64,000 bases of DNA from positions 108,467,739-108,531,738 of the forward strand of contig NC_134540.1 in the NCBI RefSeq assembly GCF_050624435.1, read 5' to 3'. Position 1 is the first letter of the stretch; each line of letters opens with the position of its first letter. Of this stretch, positions 1 to 64,000 are shown in pieces. The notes beneath the pieces were generated by a model. That model was not told where the DNA came from. It ran no database searches and was given only the letters and a program-made list of their open reading frames with translations. Source of the stretch: Tenrec ecaudatus. Its lineage: Eukaryota; Chordata; Mammalia; Afrosoricida; Tenrecidae. Made by a program: the position numbers and the translations under genes.

Positions 1-171
1 CTGACTCATACTAACCTTACAGGACAGGCGAGAAGCGTCCCTGTGGGTTTCTGACACTGTCCATCTTGACCAGAGTAGAGGAACCTCATCCTTCTCCCAG
101 GAATAGCTTGTGGTTCTGAACTGCTGACCTTGTAGTTACAGCCCAACTCATAACCCACTACACACCAGGGC
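1..171 (-). repeat. AfroSINE, antisense, cut by window edge
   Basis: Reads as the reverse complement of a tRNA-derived AfroSINE: it opens with the CTGACTCATA tail motif, passes through the CCTCATCCTTCTCC block and the CTGCTGACCTTGTAGTTA segment (antisense B box region), and ends CACACCAGGGCT. The SINE 3' end lies beyond base 1. Confidence 0.85.
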
Positions 172-204
172 TAGAGGACTTCAAAACCCCAAATATCAAA
201 ACAC

Positions 205-355
205 CTGGCTCCACCGTCAACTCTAACTCATGGTAACCCTGTGTGTAGTGGAACTGCCCCATCGGGCTTTTCTCAGCTACGGTCGTTATGAAAGCATCTC
301 CAGGCTTTTCTTCTGTGGCCCTTGGGCGTGTTCACACCACCAACCCTTGTGTTAC
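205..355 (-). repeat. Older AfroSINE-related SINE, antisense
   Basis: A more diverged copy. CAACTCTAACTCATGGTAACCCTG matches the tail signature, and TCTCCAGGCTTTTCTTCTGTGG matches the middle of an older subfamily that also appears at 43.9 kb. It abuts the RTE that follows. Confidence 0.6.
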
Positions 356-1600
356 TGTTGTTGGTAGGTGCCATCGAGCAGATCTGACCCGTGCGGACAA
401 CAGAAGGAAACAGTGCCGGGTCCCGCGCCATCCTCTTATTCCTAGGCTTGTTCCGTGGTGGCAGTCCCTGTGTCCGTCCTTCACCGTGAGGGCCTTCCTC
501 CTTTGGGCTGCCTCTCTACTTCACCAGCCATGATCTCCTTCACTAGGGACTGGTTTAGCTTAGCAACATTCCCAAAGCACACTTCTTCCAAGACACATCT
601 GTTGGCTCTTTTGGCAGTTCATAGTATTATTTTTAATATTCGTCACCAGCATCGATTCTCCTTCCATCTTCCTTATTGTTCACATGCATAGGAGGCAGTT
701 GAGAAGTCCATGACTTGGATCAGGCACACCTTCGTCTTCAAAGTGCCATCCGTGCTTTCAACACTCTAAAGAGAGTAGTTGAGAAGTCCATGACTTAGAT
801 CAGGCACACCTTCGTCTTCAAAGTGCCATCCGTGCTTTCAACACTCTAAAGAGAGCTTGTGCAGCGGACTTACCCAGTGCAGTGCATCCTTTCATCTCCT
901 GACTGCTGCTTCCATGATTACTGATTGTGGATCCAGAAAAGACAAAATCAGTTTTACTTGTTCTCCATTTATCATGATGTTGTGTGCTGGTCCAGTTATG
1001 AGGATTTTGATCTTTTTTATGTCGAATTTAATCCGTATTGAAGGCTGCTATCCTTGGCCTTCCATCAGCAAGTGCCTCAGGTCCTCCTCACTCTGAACAA
1101 GCCAGGTTATATCCGTTGGATATTCCAGGGTTTTTTTGATAGACCTTCCTCCAGTCCCAATGCCACATTCCTGTTCATAGAATCCAGCTTCTGACGATTT
1201 GCTCCGCATCTAGATGGAATAAGTGTGGGGAGAGGATACACCCTGACACGCACTTCTCCTGGCTTTAAACCATGCCGTAGTCCCTTGTTCTGCTTGCCTA
1301 CCTGCCTCTTGACCCATGTACAGGTTCTGCACGAGCACGAGTAGGTGATCCGGAATCCCCATGCTTCTCAAGGCTATCATAGTTTCCTTTGATCCATGAA
1401 GTCGGACACCTTGGCATAGTCAATAAAACACAAGTCAACATCTTTCTGATATTCCCGCTTTCAACCAGAATCCATGTGTGATGTCAGCAAAGGTAGCCCT
1501 TGTTCCACATCCTCTTCTGAGTCTGGCCTGAACCTCGGGCAGCTCCCTGTCAATGCACTGCTGCAACTGTTAGTTATCCGTGCAAGCTGTGTACACCATC
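356..1600 (-). mobile_element. RTE (BovB-like) LINE, antisense, reverse-transcriptase region
   Basis: The + strand is the reverse complement of a BovB-like RTE LINE from the 3' end up through the RT domain, recognised by comparison with the copies at 10-15 kb and 21.9 kb. Landmarks are the GTAGGTGCCATCGAG 3' end, TTTATCATGATGTTG, and CATAGTCAATAAAACACAAG in the RT core. Read on the - strand, the catalytic YADD site has become Y-P-T-D (1111-1122), so the copy is dead. An 80-bp tandem duplication lies inside it at 697-856. Confidence 0.8.
697..856. repeat. 80-bp tandem duplication within the RTE
   Basis: Unit 1 (697-776) and unit 2 (777-856) are identical except for one internal G/A difference (TTGGAT versus TTAGAT) and the final base. 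Both begin AGTTGAGAAGTCC and end CTCTAAAGAGAG. The flanking RTE is far more diverged from its family than the two units are from each other. Confidence 0.95.
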
Positions 1601-2247
1601 CAGAGACCTCATAGGAGACACAGCGAAATATAATTGTCTTGCTTTAAGTAATAGAGGATTTATTGTTTTTTCTCCCTCCCAAAATTGAGCATCGTCCTTC
1701 CTCTCAAATATCTTTTCTTTAGTGACTTAGAGCTCATTCGTGACTTGATCTAAACCTTTCTTGAAGGCATTATTAGGCTCTGATGCCCTTTGAAGTAATG
1801 AGTTTCATAAGTGTGTTCATTTCATTCTCAGTTTTCTGTCTTGTCATTTTTGTTTGCATAGTATAAGTAGTTTATGCTTTCATCATTTTTAATTTAGGCG
1901 TCAGCACACTGGGTTTTAAAAGCCCAGGAGTAAATATTTTAGGCTTCCTTCGACAGATTGCCTCTCACAACTACTCGGTTCTGTGGCTGTAGTGTGAAGA
2001 AGTCATGGACAACATATAAATGAACGAGCATGACTATGTTCTAATAAAACTTTATTTACAACTATGGACAGCCAGCTGGGTTTGGCCTGATTTAGAGCTT
2101 AGTGTCTTGTTCCACCCCACTGTCATCTCTGGATACTTTTGTTTGCTTTTTGAGGTCTTCTCTGTCATGTCTTCTTTGAGTTATGGTGTGTACACATTGT
2201 ATACTTGGCTGGATTGCATACCATAATTTAAATAAACTCAAGACTCA
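1601..2247. other. Unassigned AT-rich intronic sequence
   Basis: I see no gene, recognisable repeat or splice-flanked open frame here. If RNASEH2B runs as expected this lies inside its intron upstream of the exon at 4420. Confidence 0.5.
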
Positions 2248-2440
2248 TTGTCATCAAGTTGATTCTGAATCATAGCAACCCTAGAGGGCAAAATAGAACC
2301 ACTCCTGTGGGAATCTGAGCCCGTGGTTCTTTACAAGAGTAGAAAACCTCATCTTTTTCCCTACAGATCTGCTGGTGGTTTCAAACTGCTGACCTCGCAG
2401 GTAGCAGCCTAACACATAGGATATGTCTGCCGCTAGCCTT
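2248..2440 (-). repeat. AfroSINE, antisense
   Basis: Nearly complete antisense copy: TCATCAAGTTGATTCTGAATC at the tail end, CCTCATCTTTTTCCCTACAG in the middle, and GGTTTCAAACTGCTGACCTC covering the antisense B box. Confidence 0.85.
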
Positions 2441-4419
2441 CCTTTTGGTGTGCAGGATTTGATAGACTTTTCAGGAAATGCACTATAGTAGTTCTTTGAT
2501 CTTTGTAACTGTCATCGATGGTTTGGAGCCTGTCCTCACTAATGAGCTTTTTGCATTACAGCTTCCTTGCTTTCACATGTTTTCCTGTTTGACAGCACAT
2601 TTTCCAACCTCCCTTCCCTTTCATCTTTTGCATTTGCCACTGTTTCACTAAGAAAAATTCCTGGAGCCCTCAGTGCATCTGGAGATGTTTCTAAGTTGTT
2701 CTCAAAAGTAATTTATAAGAATAAGACTGATTTTAGCATGAGCCTCCCTGGCACTTTGCTATGGGTTCTTCTTTTTCCAGCGCCTTTTGACTTTCTATCT
2801 GAGCATGTTTTCGTCTACTGAGACATTTCCCCAAATCTGTAGTCATTCGGTCTTTTAAAATTAAGAAGAGTTTAAGGAAATAGCTCAATGGTGTTTTCTT
2901 TGGAAATTCAATAGCGTGCTTAGAATAACATAAGAATTAATGTTGAGCATAAACGTTTTCCTTTTCATAAACCCTTCAGCGAGTCTCTTCTTTGGGAAGG
3001 AGCCATGAAACACCTGAACCAATCAGTCACATCGATGTCAAACATTTTGATCAATTACCAAGGAGATATTTGAACAGTGAGAAGCAAAAAGCATTTAGAT
3101 TGTTAGAGTGACATCTGTCTTTAAAAAGATGTTTCCCCTGGGAAGGGAATCAAGCATCCTTATAGCGTCGAGCTTTTCGCGTTCACAAAATAAAGCCTCA
3201 TCTTATTACCTGTGAGCTCTGCCCTTCTGGTTGAAGATACTTTTCTAATAAAAGGCCACCTCACCTAAACATCCTTTGCTAACTTAGTTTAAGTAGGAAC
3301 ATATATTCTTAAGAATATTATGTGTGTGCTTTTGCTTTGGGCTGGCAGATAAAATTTATATGTGACAAATTAATTTAATATTTTAACGATTTATTTACTA
3401 GAGGTTGCTGTGTGGCCGATCGGTTCCCCACAGTATATGGGACATTCCCCAGATGCACCTGTTACTTGACAGGGAAGAGGCTTCAGAAATGTTTGTCCCC
3501 TGTGCTGTGCATGGACTTCTCTACCAGCTATTATCAGTTCTACGAGTTCTTAGTTTAGCAAAAGGAAGACTAAGAACAAATTTGCATTTCCTAGAGTAGA
3601 CCCATATTGAGTCTTGTTAACCTATGTTCCCCACAAAAAACATGTAGAAATTTGTAAGAATCCGAGTTGTGCTCACCTGACAGTCCGGGCAGCCTTGTCT
3701 ACCCAGCTCTGGTACCCCTTCATAATGAGCGTTACGTATTGTGAACCTCCAGGCCACTCTGGATAAGATTCGCACATTCATTGTCACAAAGCGTCCGTGT
3801 GACTTAGTTATCACATTGGGTCTAGTGGGAAGAACAGTGGTGGAAAAAGGAAACCGCATAGCACAAGTCGTCTCCAGAGTGACCTTAAAGTAACCCCGTG
3901 CCTCTCTGTGCCTCTCTGCCCCGCTGACTGCTTGCTCTGCGAGGTGGTTCTTTTATGGATAACATGAAATAATTGAGTGCAGAGGAAGGAAGAACATGCA
4001 GCTGTGCAAGATGGTAATCATGGGACGACCTCGTCTTTGCACTCGGAAATGGGCCAGCCGAGGAAGGAGCCAAGAGGCTCGGGCTGGCGGTTGGCGCACT
4101 AAAAGGGACTGCCTCTGATCACTTTGCCCTGCTGACGACGCCTCTCAGAATGGCCTCTGGGTTTAGCATCGGGAGACCCCCTGAAGGATTGGGTCAAATA
4201 GCTGTCCGATCATAGCCCCCACATCACCAAGGCCCTGCCTGAGAAGTGAAGTGTGCTTAGCTTCCTACAGTCTGCAAATGGGGGAGCGCTCATCAGTCCC
4301 AAGCACTGTTCCCATCTCTGTGCGAAGGGGGCTCTGGCGCCAAATTGCCCCCCTTTTTTATTTTTAATGTTTTGATGTATCAAGGTGACATTTGACATGA
4401 ATTCACTCTGACATTACAG
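2441..4419. other. Repeat-poor intron upstream of the penultimate RNASEH2B exon
   Basis: I recognise no repeat here and no exon matching the RNASEH2B segment that should precede residue 1 of the 4420 exon. The preceding exon is therefore probably outside the window. Short open frames lack splice context. Confidence 0.5.
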
Positions 4420-4500
4420 AAAATAAAATTGTCTGATGAGCCTGTAGAAGCAAAAGAAGACTATACTAAGTTTAACACTAAAGATTTGAAGACAGAAAAG
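4420..4500 (+). CDS. RNASEH2B: RNASEH2B penultimate coding exon (27 codons)
   Basis: Encodes part of the flexible C-terminal region of ribonuclease H2 subunit B, a non-catalytic scaffold of the nuclear RNase H2 complex that removes ribonucleotides from DNA and RNA:DNA hybrids. The exon is 81 bp, begins and ends in phase 0, follows a TGACATTACAG acceptor and is followed by a strong GTATGT donor. Its translation starts [20 protein letters not shown] and ends KDLKTEK, which matches my memory of human RNASEH2B almost residue for residue. Conservation in a linker region, with consensus splice sites and no stop, makes this a functional exon rather than a pseudogene. The N-terminal triple-barrel domain is encoded upstream, outside the window. 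The phase-0 donor can join either the exon at 6836 or the one at 28531. Confidence 0.95.
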
Positions 4501-6835
4501 GTATGTGTGCGCAGCGCAGTGGCGTGCTGCGGGTGTACCCGGATACAGCTGTCTGGGCGCTCAAAGGGAGGCGGGGGTACTGGAGGTGCGTGCGCAGTCC
4601 CGACTGCAACGTGATGACCGGAGTGTTGCGGATGGAAGCCTTTATTTAAAATTGTGCATGACAAGGAAAATGTTAGGCGATGAAAACGTTTCACAGAAAA
4701 AAAGTACTATGCACTGTGTGTGCGTATTCATCGTGGCAAGGGGAGGCCAGGGCGGGAGCAAGGTGTATTTTACCAATCTCCCTTCCCGGAGGCTTTCCAG
4801 GAATTCTCATCCTCCTGCTGACTTCAGCCCATGTTAAAACATTAGTAATATTGCTAATCAACTTATTCCTTTTTACATATATTTACATATAAATAAGTAT
4901 CCAAATATATACTGATAAGTATATAAATAGATCTGTTTATTTATGTTTAGTATAGGTGTCATTATAAATGTAATATATAAATTATGTATAAGAACACATA
5001 TACACATGCATATATACCTCTGCTACACATGACTTAAAATCGGTATTATAATATTGATATGGTTTTTAGTTCTTTTCTTTTAATTTACTATATTAAGATA
5101 TTATATCCACATCATTCAAGGATGTGTGTTATTCGATTTCATCATATGGAATATAATTTATTTAATCATTCTTCCTCTTTGGGACACATAGAATACTTCA
5201 GATTTAAGAATTTTTGATGTAAGGAAGTACTTAACTTTTTAATTTATAGTCTACACCTCTGATTACTGCACTAGACCCTTTTTAGAAGTGACCATAAGAG
5301 GCCAGAAAACATGAACCATTTCATAATATTTGAAATACATATGGTCAAAATGATTTCCAAAAATGTTATAAAGTATGGACTCTCAACCATTACTGCTGCT
5401 TACATGGTTGACACCACTGAGTATCATTTTTATTCTTGAAAATATTTGCTTGTTAAATTAGTTTGCTAATGGGTCACTGTAGTTGAGTCAATTCAGACTC
5501 ATAGTGACCCTTCAATAGTGGTTTTTACAAATGTTTATTGCCCATTTGAATTTCTGAAAATGCTGTCTTGTTTTTATATTGGAATAGTAATGCTTTTTCT
5601 TGTTGATTTTTATGAATTCATTCTAAATTAATTCTATTAACACTTTCCATGACATATAGACACAAATAATGATACAATAATTTTTAGTCCTTTTGATTAT
5701 TTAGCAGTTTTAAATTTTCTCAGAAATAAACATGTAAAACTTTCCTTTATGATTTATACCATTTTTGATGGTTTAAATTCTACTTACATTTTAACAATGT
5801 TCAGCAACCACCCTTAGAGTTTGATTTTTCGTTGTTGTTGTTCTTTAATCTACATGAAATTTATTTTAGCATGTAGTGCCAGGGGATAATTCAATTTGAG
5901 CTCATGGTAGCTAGCTACCTCTTTGTTAGCAGGGACATTTTCAGTTTCTCTCAGAGCAACATTTGCGTCCCGTCCTTCTAAGTCCCCCGTCTCTTTGTGT
6001 CCAGTTGGGACTGGCACCACTGACTTAGGGGTTGAGCCAGGGTGTCATCAAATCATTCAGGGTAGCTTATCTGAAAGGGTTTGTAATCTTTAGCCCTCTA
6101 GCCAAACACTAAGCCCATTAAATTGTCAGTGACAGAAAGTGTGGGAGGAGTGTGAGGATCATGTACTGTAGCCATAAAAGATACTTGGGCAATCATTTTA
6201 TTCCAATGACACACAAAATAAAAATTTTTTTCTTTGCTGATTCCCACACAGTATTGTTCTGAATAAGCTGCAGAAGAAGTAGATATTTACAGGGAAGACT
6301 CATTTGGAGTCAGCTTTTGGGAAAGTATTCCTTTGTTGGCGGGAAAATAGGCAGCTCTTCCGGTGCACTCAGGATGCCTGGTAATACCGGCATCTTTGGA
6401 ACAGAGCCCTGTTCTCCTGGCTTTCCCACAGAGTGTCAGAATAAAATCAAGTGGTACATTGCTGTGAATTATGCACCAGGTAGTAACTCAAGGCTGCAAT
6501 TCCTCCCTCTGACAGCACACATTGGATTATAGTCGGCAGTCAGTTCCACGAAGGGTGTTAGCTCTTAATGCGCTCTCAAGAATCATCCCACCTCTAGTAA
6601 ACCATCACTTGTAATAGTCCGCCCCGCACAAGACAGTAGTTAGGTCTTTTGGCTTTTTTTCTGAATAGAAATTCTTAGTAGAATGCAGAACTCCTTTTCC
6701 AATCACTGCCGCGTTAGCTGTGAACGCTTACTTCCTCGTAGTGAGCCTCCAGACATGCGCGGTCTCGTTTGATTTGCAGGTGTGATTTGTCAATGTTACA
6801 TTTGTAACAATTGTCCCTCTTATTTTCATTAACAG
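4501..6835 (+). other. RNASEH2B: RNASEH2B last intron
   Basis: A 2,335-bp GT-AG intron. The 5' part is GC-rich with CpGs, and the middle (4850-5800) is strongly AT-rich. A short AfroSINE-like scrap lies at 5473-5522. I see nothing else. Confidence 0.85.
5473..5522 (-). repeat. AfroSINE scrap, antisense
   Basis: Only the tail signature remains: GAGTCAATTCAGACTCATAG followed by TGACCCTTCAATAG. No tRNA-like head is present. Confidence 0.5.
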
Positions 6836-6943
6836 AAAAATAGCAAACTGACTGCCGCACAGAAGGCTTTGGCTAAAGTCGACAAGAGTGGGATGAAAAG
6901 TATCGCTAGCTTTTTTTGTGCCAAAAACAAAAGAAAGATTTGA
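6836..6943 (+). CDS. RNASEH2B: RNASEH2B terminal coding exon with PIP-like motif
   Basis: Encodes the last 35 residues of RNase H2 subunit B, after a TTTTCATTAACAG acceptor, in phase 0. The translation starts [19 protein letters not shown] and continues [16 protein letters not shown] before TGA at 6941-6943. The MKSIxxFF core is the PIP-like box that in human RNASEH2B binds PCNA and brings RNase H2 to replication foci. Here Met, Ile and both Phe are kept, while the two variable residues are A-S rather than D-T. The basic tail after the motif is present, but the protein ends about three residues earlier than my memory of the human sequence. This is the canonical end of the gene; the poly(A) signal follows at 7249. 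Confidence 0.95.
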
Positions 6944-7275
6944 AACTTTGAAAATAACATCTAGAAACGCTTTGCTTTTGCTTTATAACATGTCCAGCTT
7001 CCTCTCGTCCTCCACACCACAGTACTTCCTGATCCTTAATGGCCACTTTTGGAAGATAGAGCAAAAAAATATGTCCACAAATAAGCTAATGCGCAATTTT
7101 CATATTCAGTTGAACAATCTCTGTATTTTATTTTTATGTTCCTGGATTTGCAAAAGCAATTGTGTAATTGTATGGCCGGTGGCCTTTGGAGGCTTGTTCA
7201 ACATGGGGAAGCGTAATCACGAGGACAGAATAAGCAGCTGAGTCCCTCAATAAAAGATGACAGCCTTTCAGTGTC
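6944..7275 (+). other. RNASEH2B: RNASEH2B 3' untranslated region
   Basis: Runs from the stop codon to the likely cleavage site about 15-25 bases past the AATAAA at 7249. No SINE is inserted in it, which suits a conserved compact 3' UTR. The end coordinate is an estimate. Confidence 0.75.
7249..7254 (+). promoter_or_regulatory. RNASEH2B: Poly(A) signal AATAAA of RNASEH2B
   Basis: A canonical hexamer about 305 bases after the stop. It is followed at 7270-7290 by a GTCT/TGTC run that supplies the U/GU-rich downstream element needed for cleavage. Confidence 0.85.
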
Positions 7276-7436
7276 TGTCTGTCTGTCTGTTGTTTCCTAC
7301 AAGTTTGCCGTGTAGTTGCTGCAGATAAACTATTTTCAATGTTCCGAGAAATCATCGCTAACCTGTCAGGTAAACTACTACCCTTAAAATGTCAGCTTTT
7401 GGTAAATGGTGTTTTACTGTCTTTGTGTTCATTTAA

Positions 7437-7501
7437 GGATGGATGGATGGATGGATGGATGGATGGATGGATGGATGGATGGATGGATGGATGGATGGAT
7501 G

Positions 7502-7552
<51 letters not shown>

Positions 7553-7615
7553 GATAGATTGGTAGATAGATAGATATATCGATGATATATTGATAGATGA
7601 TAGATAGACAGACAG
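7437..7615. repeat. (GGAT)n then (GATA)n microsatellite
   Basis: A near-perfect GGAT run to about 7503 passes directly into GATA units, then decays into irregular GATA/GACA/ATATC units by 7615. The long Tyr/Leu/Ser/Ile open frame on the opposite strand is an artefact of this repeat. Confidence 0.98.
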
Positions 7616-8030
7616 ATATATGTCTCTAAATCATGGCAAGCTTGTGTATAACAGATGGAAATATGGCTCAGTCTTGCATCAGCCCCACAGTCTTGCATCA
7701 GCATGCTCAAGTTCATCGCTGAGGCTATTGCGTCCATCCATCTCACCCAGGATATCCCTCGTCCTCATTGGCACTCTTCTTCATGTAAACATGCCTTTCT
7801 CTAGTGCTTGATCCCTCCTGGTGCTGGATCCAAGCAGGAGCCTTAGACAGTGTTCTGCTGTAATTCATAGGGTTTCACTGTCTGATTTCTAAGTGCCACT
7901 AAGCCTTTTGTCTACTCTGTCTTGTCACTGGAGACCCTGCTGGTATTTGAAATCCCAATGGCGTAGTTTCTAGCACCACAGTCACACACAGTCATCAGAG
8001 TACAAGAAATTGACAGCTGGGCAATCTCGT
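7616..8030. other. Unassigned intergenic sequence
   Basis: No repeat or gene recognised. A local partial duplication (CAGTCTTGCATCAGC at about 7670 and 7690) is the only structure I see. Confidence 0.4.
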
Positions 8031-8032
8031 TG

Positions 8033-8228
8033 ACTCACTGCCATCTTGTTGATTTTGACTCCTAACGACCCTGTAAGACAGGCTTGAACTGCTCCTGGGG
8101 GTTTCCGAGACGAAATCTTCGCCAGAGGAGAAAGCTTCGTTTCTCTCCCTTGGAGCCGCTGGTGGCTTCAAGCTGCTGACCTTGTAGTTAGCAGCCAATG
8201 CATAGCCCAGCGTGCCACCAGTCCTCCG
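8033..8228 (-). repeat. AfroSINE, antisense, near full length
   Basis: Complete antisense structure: GACTCACTGCCATCTTGTTG at the tail, CTCCCTTGGAGCCGCTGGTG in the middle, then GCTGCTGACCTTGTAGTTAG and GTGCCACCAGTCCTCC at the tRNA-like head. Confidence 0.9.
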
Positions 8229-8439
8229 CAGATGAGTAACCGGTAAAAATATTACAAAGGATAAAATGAAAAATTTAATCTTCATCCTTTTTATTACCTG
8301 GAAGCAATCTGGAAATATTTTATAATAAGAATTTTTGCAAGAAATTATAGTGGTAACTTTAAAACCATTTTTATACCATTTTATGGGCATATCTCTCATT
8401 AATGCTAAGTATTCCACCTAAATATTAATTTTAAAGTCA

Positions 8440-8632
8440 GTCCTGGCTGCTATTGACTCACGATAACCCATGTATACGAGAGCAGAACTGTGCTCCCTAG
8501 GATTTGGCCACTGACTGGTTTTTCAAACACTAACGCCTTCTTCTAAGATACTTCAGAGCGGACTTGAATCTTCAGCATTTTGGAAAGCAACGAAGCACAT
8601 TAACCATTTACATGATGCAGGGACTCCAAAAC
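8440..8632 (-). repeat. Diverged AfroSINE, antisense
   Basis: An older copy: GCTATTGACTCACGATAACCC at the tail and CATGATGCAGGGACTCC at the head. The middle is strongly mutated. Confidence 0.65.
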
Positions 8633-9179
8633 CAGTGTTTCCATTATTTTTATATTTGATTAATAACACGGACCCTATTTTTGACAGATTATTTGTATGT
8701 AGTTACTGTTGTAAATAATGTAAACAGCCGGGTGATAGGTAAATATCTGCCTTTTTATTCTTTCCTGAAAATGGCAGTTTTTACATCTTTGACCTTTTCT
8801 CTCAGGAGTCCCGAGCCTTACAGTGGAGACTGGTGTTTAGAAACCAAGGCCCAGGCAGTCGTCTTGTTCATTTCTGTTGGTGGGTCAATTCTGCCAGCCT
8901 ACTTGGCGGCCAGAGCTAGGAAGTGTCTGTGTGTTTGCACGTGTGTATCTATGGATGATCTACTCTGTCAGAACTATTTGCAGGGTGCCTACATGGATGC
9001 AGCTCCCGGTGAGTCCCCTCTAACCATCTCCAGGGATGTGAATAACCTTGTATATCAGAGAGCGCTGTAAATCTGATTAAGGCCGCTGTAGTTAGGTTAT
9101 AATGTAATACCTTATCATCTGATCTCCCTTTTGGTTCATTTTAAAATTTCAGCTTTTAATATTTTCGGCGTTCTTTTTG
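8633..9179. other. Unassigned intergenic sequence
   Basis: A 129-codon open frame (8681-9070, +) has low-complexity composition and no splice or promoter context, so I do not call it a gene. No known repeat recognised. Confidence 0.4.
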
Positions 9180-9472
9180 ATTGAGGTTTTGCTCTGTTTT
9201 GTCATTGTTGGTTTTTTGTTTGCTTGCTCCCTGTTGGCGTTTGGTATGGTTTTCTGTGTATGAGATCCAGGATGGGCAGATCTATGGAGATGGTAACTGG
9301 CTTAATAATTGCATCGGGGAGTGGCAGGGGAGGTTGGGGTGAGATGAGGCACTAACAACAATAAGTCCAAGAAGAAAATGTTCTGAAACCGCTTGCAGTA
9401 ATGCTTGCACAACTCATTCGTCTTCATATGATTAAATTGGATGTGAACTATATGCCAATAAAACTATTTTTA
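9180..9472 (+). mobile_element. Old L1-type 3' tail, copy A
   Basis: Contains TGTATGAGATCCAGGATGGG, ATGGAGATGGTAACTGG and, at the end, CACAACTCATT plus TGCCAATAAAACTATTTTTA. This resembles the 3' UTR tail of old mammalian L1s, with its terminal AATAAA. A second copy of the same tail lies at 9880-10115. Confidence 0.55.
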
Positions 9473-9879
9473 CAAACCTCTTTATCCACATGCATTCATC
9501 GATATGTGTGGCCTTTATTATCAAGTTGGGGAAGTTCTATTCTCAGTTCACTGAGAATTTTTATCATGAATGAGTATTAAATTTTGTCAGATACTTTCTG
9601 GCATCTATTGACGTGATCATATAGTTTCTGAAATCTGATGATTAATTTAAGTTACTAATATATACTATTATGCTATGCCCCATTTGAAATAAATTTTAAG
9701 TGTCCTGATTTTCTATGGGCAAGCAGAATGAAGAGTGGCATATGATATATGTTCTTTATCTTACAAACTAGAACTGACAGCGACAAACTGATGTTATTTT
9801 TTTTAAATAAGCAGGTCAGATATGCTCAGAAACAAGTGTAATATTTAAGGTACCAGTGTTTCTGATATTTCCTAATTTC

Positions 9880-10115
9880 CTTTTGATTGATGGTTTTCTG
9901 TGTGCTGTAGCTGAAATCCAGGGTAGGTAGCTCTATGGAGACAGTAACTGGGTTAATGGTTTCTTGGAAGTGTGCCGCGAGAGGTCAGGGGCAAATGGGG
10001 GGCTCGTAAAGATGAGTCCCAGATGGAAAGGAATGTTCTAAAATTGAGTGTGCAGCTCTTCTCGATATGCCTGCACTACTGAATTGTATGATTTGTGGAT
10101 TAAGTGTCAATAAAA
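9880..10115 (+). mobile_element. Old L1-type 3' tail, copy B
   Basis: Parallel to copy A: TGCTGTAGCTGAAATCCAGG, ATGGAGACAGTAACTGG, CTAAAATTGAGTGTGC, and finally TGTCAATAAAACTTTAAAAA. It runs directly into the RTE that starts near 10120. Confidence 0.55.
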
Positions 10116-10119
10116 CTTT

Positions 10120-11640
10120 AAAAAATGAAATGGAATGCATAAAAGATTGATATCCTAGGCATTAGTGAACAAAAATGGATAGGTCTGGGTTATTTTGACA
10201 GGATACCCTTATGGTTTACTATGTTGGGAATGCCAATTTGAAAACAAGTAGTGTCATATTCCTCATCAAAGAGAACATTTCAAGATTTACCTTGAAGTAC
10301 AATGCTGTCTCTGATAGAATAATATTTATACAATTAAAAGGAAGACCCGTTAATAGGACTGTTACTCAAATTTATGCACCAACCACTGAACCCAAAGATG
10401 AAGAAATAGAATTCCATCAATTTCTTCAATCGGTACTGAAGAATTACTGAAGATTTATCAAGATGCACTGATGATTACTGGTGATTGGAATGGGAAAATT
10501 CAACTGAAGAAGGAGCAATAGTTGGAAAATATGATCTTGGTGATAGAAATCAATGTTGGAAATTGCATGATAAAATTTATTAAAGCCAACAATTGATTTA
10601 TTGTGAATACCCTTTTAAACTAACATAAATAGTGTTTACTGTGGACATTGCCAGATGAACTACCCAGGAATCTGATTTGTGGAAAATTTCAGTATCATCC
10701 AGCTAAATATGTCCAGGAGCTGAATGTGAAACAGACCAATAACTACACATATCTACATTCAGGTTAAACCGGAGAAAGTTACAACAAATCGACAACAAGC
10801 AAATTAGAGCCTTGTTTACGTCCCACCTGAATCTAGAGTTCATATCAGTGATAGATTTGACACATTGAAAACTAATGATGGAAGAACATGTAGATTGTGG
10901 ACATCAAGAACATCACACATCAAAAAAAAAAAAAAAGAACATCACACATGAACAAACCAAACTCGAGTGACATCAAATCAATTCTGACTCACAGCAACCC
11001 TATAGGACAGGGTTATTTGCCAAACGGTCTTTACAAAAAAGTGGGGGGGGACCAAAGTCAATGTCAGAAGAGATATTGAAATTGGCTTTTGAATGTAAAG
11101 TAGCTATAGCAAATGGAAGACATGATAAAGTAGGGGGGGGTTGAATACAAAATTTCAAAGGGCAGCTCAAGAAGACAATGTTTAGGACTGAAATGAAATG
11201 CACAAAAGTATGGAGTTTGTAATACAAGCAGGAAGAACTTGCTCAGCATTACTCAAGCTGAGAGACGCAAGAAAAAATTCCAGTGTGTCATAATATTAAA
11301 AGATTCTCTGTGCAAGAGTTGTATGAGTCCCTAATAAAATGTTAAAAAAAGAAAAGAGGGAAAAAAAGAAAATGATTAGGGCAAAGAATGTACAGATGTG
11401 CTTTATACAATTGATGTATGTATATGTATGGACTGTGATGAGAGTTGTATGAGCCCTAATAAATTGTTTAAAAAAAAAAAAGATTCTCTGCGCAAAACAC
11501 TGAATGATGCAGGAAGAATTTTTTTTAAAAAACATAAGAGGAATACACAGAATCACTGTACCAAAAAGAATCGGTCAAGGTTCAACCATTTCCAAAAAAA
11601 GTAGCATTTGATCATGAACCTACAGTATATATTTTTAAAT
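10120..11640 (+). mobile_element. RTE (BovB-like) LINE, sense, endonuclease half
   Basis: Begins GAAATGGAATGCATAAAAG and GATATCCTAGGCATTAGTG, both internal RTE landmarks. The frame at 10211-10450 reads as the AP-endonuclease region, with PVNRTVTQIYAPTTEPKDEE, and GDWN follows at about 10481. Frameshifts and stops break it afterwards. It resumes past a small L1 insertion at 11496 (GAATACACAGAATCACTGTA) to 11640, and the RT half of the same element continues at 14370. Confidence 0.85.
11316..11480 (+). mobile_element. Short L1 3' tail insertion with target duplication
   Basis: A 5'-truncated L1 carrying two tail blocks, each with GAGTTGTATGAG, CCCTAATAAA and an A-rich run. It is flanked by AGATTCTCTGTGCAA (11301-11315) and AGATTCTCTGCGCAA (11481-11495), a 15-bp target-site duplication with one mismatch. 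It interrupts the RTE. Confidence 0.85.
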
Positions 11641-11655
11641 AAATGATTAAGGTAT

Positions 11656-12520
11656 TTTTAAAAATGGTTTTATTGGCATATATTTCACATCATTCAAGTC
11701 AATAATTCAGTCATATTAATAAGATTGCATAATCACCTTCCCATCAATTTTCAAACATTTACTTTTTCTACTCATTGCCATCAGCTCCCAACTTTCCCCA
11801 CCATACCCCCCAACAGACCATCAGTGCAATCCCTGTCTATAGCTCTACCCATCCTGGATTGAATATACTGAAAAACATAGAAAACAATTTAAATTTAAAA
11901 AAAAAAACCTTACTGTACTCTGCATGATAGCAAGTCTATTCATATCCCTTGTCTGTGGTGAGAGAAGAGAATTCACTGGAGACTCCCTCCCTGTGGGGAA
12001 CCTAAAAATGGTTTTTGGGCTCCCACTGTCATCCGTAGCCTTCTACAAACCAGCCGTTCACAATTTAAGCCCTGATACCACTCCCTCCTTCAGGTTTAGA
12101 TTTTATCATTCATAATCCTTGGGTCACACCGGCTGGTGTGCTGCTTCTGTATAGGTCCAGTTGATGCCTTACTCAGATGGCTGTTTGAAGCCAAGCCTTT
12201 AAGAATTCAGTTGCGATTGTTTCTAATATGCAAGCACCATCTAGTTCTTTGGCTATACTGTAGCACACATATCTTAAGTGATCTCTTCATGTGGACAGCA
12301 TCAAACAAGGCCATGTAATAAGAACTAATTGTACTCAGATTGGGGCTAGAATTAAGTGTGAGCTCAAAATTCATTCATATACGTATGGCTTCTGTTTTAC
12401 TTTAGAGGTATCATTTTATGTTAGAGAACATTGATCATCCCTCTGGGGCATGATGTAATGCTATTGATAGTGTTATTTTTTAGCCAATGGTGTAGAATTA
12501 AAAACAATTTTGAGAAATGA
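11656..12520 (-). mobile_element. Old L1 3' UTR, antisense
   Basis: Starts with the reversed L1 end TTTTATTGGCATATATTTCAC and continues through GTCATCCGTAGCCTTCTACA and CTGGTGTGCTGCTTCTGTAT. The same order of blocks appears antisense at 34.5-35.6 kb and 56.5-57.5 kb, so this is one older L1 subfamily. No ORF2 sequence is attached. Confidence 0.75.
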
Positions 12521-13500
12521 TACAATTGTAGGCTGGCTACGAAGCTCAATACACGAATTGTTGATTTGTCTAGATTAAACAATAGTCAACAGCAATAATC
12601 ACACAAAGACACACACACAAAATCAAGAAAAACAAAATCTAACAACTGAAAAGTACCCAAACCCTATGGAATACACTGAGAAAGAAGCCCCGGAACTACC
12701 AGAAAGAGAGTGTTTAAAATGACGTTTAGGAAATATACATGAGGATGGGGAAATAGATCTATGTACACATATTTATAGGTTTAGTATTAAGGTAGTAGAT
12801 GGACATTGGGCCTCTACTCAGGTACTCCCTCAATGCAAGAACACTTTGTCTATTAAACTGGCATTCCATGATGCTCACTTTCCCGACATGATTGCTGAAG
12901 ACAAAGAGGGGGAATAAGCAAATGTGGTAAAAAAAGAAAGCAAATGTGGTGAAGAAAGCTGATGGTGTCTGGCTATCAAAAAATACGGTGTCTGGGGTCT
13001 TAAAGGCTTGAAGGTAAACAAGCGATCATCTAGCTCAGAAGCAACAAAGCCCACATGGAAGAAGAACACCAGCCTGTGTGATCACGAGGTGCTGAAGGGA
13101 TCAGTTATAAGGCATAAAAGAACAAAAAAAATCAAATCATTGTGAATGAGGGGGAGTGCAGAGTAGACACCCAAAGCCTATCTGTAGGCAATTGGACATC
13201 CCCTTACAGAAGGGTCACAGGGAGGAGATGCAGTGTAGCAACGATGAAAAATACAACTTTCTTCTAATTACTAAATGTTTCCTCTCTCTCCCCCGACCCC
13301 TACCCCTACCCCCACTATCATGATCCCAGTTCTACCTTACAAATCTGGCTACATCAAAGAATGTACTCTGGTACAAATAGGAACTGGAAACACAGGGAAT
13401 TCAGGACAGATGGTCCCTTCATGACCAGTGGTGAGAATCACGATACTGTGAGGGTGGATTGGTGGAAAAGGGAACCTGATTACAAGGATCTACATATAAC

Positions 13501-14083
13501 TGTATGGCTGGATCAATGCCAGGCTGGCTTCTAGCAGCAAGTGACCTTGAATCCCCCCCACCCGTGTGGAGCTGACCAGAGCTGACTGACACAATTAGCA
13601 GCAAGTGGCCTTGAATCTCCCCCACCTGTGTGGAGCTGACTGACACAACTAGCAGCAAGTGGTCTTGAATCTCCCACCCACGCCTGCAGAGCTGACCAGA
13701 GATGGCTGTGTAACCTGTCAGCAGCTTTGCAAGGTTTTTTCTTTCTTTTACTCATGGCCCGTTTGGTTCAGTACCCACTTTGTTCTTGGCCCGCTGCTCT
13801 GCACCCTGCACGAATACACCTGGGAAGAGGAAGACACCTTACATTCCAGAAACACGACACCTATACCTCCCTATCCCTGACTACTTTACTGTATATGGAC
13901 TCAAAACAGCCCAGTCACGTTTTCTGGCCATATAAGCGCCACCCCTGTAGCCTGGGGCGCGACTTTCCCAGCCCAGACACTGTGGACCGTGGGACTTCAC
14001 CCAGGCTGGGTTTTTCTCCCCACTAAAGTCTGTTTGCTCTAATTCGATTGATTTGGACTCTGGCACCTATTGACTACCTTACA
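13501..14083 (+). mobile_element. Solo ERV LTR (583 bp) with 5-bp target duplication
   Basis: Starts TGTATGGCTGG, ends ACTACCTTACA, and is flanked on both sides by ATAAC (13496-13500 and 14084-14088), the host L1 being continuous across it. The U3 part carries three imperfect tandem repeats at 13532-13710. A TATA-like CATATAAGCG lies near 13930, and an ACTAAAG poly(A)-signal-like site near 14022 precedes a U5-like end. No internal retroviral genes remain, so it is a recombined solo LTR of an old endogenous retrovirus. Confidence 0.85.
13532..13710 (+). repeat. Three tandem repeats in LTR U3
   Basis: Units start at 13532, 13596 and 13650, each with TAGCAGCAAGTG followed by CTTGAATC. Unit 2 is about 10 bp shorter because it lacks one GACCAGAGCT block. 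The position and arrangement are typical of direct-repeat enhancers in retroviral U3 regions. Confidence 0.85.
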
Positions 14084-14369
14084 ATAACCTCCTCCCTTGG
14101 GGATGGACAACAGAAAAGTGGGTGGAGGGAGACGTTGGACAGTGTAAGATATGACAAAATAATTTCTAAATTATCAAGGTTCATGAGGGGGGGAGTGGGG
14201 AGGGAGGGGGAAAATAATGAGCTGATACCAAGGGCTCAAGCAGAAAGCAAATGTTTTGAGAATGATGAGGGCAATACATCTACAAAAGTGCTAGACACAG
14301 TGGATGGATGGATGGATTGTGATAAGAGTTGTATGAAACCCGAGAAAATTATTTTTAATGACGTGTATC

Positions 14370-15200
14370 ACACTACAAAAGAGCTGAGAATTGCTCCCAA
14401 AAGCAAAGGAAAAACAGTATTGAAGGAAGAAGTCCAACTGCACCAAAGGAATCAGCCAAACCCAAGGCTCCAGAAATTGACTAAATATCTATTGAAATGT
14501 GCCCACAAGCTGGTGCCATCTGGAGGCACTCATGCACCTGTGCCAACAAGTTGGGAACACAGCTAGCTGGGCAGCCGCCCGGAAGAGACCCATACTTCTG
14601 CCCATTCCAAAGAAAGATGACCCAACAGAATGTGGAAATTTTAAAACAATACCATTAATATCATTCGTAAGTAAATTCTTGCTGAAGTTGAATTTTAAAG
14701 TGGCCTCAGCGTTACATTGACAGGGGGCTCTGCCAGAAATTCGGAAGAGCATTTGGACTGAGAAATATTGCTGATGTCAGATAGATTTGTTTATGAAAGC
14801 ACAAAATACAAGACTGCTTACTTGTGTTTTATTGACGATGAAAAGACATTTGACTGTGTGAACTATAACAAACTATAGAGAATATCACAAAAACTATAGA
14901 TCAATATCACAATATCACCAAAACATGGAATTACATAGCAATTGCTTGCTTAAGTGCATAACACAAGAGCTTATATAGAATCATTTGAACAAAGCAAAAG
15001 ACTACTGTATAGCTTAAACCCAGGAAAGCGTGCATCAGAGTTCTTTTCACCATATTTTTTTTACCAATTTATGCTTTATACATATACTGAGAAGCTGGAC
15101 TACTTGAAGAATGTGGCAATAGTATGAATTGGAAGATGATTCGTGAACAAGCTGTCATATATAATAAATATGGGTAGGTAAGGATGAATATATGTATTTT
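14370..15200 (+). mobile_element. RTE LINE, sense, RT half (continues the 10120-11640 copy)
   Basis: TATTGAAGGAAGAAGTCCAA, CTGCCCATTCCAAAGAAAG, AACAGAATGTGGAAATTTTA and TGTGTTTTATTGACGATG match successive RT-domain blocks of the same RTE family. They follow on from the point where the copy breaks at 11640. Internal deletions and stops remove any coding capacity. Confidence 0.8.
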
Positions 15201-15204
15201 TTCC

Positions 15205-15672
15205 TTTTCTTTTTTAAATCACTTCATTAGGGGCTCATACAACTCTTATCACAATCCATACATACATCAATTGTTTAAAGCACATTTGTACATTCACTCT
15301 CCTCATAATTCTCAAAACATTTGCTCTCCACTTAAGCCCCTGGCATCAGGTCCTCATTTTTTCCCCTCCCTCCCCGCTCACCCCTCCCTCATCAACCCTT
15401 GATAATTTATAAATTATTATTTTGTCATATCTGGACCTGTCCATTGTCTCCCTTCACCCACTTTTCTGTTGTCTGTCCCCCAAGGAGGAGGTCATATGTG
15501 GATCCTTGTAATCGGTTCCCCCTTTCCAACCCACCCTCCCAATATCGCCACTCGCACAACTGGTCCTGAAGGGATCATCCGCCCTGGATTCCCTGTGTTT
15601 CCAGTTCCTATCTGTACCAGTGTACATCCTCTGGTCTAGCCAGACTTGCAAGATAGAATTGGGATCATAGTG
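15205..15672 (-). mobile_element. L1 3' end, antisense
   Basis: Starts with the reversed 3' end AGGGGCTCATACAACTCTTA and TCACAATCCATACATAC, and runs to GCAAGATAGAATTGGGATCA. It is the same 3' UTR as the sense copies at 48-55 kb, truncated after about 470 bp. Confidence 0.9.
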
Positions 15673-16505
15673 TATATATGTATTTTTAAGCCACAATTTA
15701 AAATTTATTTAAAATGGAGTATAACATAATAGTCTATATTAGCAACTTAAACTAACCTTCGGAGTGGACCAAAAAGGGAGTAGTATATTGATTTTATAGA
15801 AGATCAAACTGCAGTTCTCTATACAAACATGTGGCAGAACCTGCATGTCTACTATTTTATAGACCTAGTGCTGGTGTAGAAAAAATGATCATAAGTAGGA
15901 GTTTTAAATAACCGGAATTTATTACCTCCGTTTTGGAAGCAATGGGTCTGGTTTAGGGCAGAGGAAAGTCCTCCCTTGGTTCCTGTCTGTCTTTCCACTG
16001 TGTCTATGTCTCTGTGCCTAGTCTAAGACACTTCTTAGAAATGATTAGGTCTAGGACCAACCCTATTGGCATGTCCTGTTTACATGACAAAAATCTCTTT
16101 CCAAGTGGTCATAATTACAGGCACAGGAGACAGGACTTGACCACATCTTTTGGGGAGGGACACAATTCAGTACTTAACACCCTTAGCCCCAGGCCCTTTC
16201 CCCTTTTGTTCCCCCAACACCATTTTACTGTTTGTGTCATTTATGGTCATATATCTTAAGTGGTTTGATTTGTTCATTTTCCTTTAAGGAATGAAAAATG
16301 GGATTGCATTCTGTGCCATTCTCTTACTCCAACATTCATAAATCAATTATGCCAGTCTATTTGCCCTCAGCAGTAGTATGTCAAACCCAAGGTGAAGTGC
16401 CTACTTCTCTGTGTTTTCATGTTAAATGCTGAGTTCAGTAGTCAGTATTTTAGCGACTACTCTAATTCCATCAATACAAGTTACTTTGCTGACCTCACGC
16501 CAAGC
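15673..16505. other. Unassigned intergenic sequence
   Basis: AT-rich at first, then mixed. I see no confident repeat, exon or structural element. Confidence 0.4.
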
Positions 16506-16507
16506 AA

Positions 16508-16625
16508 AGTGTCCTGGTGGCTTAGTGGGTTCTGAGTTGGATTGCTAACTGAAGTCAGCAGTTCAAAACCACTGTCCCACTGGGTCACTATTAGTCCGAA
16601 TTGACTCGATGGCAGTGGATGCGGA
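16508..16625 (+). repeat. AfroSINE, sense, internally deleted
   Basis: Has the tRNA-like head (TGTCCTGGTGGCTTAGTGG, then GAAGTCAGCAGTTCAAAACC as the B box) joined directly to the tail GAATTGACTCGATGGCAGTG. About 80 bp of the middle is missing. Confidence 0.85.
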
Positions 16626-16737
16626 GCATTTCACACCAATCAAACCTGCCAGAGAGAGACATGCACCAAATGAGATTTGCGGAGGAACCACAGCTTCTTT
16701 ATAGACTTAAAGGAAAGATTACCTTCAAAAAACCAAA

Positions 16738-16912
16738 CCAAGCTCACTGCCATCGAGGCAGTGCTGACTCATCGTGACTCCCTGTGGGTTTCCCAGACAG
16801 CTGTGGACGGGAATAGAAAGCCCAGTCTTTCTGCCTTGGAGCTGCTGGTGAGTCCAACTGCCAGCCATGTGGATCACAGCACATGGAACTACCCCACCAC
16901 TAGGGCTCCCCT
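16738..16912 (-). repeat. AfroSINE, antisense
   Basis: CTCACTGCCATCGAGGCAG, GAAAGCCCAGTCTTTCTGCC and CCCACCACTAGGGCTCC mark tail, middle and head in antisense order. Confidence 0.85.
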
Positions 16913-16964
16913 GTGCTTTCATCAAAATCTTTGTAAAATTAAAGCTAGCCATGCTGTTATTCTT

Positions 16965-17400
16965 TTTTGTTAAATTTTTAATTGACATATAATTCGCGTT
17001 CATGCAATTCAAAAGTCAAACTCACTGCCATCAAGTCAATTCTGACTCATAGCAACCCAATTGGGCACAGTAGAACTATACCTTGTGATTTTTCAAGTCT
17101 AAATCTTACAGGAGTAGAAAACCTCATCTTTCTCTTACAGAGCAGGCTAGTGGATTCAGACTGCTGACCTTGAACTTCACAGCTCAACTTGTAACCCACC
17201 ATGCCACCAGAGCCCCCATACAATTCAATAGTTTAAACATATGAAAAAGAATTATGTAACCATCACCACAATTTTAGAATCTTTTCTACTTTCTTGTACT
17301 CATGATCCGCTCCCCGTTTCCTGCTACCTTCCCATGCCATAACCCTAAGAAACTGTTCATCCAGTTATTGTCTCGAGATTTACCCATCCCACGCTCTTAG
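16965..17400 (-). mobile_element. Old L1 3' end, antisense, split by an AfroSINE
   Basis: TTAATTGACATATAATTCGC and the sequence after 17217 (CACCACAATTTTAGAATC, CTTTCTTGTACTCATG) are the reversed 3' end of an old L1. The SINE at 17017-17216 interrupts it. CATGCAATTCAAAAG before and CATACAATTCAATAG after look like its diverged target duplication. Confidence 0.75.
17017..17216 (-). repeat. AfroSINE, antisense, inserted in an old L1
   Basis: A full antisense copy from CTCACTGCCATCAAGTCAAT to ATGCCACCAGAGCCCCC, flanked by an imperfect 15-bp duplication of L1 sequence. Confidence 0.9.
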
Positions 17401-17519
17401 TTAATTCTTGCAAAAGAAAAAATGCATGGAACTATGTCTCGATTTACATATTTATTTAATAACACATACTAAGCACTCACAATATACCTAAAATTGTTGC
17501 ACTGTTTGTCGTTAATTGC

Positions 17520-17613
17520 TTTTCAGAAACAGATCGCCAAGCCTTCCAGGAGCCTCTTCTGCTAACCTTTGGCTAATCGTTGAGCGCTAACCATCTGTAC
17601 ACCCAGGGACTCC
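17520..17613 (-). repeat. AfroSINE head fragment, antisense
   Basis: Only the head half is left: TGCTAACCTTTGGCTAATC and CCATCTGTACACCCAGGGAC. Confidence 0.6.
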
Positions 17614-17834
17614 TAAATATTGTCCTGGGTTCTGGAAACCCAGCTGTAAACATGGCAGACAGAACAGCTGTCCTCACAGGCTTTCTGCACTAGGATAGGT
17701 AGGCGGTTGGTAAGTCAGGTAATGATAGAGGCCTATGGGAAAGAAGCTCGGGATGGGAGTAAAGTTCTGGGGGCCTTTGAATAAGTGGTCATCCACATTA
17801 TGGCAGAGCATCTGATTTTCACCAACCATAACAC

Positions 17835-17915
17835 TTTTATAACTCAGAGTTCCAGAATGTGTAGGGTGGCCGTGAGTCAGAATTGACTCGATGGCAGTAA
17901 GTTTGGATTTTAGAA
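17835..17915 (+). repeat. AfroSINE tail fragment, sense
   Basis: GGGTGGCCGTGAGTCAGAA followed by TTGACTCGATGGCAGTAAG is the sense tail. No head is present. Confidence 0.75.
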
Positions 17916-19754
17916 TTCCAGAAGAGATTACTTTTGACATAGAGTTAATAAGAAACTTACAGTAATTAAAGTGGTTCAGTTACATGCTTCATGGGGATAT
18001 TTGGGGCAACTGCTTCAACTAGTAAGTCTCGATTTATTTATTGGTCTATAAATAAGAGTTTACATAAGACTATCTTTTCCTGAAAGGATCTTAAAAAGAA
18101 AGAAATAAAGAAAAGAACAAGGAGAAAACCTGGTTAGAACTCAAAACTTTGTTGTCATGTTTCTTTTTCATTTTCTTCCCTAAAATGATCATCCATATTC
18201 CAAAAGTTTGGCCAACTCTTTAGGAGCCTGATATGCAGCCTTAGTGATGTCATGAGGCCTGGTGGCACATTGAGACCTGTTACTCCCTGGCTGGTTTCTC
18301 AGAAGCAAGCATGAGGGGATCAGCCAGCCTCACCTTTCTCTTCCAGGCACTACCAACAGGGCCTAGGGCCCCCATGGCTGCTTCCTCACCACCAGGGCAC
18401 AGCACAGGGCCCCCCTTTCTCTCTGGATGCCAGGCAGCACCAAGACAGAAGGAATCCTGAAGCTAGTTGTTCAGCAATAGACCTAGCCAATAAACTTCCT
18501 GCATAACTTCAGACACCTACAAGGCTTTACACTTTTTTCTTCTGCGCTTTCTAGAAAAATCGCCAAGTACAAACAGGCATGTTTTAAAGAACTAGCCGTG
18601 AGTGTTTTGATTGTACATGATAATCACCACTCGACTGGGGCAGTGGCTGGTCATGCTGGAGCCCCTGGCAAGGTGACAGTCATGGAGTGTGAATCTGCCA
18701 ATACAGCCCTGCAAGCATGCTGTCCACTTTCCCAGCACCCCAAAAAGGCATGTCTGATGGAGAAGGGGCACGGCAAAATCCTCATTTCTTAAACCTGACC
18801 ACATTGGCCCATTCTGCCCCCTGGGGTGAGCGCCCATGCAGGCTTATAGGGTGATCAAAGAACTTGATTTCCCCACACCAAGATTTAATGAACCAAGTAT
18901 GAACTCTTACATTTAACTAAAACTGACCTTTTTTTGCCCCCTATCAATTTAGCAACTTTTAATTCTTAAATTCTTAATGATACCTAGACATGTGCATTTC
19001 ATGATCTCCTGAAGTTATAAATATTGCTTCATTTAAAAAACACATTTGCTCAGCATATGTATTATTTTATTTGCTTAAGAGGACATAGGATGTTGGGGAA
19101 TGTTTAGACACCAAAAGGTAATGTATGAGGGGATCCTGGTGCACAGGGACCGTGCCTGGAGGGGCAGCACAGGGAGGGTCTGCACAAAACTGCCCTGGCT
19201 TTGACCTGCTTCTGGATGGACATGAAAAAATAATGAGGCGCTGGCTGCTAGCCAACGCTCCCAACTGCCAACACCACCCCGCACCACTTGTTTGGTTTTT
19301 TCCCCAGCAACAAGAACTTGGCAGGTTACGGTTTTTACTTCATAGCATTACTGTTAGAGTTTCGGGATGCATGGTTATAGTAAAGGGTGGCAGGAAGAGA
19401 GTCCAATGTGTGTGAGCAATGCAAAATGAATACTTCTAGATGTTGAAGAACTGGTAAAACCATTTTTTTAAGGAAAGTTCATGTAAAGAAAGAATCCTGA
19501 GTTGGGATACTGACTGTGACTGTGTTTCCAACAGAAGGTTCCAAGGCACAGCGATTGCTCGTGTTTTGAAAAGCCAAACTGCTTCACGGGCACCCGGCTG
19601 GAGCCCTCTGGAAGCAGCTTGACAAGCCTCCCATTCGCCCACCAACCTCCTGTCCTCCCCAAAGAATTCACGTTAGCAAAGTCAAATTTAGCATATCCAG
19701 GGGGGTTACTGGGATACTGACAATGCTTTGATGCAATGGGCTATGCAACTACTA
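17916..19754. other. Unassigned intergenic sequence
   Basis: About 1.8 kb without a repeat I can name. The stretch 18220-18500 is GC-richer and 19100-19420 has several short open frames, but none has splice, start or homology support. Confidence 0.4.
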
Positions 19755-21378
19755 CATGTGTGGGGGTACCCCAAAACGCTGTAAATGCGCTAGGCAGAGC
19801 AGAGTTTTAGTTGTACGCATTTTCCCCAACAGGCGAGTATCAAGCAACTCGCTCTTCGTGAGTGCACCCAGTGACGTCGCCCGGGAAGGTTCTCTCAGGT
19901 CACAGTGCGTTTTTCCTTAAAAGCAGTTTAACTACAACCTAATTTTTTGTGGTGGCCAATGTAAGAGAACAGCATGTGGCTGTGAAATATTGTTTCTTGC
20001 TTGGGAAAATGCTGCAGAAACAGTTGTGATGTGGAACACAGCTTGATGTGGAACACAAGTGTCTGAGTAGTTTTCTCATTTCTAAATAAGTAAAATGTTG
20101 ATTGATAACAAATCTCATTCTGGACATCTGTCAACTTCTGGAACAGATGAAAATGTCTACATGTAGTACATTTGGAGTTCATTCCACTGGATTAATCAAA
20201 CTTTCTATTTAGAGGTCCTGAAAGATTGCAAAACAGTGTGCGACAAAAAAGGCATGGTTTGTGGCAGACGGGGAACTGATTTTGCCACCACGACAATGTA
20301 CCTGCTCGCGCAGTCATCTCAGTGCACCAGTTTTTGGTGAAAAAATAGCATGCCTCTTTTGCTGACTCCCTTGACCTTGCTCTGTGCAACTTCTTTTTTT
20401 TCCCATGAATGAAAAGGGACATGAAGGGACAGCAATTGACCACTTAGAAGAGATGAAGAAAAGGAAAAAAAAAAAAGAGGGAGGTGCTGTCAGCCATCCA
20501 AACAGATGGGTTTGAAAAATGTTTCCAAGAATGGAATTGCAGATTTGACAAATATATCAAAGTGTAATGGAGAGTACTTTGAAGGTGATAAGTTTGGGAA
20601 ACAGAAAGATTTCTCCCAAGTCGTCTCCCCCAAATATATGTTAGACTTAGGACACTGCTTGCAGCTAATGGTAAATGATTGTCAAGTTACCTCCCTGAAG
20701 GCAGTTAGTGGCCAGATCACTGGTCCCATCACAAACAGCCATTCCCTGCTATTAAGGACAATGGCTATTTCTCTCTAAAGGCCTGTGGTCATCAGTTTGG
20801 TCCCTGAAGGGTGGGTTTACACCCTACTGATAATGGTTTCTATAGTGAGCCAGAGAACAGGTCAAACCTGCTCAGTGACATCCAAAATTAGGTCACCATT
20901 GTGAATCTAGGGTCGGCCCATCTTGTCACATGTATACCCCCAGTCCCCCCTCTTCCAATAGCATCTGAACCCCTAGATCACCCCCCTCCCATTACTGTAT
21001 TACCTATAGCACAACCCTTTCTTGTGACATATGTCTTCACCTATAATTAGGGGGCTTGCACGTCCCCAGAGAATATAAAGCCTTGGCTAGCAATAAATAC
21101 CTCTCCACGTAGACCCCCAAGTGAGGCTGAGGTGAGCATGCTACCATGAAATGTGTCTGACTCCATTATTTCAATCTCTCTTCTATCTCTCATGCTCAGT
21201 ATGACTTTACTATAATCTTTCCTTATTATCGCCGTACAATTGCACCTACCGGACCCGCGATGATGTGTTAGGGGCTGTTCAACCCTGACAGATAAGGTTA
21301 TTTTGTAAAAAAAATAATAATAATGTAAATACATAGCTTTGGGGGCAAAATACGGTTTATTTTGGGTATCCCCTCATA
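19755..21378 (+). mobile_element. Mariner DNA transposon, internally deleted and split by a solo LTR
   Basis: Ends are inverted: the left CATGTGTGGGGGTACCCCAA mirrors the right end, which reads TATGAGGGGATACCCAAAAT on the - strand, with TA at 19753-19754 and 21379-21380. The + strand retains N-terminal transposase (NVREQHVAVKYCFLLGKNAA), then jumps across a deletion to the C-terminal part: HDNVPARAV at 20289, with HDN around a catalytic Asp, SVHQFLVK, and CNGEYFEGDK at about 20562-20592. The frame continues VIL-stop only after the LTR. Stops and frameshifts make it inert. Removing the LTR and one GATAAG leaves about 920 bp, against a usual 1.3 kb. Confidence 0.9.
20593..21290 (+). mobile_element. 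Solo ERV LTR (698 bp) with 6-bp target duplication GATAAG
   Basis: Inserted in the last codons of the mariner transposase, with GATAAG at 20587-20592 and 21291-21296. TATAAA lies at 21074-21079 and AATAAA at 21092-21097. Such close spacing suggests a very short R region, and 6-bp duplications are typical of class II (betaretrovirus-like) ERVs, so I infer that class. The right end is ...CTGACA. The left end reads TTTGGG, so the expected TG appears mutated. No retroviral genes remain. Confidence 0.8.
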
Positions 21379-21882
21379 TAGTATATTTTTCTTTGTACGT
21401 GTCATATTCCACAAATAAAACGGAAGAAGAAGAATGAATGAATTAAATTTTAAAAGAGGCAGAAAGGAGTCACAGCCTTAAAAACCTTCCAGATTTTTCA
21501 CCCATCGGACCTAAACACTGGTCTGAGCGGAGGGATTATCAAAAGAGGAAAAGCAAAATTGAAAGTGGATTAAGGCATTTTGGGACACAAGATAGTTTCT
21601 AATTTACAATACAGTGAGAGCGCTGAGGAGGGAAAGGGGCAGGGAGAGAAAGAGGGCTGCAAGACTGAGCTGCGAGGGATGGCAATGGGAGCACACGTGG
21701 GGTCAACAACTGGTGCTTCTTTGGGTAAGGTCATGTGTGACTCAAGAAAACATACTTACACATGCTGAACAGCTATAACGGTTTCTAGTAGCCTAGCATA
21801 AATTTATAATAGCAGCATCATATATGTGTATAAGTATATATAAAACATGCAACACATATGTGTGTATACATATACGTATTTG
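21379..21882. other. Unassigned sequence with an (AT/GT)-rich end
   Basis: A block at about 21470-21545 (ACACTGGTCTGAGCGGAGGG inside) has a relative at 32930-33000, which suggests an unnamed repeat. The stretch 21810-21880 is ATGT/TATA-rich. No gene. Confidence 0.4.
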
Positions 21883-23035
21883 TTGGTGTTACGTGCTGTT
21901 CAGTCAGTGCGACTCATCGTGAGCCTATGTGAAACAGAATAAAACACTGCCCGGTGCTCCCAGTTGTTATGTTTGGGTCCACTGTTTTCGCCACTGTGTG
22001 AGTCCATCTTGTGGGAGGGCTTCCTCTTTTTTTTGCTGCTCTTCTTCCTACCTTGCCAAATATGATGTCCTTCTCCAGAGACTAATCTCTCCTGAGAACA
22101 TGTCCAAAGAATGTGAGGCAGTCTTGCCGTCCTTGCTTCTAAGACACATTCTGGATGTACGCGGGCACTCCATGGTATATTCAATATTCTTCATCAGCAC
22201 AATAATGCAAATGCATAGATTCTTCTTCAGAGTCTTCCTTGTTCAATGTCCGAAGGTAATATCCTTGCTTTTCAGCATTTTAAAGAGGTCTTATGCAGCA
22301 GACTTTCCCAATGGAATGTGTCGTTTATTTTCATTTCTGCTTCCATGAGCATTGACTGTGGCTCCAAGGAGGATGAAATCCTTGACAAACCTTTTCTCCA
22401 TTTATCATCATGTTACTTATTGGTCTAATTATGAAGTTTGGGGTTTTATTTACATTGAGTTGTAATTCATACTGAAGGCTGCAATCCTTGATCTTCATCA
22501 GCAAGTGCTTCAAGTCCCCCTCACTTTCAGCCAGCAAGGTTGTGACAGCTGCATATCGCAGAGTGTTAATAAATCTGCCTCCAGGCCTGAAGCCACATTC
22601 TTCTTCATCTAATCCAGCTTCCCTGATGATTTCTTCCACATATAGATTGAATAAGTATGGTGAGAGGACACCCTGACACATCACTTTCCTGATTTTCAAC
22701 CATGCAGTATTCTCTGGTTCTGTTTGCACAACTGACCCATGGACAGGTTCTGCGTGAGGATCAGGAAGTGTTTTTGAGTTTTCTCATTCATCTCCAGTCA
22801 ACCGATGGTTTTTTATGATCTACACAAGCAAATGCCTTTGCATTGTCTATAAAGCACAAGTAAACATCTTTCTGGTATTTTCTGCTTTTAGCCAAGGTTT
22901 ATCTGACAGCATGTTCCATGTCTTCTTCTGAATATGGCCTGATTTCCTGGTAGCTCCCTGTCAATGTACTGCCGAAATGGTTGTTGAATGATCATCAGCA
23001 AAATTTTCCTTACATGTGAAATGAATGATATATAT
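21883..23035 (-). mobile_element. RTE (BovB-like) LINE, antisense, 3' half
   Basis: The - strand encodes the RT domain of an RTE from 23035 back to the 3' end near 21883. The best open piece (22331-22729) contains QGVLSPYLFNLYVEEIIREA and TLLAESEGDLKHLLMKIKDC, which are RTE RT blocks. The catalytic YADD is Y-A-A-V (22544-22555), each aspartate lost by a single substitution, so this copy cannot reverse-transcribe. Confidence 0.9.
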
Positions 23036-23054
23036 TTTTATCTGCTATTGCTGT

Positions 23055-23160
23055 AAGCTGACCTCAGGGTTAGCGCTGACTCCTGGCAACCAATTATTTC
23101 AATGGCTAATTTTTGGAAGTAGATCACTAGGCTTTTACTTCCAGTCTGCTTTGTCTGGCA
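23055..23160 (-). repeat. Possible old SINE fragment, antisense
   Basis: AGCGCTGACTCCTGGCAACC and AGTAGATCACTAGGCTTTTA resemble the old AfroSINE-related subfamily. Strongly diverged, so tentative. Confidence 0.4.
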
Positions 23161-24190
23161 GATCCACTGAAACTACTCAGCGTCATATTAAACGCTAAAG
23201 ACAAAGAGGTGGTGGCTTTACATGAAAGACAATGGTCAGGAATCACACCCACTCTCCTTCGTGGAAAGGTGAGAAGTCTACCATGAACAACTACTTCAAT
23301 GTGTGTGTAAAGAGAGAGAGACGTCAATATAATAGTTATAAAGAGATATTGATGTATGTGTGTGTGGATGGTAAGAGATAGATAGCTGTCCACTCATTCT
23401 AATTAAATCCATCCATCCCTTCATGCCCACTGGATACAGTTGACACCCAAGTTGACACTGGAAACCCCGCTCTCCTGCCTATGCTCCAAGATCATATCCC
23501 ATTGGCCTTTGACCTTTGAAAAACTACCTACATCAAACCCAACATACCCGCAATTATAAAAACTGTTTTTATTTCTCTTTCTAGAAGTAATTCTTGACAA
23601 ATTTATTTCTACAAATTGAAAAATTGCCAAAAAGTGCTCTATGGTAGACTGCCCCTAGGAAGCCCCCAGAGTGGAGCTAAGCCTGTATTTCTAGCACTGG
23701 GTATTGTTGAGCTGCAGAAAATCTAAATTTTCAAGTCTTTTGCTTTATTTCCAAGTTGGTCTTCAGAAGTTGTACTGTTTTAGCAGTATACAAGACTTCC
23801 CATTTCTCACATCTTCTCCACCTCAGCATCAGTTCTCAGCAGTGTCTTTTATAGATATCAAATAGGCCACACTCCCAAAGAAATGTCATCATGCTGTGAC
23901 TTGCACCACACAGGGGAAAGCTTTCTGCCAAAACATAGAGAATCCTGGCCACTAGTATGAATAAGTCTGCCATTATTAGTCAAGAGGGAGCAGTCAATTG
24001 ATGGTGCGACGTGCCAATGTTAATACCCAACGTATCAGCACCACTAAATGGCGTCTTGGTGAGAAGTGATCCTCCGTAGATTTCAACAATTTTGTCTGGA
24101 TGGGAAGTTATAGGAAAGCTGCTTGACCGATACTACTTAAAAAGCACTGGGTCATAATTTATTCCACAGGGACCTGGGTGCTATACCCTT
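23161..24190. other. Unassigned intergenic sequence
   Basis: No gene seen. The stretch from about 23990 may be further ERVL debris, but I cannot align it. Confidence 0.35.
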
Positions 24191-24194
24191 TCAA

Positions 24195-24447
24195 AAATGT
24201 CACACTGGTCCATTCCATTAATAGAATTATGCAGATTGGACCTAGTAAGGAAGACACATCAATTATTCTAGACCTTTTGGTAAGCCATCTGTGTTTTAAA
24301 GCATAGGAAATTAACTCAACAAAAATTCAGGTACCTTTTACCTCAGCAAAATGTCTAGGGGCCTGGGCCATGTCAAGATATTCCTACCAAAATAAAAGAT
24401 AATTATTGTATCTGGTACCTCTTTGTATTTTGGAGGCAATATATCAA
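24195..24447 (+). mobile_element. ERVL pol fragment
   Basis: Matches the reverse-transcriptase/RNase H junction region of old ERVL elements: ATTGGACCTAGTAAGGAAGA, CTAGACCTTTTGGTAAGC, AACAAAAATTCAGGTACC and TTTTGGAGGCAATATATC occur in family order. The aspartate pair of the catalytic motif has been lost just upstream of the IGPS-like residues. A decayed relic with stops. Confidence 0.75.
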
Positions 24448-24449
24448 GC

Positions 24450-25138
24450 TAATGGTGGTCAAAAGACATCAGTAGTAGCAATATTAATTTCTGACAAAAC
24501 AGACACGAAAGCCACCAGGAGAAACAAAGAAGACCATTGTACACTGATGAGAAGCACAATGGAGCATGAAGACATAACTGTGATAAGTACGTATGCACCC
24601 AATGAAAGACTTTAAAAATACCTTAATCAATTCTTACAGAACTGAAGAGACACATAGACTTTGATACCATAATACTAGGAAACTTCTACAGGTCACTTCT
24701 GAGCAAAGACAGATCAACTAGAAAGAAAATCAAACATACAGAAGAACTAAACACAATCAACGTGCTCTCTTCAATATGGGCAGAACACTGCACCTAACAA
24801 AAACACATGGAAGAAACTCCAGAACAGATCATATGCCAGGCCATCAATTAAGCGCCAATGAAATTTAAAACATCTATATGCTCCAAACCAGTTTTTTATA
24901 TCACAACGCTAGAAAATTAGAAAGCAACCACAGGACGATCAACCTCCACCCACCTCCCCCGAAAAAAAATTCAATTACATAGAAATCGAACACCATTTTG
25001 CTGTAAAATCACTGAGTCATTCCTGAAGAAATAAAAGGCACAATTTAAAAATTCCTTGGAACAATGATAATGAAATGTACCAAAATCTCTGGGGCACAGA
25101 AAATAGTGCACATAGGACAATTTATAGCAATAAGTGCA
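24450..25138 (+). mobile_element. Old L1 ORF2 relic, sense
   Basis: ATCTGACAAAACAGAC-like and AACTGTGATAAGTACGTATG followed by CACCCAATGAAAG look like the endonuclease-domain end of an old L1 ORF2. It joins ERVL pol at the left with no spacer. Many stops. Confidence 0.5.
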
Positions 25139-25139
25139 C

Positions 25140-25396
25140 AAACCATAAAGAAAGAATTATAATATCTTCTTGATGTCTTAAAGCTCTGGCCAAAACTTTC
25201 AGGACTATATTAAATGAGGATAGTGATAACAGGCAACGCTGTCTGGTTCCTATTTGGAAGGGGAGTGTCTTCAATTTTTCTCCATTAAATGAGATGCTAG
25301 CTGTTGGCTTTAAACAGATGGCCTTTATTATGTTCAGGAATTTTCCTTATATTTCTATTTTATTAAGTGGTTTTCAGTTTGTTTTTTCACTTGAAT
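25140..25396 (-). mobile_element. Old L1 ORF2 relic, antisense (part 1)
   Basis: Reversed RT-domain text such as GGACTATATTAAATGAGGAT and GCAACGCTGTCTGGTTCC. It breaks at a younger L1 insertion and seems to resume at 27395. Confidence 0.65.
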
Positions 25397-26865
25397 CTTT
25401 GGTAATTTTTAAAAATCATTTTACTGGGGGCTCATACAACTCTTAGCACAATTCATACATACATGCATTATATAAAGAATATTTGTACATTCATTACTCC
25501 ATCATTCTCAAAACATTTTCTCTCCACATAAGTCCCTGATACCCTCTCCTCATTTTTCCCCTCCCTTCTTGCTTTCCCCTCCCTCATGAACCCTTGATAA
25601 TTTATAAATTATTATTTTGACATATCTTACACTGTCCAACATCTCCCTTCACCCACTTCTCTGCTGTCCAGCCCCCAGGGAGGTGCTCATATGTAGATCC
25701 TTGTAATTGGTTCCCCCTCTCTACCCCACCCTCCCTCCACCGTCCCGGTATCGCCCCTCTCAGCACTGGTCCTGAAGGGATCATCTGTCCTGGATTCCCT
25801 GTGTTTCCAGCTCCCATCTATACCAGTGTACATCCTCCGGTCTAGCCAGATTTGCAAGGTAGAATTGGGATCATGATAGTGGGCAGGGAGGAAGCATTTA
25901 GGAACTAGAGGCAAGTTGTATGTTTCATCATTACTACACTGCACCCTGACTGGCTCATCTTCTCCTTGCGACACTTCATTAAGGGGATGTCCAGTTGCCT
26001 ACAGATAGGACTTGGGTCCTCACTCCACACTTCCCCTCATTCACAATGGTATGAATTTTTGTTGTTTGATGCTTGATACCTGATCCCTTCGACACTTTGT
26101 GATCACACAGGCTGGTGTGCTTCTTCCATGTGGGCTTTGTTGCTTCAAAGCTACATGGCCACTTGTTTACCTTCAAGTCTTTAAGACCCCAGATGCTATA
26201 TCTTTTGATAGCCGCGCACCATCAGCTTTCTTCGCCACATTTGCTTAAGCACCTGCTTTGTCTTCAGCAATTGTGTCAGGAAGGTGAGCATCATGGAATT
26301 CCAGTTGAATAGAAGAAAGTATTCTTGCATTGAGGGGGTACGTGAGTGGAGGCCCAATGTCCATCTGCTACTTTAATACTAAACCTATAAATATATGCAC
26401 ATAGATCTAATTCCCCATCCTCATATATAAATATATTTACATATATACATGCCTTTATTTAGACCTCTATAAATGCCCTTTGCCTCCTAGCTCTTTCCTC
26501 TTTTTCTTCTTACTTTCCTCTTGTCCCAAAATTATGCTCAGACTTCATTTGGGTTTTAGTAATTCCTCTCATTTACATTACCCTTGATCACACCCTACCA
26601 AGTCTCCTACACTCTCCTCACCACCGATTTGGATCACTTGTTGTTCCCTTGTCCCTGGGTTTGTTAACACCACTTCCTTTCCCCCCACCACCCCCTCTCC
26701 CATGTCCCCTGGAGGTCCTGTTGTTTTCTCCTCCAGATTGTTCATGCAGCCTATCTTATTTAGACAGATCTGTGGGGATAATAACATGCACAAAAACAAG
26801 ACAGAGCAAAACCAAGCAACTAAAGAAAACAAAAAGTCAATGACAAAACAAAAAAGAATGGATGT
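25397..26865 (-). mobile_element. L1 3' UTR, antisense, about 1.47 kb
   Basis: Runs from the reversed end ATTTTACTGGGGGCTCATAC through TGTCCAGTTGCCTACAGATA, TTTGTTGCTTCAAAGCTACA and GAAGGTGAGCATCATGGAAT to TTTAGACAGATCTGTGGGGA. This is most of the 3' UTR seen in sense at 53.2-55.4 kb. It contains no ORF2 and is inserted in the older antisense L1. Confidence 0.9.
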
Positions 26866-26904
26866 TGAATTTTATCAAATGTGTTTTTATATAGATTAAT
26901 TGTG

Positions 26905-27370
26905 GTAATTACATAATTTCATGTCAACTTGATCAATAAGTATAGTGTTGGAGTCTAGCCTGTAATCAGGTCTGATGATGCCTCCTTGTGGACATGGACT
27001 TCTCATGAGGATTCTGGGAACTTCCTCTCTCCCTGGAGGTAGGCCACAACTATCTCTCTGCTTCACCGTCCTGTTGACAAGCCACATGAAGCCACACTGA
27101 CACCTCCCTGGAGATGTTTCCACAGCCACTGGATCCCACCAACCTGTAATCTTTCCTCATTAGGCATCATTGCATGTGCTGCATGAGTCTGAAGAGAAAT
27201 CTACAGACTAGTATAGGACTTATGGACTACTATCAGAATAATGAACTTGACCTGGCCTGGTCTGGGATGCTTTCTCAATATCTAATTGCTCTTTGATATA
27301 AAGCTATTTCCTATACATATATGAACGTCCCTGGGTTTGTTTCTCTAGTCAACCCGGACTAACACATTGA
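26905..27370 (+). repeat. Unclassified interspersed repeat U1 (sense)
   Basis: Opens ATGTCAACTTGATCAATAAG and closes TTGTTTCTCTAGTCAACCCG and ACTAACACA. The same ends recur at 31205-31800, 41230-41745 and 46600-47180, and reversed at 27905-28400 and 30790-31165. The internal sequence varies. A non-autonomous element or LTR is possible; I cannot classify it. Confidence 0.55.
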
Positions 27371-27394
27371 TATAATCATATGACCCTTCTTTTG

Positions 27395-27550
27395 TCTTGT
27401 TTATGTGGCAGGTTACATTGTTTTTCTAATATTGAAACATCCTTGCAAACCTGATATGAAACCATGTTGATCATGGTGTATTTTTAAAATGTTTTGTTGA
27501 ATTTTCTTTGCTTCAAATTTGTTGAAATTTTTGGCATCTATATTCATAAG
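27395..27550 (-). mobile_element. Old L1 ORF2 relic, antisense (part 2)
   Basis: GAAACCATGTTGATCATGGTG and GGCATCTATATTCATAAGGG are reversed L1 ORF2 blocks that follow on from the piece ending at 25396. Confidence 0.75.
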
Positions 27551-27555
27551 GGATA

Positions 27556-27905
27556 AAAAACCATATGCATAAATGCTTGCATTCATTAGCCATATGAGAA
27601 ATGCAAATAAAAACATTGAGATATCACCTCACATGGACACCTTTAGCAAAATATAAAATAAATATAATAACAAATGTTGGAGAAGAGGTGGAGAGATTGG
27701 AATGTTCATACATTGCTGCTGGGATTGCAGGTTTGAACAAACACTATGGAAAATAGTATGGCACTTCATTAAACAAATACAAGTACCTTACTATGATGCA
27801 ATCTCTCTACATGGTATATACCCTGAAGAAATAAAGGGAAAAACATGCACAGATATATGAAAACCCGTGTTTATCACAGCAATTTCTATAATAGCGAGAA
27901 AGGAA
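27556..27905 (+). mobile_element. Old L1 ORF2 C-terminal relic, sense
   Basis: GAGAAATGCAAATAAAAACA, TGAGATATCACCTCAC, TTCATACATTGCTGCTGGGA and GGTATATACCCTGAAGAAA are ORF2 C-terminal blocks in sense order. The switch of orientation at about 27550 suggests inversion. Confidence 0.8.
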
Positions 27906-28400
27906 AAAAAAGGTTAGGTTGCATTGTCCAGAGAAACAAAACTAGTAACTCTCATATATATATGAACGAGCTTTGTATCAGGGTAATCATATCAAGAAAG
28001 CACTCCAGCCTAGTCCAAGTTCAGTCCATGGAGCTGATGCTAGCTAGAGCCCTCTTTAGACCCATGTAGAGTGTAAAGGCTGATTACACTGAAAGGTAAA
28101 GTGGGATGCAGGAAGATCACAGGCCAGAGGCACAGAGTTGCATGGATCTAAGCTCAATGGATACACTGCAGTGAACCAACAACTCTCAGGCTCGGGCAGT
28201 TCACCTAGGCCACCCTTGGAGATAGGCACAGAGGCCCAGCAAGCAGAAAGGTGAAAGGGCAGAAAGAAAGAAGTTTCCACTTTCTCTCATTAAAAGGGCA
28301 GACTTCCACGGAGACATCATCCGCCTGTGACCTGATAGACAGGTTGGACTCTACTCCTACCCAAGTGCAAGGTGATATACAATGTAACTGCCATGAACCA
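27905..28400 (-). repeat. Unclassified interspersed repeat U1 (antisense)
   Basis: Starts GGTTAGGTTGCATTGTCCAG then AGAAACAAAAC, the reverse of the U1 3' end. It continues with AAGATCACAGGCCAGAGGCA and closes near TATTAACTTGACACC, the reverse of the U1 5' end. Confidence 0.55.
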
Positions 28401-28504
28401 CCCCTTATTAACTTGACACCTGTACATAACTTTTTTATAGTATATAATGAGTTTTACTTAGCATTTTTATACAGTACATAACATAAATATGCAAATGACT
28501 CAAA

Positions 28505-28530
28505 CCTAACAAACTATGTATTTTTCATAG
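28505..28530 (+). promoter_or_regulatory. Branch point and 3' splice site
   Basis: CCTAAC places a consensus branch adenosine at 28509. A short T-rich tract and CATAG follow, putting the acceptor 21-22 bases downstream, which is ideal spacing. Confidence 0.75.
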
Positions 28531-28857
28531 GAAGGTGCAAGGAGAAGACAAAAATATCGTGAACCTCAAGAATATCTGAGCAAAGTAAAAAGTTCCCTGC
28601 AAGAATTTAGTTACAGACAATCCCCGAATCCTTTTTATGAATACCAGCAAGAGTTTACGCACCCAGATAAGGACAACAAATCAAGATCTCCAAACTGGTA
28701 TGCGTATGGCTCTTCCACTCTTGGTAAAGATGTTGCCGAATTAGAAAGTTCTTCTCAGATGACTCATAGTGAAGAGACAGAGACCTATGTGTATTCTTAC
28801 AGCTTACTCATACTTTTTCTTTTGATGTTAATATTTCTTGCTTTATATTTTCTCTGA
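28531..28857 (+). CDS. Terminal exon encoding a 108-residue C-terminal tail with membrane anchor; possible alternative RNASEH2B 3' exon
   Basis: Open in one frame from the acceptor to TGA at 28855-28857, with an in-frame TAG immediately upstream. It therefore reads as a spliced exon, not a free-standing gene. It begins EGARRRQKYREPQEYLSKVK (basic), has a polar middle rich in Ser, Tyr, Asn and Gln (residues 21-85), and ends with a hydrophobic run SYSLLILFLLMLIFLALYFL at residues 89-108 that reaches the C-terminus, as in a tail-anchored protein. AATAAA follows nine bases after the stop. It is in phase 0, matching the RNASEH2B donor at 4500, and on the same strand. I believe human RNASEH2B transcript models also include a more distal 3' end, but could not verify that or its sequence. 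It could instead end an unrelated gene whose other exons I have not found. Confidence 0.65.
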   Translation, partial: EGARRRQKYREPQEYLSKVKSSLQEFSYRQSPNPFYEYQQEFTHPDKDNKSRSPNWYAYGSSTLGKDVAELESSSQMTHSEETETYVYSYSLLILFLLMLIFLALYFL

Positions 28858-28865
28858 AGATATCA

Positions 28866-28871
28866 AATAAA
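28866..28871 (+). promoter_or_regulatory. Poly(A) signal AATAAA after the membrane-tail exon
   Basis: Lies nine bases past the stop at 28857, implying an extremely short 3' UTR. A T-rich region follows from 28874. Confidence 0.75.
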
Positions 28872-29071
28872 ATCATTTCGGTAATTTTAAAAGATTCCAT
28901 TTCATAAAAATGCTGTGCTCTCATTTTAGGGTTTCCTCCTAGAGTTTTCAGCATAACATTTCAATGTGAGCATTCAGCACGTGTGTACTCGTCAGTAGTC
29001 CTTGCAGCTATTCATAGAAACGTATTTGATGGACAGGTTGTCCACACAAAGGGTTATCACACACTTGATTA

Positions 29072-29182
29072 GGAATTGCTACTTCATAACTATCATTTTG
29101 CTACTGCTTTGAATCGGGTCACCCCTGTGAAAGGGTCATTCGACCCCCAAAGGGGTGGTGACCCACAGGTTGAGAACCGCTG
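29072..29182 (-). mobile_element. SPIN-type hAT transposon fragment
   Basis: The - strand starts with a hAT terminal inverted repeat, CAGCGGTTCTCAACCTGTGG, continues with CCCCTTTGGGGGTCG and CCCTTTCACAGGGGT, and ends with a GAAGTAGCAATTCC-like block. This is the terminus of the SPIN family, known for horizontal transfer among tetrapods including tenrec. The other terminus is missing and there is an internal deletion. Confidence 0.8.
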
Positions 29183-29634
29183 TCTTAATCCAATAATCCT
29201 ATCAACATCTTCCCCCACTTAGGAAAGTTTGTAAAGTAGCCACTTCACGGATTTAGCTCACCTTATTTGAGGTATCCAATATTTAAATTGCCCATTTCTA
29301 CCAACCCAGTGTGCTAAGGAGACACGTGGTTTCTTTGATGTGAAGGTTCTTAATTGCAGTTGGAACGTTGTGTCTGCATCTCTAAGCAAAGTCAAGCAGA
29401 CCAGGACCTCCATCAAGTTCGAAAGCAATGCGTAGTAGCATAGACATCTTCCTCTTGAACTACTTGCATTTAGGTCAACTTAGCATCATCAATGGATGCT
29501 GTAGTAAGCTAGGGGTTTCCCCTTATGACTACCCCCTGCTTCAGACTACAATCCCCTTCACATATCCTCGACAACACTAGCCCCTTGGACTAGGCCATGC
29601 CATAGACTCAGGTTCTACACAACTTGTTAGATCT
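29183..29634. other. Unassigned sequence
   Basis: No gene or named repeat seen. It may belong to the flank of the LTR that follows. Confidence 0.35.
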
Positions 29635-30049
29635 CTCCAGGGAGAGATATACCTCTGTCCTTGGCTCCACGAAAGAAATAATTCACGCGGAAGCCTGGTT
29701 TGTGATCCAGGTGAGTTTTATGAGAGTTAGAAGAAGTTTCAGGTTTACACAGGCACCCACAGGGCCTCTCACCCCATACAGCCTCCCTAGAAGCTGCTCA
29801 GAATGTCACGTGGTCAGCTCTGGGCTCCTGCCATGGTGGACAACCTGGTCGACTCCATTGGCTGAATTGAATGTACCTGGCCTACGTGGGCCAATCCAGG
29901 TGCAGCACCCACCCAGGTGTACCTCCTCTTCCTGGCAAGAAACCTGAACCTTTGAGCATGCGCAGTGTACTACTCCTTCTTGGGCCCGGAGCTCTGACCT
30001 CTGGGCATGGGTAATGGACACCCGCGTCCCTAAGCTAGACTACCTAACA
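29635..30049 (-). mobile_element. Probable solo ERV LTR, antisense (415 bp)
   Basis: Bounded by TGTTAG at the left and CTAACA at the right, the short inverted ends expected of an LTR. On the - strand it has GCCAATGG CAAT-type boxes, a CATAAAAC TATA-like site, and an ending with GTGAATTATTTC and CTCCCTGGAGAGATC before CTAACA. Flanking AACT/AACC is at best an imperfect 4-bp duplication. Confidence 0.45.
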
Positions 30050-30789
30050 AACCCTTTACATCTCAGAGCAGCCAACCTTTTCCTTCTCTCTACTACCTGT
30101 GAGTCATGCCCAAGACGTTGGTGGCCAGACTCAACCTTTCTATTCATTGCTATGTTTCCCCGACTTCCAGTCAACAAGTGAATCCAAGGGGTCAGCTAGT
30201 GAGCCTTTCAGGCTTCCCACCGGTGCCCTTTACCTTTCAGTTCTAGAGGGGTGTCGTCCTCTGCTGGGTACAGACTTCCAGCCTGGCTCCGTGGATCTAT
30301 AAGCAAACTGCTTACTCAAGATTCAAAACACCAAATCCACGTGTTTTTTTTCCTCTTCAGTCTCCCAGTAGTTCTACTTGCAAATCTTTTCAAATGCAAA
30401 TATACTGATGAGAGAACCTTCAAGCAATGGGACAAAAGGAAGCAAGGTTCCCAAGAAACAGTTTACAATTCCCCAGGGGGTTAGCAGACCACTAATTTAT
30501 ATTGCCATTACTCCAGAGGGTATCAGCCTGGTAACTGTTTAAGGTTTGGGGGCTCCATCACTTATATAAACAGTCCTGCTCAAACACCACCACCACCCCA
30601 CTTCCTGAGATGGAAGCATCCTGAATAATCAACAAGGTTTTCCACAAGCCCCAGGCCTTGAATAATTAACAAGTTTAAAAGGAATTTACTATAGATGATG
30701 GACTGTTACATCATGGTTGCTTTTAACAAACTAAATTTCAACAAACTCTGTTCCATTTTCAGTACTGATTAATAGCAGGCTAACACTTG
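30050..30789. other. Unassigned sequence
   Basis: Mixed composition, no gene, no repeat recognised. Confidence 0.35.
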
Positions 30790-31165
30790 CCCTTTCCTAT
30801 ATCAATATCAAGAAGCAATTTTCTATCAAGAAAGCATCCTAACCCAGTCCCACTTGAGTCCATGGGTCTGATACTAGCAGGGGCCCTCTTCAGCGTCACA
30901 GAGCTAGCTGCAGTCTGATGGTGGCATGCAGGAATATCACAGACTGGTGGGTGCGGAGACGGCTAGGCCCAGGGACAGTGGAAGCATGGCACTCTGCCAG
31001 TCACTCTCAGTGTTGGGGAGCTCATGTGGGTCTGCCTCTTGAGGCCGACCTTCATGAAACTGTCACCTTCCCTGGGAGGCATTCTTAGGCTGTGTGACCT
31101 GGTTGACAGGGTTGTCTTACCCAAGTGCAAATTGACTTACATTCTTACTGCCACAGATGGAAAAG
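30790..31165 (-). repeat. Unclassified interspersed repeat U1 (antisense)
   Basis: Parallels 27905-28400: ATCAAGAAAGCATCCTAACC, CAGTCCCACTTGAGTCCATG, ATGCAGGAATATCACAGACTG, CACCTTCCCTGGGAGGCATT and ACCCAAGTGCAAATTGACTT. Confidence 0.6.
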
Positions 31166-31204
31166 TACAAAACCCGGTCTGGGGAGGAATGGCTAAACAA
31201 TTTT

Positions 31205-31800
31205 GGTACACACACAAATGAGGTAGTTAGTTTATTGTGCCAGCCTGACCGATAAACACAAGTGGGATTAATTGAAGGGTGGAGCGATAGATAAATGGTT
31301 CGGTGAGCCTCGCCTTTCTTGTCTCTCGCTCTTTGATCATCGGACCAGTGTGCGGCTGCCTTGCTTGTTCTGTGCCTCAATTTAAAGGAGTACACTACCT
31401 GTGGGATGCCTAGTCGGTGGACTGTGTCGCTGTAAGTTGAGGTCCCTTTAAGCCCACACGATTGGAATGTACATCTCTGGAGCTGGGGACCAAAGGTTGG
31501 TGACCTGCCTTGCTGTTTGCTGCCTGTGTATATATAGCCTAGCTCTCGCTACAGAGGATGGACTGGTGGTCCTTAATACTTAAAGGACTGCCAGTGTCTC
31601 ACAACTCTCTCAGGGGAGTGACTTGCACTGAGCCATTTGTACTGCTTTATAATTTAACTGTTCATTTCTTGTATTGTAAATCTCGCTATCTGTATATAAT
31701 TTAACAGTTAATTTCTTGAATGATATATCTATCTTTATAAATATATATAAAATTACTAGCACTCTGGTGTTGTCTATCTAGAGAACTCTGTCTAACACAC
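31205..31800 (+). repeat. Unclassified interspersed repeat U1 (sense)
   Basis: Opens GAGGTAGTTAGTTTATTGTG then CCAGCCTGACCGATAAACAC, and closes GTCTATCTAGAGAACTCTG and TCTAACACA. It shares its first 150 bases closely with the copy at 41230 and differs later. Confidence 0.65.
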
Positions 31801-32084
31801 ACAAAGGATGAGAATACATCCTTAAAAACTATCATGATTCTGTCAAACACCTCATGACATGGACAAAATTGGAGGGCATTTTGCTAAGCGAAGTTATTCA
31901 ATCTCATAAATATTCATGACACTGTTGTAGGGTGGGCACCGAATTGCCTGGTTACCGAAGCCAGATTACAGAATCCAGGTGGACTAGGAAGATTCTACGT
32001 TTTCACATGCATGGGAAAGGAGAGGGGGTGGTTGGGGCCCTTTATCCAAATGCTGGTCTCCCTGTCCCTTGTGTTCTCTCTCTA
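31801..32084. other. Unassigned, possibly L1 scrap
   Basis: ACCTCATGACATGGACAAAA and ATTTTGCTAAGCGAAG resemble the last ORF2 codons and start of the 3' UTR of an L1 in sense. Too short to be sure. Confidence 0.35.
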
Positions 32085-32092
32085 TAGATAGG

Positions 32093-32170
<78 letters not shown>

Positions 32171-32172
32171 TA
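32085..32172. repeat. (GATA)n microsatellite
   Basis: Nearly pure GATA units with one GGTA interruption near the start, followed by ACACAC and CTCTCT runs. Confidence 0.97.
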
Positions 32173-32779
32173 GATACACACACACTCTCTCTCACACAGG
32201 CTGAGTGAAACTGTTCTTTCAGATAGACACAAATTTGGAATGACAGGTACAAGTAAGGGAAAAAAGTTTTGTTTTCACAATGACCTTGTGTTAGAGCTTC
32301 TTTTACTTAGGGACTCCAGATCTCAAGGAGATATGCCAGGGGTACAGGCCCTGGCCTTTAGTGACATGAGGGAGGAAGCCTGGATACTATCACAGGATAT
32401 TCTGTGAGACAAGACAGAGCTATTCAGGGCAGGATTTCCAGCTAAGTCACAACTAAACAAAGAATATAATTCTCCTAACTACATCATGTTTCCATTACAA
32501 AATAATAGCAGATTGGCTCTTCAGGTGACCCCTATAAACACCATTATTACAAAAGGAAAAACAAGAAAAAATATTTTTCACACCAAAGGAAATGACTTTG
32601 AAGATTATAATGACATCCCGGGCAGGGAAGGGAAAAGCGCATGCGTGCGTGCGTGCGTGCTTGTCCGGGCGGCGGGGAAGGGAGAGACAAAGTGATAACC
32701 AGGAAGGGTGGGTGGGTACAGAAAAAAGAAAAAATCCACATACACAGGGGCTTTATGGGAATATTGTTCATGTTTTGAT

Positions 32780-32816
32780 GCAATGGGATGTGCATCATAG
32801 ATACACATCCCATTGC
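32780..32816. repeat. Perfect 13-bp inverted repeat, hairpin 1
   Basis: GCAATGGGATGTG (32780-32792) and CACATCCCATTGC (32804-32816), with an 11-base loop. Confidence 0.95.
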
Positions 32817-32850
32817 ACAAAGACAAACTTATCATAGGTTTGTCTTTGTG
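32816..32850. repeat. Perfect 13-bp inverted repeat, hairpin 2
   Basis: CACAAAGACAAAC (32816-32828) and GTTTGTCTTTGTG (32838-32850), with a 9-base loop. It shares base 32816 with hairpin 1. Confidence 0.95.
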
Positions 32851-33131
32851 TCATAGTCCATAAATAGAAGGGGGAAATAATAATAAATTATATATGTATA
32901 TATTAATAAAGAGAAGGTTGAAAGCAACAATCCTCCAGGTTCCTTATCTATCAGATCTAACCACTGGTCTGAGTGGTTACAAAAGGAAGGAAGGTAGATT
33001 TGAAACTGTCTTAAATCTTTTCTTTTTAAGGTTTGAAAAGAAAGAGTAAGATTATTTGAGGGGGATACTGTGGAAAAGAAGTACAAAAGGTCCTTAGCTA
33101 GTCTAAAAAGCCTGACTTCAATTCTTTTTTG

Positions 33132-33132
<1 letters not shown>

Positions 33133-33159
<27 letters not shown>
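33133..33159. repeat. (CA)n microsatellite
   Basis: About 13 CA units between GACA and CGCACAAAC. Confidence 0.97.
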
Positions 33160-33162
<3 letters not shown>

Positions 33163-33164
33163 AA

Positions 33165-33290
33165 CATCACTGTCATCTAGTTCTCTAGTTGGTTCTGACT
33201 CATAGTGACCCTATAGAATAGGGTAGAACCGCCCTGGTGGGTTTATGAGACTGTAACTTTCATGAGAGTAGAAAGGACACACTGGGTGAA
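33165..33290 (-). repeat. AfroSINE, antisense, head missing
   Basis: GGTTCTGACTCATAGTGACC, TGTAACTTTCATGAGAGTAG and following bases match tail and middle. The head is lost. Confidence 0.8.
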
Positions 33291-33835
33291 ACACAGCATA
33301 CACCTAGTTCTAGGCAAAAGATTGGAGGTTCACGCACATCCAGTCACCTTGAAAGAAAAGCCCTCTGGAAAATAGCCACTGAAAACTCTGGGGAGCACAG
33401 TTCTACTCCAGTGCCTGCCTTAGGGTAGGGGGAGGGTGGTGGTGGTCGCATTCATCACGGCCGCACAGAGAAGTGATGGTGTGTGCAGGAGTGGTTGATG
33501 GTAAAGTGGGTAAGGAAGGGTGATGTGAGGCTTAACAGTCAAGCAAAAGAGTTTGGCTTTGAAAGTAGATGGAAATGAAGGCCCTCAAACGGAAGAGCCA
33601 TAAGACATCACAGCCATAAGAGAAGAGCACGAAGCAGGTAGATGTCAGTGTTGCCTGGGTGAGGAAGGTGGGCTTGGGTCATGGTCCAAGAGAGAGAAGT
33701 GGGACATAAACACACCTGCGGTATGACCAATCAGAAGGAGGGAGAATTCAGTCAGGAGGCAGCCTTAACTCATGGGTATTTGGAGAAACATTTAAAAATA
33801 ATTTCATGTTTTTTCTGCTTAGGGCCTACTACCAG
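33291..33835. other. Unassigned, purine-rich stretch
   Basis: G/A-rich on the + strand around 33420-33700. No gene or named repeat. Confidence 0.35.
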
Positions 33836-33839
33836 GACT

Positions 33840-34030
33840 AAGTCCCTGACCACTGAGTTGATTCTGACTCACGGCCATCTGATAGGATAGAGTAGAACTG
33901 TTCACGAAGGTTTCTGAGGCTGTCAATCTTTACAGGACCAGACAGACTCAGCTTACTCTCCCAGAGCAACTGGTGAGTTTCAACAATGACCTTGGAGTTA
34001 CTAGCCCAATGTCTAACCCACAACATCATT
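33840..34030 (-). repeat. AfroSINE, antisense
   Basis: CTGAGTTGATTCTGACTCAC, CAATCTTTACAGGACCAGAC and CAATGACCTTGGAGTTACTA follow the antisense order. The head is diverged. Confidence 0.8.
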
Positions 34031-34484
34031 ATGGTTCCTTTGGGAGTTTAAAGGAACATAACAATTTTGATTAGAACTTCTGCTTAGGGCCGGCTAGCAA
34101 GTCTCCCGGGAGTGCAGCATTGGGCTATCTGGGGACCAGGAGCTGAGCAAGCCCAAGCAGGGCAAGCATACCATCAGGAGACTTCACTTAGTTTATTTCT
34201 CTTTTGTGGCACCCACCCACTGAGAATCAGGTGTGAAGGCAAAGCAGCAACTTTCAAAGCTGATCAAGGAGGCTTTCCATTGTCAACAAGTTTATCTGAG
34301 GCAACACATCACTAAGTGGGCACTAGTCATTTTGCTGCTAATTTACAGGTGTTTTTATTTCCAAAAGAAGAAAAACTTGTAAAAAGAGTGGTGGAATGCA
34401 TGGCTGCAGGAAACTGGCCCTTTGCTTTACTCTGCTGACAGGTTTATAAATCAATAAAGTTTATGGGTAGCAGGAATTTTTAAG
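34031..34484. other. Unassigned sequence
   Basis: No repeat or gene recognised. AATAAA at about 34453 has no attached open frame. Confidence 0.35.
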
Positions 34485-35640
34485 ATATGTTTATTTTTAA
34501 TTTTATCAGTTTTGTTGCCATAATTTATATATCATACAATTCAATCATTAAAACATTAAAAAATAGTTGTACAGTCAGTACCACAATCAATTTTAGAAAA
34601 GTTGGGATTATGAGTTGGACAGCTAACACAAAGTCAGCTGTTTGAAACCACCAGGCACCTCTAAGGAGGAAGGCGAGGCTGTCTGCTTCCGTCAGAATGT
34701 ACAGGCTCAGAAACCCACAGGCGCAGTTCTACCCAGCCTTGTAGAGTTGCTATGAATCAGAATTAAGTTGATAGCAAGGAGTTTGGTTTTTTTGGTTTGT
34801 ACTCATTATGAATAGCTCTTCATTACCCCTAACTTCCCCTGCCAGAATCCTGAGAAATTATTAATCCAGCTAATTTCTCTGTAGATTTATCTCTCCTGAA
34901 TTTCATATAACCACACACACACACACACACATAAACTCATCAATAACAAAATGAAACTGAGGGGGAAATCACTAAAAAGTAAATCAGAAACTAACAAAAA
35001 CTAGAACAAATTAATAATGGGTCAAAAATAAAAAGAACAAATGAAAAGGTGTTCAGTTTTAACCTAAGTATATTTGCATTAGTCCACTTTGAAATGCACG
35101 CTGTCTGCTAGCAAGACCGTTCCCATCCCTGGTCAATGGTTAGAGAAGATTAACCAAAGGTTTATCCAAGTAAGGACCCTGCAAGTGGATTTGGGGCTTT
35201 CATTGTCATCCATAGCCTTCTACAAACCAAGTGCTCAGGACTGAAGCTCTAACACTGTTGGATTTACAATCCTTGGATCACACAGACTGGTGGCTTCTGT
35301 ATGGACTTAACTGACGCCTCACTTAGATGGCTATTTGTTTTAAGACAGGGTGTAAGACCTCAGATGCTATTCTTTCTGAAACCTGGGCACTATCTGATTT
35401 CCTTACCACACTGCTGTAGCACCCATAACTTCAGTGATCTCCATGAGGGCAAGTATCGAGGAGGGCCAAGTCCTGAGGACAAATTGATCTTAGATTAGAT
35501 CTGCGATTAAGTGGGAGCTCAAACTCCATTGTTTTTAAGAAAGGATCAGGGTAAGAGGTGCTAGAGAATCTAGAGTCTGATGTCAAAGATGTCTACTTGG
35601 TCTCCTTTTCAAAACAATTGGTTTATGAATGATAAACATC
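34485..35640 (-). mobile_element. Old L1 3' UTR, antisense, split by an AfroSINE
   Basis: Same subfamily as 11656-12520 and 56540-57540: reversed end with CAATTTATATATCATACAAT-like text, then ATTAATCCAGCTAATTTCTC, GTCATCCATAGCCTTCTACA and GATCACACAGACTGGTGG. The SINE at 34602-34797 lies within it, and a (CA)n run at 34912-34932. Confidence 0.75.
34602..34797 (+). repeat. AfroSINE, sense, inside the old L1
   Basis: Head GAGTTGGACAGCTAACACAA then AAGTCAGCTGTTTGAAACCA (B box), middle GAGGCTGTCTGCTTCCG, tail GTTGCTATGAATCAGAATTA then a T-rich end. Confidence 0.9.
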
Positions 35641-35899
35641 AATCCACTGACGTTTTAGGAAATGAATTCCCTCCTATTTAGAGTACACTCTCCGGAGCAC
35701 TTGACTGAGCAGTCTGGATCTCATCAGGAGTCGACTCAGAAGAAAGTGAATTATTTGGTTGACTTCATGATCAAAAAAAGCTAAATCAATCTGAGATGTA
35801 GATTTTAAGACCTGGTTTTAACATCATTGCCATGGAGACAGGGTAGGGTGGAGGACCTACCCTACCTTCATTCAGTTGGTGCATGGTAGACCTTTGCTC
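35641..35899. other. Unassigned sequence
   Basis: Contains a small palindrome AGGGTAGG...CCTACCCT at about 35844. Nothing else. Confidence 0.35.
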
Positions 35900-36095
35900 C
35901 TACAAGAGGAGCTCTAGGCAAGGGCCAGCAGCCAAGTCAGAAAGACCAGGAGTTCAGTGTTGGTCCTGCCTTCTTGAGTAAGTTCTTTAATCATCCTTTT
36001 TCCATTACTCTAAAATGAAGTCGGTTATATTACCTACCTCCTCAGAATGTTAACACAGAGAATAAAGTCTCGATCCCAGAGCCAGGCACATAATA
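35900..36095 (+). repeat. MIR SINE, sense
   Basis: AGAAAGACCAGGAGTTCA, CCTTCTTGAGTAAGTTCTTT and TCTAAAATGAAGTCGGTTAT followed by ACCTACCTCCTCAGAATG and GAGCCAGGCACATAAT follow the MIR core and 3' order. Confidence 0.75.
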
Positions 36096-37164
36096 ATTGC
36101 CACACGTTAACACAAGTTAATGCTCTCTGTCCACTCCTACTATATCTAGGTATCTTGGTCACTAATTCCACCACCAGTGATTTATCCCTTGGAGTTAAAC
36201 CTAGGGTCTTAGGGTTTTAGAGATCCTCTGGTCAACCCCCTTTTAGGGGAGGTAAATGTCCCATTATTTTTATTTAAAAGATATAAAGGATTGAAAGATT
36301 TAAATCTTTAAAAAATTTAAAGGATCGCAACCCTGTGAAGCAGTCATATTGGGAGTTTGCAGTGTTAAAGTTCACCTGTCTGGTTTGAAGATGGGGGTGT
36401 AAAATCAGTCCTCTCCGCATCTTCCTTCACATCTTCCAAAGCAAAAAGGACAAAAGCAAACGTTGAATTTTTCACAAAACTCGGAGGTAATTAAATCAAC
36501 TAACAACAAAATAGGAAGGACTCTAAAATGGCGGGGAACAGACAAAAGGAAAACGCCAGAACAGCTCACGGATACAGAAATCCAGAAGAGTCTACACAAA
36601 TCAAAGTTACGAGGTGCAGCGAGGAAAAGAATACGTCTCATGTTTGCAACAGAAGGAACTTTGTACGCAGTGTGCCTTCTTGGCCACAAGAACTCTCCTG
36701 AGACCCATGCAGTGTAAGAAGCAGAATTAATAGGGTTTAAAAAGTCCAATCCGTGTCTGCTGACAACAGGAGAGGTGGGAGACACTGCTTAAAAAAAACA
36801 AAACTTTATTGGCTAGAGAGAAGTAAATTTAAAACACACAACACCCTAATATATAAGCAAAATCTCTGGGATATGACCCTGTAGATGCCTGGGTAAGTAA
36901 AATGTTTCAGTTCATGTAGGTACAGGTTTATTCCAAACAAAACATGTTTCATCATCTCTGGGATCAGTGGATGTCTACTGACAGATTCTCTCAATACTTC
37001 AGTAATGTACTTGTCTTAGTCTCCTTAGTATGTCTTAAAAAAATAAAAGTTAAATTCAAGACAAAGAAGTCAGCTCAGAAGAGGATAGTGACTTTTTAAA
37101 TGAGATTATTTCTCTGGAAGGTCACAAGATGATCATGGAGTCTCGTCAGAAAGATGTTTTAAGA
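36096..37164. other. Unassigned sequence
   Basis: The stretch 36405-36790 has an open frame on each strand and a GC-richer composition (CTCTAAAATGGCGGGG inside), but I cannot link it to a protein or a repeat. It might be an old L1 5' region. Confidence 0.35.
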
Positions 37165-37215
37165 AAATTGGAAGCCGTGAATCAGAATTGACTCGATGGC
37201 AGTGAGTTTGTGGGA
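37165..37215 (+). repeat. AfroSINE tail fragment, sense
   Basis: AAGCCGTGAATCAGAATTG followed by ACTCGATGGCAGTGAG is the sense tail alone. Confidence 0.75.
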
Positions 37216-37943
37216 TTGTTGGTAAATGTTGAAGTGATGTAACTCAAGGGGGGCAGAATTTATCTGGGTAAGGTTAAAGAGGTGTGAACTTTACCATCAG
37301 ACATGCATAGATCTAAATGGAGGCTGTGTCAAAAAATAATAACTTCACATTTTTATTTTTGTCCAATAAAGGTTTCTATGATTTTGTGACAATTCTTTTA
37401 CTTAACTTCTTGTGTGTATAATATACAAGATATGTGGCAAAAGCATCCTGGATTTCGTAATGCCACAAGTGCCTACCCCTGTGAAAAAGTCACAGTCACA
37501 ACCTCATTACAATAACACCTCCAAAATTACGTATTAAAAGGGCTTCTGAAGAGAGAGGACAAAAGCAAAATCCATTCTGAGACTGTTGCCCTTTGTTCAT
37601 TTGTTTGTTTTTCTATCTTAAGCCTATAGCCAAACATAGTTTGAAGGGTTTTCTACATAATTTTCTACATTTGGAAATTTAAAATTATTTTTGTTGGGGA
37701 AAATGGGAAGTCTGTGTGGATCTGATATTCATCAGTCACTAGATCAGTACACACAAAACCAAATTCAGAAGTTTGGCGAAATTAGTAAATTATCTCTCTC
37801 CTATCAGGAATCTTGGTTTTTCAAAACTTACTGAATTGGGTGAAGTGTTACAGACTTCTCTGTAAACTTTTTTCTTTTTTGTTAAATGCTTCATTAAAGA
37901 TACTTTTTAATATGATAAAATCTTCAATTTTTAAAAAAGATAT
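37216..37943. other. Unassigned AT-rich sequence
   Basis: No repeat or gene recognised. Confidence 0.35.
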
Positions 37944-39046
37944 ATCGCATGTACTTGAATAATAGCCAACCCGAATATAAGCCGAGGCACCTAATTTTAC
38001 TAGAAAAACTGGGAAAAACTTATTGACTCGAGTATAAGCCTAGGGTGGGAAATTCAGCTGCTACTGGTAAATTTCAAAATTAAAAGATACCAATAAAATG
38101 TCATTAATCGAGGCATCAGTAGGTTAAGTGTTTTTGAATATTTCTTTCAAAGAAAAGCAGTAAAGTAGCTCTGTAAGTGGAAAGAGGGTCAACAAAAACA
38201 ACATGGTGCCCACAGTAACTATACACACAGTGTGACTACATGCGCTCGTTACTCCACACGCTGCCTTCCCACATGGACACAACGCGGCTTGCAGAGTTTG
38301 AAGCCAAAAGCAGGCTGATGATATTCCAGAACGCGATGCCGTGACTTTGCATAGACAGTCTGTGTTGGGGCTCCTAATATACGCGCCGCGTCGCTGCATG
38401 CGCTGCGTCCCTGCATACGCAGCGTTAACGCATGTCTGGGAAGTGCTAACACAACACATGCAGTAACAGTGCGTACACAGCGTGTGTATTATGAGCCCCA
38501 ACACAGGCTGCTCTGTACCAGCATTGCCAACACTGGGTCCAGATAGGGGGCAATAAGAAAATAACAAATAAAATATGCAGACTAAGCACTGTAAATAAAC
38601 ATACTGTACATCCAAGACCACAGACAGACCGGTACTTGTGTTCAGCCACGCTTGGGCGGAGCAAGGGGGCGTGACCAAGCACAGGTAACGCTGTAAAGGC
38701 TACGTCATTGGGTCACAGCCTGGAGAAGAACGGGGAGAAGAGCGGCCTTTGCATCGACATTCATCTGACAAGGATGCGGTGCGCCCCAGGTGCCAGCACC
38801 CAGAAGCCGGCAGGTTCTTGCCCAGTACAGCTGCCGGCGAGCAGGGGGAAAGCAGAGCGGTGATATCAGCGGTCATCCGACCACCCACAGAGGCTGCGGG
38901 CGCCCGCAGATGAGCGGGAGAGACAGGAGAACACCGCACTGCACTGGGGAACAAGTAAGTGGGACTCTCAGGGGAGGCGGGGAGGGGTGGGGGTTCAGCA
39001 TAAAAATGTGCTGAGAAACTCGGCATATCCACGAGTATGTATGGTA
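37944..39046. mobile_element. Non-autonomous hAT-like DNA transposon, about 1.1 kb
   Basis: Left CCCGAATATAAGCCGAGGCA and CTAATTTTACTAGAAAAACTG, with GACTCGAGTATAAGCCTAGG at about 38020. Right GGGGTTCAGCATAAAAATG, TGCTGAGAAACTCGGC and ACGAGTATGTATGGTA. The right end reversed (ACTCG...GCCGAG) mirrors the left. I recall this family in several mammals, but my classification is tentative. The interior holds a CpG-dense hairpin (38361-38505) and a GC-rich part (38640-38990). The 184-codon open frame inside is not recognisable as a transposase. Confidence 0.6.
38361..38505. repeat. Imperfect 145-bp hairpin, CpG-rich
   Basis: Outer arms TGTGTTGGGGCTC (38361-38373) and GAGCCCCAACACA (38493-38505) pair perfectly, and pairing continues with mismatches into the GC-rich interior, where several TGCATGCG/ACGCAGCG motifs lie. 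Confidence 0.85.
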
Positions 39047-39473
39047 ATCTACCAGCAACTCACTGTGGCATTAGCCAGTTGAATGGCATGTCTTTTGACA
39101 GAAGTTGAGGTCAGTTTTAGTTCTTATGGATTTTAAAATGCTGGCTTAATTGGTTTCCCATTTTCTCTCCAGATTCCTTCCTTTTGGGGCAGAGATAGAG
39201 GTGGTATAAGCTGTGTGGACGGGTGGTGTCCATGCCCAAGAGCTCTAGGAAGCCCATTTATGGGATCCTTTTCCTGTATTACATTCTTGAGTAATTTATG
39301 ACTTCTATCGCATTTGTGCTTCTCACTAGTGTGGTCAGTCTTTTTAATTAAGGTGTTTGAATGCAATAAGACTAATATTAATTAACTGTTCCCCTATTTT
39401 TCTTCATACAGATAGAAATGAAAAAGGTGAAAATATCTAAGAAGTAAACTTTTTTTTCCCTAACCAAAGACAA
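39047..39473. other. Unassigned sequence
   Basis: No gene or named repeat recognised. Confidence 0.35.
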
Positions 39474-40034
39474 TGCTGATGGTCTGAAAGGTTTGAGTCA
39501 CCTAGGGTGTTTTTGTCTCCTTGGGCAAGTTAAAGTGACTCATGATTGGAGGGTGACGCCTCAGTACAGGGGGAAATGAGAGCATTAGGGTGCCGGTAAC
39601 CCATGCTGGACATCTGACGTTGTTTGAGATCCGGGCTGTGGAAGACTGGCCTGCAGAAAAACATAATGTTACCAGTCACCCCCGATTCCTTGCAGTAAAG
39701 TTCCCTTTTAAACTTAAGAATGTTCTAATTCAGCAAGTTTGGACAAACAAAACCATCTGGGCAGGCAAGGCCTTTTAGATAAGGAGTGGAGCCTGGGACC
39801 TCCAGGGAGTGAGGAGATGGCTCTTGTTTCTGTGAGCCAGGCCTCCTTGGTTCTGTTGCTGTGCATTATAGCAGACTGGTTAAACGTTCCCTCAGCCTGC
39901 CTTTCACTAAACTTTCCAAGCAGCTTGGGGAGCTTTTAACCCACTACTTTTAACCCACTACTAAGCGCTTGCGGAAAATAAACTGAGATTTTTTTGAATC
40001 AACCTACTCTCTGTATTTAACTAAAACAGTGACA
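39474..40034 (+). mobile_element. Possible ERV LTR, sense
   Basis: LTR-like order: a start near TGCTGATGGTCTGAAAGG, AATAAACTGAGA at about 39978, then a short T-rich, U5-like part ending ACTAAAACAGTGACA. No clean target duplication found, so the borders are approximate. Confidence 0.35.
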
Positions 40035-40679
40035 GTCACGCTGCACGTTATCGTCCGGCATTGTCGTGATCCCTCCATTTTAGTGAGCTAGTAGTTTGTT
40101 TCTTTCTATAGAGGAGCTTCTTGGACTTTCAAAACAGTACTTGTTGACTCTGAGAAAATATGAGAGGGCCCCATGTAAACCACCAGATCAATGTTTAAAT
40201 CATATTCTTAATATAAAAATACTGGTTTTGAAAGGTAAAATGTCTACCTCCTTTCCCAGTTCCAATTGGCCAGTTCATGCATCCAGTGCAGCTGCTTAGT
40301 GGAGAGACCCAAGGGCTGTGGAGGACCACAGCCACACAGACCAACGTCCACTGCTGCCTGTCTGCTCCAGGACGGAAGAGAGTGGTGCCTGTCATCGGAA
40401 TGCTCTACTTTGGGGGGAAACCATCTAGTTTAAAACCAGTTTGGACCATAACTAGTGATTAATTTTACTACCTATTTTAGACTCAGCATACATATTTTTC
40501 TTAAATGGTGGGATATTTCAGGGGAAGATAGCATCTTAACTTTTGTTCAGGTCTCCCATTTAGTTCCCTGGAACCAGATGTGCTCGACACAGGCATGCAC
40601 ACGTGAACGCACACTCCTTGCACCGTCTGTTGAAACTGTGCTCAAAAACAACATTAATGATGCTTCAGACCTGACCAGG
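40035..40679. other. Unassigned sequence
   Basis: No gene, no named repeat. Confidence 0.35.
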
Positions 40680-40786
40680 AGCTAAGGCCAGAGCGGGAGA
40701 GGGCTAGATCTAAAGCCTGGTGCCTCCACTTAGTGCGGTGCCCGTTTCCTGGTATACAAAATGTGGATGACAGTACCTGTGTATTC
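40680..40786 (+). repeat. Probable MIR fragment, sense
   Basis: CTGGTGCCTCCACTTAGTG and CAAAATGTGGATGACAGTAC followed by CTGTGTATTC resemble the MIR 3' half. Confidence 0.45.
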
Positions 40787-41100
40787 TAGTCAGTGGCAGG
40801 ATTCTCACCTCTCTTAGGGCAGACATAAGTTCAATTCCCAGCCAATGCACTCGTGTGCAGCACCCCATCTGTCAATAATAGCTTGTGTATTGACACAATG
40901 CTGAGTAGATTTCGGTGGAATTTCTAGACATAGACTAGAGGCAAGGCCTGGCAATCTATTTCCAAAAATCATTGTGACCAATGGGTCACAAAGGTCCAGT
41001 CTGCCACCACGGGGATCGTGCAGGACTGGGCGGCATGTGTGTTCCATTGTGCATGGGGTCCCCATGTGTTGGGGTCCACTGAACAATAGTTCACGACAAC
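40787..41100 (+). repeat. Composite SINE: tRNA-Gly-like head with RTE-derived body
   Basis: The head GTCAGTGGCAGGATTCTCAC and AAGTTCAATTCCCAGCCAAT resembles tRNA-Gly (A box and B box). The body (ATGCTGAGTAGATTTCGG, CTAGAGGCAAGGCCTGGC) and the end (GCAGGACTGGGCGGCATG, CATTGTGCATGGGGTC) come from RTE 5' and 3' regions. The expected CCA end and cloverleaf are absent, so it is not a tRNA gene. Confidence 0.8.
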
Positions 41101-41229
41101 ACTAACCACTTACAGGACTCTCAGAGGTTATGTACATAAACACTTAGCTCAGTGTTTGATATGTATCAAGTTCTCGACCAATGGTAGCTACAATTGCCAC
41201 TCTTCCAGGAAGAGTTTCTATATATCTGA

Positions 41230-41745
41230 GGTAGTTAGTTTATTGTGCCAAGCTGGCCGATAAACACATGAGGGGTTAATTGAAGGGTGGAGGGATAAAT
41301 GGCTGGTTAAGCCTCACCTTTCTAGCTCTCGGGTCTCTTGCTTTCTGATGGCTGGACCAGGGTGCAGCTGCCTTAGCCAGTTCCTTGCTTCAGCTGGCAA
41401 GGCTCACTTCCTGCAAGACATCCCTGAGGAGAAGCCACATGGACCTACTCCGATGCAGCCCTGGGTGCTGGAGCAGCTGTATGGAGACCCCTGCCAGCAC
41501 TGAGATGCTTACACATTCACTGACTCGGCTTTCCTCCTGCAGTCGGCGTCATTGTGTCTGTTTTGTGAAATGGAGGAGGACTTTGTGGATTGGTGTTGGA
41601 CATATGGGTCAATGTTGGACTTGTGGGCTTGGGCAGCCCTGGGTTGGGATGTTTTCTTGATGTACATTTAAGCTTTATAGAAAACTCGCTCTTATACATG
41701 ACTTTCTGTGGATTTGTTTCTCTAAAGTCCCCAGACTAATATAAT
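41230..41745 (+). repeat. Unclassified interspersed repeat U1 (sense)
   Basis: Opens AGGTAGTTAGTTTATTGTGC like 31205 and closes GGATTTGTTTCTCTAAAGTC then CCCAGACTAAT. The middle contains a GACCTACTCCGATGCAGCCC block not seen in the others. Confidence 0.6.
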
Positions 41746-43899
41746 ACCTAAGATGAAATGTAGACATGAAGCTGCTCGATCCGTCAGACCTCTTCTTTAT
41801 GCCAACAGGAGCTCACCTCACGGGGAAATGACGACCTGAAAGACTGATGTTCTGAATTGGGAAACGGAAAACAGGCACAGAGCAGCATCTGCCTGGCTTT
41901 GCATGCGACATTATGCTCCTTTACAGGCAGACGAGTTCAGCAGCCCGGTGACATACCAGCATCACATTTTGAAGCAAAACAGCCAGAAAATCTATGAACG
42001 CTCATCACACCATTAATTCTGCCTGGATTGTTCTGTGCTCTTGAAACATATTCTATTGACTGAATGGTCCCTGGGGAGCACTGGCCACCTTTGTCCCCGT
42101 GACACGGCCAGTGGTGTAAAACCTCTGCATCTGCCAGATTTCTCCAGGGGAAGCATAATTACCTCATTTCCATGAGAAAGTACAGCCCTGCCATTAAAAC
42201 GACATAAGCCACCAATGATGGCAATGATTTCCTGACACCTACCGGAGGGAGGGGGCTGGGGGGGGGCATAATATGGTAATAAATATGTGTAGCAAATGAA
42301 TGCACACTCAGAGAGGGAGCAGGTCTAAAGGTACAGCTGCAGATGAAGGGTTCTTTGGGAACAAAAAAAGGGGGGAAAGAATAAAGAACAAGAAACCGAC
42401 AGATTAGCATCAGCATGCGTCTATTGGAGCCAGATGGCTCTCTGTGGAAAGTGAGCGTCCCTGCTTTCTTCCACTTGCCCCAACCCACAGACGGAGCCTC
42501 TCAAGAGGGGAGAGAAATGATCTCATTCCTCTACCAGGCACATGATTCTCCTTTTTCACTCACACACAACTTGAGCTGAAGGGGAGCTGGAGGAGACAAA
42601 GGGGGACACAGGGAGGAGGCAGGCTTGTTATAAAGAAAGAGCAAGTTGTAGTCCAAAGCAGGGGGAGTGGCAGCCTGGGGGGTGGCGGGGGCAGGCTCAA
42701 CTACGCAAACTGGTTCCTCTCCATGAAGGGAGAGGGCAGAAGGGACAGTCTAGCATAGCGCAGTTTCCTTTTCCAAGCTCCATGAACTTGCCTTCCACAA
42801 TCTAAGGCCGCACAGAGGCCCGGTGTTCAAAGAGGCTTGGAAGAGGGGCAGGGCGCTGGCAAGAGGCTTGGAAGAGGGGCAGGGCGCTGGCTGTCTCAAT
42901 CATGCACTGAAGCCTGTGGCCAGCGGGTGAGGATGGTAGACAGTGTTTTCAGGTTCTGCACACTAACTAGTGCTTTGGAAGAGTCCTTGCACTGCAATAC
43001 CAGGCGGGGACTCAGACTCACCAGCAGATTGGAGCCAGCTTAGCTAAGCAGGCGGATTGGGCCCTCGAATGGAAGGAGCGGGAGAAGGTGGGAGCGAGGC
43101 TGGGATGCTGGGTAAAATGAAACTTACAGGTTGTAGGGGTGGGCAGGCATTTCTGGAAGATTCCTTGCAGAGCTCACTGCACAGTCAATTTGCCTTCTTT
43201 GACGGACAAAGCATGTGTTGCTCATAAGCAAATGTCTGCTATCTGTAGTAGATGTCAGCTGTGCCCCTGAGAGGCATCAGACCGACCACCAGATGCTGCT
43301 GCACCAACGAGAGCATTGACAGCGGTGTGCAAAGGTGCAGACATTCTGCAAACCAATCTGCCCTTCTCCTGGGTGTGCCCACACCCCAGTCTGGCCCCAG
43401 TGCTCCACGGGGCTTCTGAGCAGAGAGGTGGACCCAAGAAAGGGAAAGGCTCTCCTGGGGAGGCCAGGAGAGCACAGGGCATGTCTTCAGCCTGCCTGGG
43501 TTTCCCAGGCTCCTGAAGTTCATTTCCACCAGTGTTTTCTTAAAGCAACAAATAGTAGGTTCTGTGGGGGATACTACATGCAGGGAAAGTAAGTTGGTCA
43601 TCTACAGCTGGAAACTATTATTTCAATCATAATAAACAGTGCATAAAATTCCCTCGATTCTAATCTAGGAGGAAGGCACCCGCTTCGTAACTTCTGGCAG
43701 TTTTAGGGATAGCGGAGCCCATTGGACGAGCACGTTCTCTTAGGGTCCAGCGGAACAGAAAACTGCCAGCCGAGGGCCACCGTCTCAGGGTCCTGCGTCT
43801 CTCCTTTCAAAAACAAAACGGAAAACCTTCATGAAACCAAACAGCTGCTTTGCTCTTCGTCCATCTATCAGACCATGCTACCTCCTTGTGCCAGTTGCC
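41746..43899. other. Repeat-poor, GC-richer block (part 1)
   Basis: More than 2 kb in which I recognise no SINE or LINE. It holds a perfect 31-bp tandem duplication (42830-42891) and several short open frames without splice support. Possible conserved non-coding or regulatory DNA. Confidence 0.4.
42830..42891. repeat. Perfect 31-bp tandem duplication
   Basis: Two identical units (42830-42860 and 42861-42891), each AAGAGGCTTGGAAGAGG followed by GGCAGGGCGCTGGC. Confidence 0.97.
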
Positions 43900-44080
43900 A
43901 AGGGAAAATTCTGTGAAGTCTGACGTATGGCAACCCCATGCATGTCAGCGCAGAAGTGCGCTTCATAGAATTTTCAAGGGCTCCTTTGGGGGCAAGTAGA
44001 TCCCCAGGTCTTTCTCCCAAGTTGCCACTAGGTGGACACCAGCCTCTTAATTTCTGACTAGCAGCTAAGAGCTGCCCCAT
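43900..44080 (-). repeat. Older AfroSINE-related SINE, antisense
   Basis: ATTTTCAAGGGCTCCTTTGG, CCAGGTCTTTCTCCCAAG and CTAGGTGGACACCAGCCTC resemble the older subfamily of 205-355. Confidence 0.6.
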
Positions 44081-44261
44081 TTGGACTATTCAGAAATTCC
44101 AAACTATGCGCTGCAACTGTTCCGTTCTAGGCACAAGACCCAGCTGCCACCTGGAAAGATAGAGTAAGGAAAGGTTGACTCTTGGTGGCCTTGCTTTTCC
44201 CCTGTGGGACTTGCAAAAGGACACTTCCTGTCTCTTAGAATAAATAAGGTACTAGCAAGGA

Positions 44262-44475
44262 TAAAGGAGCCTGGTTTTGTAGTGGTTAGTATTGGACTAC
44301 TAACTGTGAGGTCAGCAGTTCGAAACCACGAGTTGCTCTGTGGGAGCCAGACAGGGCTTTCTACGCCCACAAAGAGTTACAGCCTTTAAAACTCACAGGG
44401 GCAGTTCTACCCTCCCCTATAGGGTCGCCATGAGTCAGAGTTGCCTCAGTGGCGTGAGTTTTTGGCTTTGGGAGC
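44262..44475 (+). repeat. AfroSINE, sense, full length
   Basis: Head AGCCTGGTTTTGTAGTGG, B box GAGGTCAGCAGTTCGAAACC, middle GGGCTTTCTACGCCCACAAA, tail TATAGGGTCGCCATGAGTCA. One of the best-preserved copies in the window. Confidence 0.95.
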
Positions 44476-44514
44476 AAGAATAAGTCACAGCTGATGCGTC
44501 CCTTTAAAGCTTTC

Positions 44515-44520
44515 TTTATT
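44515..44520 (-). promoter_or_regulatory. Poly(A) signal AATAAA (- strand)
   Basis: Seven bases past the TGA at 44530-44528 of the candidate exon. Confidence 0.5.
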
Positions 44521-44527
44521 AGCTAAA

Positions 44528-44804
44528 TCAGAAAGTACAACTCTTGTTACCCTCACCAAATGCCAGTGCATAGTGTCCGGAGCTCTGCCCTGTACCCCTC
44601 TCATTTCCGAGAATGTCCCAGTGCGCTCTTCTGTGGAAGGTCTTTCTAAATCCACGGCTGTAAGCAGCAGAGGAGTTACCGGTGTCTGGCTGCAATGTCT
44701 TGCTTTCCAAAACGTCTCTAATTCGCCCTGCCAGTGTTTTGCACGTTTCCCCCTCCAGTGAACAAACAAATTTGTCTTGGAAGATCTGCATGGCCAGAAT
44801 GCTC
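44528..44804 (-). CDS. Candidate terminal exon, unknown protein tail (91 residues)
   Basis: On the - strand a TTTTTGCCTCTCAG acceptor precedes a frame that starts SILAMQIFQDKFVCSLEGET, passes CKTLAGRIRDVLES and HWDILGNERG, and ends GEGNKSCTF before TGA, with AATAAA just beyond. In this reading one base precedes the first full codon. A second acceptor-like CTTCCAG lies at 44872 in another frame. I do not recognise the protein. Convergent - strand placement downstream of RNASEH2B is where I recall GUCY1B2 lying in human, but the sequence itself does not show a cyclase domain. It may well be a chance open frame. Confidence 0.3.
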
Positions 44805-46599
44805 CTGAGAGGCAAAAATGGTGAAACTTCATCTCACGTCCTTTGCACAAGTTGTCAAGAAAGACCAGCCCCTGGAAGAGGAAACGTAAAGGGGCAGCGA
44901 GAAGAGAAAGGGCCTGACTGAGAGGGACTGACACCGTGTGTGCTCCCATGGGCTCAAGCACAGAAACCACCGAGAGGTGGGGAGGGCGCAGCACTGGGCA
45001 TGCTCCATTGTGTCCTGCAGAGGGGCGCGAGTCAGCGCCTCCTTGACGGCACCCAAGATACAGAACGTGCAGCAAACCCCTGGGGATTGCAGCCTTGGTT
45101 CTGTTGCTACATGTAATTCCCAGTGCTGAGAATGAACTGATTTCCCCTCGTGACCCTGGCGGCCTGCCGTCTCCATTCCCCTTGTGTTATGCGGTGATTT
45201 AAAAACTGTGGATCTGGGTCCCTTCCCTTCTTCTCCCCTCACCTAAAGCAAGACATTGCACCCATATGGCCTCCAAAGTCAGAGTATCCTTGACATGGGT
45301 CACTGGGGCTTTGGTTCCAAGGCAGAACTGAGCTGTTATCACAGTGATGACAGCATGGAAGCATTGGGAAGAAAGACTCAGCCCTGCAGCAAAATGGATC
45401 TCTCTGACAAGAAGCAAGCCTCAAAGCCTCCACGTCTAGGGCTTAGCTGTGGACTAAGAATGTAAAACACAGTCTCCAAACTGGACAGGGTTGGGTTTCA
45501 TTTCAACATGTGTCTTCTTGAATGCACTTCGAAGAACGAGTGCATACACATTTTTGCACTGAGAACTACAAAGATATCCGTTCTTTTGGCGCCAGCACAG
45601 AACTTCCGAGAAAACGGAGGCAAGGAGCTCGTTTTCCTTCAGTTACAATAGAGTGCATAGATCAGACAGCACAGGGTCGCTCTGGAAGGGCTGTGACTCT
45701 GTCTGGTCGGAAGGCCGTGAGTTATCCGCTATCTCCAACAAGTCTGGTCCTGCGGCTCCACGCTCTTCACGTGGTGATTTCTCAGGAGCTGAAACAAGGC
45801 AGCAGGAAGACTAAATCAGTCAGGAGGTTCGGATCTGAGTTGACCCAAGAGCACAGTGCCATGCTATGCTGAGCCTTGCCTGGTTCTGGACAGGAGAATG
45901 TCTTCACGGCCCATACAGACCACTGCCTTGTGGGACTTACATTTCTTTATCTTGCTGGCTACATACCACCTCTTTTTTTCAGGGCTTCAAACGGGTTTGG
46001 CCCTGTTCAGTCATGACCAAGGAAGTGACACTGGAACAGACCCAAAGTTTTTAAAAGAAGGACACTAATTAGAATGGGAAATAGTACAAGTTGAAGCCCC
46101 GCTAGAAACGTGATCTACTTCTTAGAATATAAAGGGGGCATGCACATTGCCCAGTAACCAAAGCTCTTGGCCAGGGAGTCAGAAAGTGTCCAGCTCAGAG
46201 ATGACCACTGGACACGCTGCTTGGACGGTGCTGTTCCCCTCAGTTCTTGCATGAAACCACTGGCACGCACTGGAGGCCTGAAAGCGTTCACCGCCCCCTC
46301 CCAGGCTTGCCTTCCGCCGCCTCTACTCATGATGTTTCCCATCCGGGGTAGTATTCTGTAGCCCCCAAATTTTAAAAATTGGGGTCTATTTTGGTTTTGT
46401 TTCATTGGCCATGGTTGAACCATTCAAGACTGTTTGAAGCCCTGCTTTATTTCTGCATAGTTCACATCATCATACTGAGGATCCATAATTTGCTAGCCCA
46501 CAAATAAGTTACAAACATCAACATTATTCAGACAAATGTTCAGACATCAGCACTCATCATCCAGCTACTTTGGGTCTTGTAAAGAGCAATTCTACCTAC
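44805..46599. other. Repeat-poor, GC-richer block (part 2)
   Basis: I recognise no SINE, LINE or LTR. The overlapping open frames on both strands look like chance frames in GC-rich DNA. Confidence 0.4.
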
Positions 46600-47180
46600 T
46601 GGGATATTTAAGGTTTTGCGTCAACTTAGCTAGACCAGGATTCTCGGTGGCTTAAGCGTTAATCCCTCATGATCCCCCTTGAGCTGCCTGAATAAAGTGT
46701 CAGCACAGTCAGTCAGTCAGTTGCGAGCCTCCATAAAGGGATAAGATTAAGGCGGAAGAAACATCCTTACTCGGGTTGCGGCCCTGATGCAATGAATTGC
46801 ACCGGAATGTGGCCTGATTCAAATTTTAGAGGACTCCATGGAAAAGGTCTTTTTCTTTGTTCTGGGTCTGGATTCTCCATGTCGCTCTTGACTTCTGGTT
46901 CTTCGGATTTTAGCCAACACCCAGCTGTCTTGCTTGGAGCTCCTGGCAGTACTTAGAAGCTTGTCATCTGACCTGCCAGCCTGGGATTTGTGCATCTCTG
47001 CAGCCACAAGTCAGACTTGCTCACCTTGAATTTATCTACCTCTGTAGCCACCAACCTGTGGTCTTCCTAACAATCTATGGTTCATTAGGTCCCACAACTA
47101 TGTGAGTCAGGCTTGGGCATATACATATGTATAACTAGCATTGTCTTTGTTTCTCTCCTGGACCAAGCCGGCAACACCTA
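46600..47180 (+). repeat. Unclassified interspersed repeat U1 (sense, diverged)
   Basis: Opens GCGTCAACTTAGCTAGACCA and closes TTTGTTTCTCTCCTGGACC. A (CAGT)n patch lies at 46704-46722. Confidence 0.5.
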
Positions 47181-48099
47181 CCTCTCAGGATGGGTATGAT
47201 AACTAAATTAGAAGAGTCGTATAAGGTGGGTGGTTAGCACAAAACACAAACTCAAGGAGGCTAATCATTCTATCTTTGTATGGGAGGAACTGAGGGAGAA
47301 GACACTGGGAACGACTGGCCAAAAGACTAGAACTGTGCGTCAATGCACGGGTGGAGGAAACAGAGCTAAGAGGGCAGTGGGAATGGTAGAAGACACCATC
47401 TTCATCTCCTTCTGATTTCCCTGTAGTTTATTTTAAAAGGCCATCTTTTGACATGGCAAACCATACGCCATTCTCATTTTTAAAATAGTTAGACTGCCAA
47501 CCTGAATGTTCCAGAAATGTTCAATTGCAGAGAGTTTCCTGTGTTAGAGATGAGGCTGGTGTACTTCGAGTGTTATAAAATCCCGCTAATACAGGCAGGG
47601 CTCACATGGTTAAGGGCTTTTGTTAGCCTTTCAGTCTTCTTCTTGAAATATGGTAATTGGTGAATTTTGTTTTAAGATCCTGAGAGCTATTGGTAAGCTT
47701 TAGCACAAATCATTAGACCGAGACAAGCTCAGTTGGCTAACTTACAGGTCAGTAATGAATTTAACGTATGACATACATGTAGCAACATTTGGAGAAACAC
47801 TTTGGTAGGAAAACACCCTGAAGGAATGCAGTGCACTTCTTGTCCACTCCCAGTGATGGTGGTCTGTGGGGTCATAGATACCAGTCCTTTGCATGCAGCT
47901 AGGGTGCCGGGTGGCCTTAAGAATTATGAAAGGGAGGAGCTTCAGATGATGTCAGAGTGGGTAAGGAGGTAAGAGGGATCCGGAGAAAAGGGGGTTCCTA
48001 AAACACGCCTCTAGGGAAACCCCATCGAGGGATTCATATGAAATATTTAGCTCCTGCTTAAGTCAGGGTAAATCTAACAAGGAATCACAGTATTATAAT
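47181..48099. other. Unassigned sequence
   Basis: No gene or repeat recognised. Confidence 0.35.
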
Positions 48100-49640
48100 G
48101 GGACGTGGTTGTGTAGTGGTTATGTTAGGCTGCTAACCATAAGGTCAGCAACTCAAAACCACCAGCCACTCTGTGGGAGAAAGATGAAGCTTTCTAGTCC
48201 CATAAAGAATTATAATCTCAGCAGACCTGGAACTATTTATAGCCCCCCCCCCTTTTTCTTTCTTCTTCCATGTCTATCTGTATAAGATAGGCACTATAAG
48301 CAATCCTGAGGAGAAAACAACAGGACCAATGGTTCTGGAGGACAGGGAGAGGGGGAGGTGGGAGAAAGGGAGAAGGGAGCCAACAAACCCAGGTACAAGG
48401 GAACAACAAAGATCTAAAGTCGATGGTGAGGCTGCACAACGCCTGGTGGGTGTGATTAAGTGCAGTGTCACAGAGAGGAATTACTGAGAGCCGAATAAAA
48501 GTTGAAGATGATAGCGGGACAAGAAGAAAGTAAAAGGAAAAATAGGAAAGAACTAGGAGCCAAAAGACATTTTATAGAGGTTCAAATATAGGCATGTACA
48601 TATGTAAAATATTAATATATAGGGATATAGGTCTGTGTACATTGTTAAGTATCAAGGTAGCAGATGGACATCGAGTCTCTATTCTAATGACCTGGCATTC
48701 TGCAGTGCTCATCCTCCCGACATGATCGCTGGACTCAAAATTGGTACATAAGGATTGAAGTTTAAAAAAGCAGCCATCTAGCAGGGACGCAACAAAGCCC
48801 ACAAGGAAGAAACCCACCAGCCTGTGTGATCATGAGGTGTGGATGGGATCAGGTATCCGAAGACCCCAACCAATCATAATGAAGTGAATGAAGGCATTCA
48901 GAGGGGAGACCCAAAGGCCATCTGTAGACAACTGTACAGCCCCACACAGAAGGGTCACAAGGAAGGGGTGAGTCAGCCAGGGTGCAAGTTTATCACTGAA
49001 ACACACACATTCCACTAGTTCTTAAATGCTTCCCCCCCACCTCACCCTACCCCACGCCCATTATCAAGACTCAAGTTTTACCTTACAAATCCGGTTGGGC
49101 CAGAGCATGTACATTGGTACCGATAAGAGTTCTTGACACACAGAATCCAAGACAGATAAATCCCTCAAGAACAATAATGGGAGTAACGATACCATGAGTG
49201 TACAGGGAAGGTGGATGGACAAAGGGGAGAAAGGGGGAACCAATCACAATGATCCACATATAACCACCCCCCTAGGGGGGCAAACAACACAAATGTGGGT
49301 GAAAGGACACAGCAGATGGTGTAAGATATGAAGATAATGATAATTTATAATTGATCAAGGGGTCATGAGGGTGGGAAGTTGGGGGAGGAAGGGGAAAAAG
49401 AGCTGATACCAAGGGCTCAAGTAAAAAGAAAATATTTTGAAAATTATGATGCCAACATATGCACAATGTGCTTGATACAATTGATGTATGGATTGTTATA
49501 AGAGCTGTAAGAGCCTCCAGTAAAATGATTTGTTTTAAAAAATTACATTCTAGGAAACCAACAAGGGCAATTCTATCCTGTTTTATAGGGTCACCATGAA
49601 TCAAAATCGACTTGGTAGCAGTGATTTTTGTTGTTGTTTG
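48100..49640 (+). repeat. AfroSINE, sense, split by an L1
   Basis: Head and middle lie at 48100-48235 (TTGTGTAGTGGTTATGTTAG, GGTCAGCAACTCAAAACC, CTTTCTAGTCCCATAAAG). The tail lies at 49558-49640 (ATAGGGTCACCATGAATCAA, ATCGACTTGGTAGCAGTG). The parts join in SINE order across the L1. Confidence 0.85.
48240..49548 (+). mobile_element. L1 3' UTR, sense, inserted in an AfroSINE
   Basis: Begins within the 3' UTR (TCTGTATAAGATAGGCACTA) and ends CCTCCAGTAAAATGATTTG plus an A-rich tail. ATTATAATCTCAG before it and ATTACATTCTAG after it look like a diverged target duplication. Confidence 0.85.
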
Positions 49641-49654
49641 TTTTAGTTACTAAA

Positions 49655-49822
49655 TCAGATGAGACCTTGTGGTTCAGTGGATATAGCACTTGGCTGTGAA
49701 CCCACCAATTTCTCCTTGAGAAAAAGATGTGGCAGCCTGCTTCCATAAATATGTACAACCTTAGAGAGCCCATGGGGTGGTACTAAACTGCCTTACAGTC
49801 AAAATTGGCTCAATGACAGTGG
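49655..49822 (+). repeat. AfroSINE, sense, diverged
   Basis: TTGTGGTTCAGTGGATATAG (A box region), AAAGATGTGGCAGCCTGCTT, and the tail TCAATGACAGTGGTTGTA. Confidence 0.75.
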
Positions 49823-50024
49823 TTGTATGACCTGGTGATAAAGTCTTGATTTGACAAAGTGCATATGTCATGAGCTATATGTTCACTTGAACTTCATAAT
49901 GCATTTCATCATCTCCTATCCTAACCCATGGTCCACAGCTCTTCTTTCTAATCTCTTATTACCACACATACATACACACATGAAAGAATCATGTTCAGGA
50001 GTATTTTTTGTTATATATTTTTAA

Positions 50025-50765
50025 TTTAATAAATCTTTTTATTGGGGCTCATACAACTCTTATCACAATCCATACATACATCAATTGAGTAAAGCACCCT
50101 TATACATTCATTGCCCTCGTCATTCTCAAAATTCGCCTTCCACTTGGGTTCCTGGAATCAGTTCGTTTTCCTTTTTTTTCCCTCCTCCTCCCTCCCCAGT
50201 TCCCCCTTCCCCCTGAACCTTTAATAGTTTATAACTAATTATTTTATCTTATCTTACACTGCCCGGCGTCTCCCCTCACCCACCTTCCTATTGCCCATCT
50301 CCCAGAGAGGAGGTTACACATAGATCCCCATATCACTTCTCCCTTTCTACACCTCCTTCCCTCCCAGTGTCACCACTCCCACCACTGGTCCTGAGGGGTG
50401 CATTCATCCTAGATTCCCTGTGTTTCCAGTGATCACCTTCCTCACATAAACGCTGAAGACGAATGTGTGCATAAGCAAGTGTGGTGAAGGAGCCTGATGG
50501 TACCTAGTTATTGAGAGATATAACGTCCGGGGACTAAAAGGCTTGAAAGTAAACAAGCGACCATCTAGCCCAGAAGCAACAAAGCCCACATGGAAGCAGC
50601 ACACCAACATGTGTGATCGTGAAGGGCAGAGGGGACCAGGTCTCAAAAAACAAAGGCAGGGGGTGGGGAGAGGAAATCATATCACTGTGAATGAGGGGGA
50701 GTGGGTGATGGGGACCCAATGCCCAGCTGTAGACAGCTGGACATCCCTTGCAGAGGGGTAGTGGG
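50025..50765. mobile_element. L1 3' UTR with 5' inversion (twin priming)
   Basis: 50025-50432 is antisense (TATTGGGGCTCATACAACTC to TTCCCTGTGTTTCCAG), and 50433-50765 is sense sequence from further upstream in the same 3' UTR (ATAAACGCTGAAGACGAATG, AGGCTTGAAAGTAAACAAGC, TGGACATCCCTTGCAGAGG). The two parts face away from one switch point, as in twin-primed L1 insertions. Confidence 0.85.
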
Positions 50766-51102
50766 GTGGAGATGAGTGGACCTGGTTAGTTCAGCAGTAT
50801 TTTAAGCCTTTTAGGGTATTTTGTTATATACCCTTTGGAAATTTGCTATTTTTTGTTTGTTTATTTTGTTTTAATTACCAATTTTGTTACTTCAGATGTC
50901 CATTATCCCTTTTACTTTGAATTACGAAGTTCATTTCAGTACTGTATTACTTTGGGATGTAAGCCATATTCTAACTTATAATGGAATTGAAAGTTTCACA
51001 ACTGGAAACTTGCAAGTTAATGAGGACAACGTGTTTCAAAGATTTAAATTCTGCTTTGTGTTGGTATCATAGTATATAACAGAAAGAGGGATTATATTGT
51101 CC
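50766..51102. other. Unassigned AT-rich sequence
   Basis: No gene or named repeat recognised. Confidence 0.35.
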
Positions 51103-51240
51103 ATACCTACTGCCATCATGTCGATTCTGACCTGATGCAGGGCTTCCAAAGCTGTCAGCCTATAAGGGAGTAAACCGCCTCATCACTCACCCGTGGAGCA
51201 ACCGGTGGGTCTGAACAGTTCACAGCCCTTGCATTATGCA
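51103..51240 (-). repeat. AfroSINE, antisense, shortened
   Basis: CTACTGCCATCATGTCGATT, GGGAGTAAACCGCCTCATC and GGTGGGTCTGAACAGTTCA. A deletion has removed part of the tail. Confidence 0.75.
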
Positions 51241-51414
51241 CACAAATGTATCTGACTTGAAGACTGTCTGTCTTTGGTCATCACTGCTCATCAATACAAA
51301 GGAAGGTAATTGAACTCTCTCCATGTCGTCTCTCTAGATACCTCAGTAGCCCCATATGTAGGAGGATACTAAACAACAAATCTTCTCCCACTCAACTTGT
51401 AGAATAAGTGCTAG

Positions 51415-51430
51415 AAGAATCCGTGAGAGA
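51415..51430. repeat. Left target-site duplication of the 4-kb L1
   Basis: AAGAATCCGTGAGAGA here and AAGAATCTGTGAGAGA at 55425-55440: 16 bp with one mismatch. Confidence 0.95.
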
Positions 51431-53229
51431 TTAACATCATACTGGAGGTTTTAGCTAACAGCATAAGGCAAAGGAAAGACATCAAAGGTATTCATCTGGG
51501 GAATGAAGATGTGAAACTATCGTTATTTGCAGATGATATGATTTTATATATGGAAAATACCAAAAACTCCACAAGGGGAGTACTGGAAGCAATAGAGGAG
51601 TTTGCGAAGTGGCAGAATACAAGATCAACAAACAGAAGTCCATTGGACTGTTATACACATCGGATAAGACCACAGAAGAGGACATCAAAAAGGTGGTACC
51701 CTTCACAATTGCCAAGCACAAATGGAAATATTTAGGGATTAACCTGACTAAAAGAACAAAAGATTTATATGAGGAAAACGAACATTGTTATAAGAAACCT
51801 ACAGTGACCTCAACAAATGGAAGAATATCACATGCTCCTGAACTGGAAGACTCAATATAGTAAAGATGTCCGTTCTGCCCAAAGCACTACATAAGTTTAA
51901 TGCAATTCTGATTATATTACTCTTATCTTTCTTCAAAGAAATGGAACAACTGATTACCAACTTCATATGGAGAGGGAAAAAGCCCAGAATTAGCAGAGAA
52001 CTCCTCAAGAAGGACACAGTGGGAGGGCTTGCTGTACCTGACGTTAGCAAATATTATATAGCCACAGTGGTCAAAACAGCATGGTATTGGTATAATGACA
52101 TACTCAGACAGTGGAAAAGAACTGAAAACCCAGCAATAAAATCATCTGCATACAGATACCTGATCTTGGATAAGGGCCCAAAAAATATCAAATGGGAAGC
52201 ATATGCCCTCTTTAACACGTGGTGCTTGAAAAAAATGGATATCTACATTCAGAAAAATGAAACAAGACCCCTATCTCAGTGTATGCACAAGAATAAACTC
52301 AAGGTGGATCTCAGACCTTGAGGTAAACCCCAAACTATTAGAGACATCAATGAGGAAATTGGGACCAACCTGAGAACTTTGGGAATACATAGGTTATCAG
52401 AAATAGGGAAGGAGACAAAAACAGATGAGTCACAAATAGACAAGTGGGATATACTGAAGGTAAAACACCGCTGTACATAAAAAGAATTCACCAAGAGAGT
52501 AATAAGAGAGTCCACAGACTGGGAAAACATCTTTAGCAATGACACATCAGACAAAGGCCTTATTATTAAAATCTATAATACTCTGCTAGCTTCCCAAAAG
52601 GAAAAAACTAATTTCCCATTGAGGAGGTGGGCAAAGGACCTGAATGGAAGCTTCACAACGGCAGAAATCTGAATGGCTAACAAACATGAAAAATGTTCCA
52701 GATTTTTATCCAGAAGAGAAATGCAAATTAAAACAACAATGAGATACCACCTAACTCCCTCATAGATAGCCCAATTCAAAAAATCAGATAGCATCAAGTG
52801 TTGGAGGAGGTGTGGTGAGATAGGAACTCTCATCCACTGCTGGTAGACCTGTAGGTATGTACAGGCACTATGGAAATAGATTTGGTGATATCTAAAACAG
52901 ATGGAAATTGAGCTACCATATGATCCAGCAATCTCTATACTGGGCATATACCCCGAAGAGAAAAGAAACAAACTGGCCAGACATCTGTGCTCCAATGTTC
53001 ATCATGGCACAGTTCAAAATCGCAAGGAGTTGAAACAACCCAAATTTCCATCAACAGATGAATGGATTAAAAAACTGTCGTACATTCATGTAATGGAGTA
53101 CTACACATCGCTAAAAAGCAGTGATGAACGCATGAAGCACATCACTGCATGGGAAGAACTGGAGGAAATTATGCTAAGTGAAGTAAGCCAAGCACAAAAG
53201 GACAAGTACTACACGAGTCCGCTGAGATA
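51431..53229 (+). pseudogene. L1 ORF2 C-terminal half, disrupted
   Basis: The frame opens with an [16 protein letters not shown]-type RT block and [14 protein letters not shown], which contains the catalytic F-A-D-D at about 51526-51537. It shifts frame near 51600 ([15 protein letters not shown]), stops at 51858-51860, reopens at 51866 (NFIWRGKKPRISRELLKKD), stops at 52319-52321, and resumes at 52901-53229 with the Cys-rich-region relic ending SEVSQAQKDKYYTSPLR. Several inactivating changes; no activity expected. Confidence 0.9.
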
Positions 53230-55424
53230 AGCTTTAAAAAAAATGCAAAAGGGGCATAGGGAAAAAGCTACTGTATACAAACATTCCTGGGGTGAGGAAC
53301 AGATAGTATGACAGGAGCCAGACAAAATCCAGGGATACATATGTTAGCCAACTAAAAAGGTGGGGGGAGAAATGGGTAGGGAAAGAGGGACCAGACTTCA
53401 ACCTGGTGCACCAAGATGTGAAGACAACACACCAGCATGAAGCAGGGAGCCAGTAGAGAGGTCTGAGGGGCCGGCCCCAATCCCAACTATGTGGACAGCT
53501 GCCCCTCCCACGAGAAGAATTTACTTCAGAGAACAGCACTGAAGCTACAGCTCAGGGAGAGGGACATGTCTGATCAGAGCACATGGGAGCAAATGAAGGG
53601 GGAGGAAGACAGAGTGGAGCACATTCTGGCCCACAAAGCCTTGAGGACAATATCCCTGCTCAGGCAGCCAATGCAGAGAGAGGACCATATGGCTGGCCCC
53701 ACTATGAGATACAACATCCTTCACTGACCCATAGCCCTACTGGGGACAACACTGGAGACACAGTGCAGGAATTGTACCCCATCTGACCCCACCACACCGA
53801 GGCAAAAGACTTAAGAGTGTGCAACAGAACAGCAAGGGGAGCAGAGCAAGGAAGTCCCAAGGGAGTACTAAAAATAGACTTTGGGGCCAGCTGGTGGCAC
53901 CCCATCAGACCAGACCAGAAAACACTCCTAAATGTCAACAAACAGGCCTTGAACTATTTACAGGCTTTTCTTTTTTTGGTCATTGATTTTGTTGTTGTTA
54001 TTTTGTTTTGTTGCTTTATTTTCTCTGTCTTGTTCTTATGCTTCTTATTGTCTCTGCAGGTCTATCTAGATAAGATAGGTGGGATAAACAAACTGGAGGA
54101 GAAAACAACGGACTGGTGGTTCTGGAGGAACATGGGAGAGGGGTGGGGTGGGGAAAAGAAGTGGTGTTAACAAACCCAGGGACAAGGGAACAATAAGCGA
54201 TACAAAATCAGTGGCAAGGAGGGTGTGAGAGGCCTGGTAGGGATTGATCAAGGGCAATGTAACAGAGAGAAATTACTGAAACCCAAATGAAGGCTGAGGA
54301 TGATAGCGGGACAAGAGGACATTAAAAGGAAACAGGAAAGAACTAGGAAACAAAGGACATTAATAGAGGTCTAAAGACTGGTTGTACATATGTAAATATA
54401 TTTGTATATGACGATGGGGAAATATATCTATGTGCATATATTTATAGGTTTAAATTAAGGTAGCAGATGGACATTGGGCCTCCACTCAAGTACTCCCCCA
54501 ATGCAAGAATACTTTCTTCTATTCAACTGGCATTCCATAATGCTCACCTTCCTGACACAATCGCTGAAGACAAAGCGGGTGCATAAGCAAATGTGGGGAA
54601 GAAAGCTGATGGTGACCAACTATCAAAAGATATAGCAGTCTGGGATCTTAAAGGCTTGTAGGCAAACAAGTGGCCATCTAGCTTGGAAACAACAAAGCCC
54701 ACCTGGAAGAACAACACCAGCCTCTATGATCACGAGGTGTCGATGGGATCAGGGATCAGGCATCAAAGAACAAAAAAATCATATCATTGTGAACGAGGGA
54801 GATTGTGGAGTGGGGACTCAAATCCTATCTGTAGGCAACTGGACATCCCTTTACAGAAAGATAGCAGGAAGGAAATGTGCCAGTCAGGGTACAGTGTAGC
54901 AATGACAAAATGTACAATTTTCCTCTAGTTCTTAAATGTTTCTTCCCACCCCCCACTATCATTATTTCAATTCTACCTTACAAATCTGACTAGACCAGAG
55001 GATGTCCACTGGAACAGATAGGAACTGGAAACACGAGATATCCAGGACAGATGATCCCTTCAGGACCAGTAGTGAGAGTGGCGATACTGGAGGGTGGAGG
55101 GAGGGTGGGGTGGAAAGGGGGAACCGATTATAAGGATCTACATATAACCTCCTGCCTGCCAGATGGACAACAGAAAAGTGGGTGATGGAGGACATCGGAC
55201 AGTGTAAGATGTGACAAAATAATAATAATTTATAAATTATCAAGGAACATGGGGAGGGAGGGGAAATGAAGAGCTGATACCAAGGCCTCAGGTTGAAAGC
55301 AAATGTTGTGAGAATGATGATGGCGACAAATGTACAAGTGTGCTCGACACATGGATGTATGCATGGATTGTGATAAGAGTTGTCCAAGCCCCCAGTAAAA
55401 TGATTTAAAAACAAACAAACAAAA
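53230..55424 (+). other. L1 3' UTR (reference copy)
   Basis: Order of landmarks: AAACATTCCTGGGGTGAGG; T-rich tract at 53968-54030; TAGATAAGATAGGTGGGATA; GGTAGCAGATGGACATTGGG; AAAGCCCACCTGGAAGAAC; TGGACATCCCTTTACAGAAA; GATAAGAGTTGTCCAAGCCC. Polypyrimidine and G-rich segments alternate. The truncated L1s elsewhere in the window are pieces of this region. Confidence 0.9.
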
Positions 55425-55731
55425 AAGAATCTGTGAGAGAAAGCTCCACAAAATAGTACGTTGATTTCACAACATATCTGTTTGTAATTGCACCAAAATC
55501 GGGGGTTAGCTTAACGAAAACCCCAAATGTGCAAGAAAGGATTAAAGCCGCTAGAAGGAAAGAACAGAGCCAGACAAGCTGTATCTCTTCCTGGACAGCA
55601 GTCTGGATCTAGCCATCTCGTGCTCCTGCTTCTTGTTTCAACACTACACTTGACTTCAGGTTAATTTCTGTCCGAACTTATCCATTTTTTCATTTTCTTG
55701 ATTGTATCCTCACTGCTTCCCCCCAAATAAA

Positions 55732-55880
55732 ATCACTGCCATTGAGTCCATGCTGACTCATAGCAACCTCCTGTGTGTTTCCAAGACTATAACCATTTAC
55801 AGGAGTAGAAAGCCCAGTCTTTTTCCCATTGAGCTGCTGGTGGTTTTGAACTGCTGGTCATGTGGGTTGCAGCCTCACTA
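55732..55880 (-). repeat. AfroSINE, antisense, head missing
   Basis: AATCACTGCCATTGAGTCCA, AGTAGAAAGCCCAGTCTTTT and GCTGCTGGTGGTTTTGAACTG. Confidence 0.85.
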
Positions 55881-55944
55881 CCATCTTATATGGATATACA
55901 GTCCTTTGTGTTTCTATTAAATGGACGCACCCCTACAATGTGTC

Positions 55945-56122
55945 ATCCCGTGGTGGCTTGTGAAGGAATCTTAGTGACATTTTTGGGTAAGGGTGGGTCT
56001 GCTAACTGCAAGGCAGTCAGTTCAAAACCATCAGCCATCCCCAAAGAAAAGCTATCTTCTCACATAAAAGAACTACCGCCTCAGAAACTCTATATCGCAT
56101 TGTGAGTTGGAATAGACTCATT
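55945..56122 (+). repeat. AfroSINE, sense
   Basis: CCCGTGGTGGCTTGTG, GCAGTCAGTTCAAAACC (B box), and the tail GTGAGTTGGAATAGACTCAT. Confidence 0.75.
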
Positions 56123-56124
56123 GG

Positions 56125-56495
56125 CAGCTGGTGGCTGGCTTGCGTGTTGCTGTGATGCTAGATGATATGCCAATAGTATTTCTAATACCGTTAGGGTCAC
56201 CCATGGTGACAGGTTTCAGAGGAGCATCCAGACTAAGACAGACTATGAAGAAAGGCCTGGTGATATGCTTCCAAAATTTAGAAAATGAAAACCTATGAGT
56301 TACAACAGAACATTGTTTAATATTGTGCTGGAAGTTGAGTCCCCTAGATTGGCAAAACACTCAACATACATAGTATTGGCAACAGTGCACTCAAGCATAC
56401 TAACACTGCGCAGGACCAGGGAATGTTCTGTTTCATTGTACATGGGATTGCAATGATTCAGAATTATCTCAACAGCAATGAACAACAACAACAAC
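56125..56495 (+). mobile_element. RTE deletion derivative (5' and 3' ends joined)
   Basis: 5' part: GCGTGTTGCTGTGATGCTAG, GGGTCACCCATGGTGACAGG, AAAGGCCTGGTGATATGC. 3' part: GCGCAGGACCAGGGAATG, ATTGTACATGGGATTGC, then an (AAC)n tail. All coding sequence is missing. Confidence 0.8.
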
Positions 56496-56539
56496 ATCTT
56501 GGCTATCTTTCAGCGTTTTCTATTGGATGTTTATTTCTA

Positions 56540-57540
56540 AAAACAGATTAATTGGGATATAATTCACATGTCATACAATTCAATAGTTTGATCATACCAA
56601 GAAGAGTTGTACAACTATTACCGCAATAAATTGCAGAACATTTTCTTCTTTCTTATACTCCTTGTTAATAGCTCTCATTTCTTCCCTATCTCCTCTGCCA
56701 CGCCCCCAAGAAACCATTAATCCAGTTACTGCCCCAGTAGATTCACCCATCTGGATTTCATATGTCGAAAAACATACTAAAACAGAAAGCCAAGAAACAA
56801 ACAAGCTAACAACAATAACAAAATAAAATAGAGAAAAACCTCGATCAAAAAGAAAGTAGACCATTAAGAGTTAGAACTTTAAAATTGGTCAAAATGGAGA
56901 GGAAATGATAGGGTGTTAAATTTTAGCTACATCTGCCATAATCCACTTGCCAAGCAAGGCTAGTCATGTCCCTGGTCTATGTTCAGAGGGAATTCACAGG
57001 ACACTGAAACCACATGTATTTCCCTTTCACCTTTTAAAAACTTGATACAACTTTTAAATGGGATAAAAGGGGGCTGAAACAAGGTGTTATATTTTAACCT
57101 AACTATATCTACTATAATCATCTGTACAATGCTCTCTGTCTGATCACAAGGTTATGAAAATCCCATGACTGGTCAGAGGGATTCACTAGAGACTTAATCT
57201 ATGTGGGGACCCTGCACATGGATGTTAGCTTCCATTGTCATCCGTAGCCTTCTACAAACCAGATGTTCACATGTAAGCTGTGATACCATTCCCGTCTTTG
57301 TATTTGGCTTATATTATTTACAATCCTTAGCTGACATAGGCTGGGACTCTTGGGATTCTGCACAGGTATGGCTGGCATTTGTTCCCATTCCATTTCCACA
57401 ATCCAGATGGTGGAAGAATGACCTTGTTTATTTGAGAAGAATTCTCATCCATCACCTTTAGCTCCCCTAGACGACTGCTTACATGCTCAAAAGACTGCCT
57501 ATTAGTTCTATCATTTTGCCACAGTTAATTCTCATTTATG
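56540..57540 (-). mobile_element. Old L1 3' UTR, antisense
   Basis: GGGATATAATTCACATGTCA, AACCATTAATCCAGTTACTG, GTCATCCGTAGCCTTCTACA and TCCTTAGCTGACATAGGCTG match the blocks at 11.7-12.5 and 34.5-35.6 kb. Confidence 0.75.
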
Positions 57541-57914
57541 GTGCTCAGTTGGGAAATGCAGTGTTTAATGCAATTAAGCTTCCTAATTGAGAATTACAGG
57601 GCTTATTTTCTATGGATTACTGATATAAAGACATCTGAGGCCACCCAAATACCAAACCTAAATCAAACAAGTTTAATCTTTCTTGAAAAATTCGGAGGGC
57701 ATGCCAGCACTCACAGACAAGTAAGGTTATTCTAGAGGTGGTGTAGATACAGAGCAGCACAAGAAACCTGGGGTTTTCATTGAGCACAAAGCAGACGTGG
57801 CTATGGGAAGATAATGGCGCAAGTCACACAGGGAAGCCGAGCACCACATCAAGCGCATTATGTCATTTTGAAATTGCCCTCACCTGTTTTAAATTTTCAG
57901 CGCTTACATTTTCA
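57541..57914. other. Unassigned sequence
   Basis: No gene or repeat recognised. Confidence 0.35.
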
Positions 57915-58165
57915 ATGTTATGATGCTGGGCAGGTTTCAGCAGAGCTTCTAGACTAAAACAGACAAGGAAGAAAGTCCTGGTGAACTACTTCTGAAGCTT
58001 GGCCAGAAGCTAAGCTTGAAAAGCTAAGCTGCACAACAGTCTGAGATGCAACCAAAGCATGATTTCCCATGGGATGGCTCCCCACGTGGCGGCTTTTTGA
58101 TCCATTGTCCACGGGCCCCTACGTGGTGGGGCCAGTTTGGTGGCAGTGAACAACACCTACAACTA
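57915..58165 (+). mobile_element. RTE-derived SINE-like fragment
   Basis: GGGCAGGTTTCAGCAGAGCT, AGACTAAAACAGACAAGGAA and AAAGTCCTGGTGAACTACTT are RTE 5' blocks. It ends CAGTTTGGTGGCAGTGAAC plus AACACC. Confidence 0.7.
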
Positions 58166-59553
58166 TTCAGAGGAAAGGGACACGTGGCCTGCCAACTTTC
58201 AAAACAGCATCTGTCAGAAAATCCCATCTCTGTGACATAAAGCATGTATGTACTATACATGAACGATAGAAATAAATAAATGAATAATATCCACTTGGGC
58301 AAACTAACTCAACCCAGTAAAGAATTAAAAACAGAGTAGAAATCTGTTTCAATGTAGATTTAAAAAGGACTACCTGAAGCGATCAGTTACAGAAGGAACT
58401 TTCCCTGTTTTGAAAACAACCTTCCCATGAACTAGGCTGTCAAATGTGAATTTGGGTGATGCTGTGGTACAGACAACCTGGCTTTTGAGAAACATAGCCG
58501 GTTGCCTCAGGGAATGTAAGTGCATATGTATCATTGTCTGCTTGTGGCAGGCAGGAATCTATGAGTCATAAATGATATAAATATGGGCTTCCGAGAAAAG
58601 ATTGTTACCTTGGTTATAAAAATAATCCCCCCCTTCCTTTTTTTCCTTTGCATTTCTGCATCAGTTTCTAATTTCCTAGATAGAATAAAATATAGAAGAT
58701 ATTTTTGGTTTCGATACTGGTTCTCTATGGTGCCTGGTTGCAATCCAATCTTCTCTGTCATCATCAAGGGGTTCCACTGCCCACCAGCTTTTCCTCAATC
58801 CTGGTATTTTCTGATATGGGGTCTGTTGCTGGCTCTCGCCACTTCCCCATGCTGGGCCTGCGCCTTCATTCCACATGGTTCCCATGTGTGCAGCATACTT
58901 GACTTCCTCTCATGTCACAGCCCAGTGCACACCTGCTCTCATGCAATCATGGGACAATTGTACCAGAGTTGTGAACAGAGAAAGGAGCCATGAAGTCCAG
59001 CAATAAAAACGGCGGAGGGAAACACAATTCAAAAGGCTGGTGGAACAAGGAGGTGGTGGTGGAATATTTGGACCTTTGCAGCCCCCCTCCTAGAATTTGA
59101 TCCTAGCAAGCAGTGATAAAAAGGACAGGGTGCAATGGAGGGAGGGGCAGGATGGGGTGGGGAGGAAGGTGCCCCATCCTAGAACCACACTGGTTCCTCT
59201 CTACTTTTCCCCCTATTTCTATCCTTGGGAAGAGGAGGTCATGCCCTGGTGGACATGGGCCTCGGGTCTCCAGAGACCAGCGCAGAGCCAAAGGTCTTCC
59301 TGTTGCTGGTGTAAGTACCCTCCACTGAAAGGGTCTGTTTGGGGGTCCTGCTTTCCACAAGTGAAACTTCTCTCAGCTGGTCTGAGGCTCCTTGAGCACA
59401 ACAGATGATCTTTATTATTATTTCCTGTAAACTCGGGTCAGGCAAGCAGCTAATGTGCTCCAATTCTAACAGAACGTTCTGAAAGTTGAACCTGCTCAGA
59501 GAAACCTCAGAAGAATGCACTGGCTATCGAGTTAAAAACACATCCTCCATCCT
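58166..59553. other. Unassigned sequence
   Basis: No confident gene or repeat. The overlapping open frames at 59100-59520 on both strands lack splice and homology support. Confidence 0.35.
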
Positions 59554-59635
59554 TGAAAACCCTGTGGGGCACTCATTCCAGTCTGACACAGATAGGATTA
59601 CCACGTGTGGAATCGACGCTACGGCAAAACTGGTC
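59554..59635 (+). repeat. AfroSINE tail fragment, sense
   Basis: GAAAACCCTGTGGGGCACTC, ACACAGATAGGATTACC and GTGGAATCGACGCTACGGC are a diverged sense tail. Confidence 0.65.
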
Positions 59636-59899
59636 AGGGAACTGCTGCAGGTTTGTACCAAGGCCCACCCATTTGTTATGTGGCTGACCTCCCAGGCAAC
59701 AAGTCTCCGAAGAGATTCAGCCCTTGGGATACCTGACGTGTTGTCAGTACTTCGCAGTTTACAAGTGATGGACATGATGTCGTCTATTTCTCGAAGCAAG
59801 CACTTTTATCATCCCTGCTCAAGGATGAGAAAAGTGAAGCAGAAAATACTTGGCAGCGATTCAGAGTTCACCCAGTAGTCTCCCAACCACAACCAAGAA

Positions 59900-60095
59900 A
59901 CCAATTCAAACCAGTTGTCATCAAATTGTTTCTTACGATGCTCCCCGTGTGTGCTCCGCAGAGTTTTCAGTGGCTAGATAATTTTCCCAGAAGTAGATGA
60001 CTGGGCCTTTCTTACAAAGTGGCTCTGGGTGCACGAGAACCTCCAACTACTTTATCAATAGCCAAGTGTTTAACCATCTGAGCCACCGGGGACCC
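59900..60095 (-). repeat. AfroSINE-related SINE, antisense, old
   Basis: CAGTTGTCATCAAATTGTTT at the tail, AAGTGTTTAACCATCTGAGC and CACCGGGGACC at the head. Confidence 0.6.
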
Positions 60096-60109
60096 TCCAC
60101 CACAACTAA

Positions 60110-60303
60110 AACTCGAAATGCAGTGCCACCGAGTAGATTCCGATTCATAAGAATGATTAAGGGACAGAGGATAGGATTTCTAAGGCTGCCAATCATACGG
60201 CAGCAGACCGTCTCACCTGTTTCACACAGAGCAGTTGAGGATTCAAATCCCTGGCCTTTCCTTCTGCCGCCCAAGGTTTAACCCAGTGCACTACCAGCGC
60301 TCC
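60110..60303 (-). repeat. AfroSINE, antisense
   Basis: CAGTGCCACCGAGTAGATTC, CGGCAGCAGACCGTCTCACC and CACTACCAGCGCTCC. Confidence 0.75.
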
Positions 60304-60314
60304 TTCCAGCACAA

Positions 60315-60513
60315 CTCACTCACTGCCAGCCAGTCGCTGCTCACTCAGTGAATCCATAAAACAGGGTAGAGCTGCCCCCTGGGAGTTTCCAAGACTAGCA
60401 TTCTTTACAGGGTAAAAAGCCCCATCTTTCTTCCTTGGAGTGGCTGATGGTTTCAAACCACTAACCTTTTGGTTCATAGCCCAACATGTCATCTCTATAG
60501 TGCCAGAGCTCTT
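60315..60513 (-). repeat. AfroSINE, antisense
   Basis: TCACTGCCAGCCAGTCGCTG, AAGCCCCATCTTTCTTCC and GGTTTCAAACCACTAACCTT. Confidence 0.85.
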
Positions 60514-60544
60514 CTCTATTACAGCCAAAAGACTAAACTTAAAA

Positions 60545-60745
60545 ACTCACTGCCAATAACCAGGAAGACTCACTGCCATGGAGTCACTGCTGACTCATAG
60601 CGATCCCCTGTGGGTTCCCAAGACTGGAACTGTTTACAGGACTAGAAAGCCCAGTCTTTCTCCCTTGGAGCTGCTGGTGGTTTCGAACTGCCCACCATGT
60701 AGTTCACAGTCCAACGCATAACTAATACACCGCTAGGACTCTTTC
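60545..60745 (-). repeat. AfroSINE, antisense
   Basis: TCACTGCCATGGAGTCACTG, AGAAAGCCCAGTCTTTCTCC and GGTTTCGAACTGCCCACCAT. A scrap of another tail lies just before it. Confidence 0.9.
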
Positions 60746-61234
60746 CATCACAACAGGGCTACCTGAATATGGTAATCAAAATCCCACGTGGAGCTCTGTG
60801 GGAACCCGGTGCTGCAGGCTGACTCTGAATCTACCAAATCTCTCTCTGGATGGGGTGTAGCTGTCCATATTGGTGCCCTACCAGCTGCCTGCCCACGCGC
60901 AGCTCTTAGGTTAGAGACTAACTTTCACAATGAAAGTCCAATTTCCATCCTCAGTGACCTTATCTGCAACCAGGTCACTGACACTTCCCCCACTCTTCCT
61001 CCTAGCGAATTTCCCTGAGGGACAGCTCAACTTCTAGAAGGTCTCATAAACAGCCGTGCCATTCATTGGTGCCAAATAGAAAGGATCAGGGAATCCTCAG
61101 AAAGCCTACTGCCAGCTCTCTGAGCCGAGACAAGGGACCTACCTTTCCATTGGCAGCCTGACTCCAAACCAGCTGTTTGCCAACAAATTGGACCTGTCTA
61201 GGGAAGGGTCCACTCCTTGTCTGTCAGTTTGTCC
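60746..61234. other. Unassigned sequence
   Basis: No gene or named repeat recognised. Confidence 0.35.
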
Positions 61235-62098
61235 TATTATGGTGGCTTGTGTGTTGCTATGATGCTGGAGGTTATGTCACCAGTACTTCAGATGCCAGCG
61301 GGGTCACCCTAAGGGAACAGGTTTCAGCAGAACTTGCAGACTAAGAGCAGACAAGGAAGAAGGGCTTGCCCCCCCCCCACATGTTGGAGGGAGTAACTGC
61401 TGAAAACCTAGTCATCGCTCCAAAATACCGTCAGATCTTGAAGGTAAAGAATGGAAGCAGGCATTGTCAGAGATAGTGGTGGATTAGGGGCCCCCAGGTC
61501 CCAGGGCACTGAAGGAGCTGATATCTTGGAGTGGAGTTGACCATGGCGAGGCAAGACGGGTAGAGCGTGTGCGAGTGGAGCCTGCAGAGTCTTCATTTGC
61601 TGAGGGGACACCACCCAAGGGAAGGAGAAACGGCTGAAAAACTCTGCAATGATTGGACCCTGGAAAGTGCAAAGTATGAATCTAGGAAAATCAAAAGTCG
61701 TAAAAATATTAAATAGACTGCATAAAGATTGATGTCCTAGGCATTAGTGCGCTGAGAGGAACTGGTATTTGAATCAGAAAAATCATAGGATTTCCTACGC
61801 CGGGAATAACACAGTAAGGAACAGTAGTTGGAAAACATTGTCTTGGTGACAGAAATGAAGCAGGAGGTCTCATGACAATTTGTCAGGAGAGGCCAGGCCC
61901 TGGACAAGGTGGAGGGACAGTGAAAAAGAGGAAGGCCCTCAACGAGGTGGATTGACACCATGGCTGCACCACTGGGGCCAGGCATGGGAATAATTGAGCA
62001 GATGGAATGGGATTGTGCAGTGTTGTATTCTGTTGGGCTTTAGGTTGTTATGGGCTAGAGCCGATTCAAGGGCACCTAACAATAACAATAACAACTTG
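61235..62098 (+). mobile_element. RTE LINE, sense, internally deleted
   Basis: 5' region GGTGGCTTGTGTGTTGCTAT, start of the coding part AGTATGAATCTAGGAAAAT, GATTGATGTCCTAGGCATTA and AGTAGTTGGAAAACATTG. It then jumps to the 3' end AGGAAGGCCCTCAACGAGG, CAGTGTTGTATTCTGTTGG and CACCTAACAATAACAATAAC. The RT domain is absent. Confidence 0.85.
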
Positions 62099-62109
62099 TA
62101 TTGTGAAGA

Positions 62110-62756
62110 CTCTATTAAAAAATGGAGTAACTATCATTGAGAATGAAGGGAGTGCCATGGAGACCAAAAGCCCATGTGTAGACAATTGGACATCCCCTTA
62201 CAGAGGGTCACAAGGAAGAGAGGAGTCAGCCAGGGTGCAGTATAGCACTGTTGAAACATACAACTTTCTTCTAGTTCTTTTAATGCTTCCGCCACCCCCC
62301 ACTCTCATAACCCCAATTCTACCTTATAAATTCAGCTAGAGCAGAGCATGTGCATGAGTACAGATCAGAGCTGGAAACAGGGAATCCAGGACAGATAAAC
62401 CCCTCAGGACCTATATTGAGAGTAGCTATACCAGGATGGTAAGGGGAAACTGGGGGGAAGGGGAATCAATCACAATGATCTATCTATAACCCCCTCCCAG
62501 GGGGACAGACAACAGAAAAGTGGGTGAAGGGAGAGATTGGTTAGTGTAAGACATGAAAAAAATAATTTATAAGTTATCAAGGGTTCATGAGGGGGGGGGT
62601 GGATGGAATGAGGAGCTGATACCAGGGACTCAAGTAGAAAGAAACTTTTGAGAATGATGATGGCAACAAATGTACAAATGTGCTTGACACAATGGACGGA
62701 TGTATGGATTGTGATAAGAGGTGTAAAGAGTCCCCGATAAAATGATTTTTTTAAGA
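62110..62756 (+). mobile_element. L1 3' UTR end, sense
   Basis: ATTGGACATCCCCTTACAGA, AACAGAAAAGTGGGTGAAGG, GAGCTGATACCAGGGACTC and GTCCCCGATAAAATGATTT, then a (GA)n-rich tail instead of pure A. Confidence 0.9.
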
Positions 62757-64000
62757 GAGAGAGAGAGAAACACACAAACACAAAAAAGAGCAAGGACCCT
62801 GGCAATGAAAGGACCACAAACCCATCCAGAACTATCCCTCAGAGGGACTGCAAATGGTAGACAAGTCCTTCCTGTTTAGAACAGTGAGTGGAATTTGGAA
62901 AGAATCAGCCAACCCCAAGCATCAGCCAGCTGAGTCCTGACTCTAGCTGCAGGTAAAAGTCCGCTGCCTCCGCTGTCATCCTTCAGAAGGACATTTACGA
63001 CTTGGTTTAAGATGTCTCCACAGCGGAACGAACCTGCTGCAAACCCAGCCAGTGGACAACCCTGAGTGTGATTTATTAGGAGCATCACATCCAGAAGAGA
63101 GCCTGGGCATCTCGCCAAGGTACTGTGTGAAGTTCAGCCTGGAACCCATTATGATAGCCATCAGAAAGCTCGGAGAGACAAGTTGAAATTTGAAAAACAC
63201 ATTCACCGAGTCCTGACGAGTTGCCAGAAGAGCCTGCCAGCAGGGACAGCTGGAAGGCCAATTTCTCCGTCAAGACTGAAAGGTGCTTGCTTAAATATCT
63301 GAGTCAATTCGCATGTCTTTCTCTCCAGCTCAATATTCCCATTTAATTGCACTGGGGAGTCTCTCCCCTGACACTTCTAACACCCACATACAGAGTGGAG
63401 GGAAAGAAAAGACTGCTATTGAGGTGCAAATGAGTTCCTGGGTGCTGCCTGCAGGCTCGGTCTCTTGGGGCCTGTAGCAATTTGAGTCCCCTTCTTCAAA
63501 GCTGCCAGCTTCTAACTCTTTGTTGGCTGCAGGAGGGGGGCGTGCCAGTCGGGACGCTGACAAGGCATTGAGATACTTTGTGGGGCTCTGTACTTCTAGG
63601 GGAAGATGGAGACAAAGGAAGAGGATCTCCTGGTTCCCACACCCTGGAGCCAAGTCATGTGGGGAGGCAGGCAATTGGCAAGCCATCTCCCATTTGGCAG
63701 TCAGGTTATGATCTGGTGAGGACCATGGCAGACATGATGGAGGAGGTGAGTTTTGAAGGTTCTCCCAGCTGCCTCCAGGTGGAGAAACAGGCAGATCTCG
63801 GAGGTAGTAAGTGCCAGCAGCTAGCGTAACCTTACAAATCCTCATAGGCTTTGGTTACTGATAGGAACACTTTTTCCAGAGCAATGTGTGGGTAGGAACC
63901 AGCAGTCAGAGATGAGGAGTCAGAGACTCCTTGGCATCTTTAACTTACCTCAGAGCTGCGTATGGCAGAACTGATCTAGCCAGGATAGAAATAGCATGAG
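62757..64000. other. Unassigned sequence to window end
   Basis: Contains a 171-codon - strand open frame (63330-63845) without recognisable motifs or splice context. No named repeat seen. Confidence 0.35.

Follow-up and report, generated by a model that had tools for sequence, protein, structure and literature searches.

A copy of the VRK2 terminal exon downstream of RNASEH2B in tenrecs and its predicted use as a membrane-anchoring tail

Retroposed sequence can become part of a host gene through splicing, as in TRIM5-CypA (TRIMCyp), where it has been spliced in as the new 3' part of the gene. RNase H2 is a nuclear genome-maintenance enzyme whose subunit RNASEH2B is involved in nuclear import and PCNA binding and joins RNASEH2A and RNASEH2C through its folded domains. 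Membrane attachment can in turn be decided by the choice of 3' exons. The VRK2 literature describes a hydrophobic C-terminal tail that anchors the kinase VRK2A at the endoplasmic reticulum (ER) and mitochondria, and a soluble form, VRK2B, that arises when the penultimate exon is included (PMC2243017, PMC7417415, PMC6172193, PMC9062753). Loss of function of RNASEH2B leads to Aicardi-Goutieres syndrome type 2, according to a passage of PMC3879169, in which GUCY1B2 is also listed beside RNASEH2B for the corresponding cattle region.

The locus considered here lies in a stretch of 64 kb of DNA from Tenrec ecaudatus, referred to as the window (Table 1). On the evidence of its sequence, the segment 28531-28857 is a copy of the VRK2 terminal exon that encodes the ER/mitochondria anchor of VRK2A, and it is situated about 21.6 kb downstream of RNASEH2B on the same strand. 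The copy is homologous to the VRK2A terminal exon and begins at the same exon boundary, and its last 16 residues (LILFLLMLIFLALYFL) are identical to those of aardvark and elephant VRK2, but its place is beside RNASEH2B, where gene models attach it to a nuclease subunit and the kinase is absent. As in the choice between VRK2B and VRK2A, an alternative 3' exon would decide membrane attachment, with the difference that in tenrec RNASEH2B the exon of the membrane form would be imported from another gene. The likeness to TRIMCyp is that retroposed sequence would be captured by splicing as the new 3' part of a host gene. However, in TRIMCyp the captured part is the retrocopied gene, read in sense, whereas the putative tenrec retrocopy, that of FANCL, is antisense and decayed, and the captured exon would be that of the convergent neighbour of FANCL, with splice and poly(A) signals of its own. 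Exon shuffling by retroposition is a known principle, of which the antisense carriage of a neighbour's exon and its fusion to RNASEH2B would be a new form. In the literature on RNASEH2B isoforms, splicing, NLS/PIP/PCNA, GUCY1B2 and tenrecs, titles and abstract openings gave no report of an RNASEH2B-VRK2 exon fusion.

Table 1. Coordinates of features in the 64-kb window.
Feature	Position	Strand	Remarks
RNASEH2B penultimate coding exon	4420..4500	+	27 codons, phase 0, NLS-like start (by eye); in P0025 (X2), skipped in P0002 (X1)
RNASEH2B canonical last coding exon	6836..6943	+	MKSIASFF, presumed PIP-like, at 6893-6916; in P0025, missing from P0002 and P0003
AATAAA, canonical RNASEH2B 3' end	7249..7254	+
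CTAAC branch-like site and acceptor ...CATAG	28506..28530	+	CTAAC at 28506-28510; boundary agrees with the VRK2 exon junction in splice variant P0010
Copied terminal exon	28531..28857	+	VRK2-derived, 108 codons and TGA; last exon of RNASEH2B model X1; predicted tail anchor encoded by the final ~20 codons
AATAAA of the copied exon	28866..28871	+
Decayed FANCL 3' end	28972..29076	-	covers residues 319-353, with a stop at codon 341; no interruption at the exon 12/13 junction
Presumed SPIN-like hAT transposon end, truncated	29077..29181		by eye; directly abuts the FANCL remnant (right edge)

A previous sequence-only reading had described a single frame of 108 codons that opens at an acceptor behind a CTAAC site, ends in about 20 hydrophobic residues and is soon followed by AATAAA. 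This description was accurate: the frame starts at CATAG/GAAGG, its final 19 residues have a mean Kyte-Doolittle hydropathy of 2.73, and the hexamer lies at 28866. In a scoring by position matrix, the acceptor takes rank 118 among the 4558 AGs of the plus strand, and the two real RNASEH2B acceptors of the window rank 427 and 210. Six candidates in the window (two on the plus strand and four on the minus strand) combine an acceptor at least as good as that of 28531 with an open frame of at least 90 codons, by criteria set after the case was known; among these six, a poly(A) signal at most 60 nt from the stop occurs for the frame at 28531 alone, as does a hydrophobic end. Under the same post hoc criteria, both signs together occurred in none of 60 simulated 64-kb strands. 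Codon usage (human table) gave no coding signal for the frame, at -20 bits over 108 codons, and the known RNASEH2B exon at 4420 is likewise unfavoured (-1.9 bits over 27 codons). A Pfam search of the 108 residues returned no family, and viral and prokaryotic contigs, when scanned, contained no relative, which is what one would expect of mammalian DNA. That 28531-28857 is a real exon is confirmed at the sequence level, with homology as the decisive support.

This homology covers the whole frame: the alignment with the C-terminal VRK2 tail takes in all 108 residues, with 50-74% identity across ten VRK2 tails. Homologous tails were found in aardvark (E 1e-31, composite query), elephant, manatee, dugong and golden mole. 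Identity is 74% to elephant, 69% to aardvark, 67% to dugong, 63% to golden mole and 50% to elephant shrew, 56-58% to armadillo, tamandua, horse and marmoset, and 50% to the tail of Tenrec's own VRK2, which itself reaches 50-55% to aardvark, elephant and dugong VRK2 and 42% to golden mole. In the VRK2 splice variant P0010, a 30-residue insert sits exactly before the homologous glutamate (ESTRRR), and the acceptor at 28531 can therefore be equated with the boundary of the VRK2 terminal exon; together with the branch-like site, it was probably inherited from the last VRK2 intron. Since the VRK2 of Tenrec (P0184, 504 aa) is still complete, has a tail of its own and lies on a contig of 88.3 Mb, and the RNASEH2B models lie on one of 153.3 Mb, the exon in the window is a copy and not the displaced original. 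No Echinops VRK2 stood among the 120 matches listed out of 1224.

On the side of RNASEH2B, exon 4420-4500 aligns to residues 248-274 of the solved RNASEH2B chain 8yjz_G (E 2e-11), so that the donor at 4500 is in phase 0, as the sequence-only reading had it. The canonical Tenrec protein matches the window only around the two coding exons of Table 1, and the exon upstream of 4420 falls outside it. A search with a composite query built from the window yielded 269 proteins at E of at most 10, the best 120 of which were examined. At their head stands RNASEH2B isoform X1 of Tenrec ecaudatus (P0002, 351 aa), with a tail 100% identical to the window frame (E 1.6e-62); isoform X1 of Echinops telfairi (P0003, 321 aa) has the same tail, identical at 96 of 108 positions and equal in length. 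These two genera both belong to Tenrecinae. VRK2 kinases and canonical RNASEH2B proteins follow, and as the best 120 were sorted by score, any other fusion in the database should have ranked near the top. In both genera the junction reads ...SPPSK/E(G/N)ARRR, which leads from the exon before 4420 directly into the copied exon and skips two conserved exons, namely 4420-4500 and the last one, 6836-6943, with MKSIASFF, which, in line with the sequence-only reading, we take to be PIP-like. The X1 isoforms are computational gene models named by NCBI, and the Echinops exon is known from the protein model alone, so that its DNA might still contain stops; alternative models in the NCBI pipeline normally need transcript evidence. 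The predicted replacement of the PIP-like exon by a membrane tail agrees with these models in two tenrec genera, but in them the donor proposed for it, at 4500, gives way to that of the preceding exon, so that 4420-4500 is skipped as well. Some RNASEH2B transcripts would then extend beyond the usual poly(A) site and have their ...SPPSK exon joined to 28531.

Immediately downstream of the copied exon lies, on the opposite strand, a remnant of FANCL. It was first found with a human FANCL sequence; the alignment, which ends at residue 353, scores 118 against 46 for the best of 60 shuffles, and 22 window-encoded residues confirmed the match against the FANCL chains of the PDB (best 4ccg, E 2.6e-6). 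The remnant passes from E340 to codon 341 without an intron, this E340/W341 step being the single junction inside the alignment and the position of an intron in human FANCL. Exon 13 of human FANCL consists of exactly Trp341-Lys364, as given in PMC8372062. Because the remnant runs uninterrupted across this human exon junction, where tenrec FANCL is assumed to have an intron as well, the FANCL part looks spliced; the VRK2 part retains its acceptor. In mammals, VRK2 and FANCL are, we assume, convergent neighbours that overlap at their 3' ends. This arrangement is not stated in passages of PMC10349461. A spliced FANCL mRNA whose 3'UTR crosses the last VRK2 exon in antisense is the simplest single source, and probably the actual one, for both the spliced FANCL part and the acceptor-bearing VRK2 part. 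A LINE-mediated retrocopy of such an mRNA, inserted antisense to RNASEH2B, would place the VRK2 exon in sense, and the copied piece would bring with it a branch-like site, an acceptor, a frame, a stop and a poly(A) signal.

As to traces of insertion, no 20-mer with at least 16 A or T was found between 22000 and 31000, and a copy common to two genera may have lost its poly(A) tract; a short AGTAAA followed by A6 on the minus strand near 28431-28458 was noted by eye and is too weak as evidence for one. No exact 10-base repeat joins 24001-28531 and 29041-29420; the left edge of the insert is not fixed, and a target-site duplication may likewise have been lost. The element that abuts the remnant, assigned by eye to a SPIN-like hAT family, is a possible trace of the insertion site or of a deletion that followed. 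Elsewhere in the window, open frames at 51427-53230 (plus strand) and 22331-22783 (minus strand) resemble by eye pieces of LINE reverse transcriptases (L1-like and RTE-like, respectively), and positions 697-855 hold a near-perfect tandem duplication of an 80-bp unit with 98% matches. The catalytic domain of GUCY1B1, used as a query, detected no guanylate-cyclase exon in the window (best E 0.6).

The copy in the two tenrecs appears to be well preserved. In a tree of the tails, the branches of the two copies measure 0.04 and 0.09 and their stem 0.09 (support 92/85), while that of native Tenrec VRK2 reaches 0.83-0.88, against 0.04-0.61 for the 11 others; in this tree, where five of nine inner branches are open and one is starred, native Tenrec VRK2 with its very long branch stands apart from the copy. 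Since the branches of the copy are short and that of native Tenrec VRK2 is long, the copy looks, from sequence comparison, more constrained than its source gene in this species, next to a piece of FANCL that has decayed. The native Tenrec tail (P0184 residues 398-504) is unusually divergent. In the RNASEH2B core, Tenrec and Echinops agree at 201 of 213 positions. The 12 differences between their tails are unevenly spread, with nine in residues 1-44, none in 45-83 and three in 84-108; one of the 12 falls in the last 19 residues.

The explanations of this locus differ in how much of the evidence they accommodate. The exon may be a VRK2-derived relic that has stayed open by chance, X1 being a prediction artefact or rare read-through noise without a functional protein. 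The computational nature of the X1 models and the neutral codon usage are in keeping with such a relic, and so is a neutral simulation (4000 runs for each assumed divergence, before indels) in which the observed similarity without stops arose in 35% of runs at 0.05. Yet it was rare at 0.08 (5%) and 0.10 (0.75%), and less frequent above; models in two genera share the unusual junction that leaves out two conserved exons, and the adjoining FANCL piece did acquire a stop. We consider a relic of this kind rather unlikely. A stretch opened by mere chance deserves practically no credence, for although dozens of stop-free frames of at least 90 codons occur in the 64 kb, the homology and the joint signals contradict it.

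Different routes of arrival were also weighed. Duplication of the VRK2-FANCL 3' junction at the DNA level, which would leave the use of the exon by RNASEH2B unchanged, would account for the VRK2 acceptor kept on the plus strand and for the missing poly(A) tract and target-site duplication in the flanks searched, but genomic DNA would not be expected to give a FANCL remnant that continues unbroken from exon 12 into exon 13, and such an event is decidedly unlikely. Tail homology alone would suit an ordinary retrocopy of VRK2 mRNA as well. This is, however, highly improbable, as no upstream VRK2 exon precedes 28531; the match of native Tenrec VRK2 to the window is confined to its residues 398-504 (E 8e-16), with E above 6 for the three remaining hits. 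Moreover, the match begins at an exon boundary behind an acceptor, and the antisense FANCL would be left unexplained. The sequence-only reading had favoured a hidden RNASEH2B exon of mammals, in effect an ancient one conserved in placentals, to which phase and strand conform and for which it adduced possible distal 3' ends of human RNASEH2B. This idea is scarcely credible and had to be abandoned, since a hydrophobic end occurs in just two, both from tenrecs, among 87 RNASEH2B-like proteins that were selected by motif out of 216, and the proteins of golden mole (P0033) and manatee (P0032) end canonically; with the exon being a VRK2 copy, these human 3' ends are not needed. The joint reading, in which a copy of the VRK2 exon arrived through a FANCL retrocopy, is spliced to RNASEH2B and gives a tail-anchored product, is the one that we hold to be probable.

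The predicted X1 product combines a familiar core with a new end. Its first 243 residues are identical to those of the canonical Tenrec isoform X2 (P0025, 305 aa), with both Pfam domains present, PF17745 (residues 27-92) and PF09468 (95-224), corresponding to the triple-barrel and wHTH domains; since both are kept, the product should still join RNASEH2A and RNASEH2C. It lacks the last 62 residues of X2, which hold the NLS-like segment (by eye) and the PIP-like motif, and residues 244-351 correspond letter for letter to the window frame. In X1, a disordered linker followed by a helix at the C-terminus would take the place of these two elements. A low-confidence AlphaFold2 model (mean pLDDT 49.9, with 234-332 below 50) puts the helix at residues 325-350. 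A single hydrophobic segment is found, at the extreme C-terminus (333-351, 19-residue Kyte-Doolittle mean 2.73), and none elsewhere; in the canonical form, which shares residues 1-243, hydropathy peaks at 1.31. By analogy with VRK2A, the product should be a tail-anchored RNASEH2B at the ER, nuclear envelope or mitochondria, and an RNase H2 tethered in this way is expected to face the cytosol. It could act on cytosolic RNA:DNA hybrids, or serve as a brake on nuclear RNase H2 through the diversion of subunits.

A FANCL retrocopy may have carried the complete VRK2 anchor exon in antisense within its 3'UTR and so brought it to RNASEH2B. Tenrecs may keep the exon under selection as part of a membrane-tethered RNase H2 that lacks the signals for nucleus and PCNA and perhaps acts on RNA:DNA hybrids of the cytosol, the native VRK2 anchor having drifted meanwhile; we put this forward tentatively, as a possibility a little short of even. 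If true, tenrecs would be a natural lineage for testing the action of RNase H2 outside the nucleus. Where convergent genes overlap, a retrocopy of one can carry, in antisense, an exon of the other that is ready for splicing, and antisense carriage in retrocopies would then be a general way to move whole exons, in cases that searches for sense retrogenes would miss.
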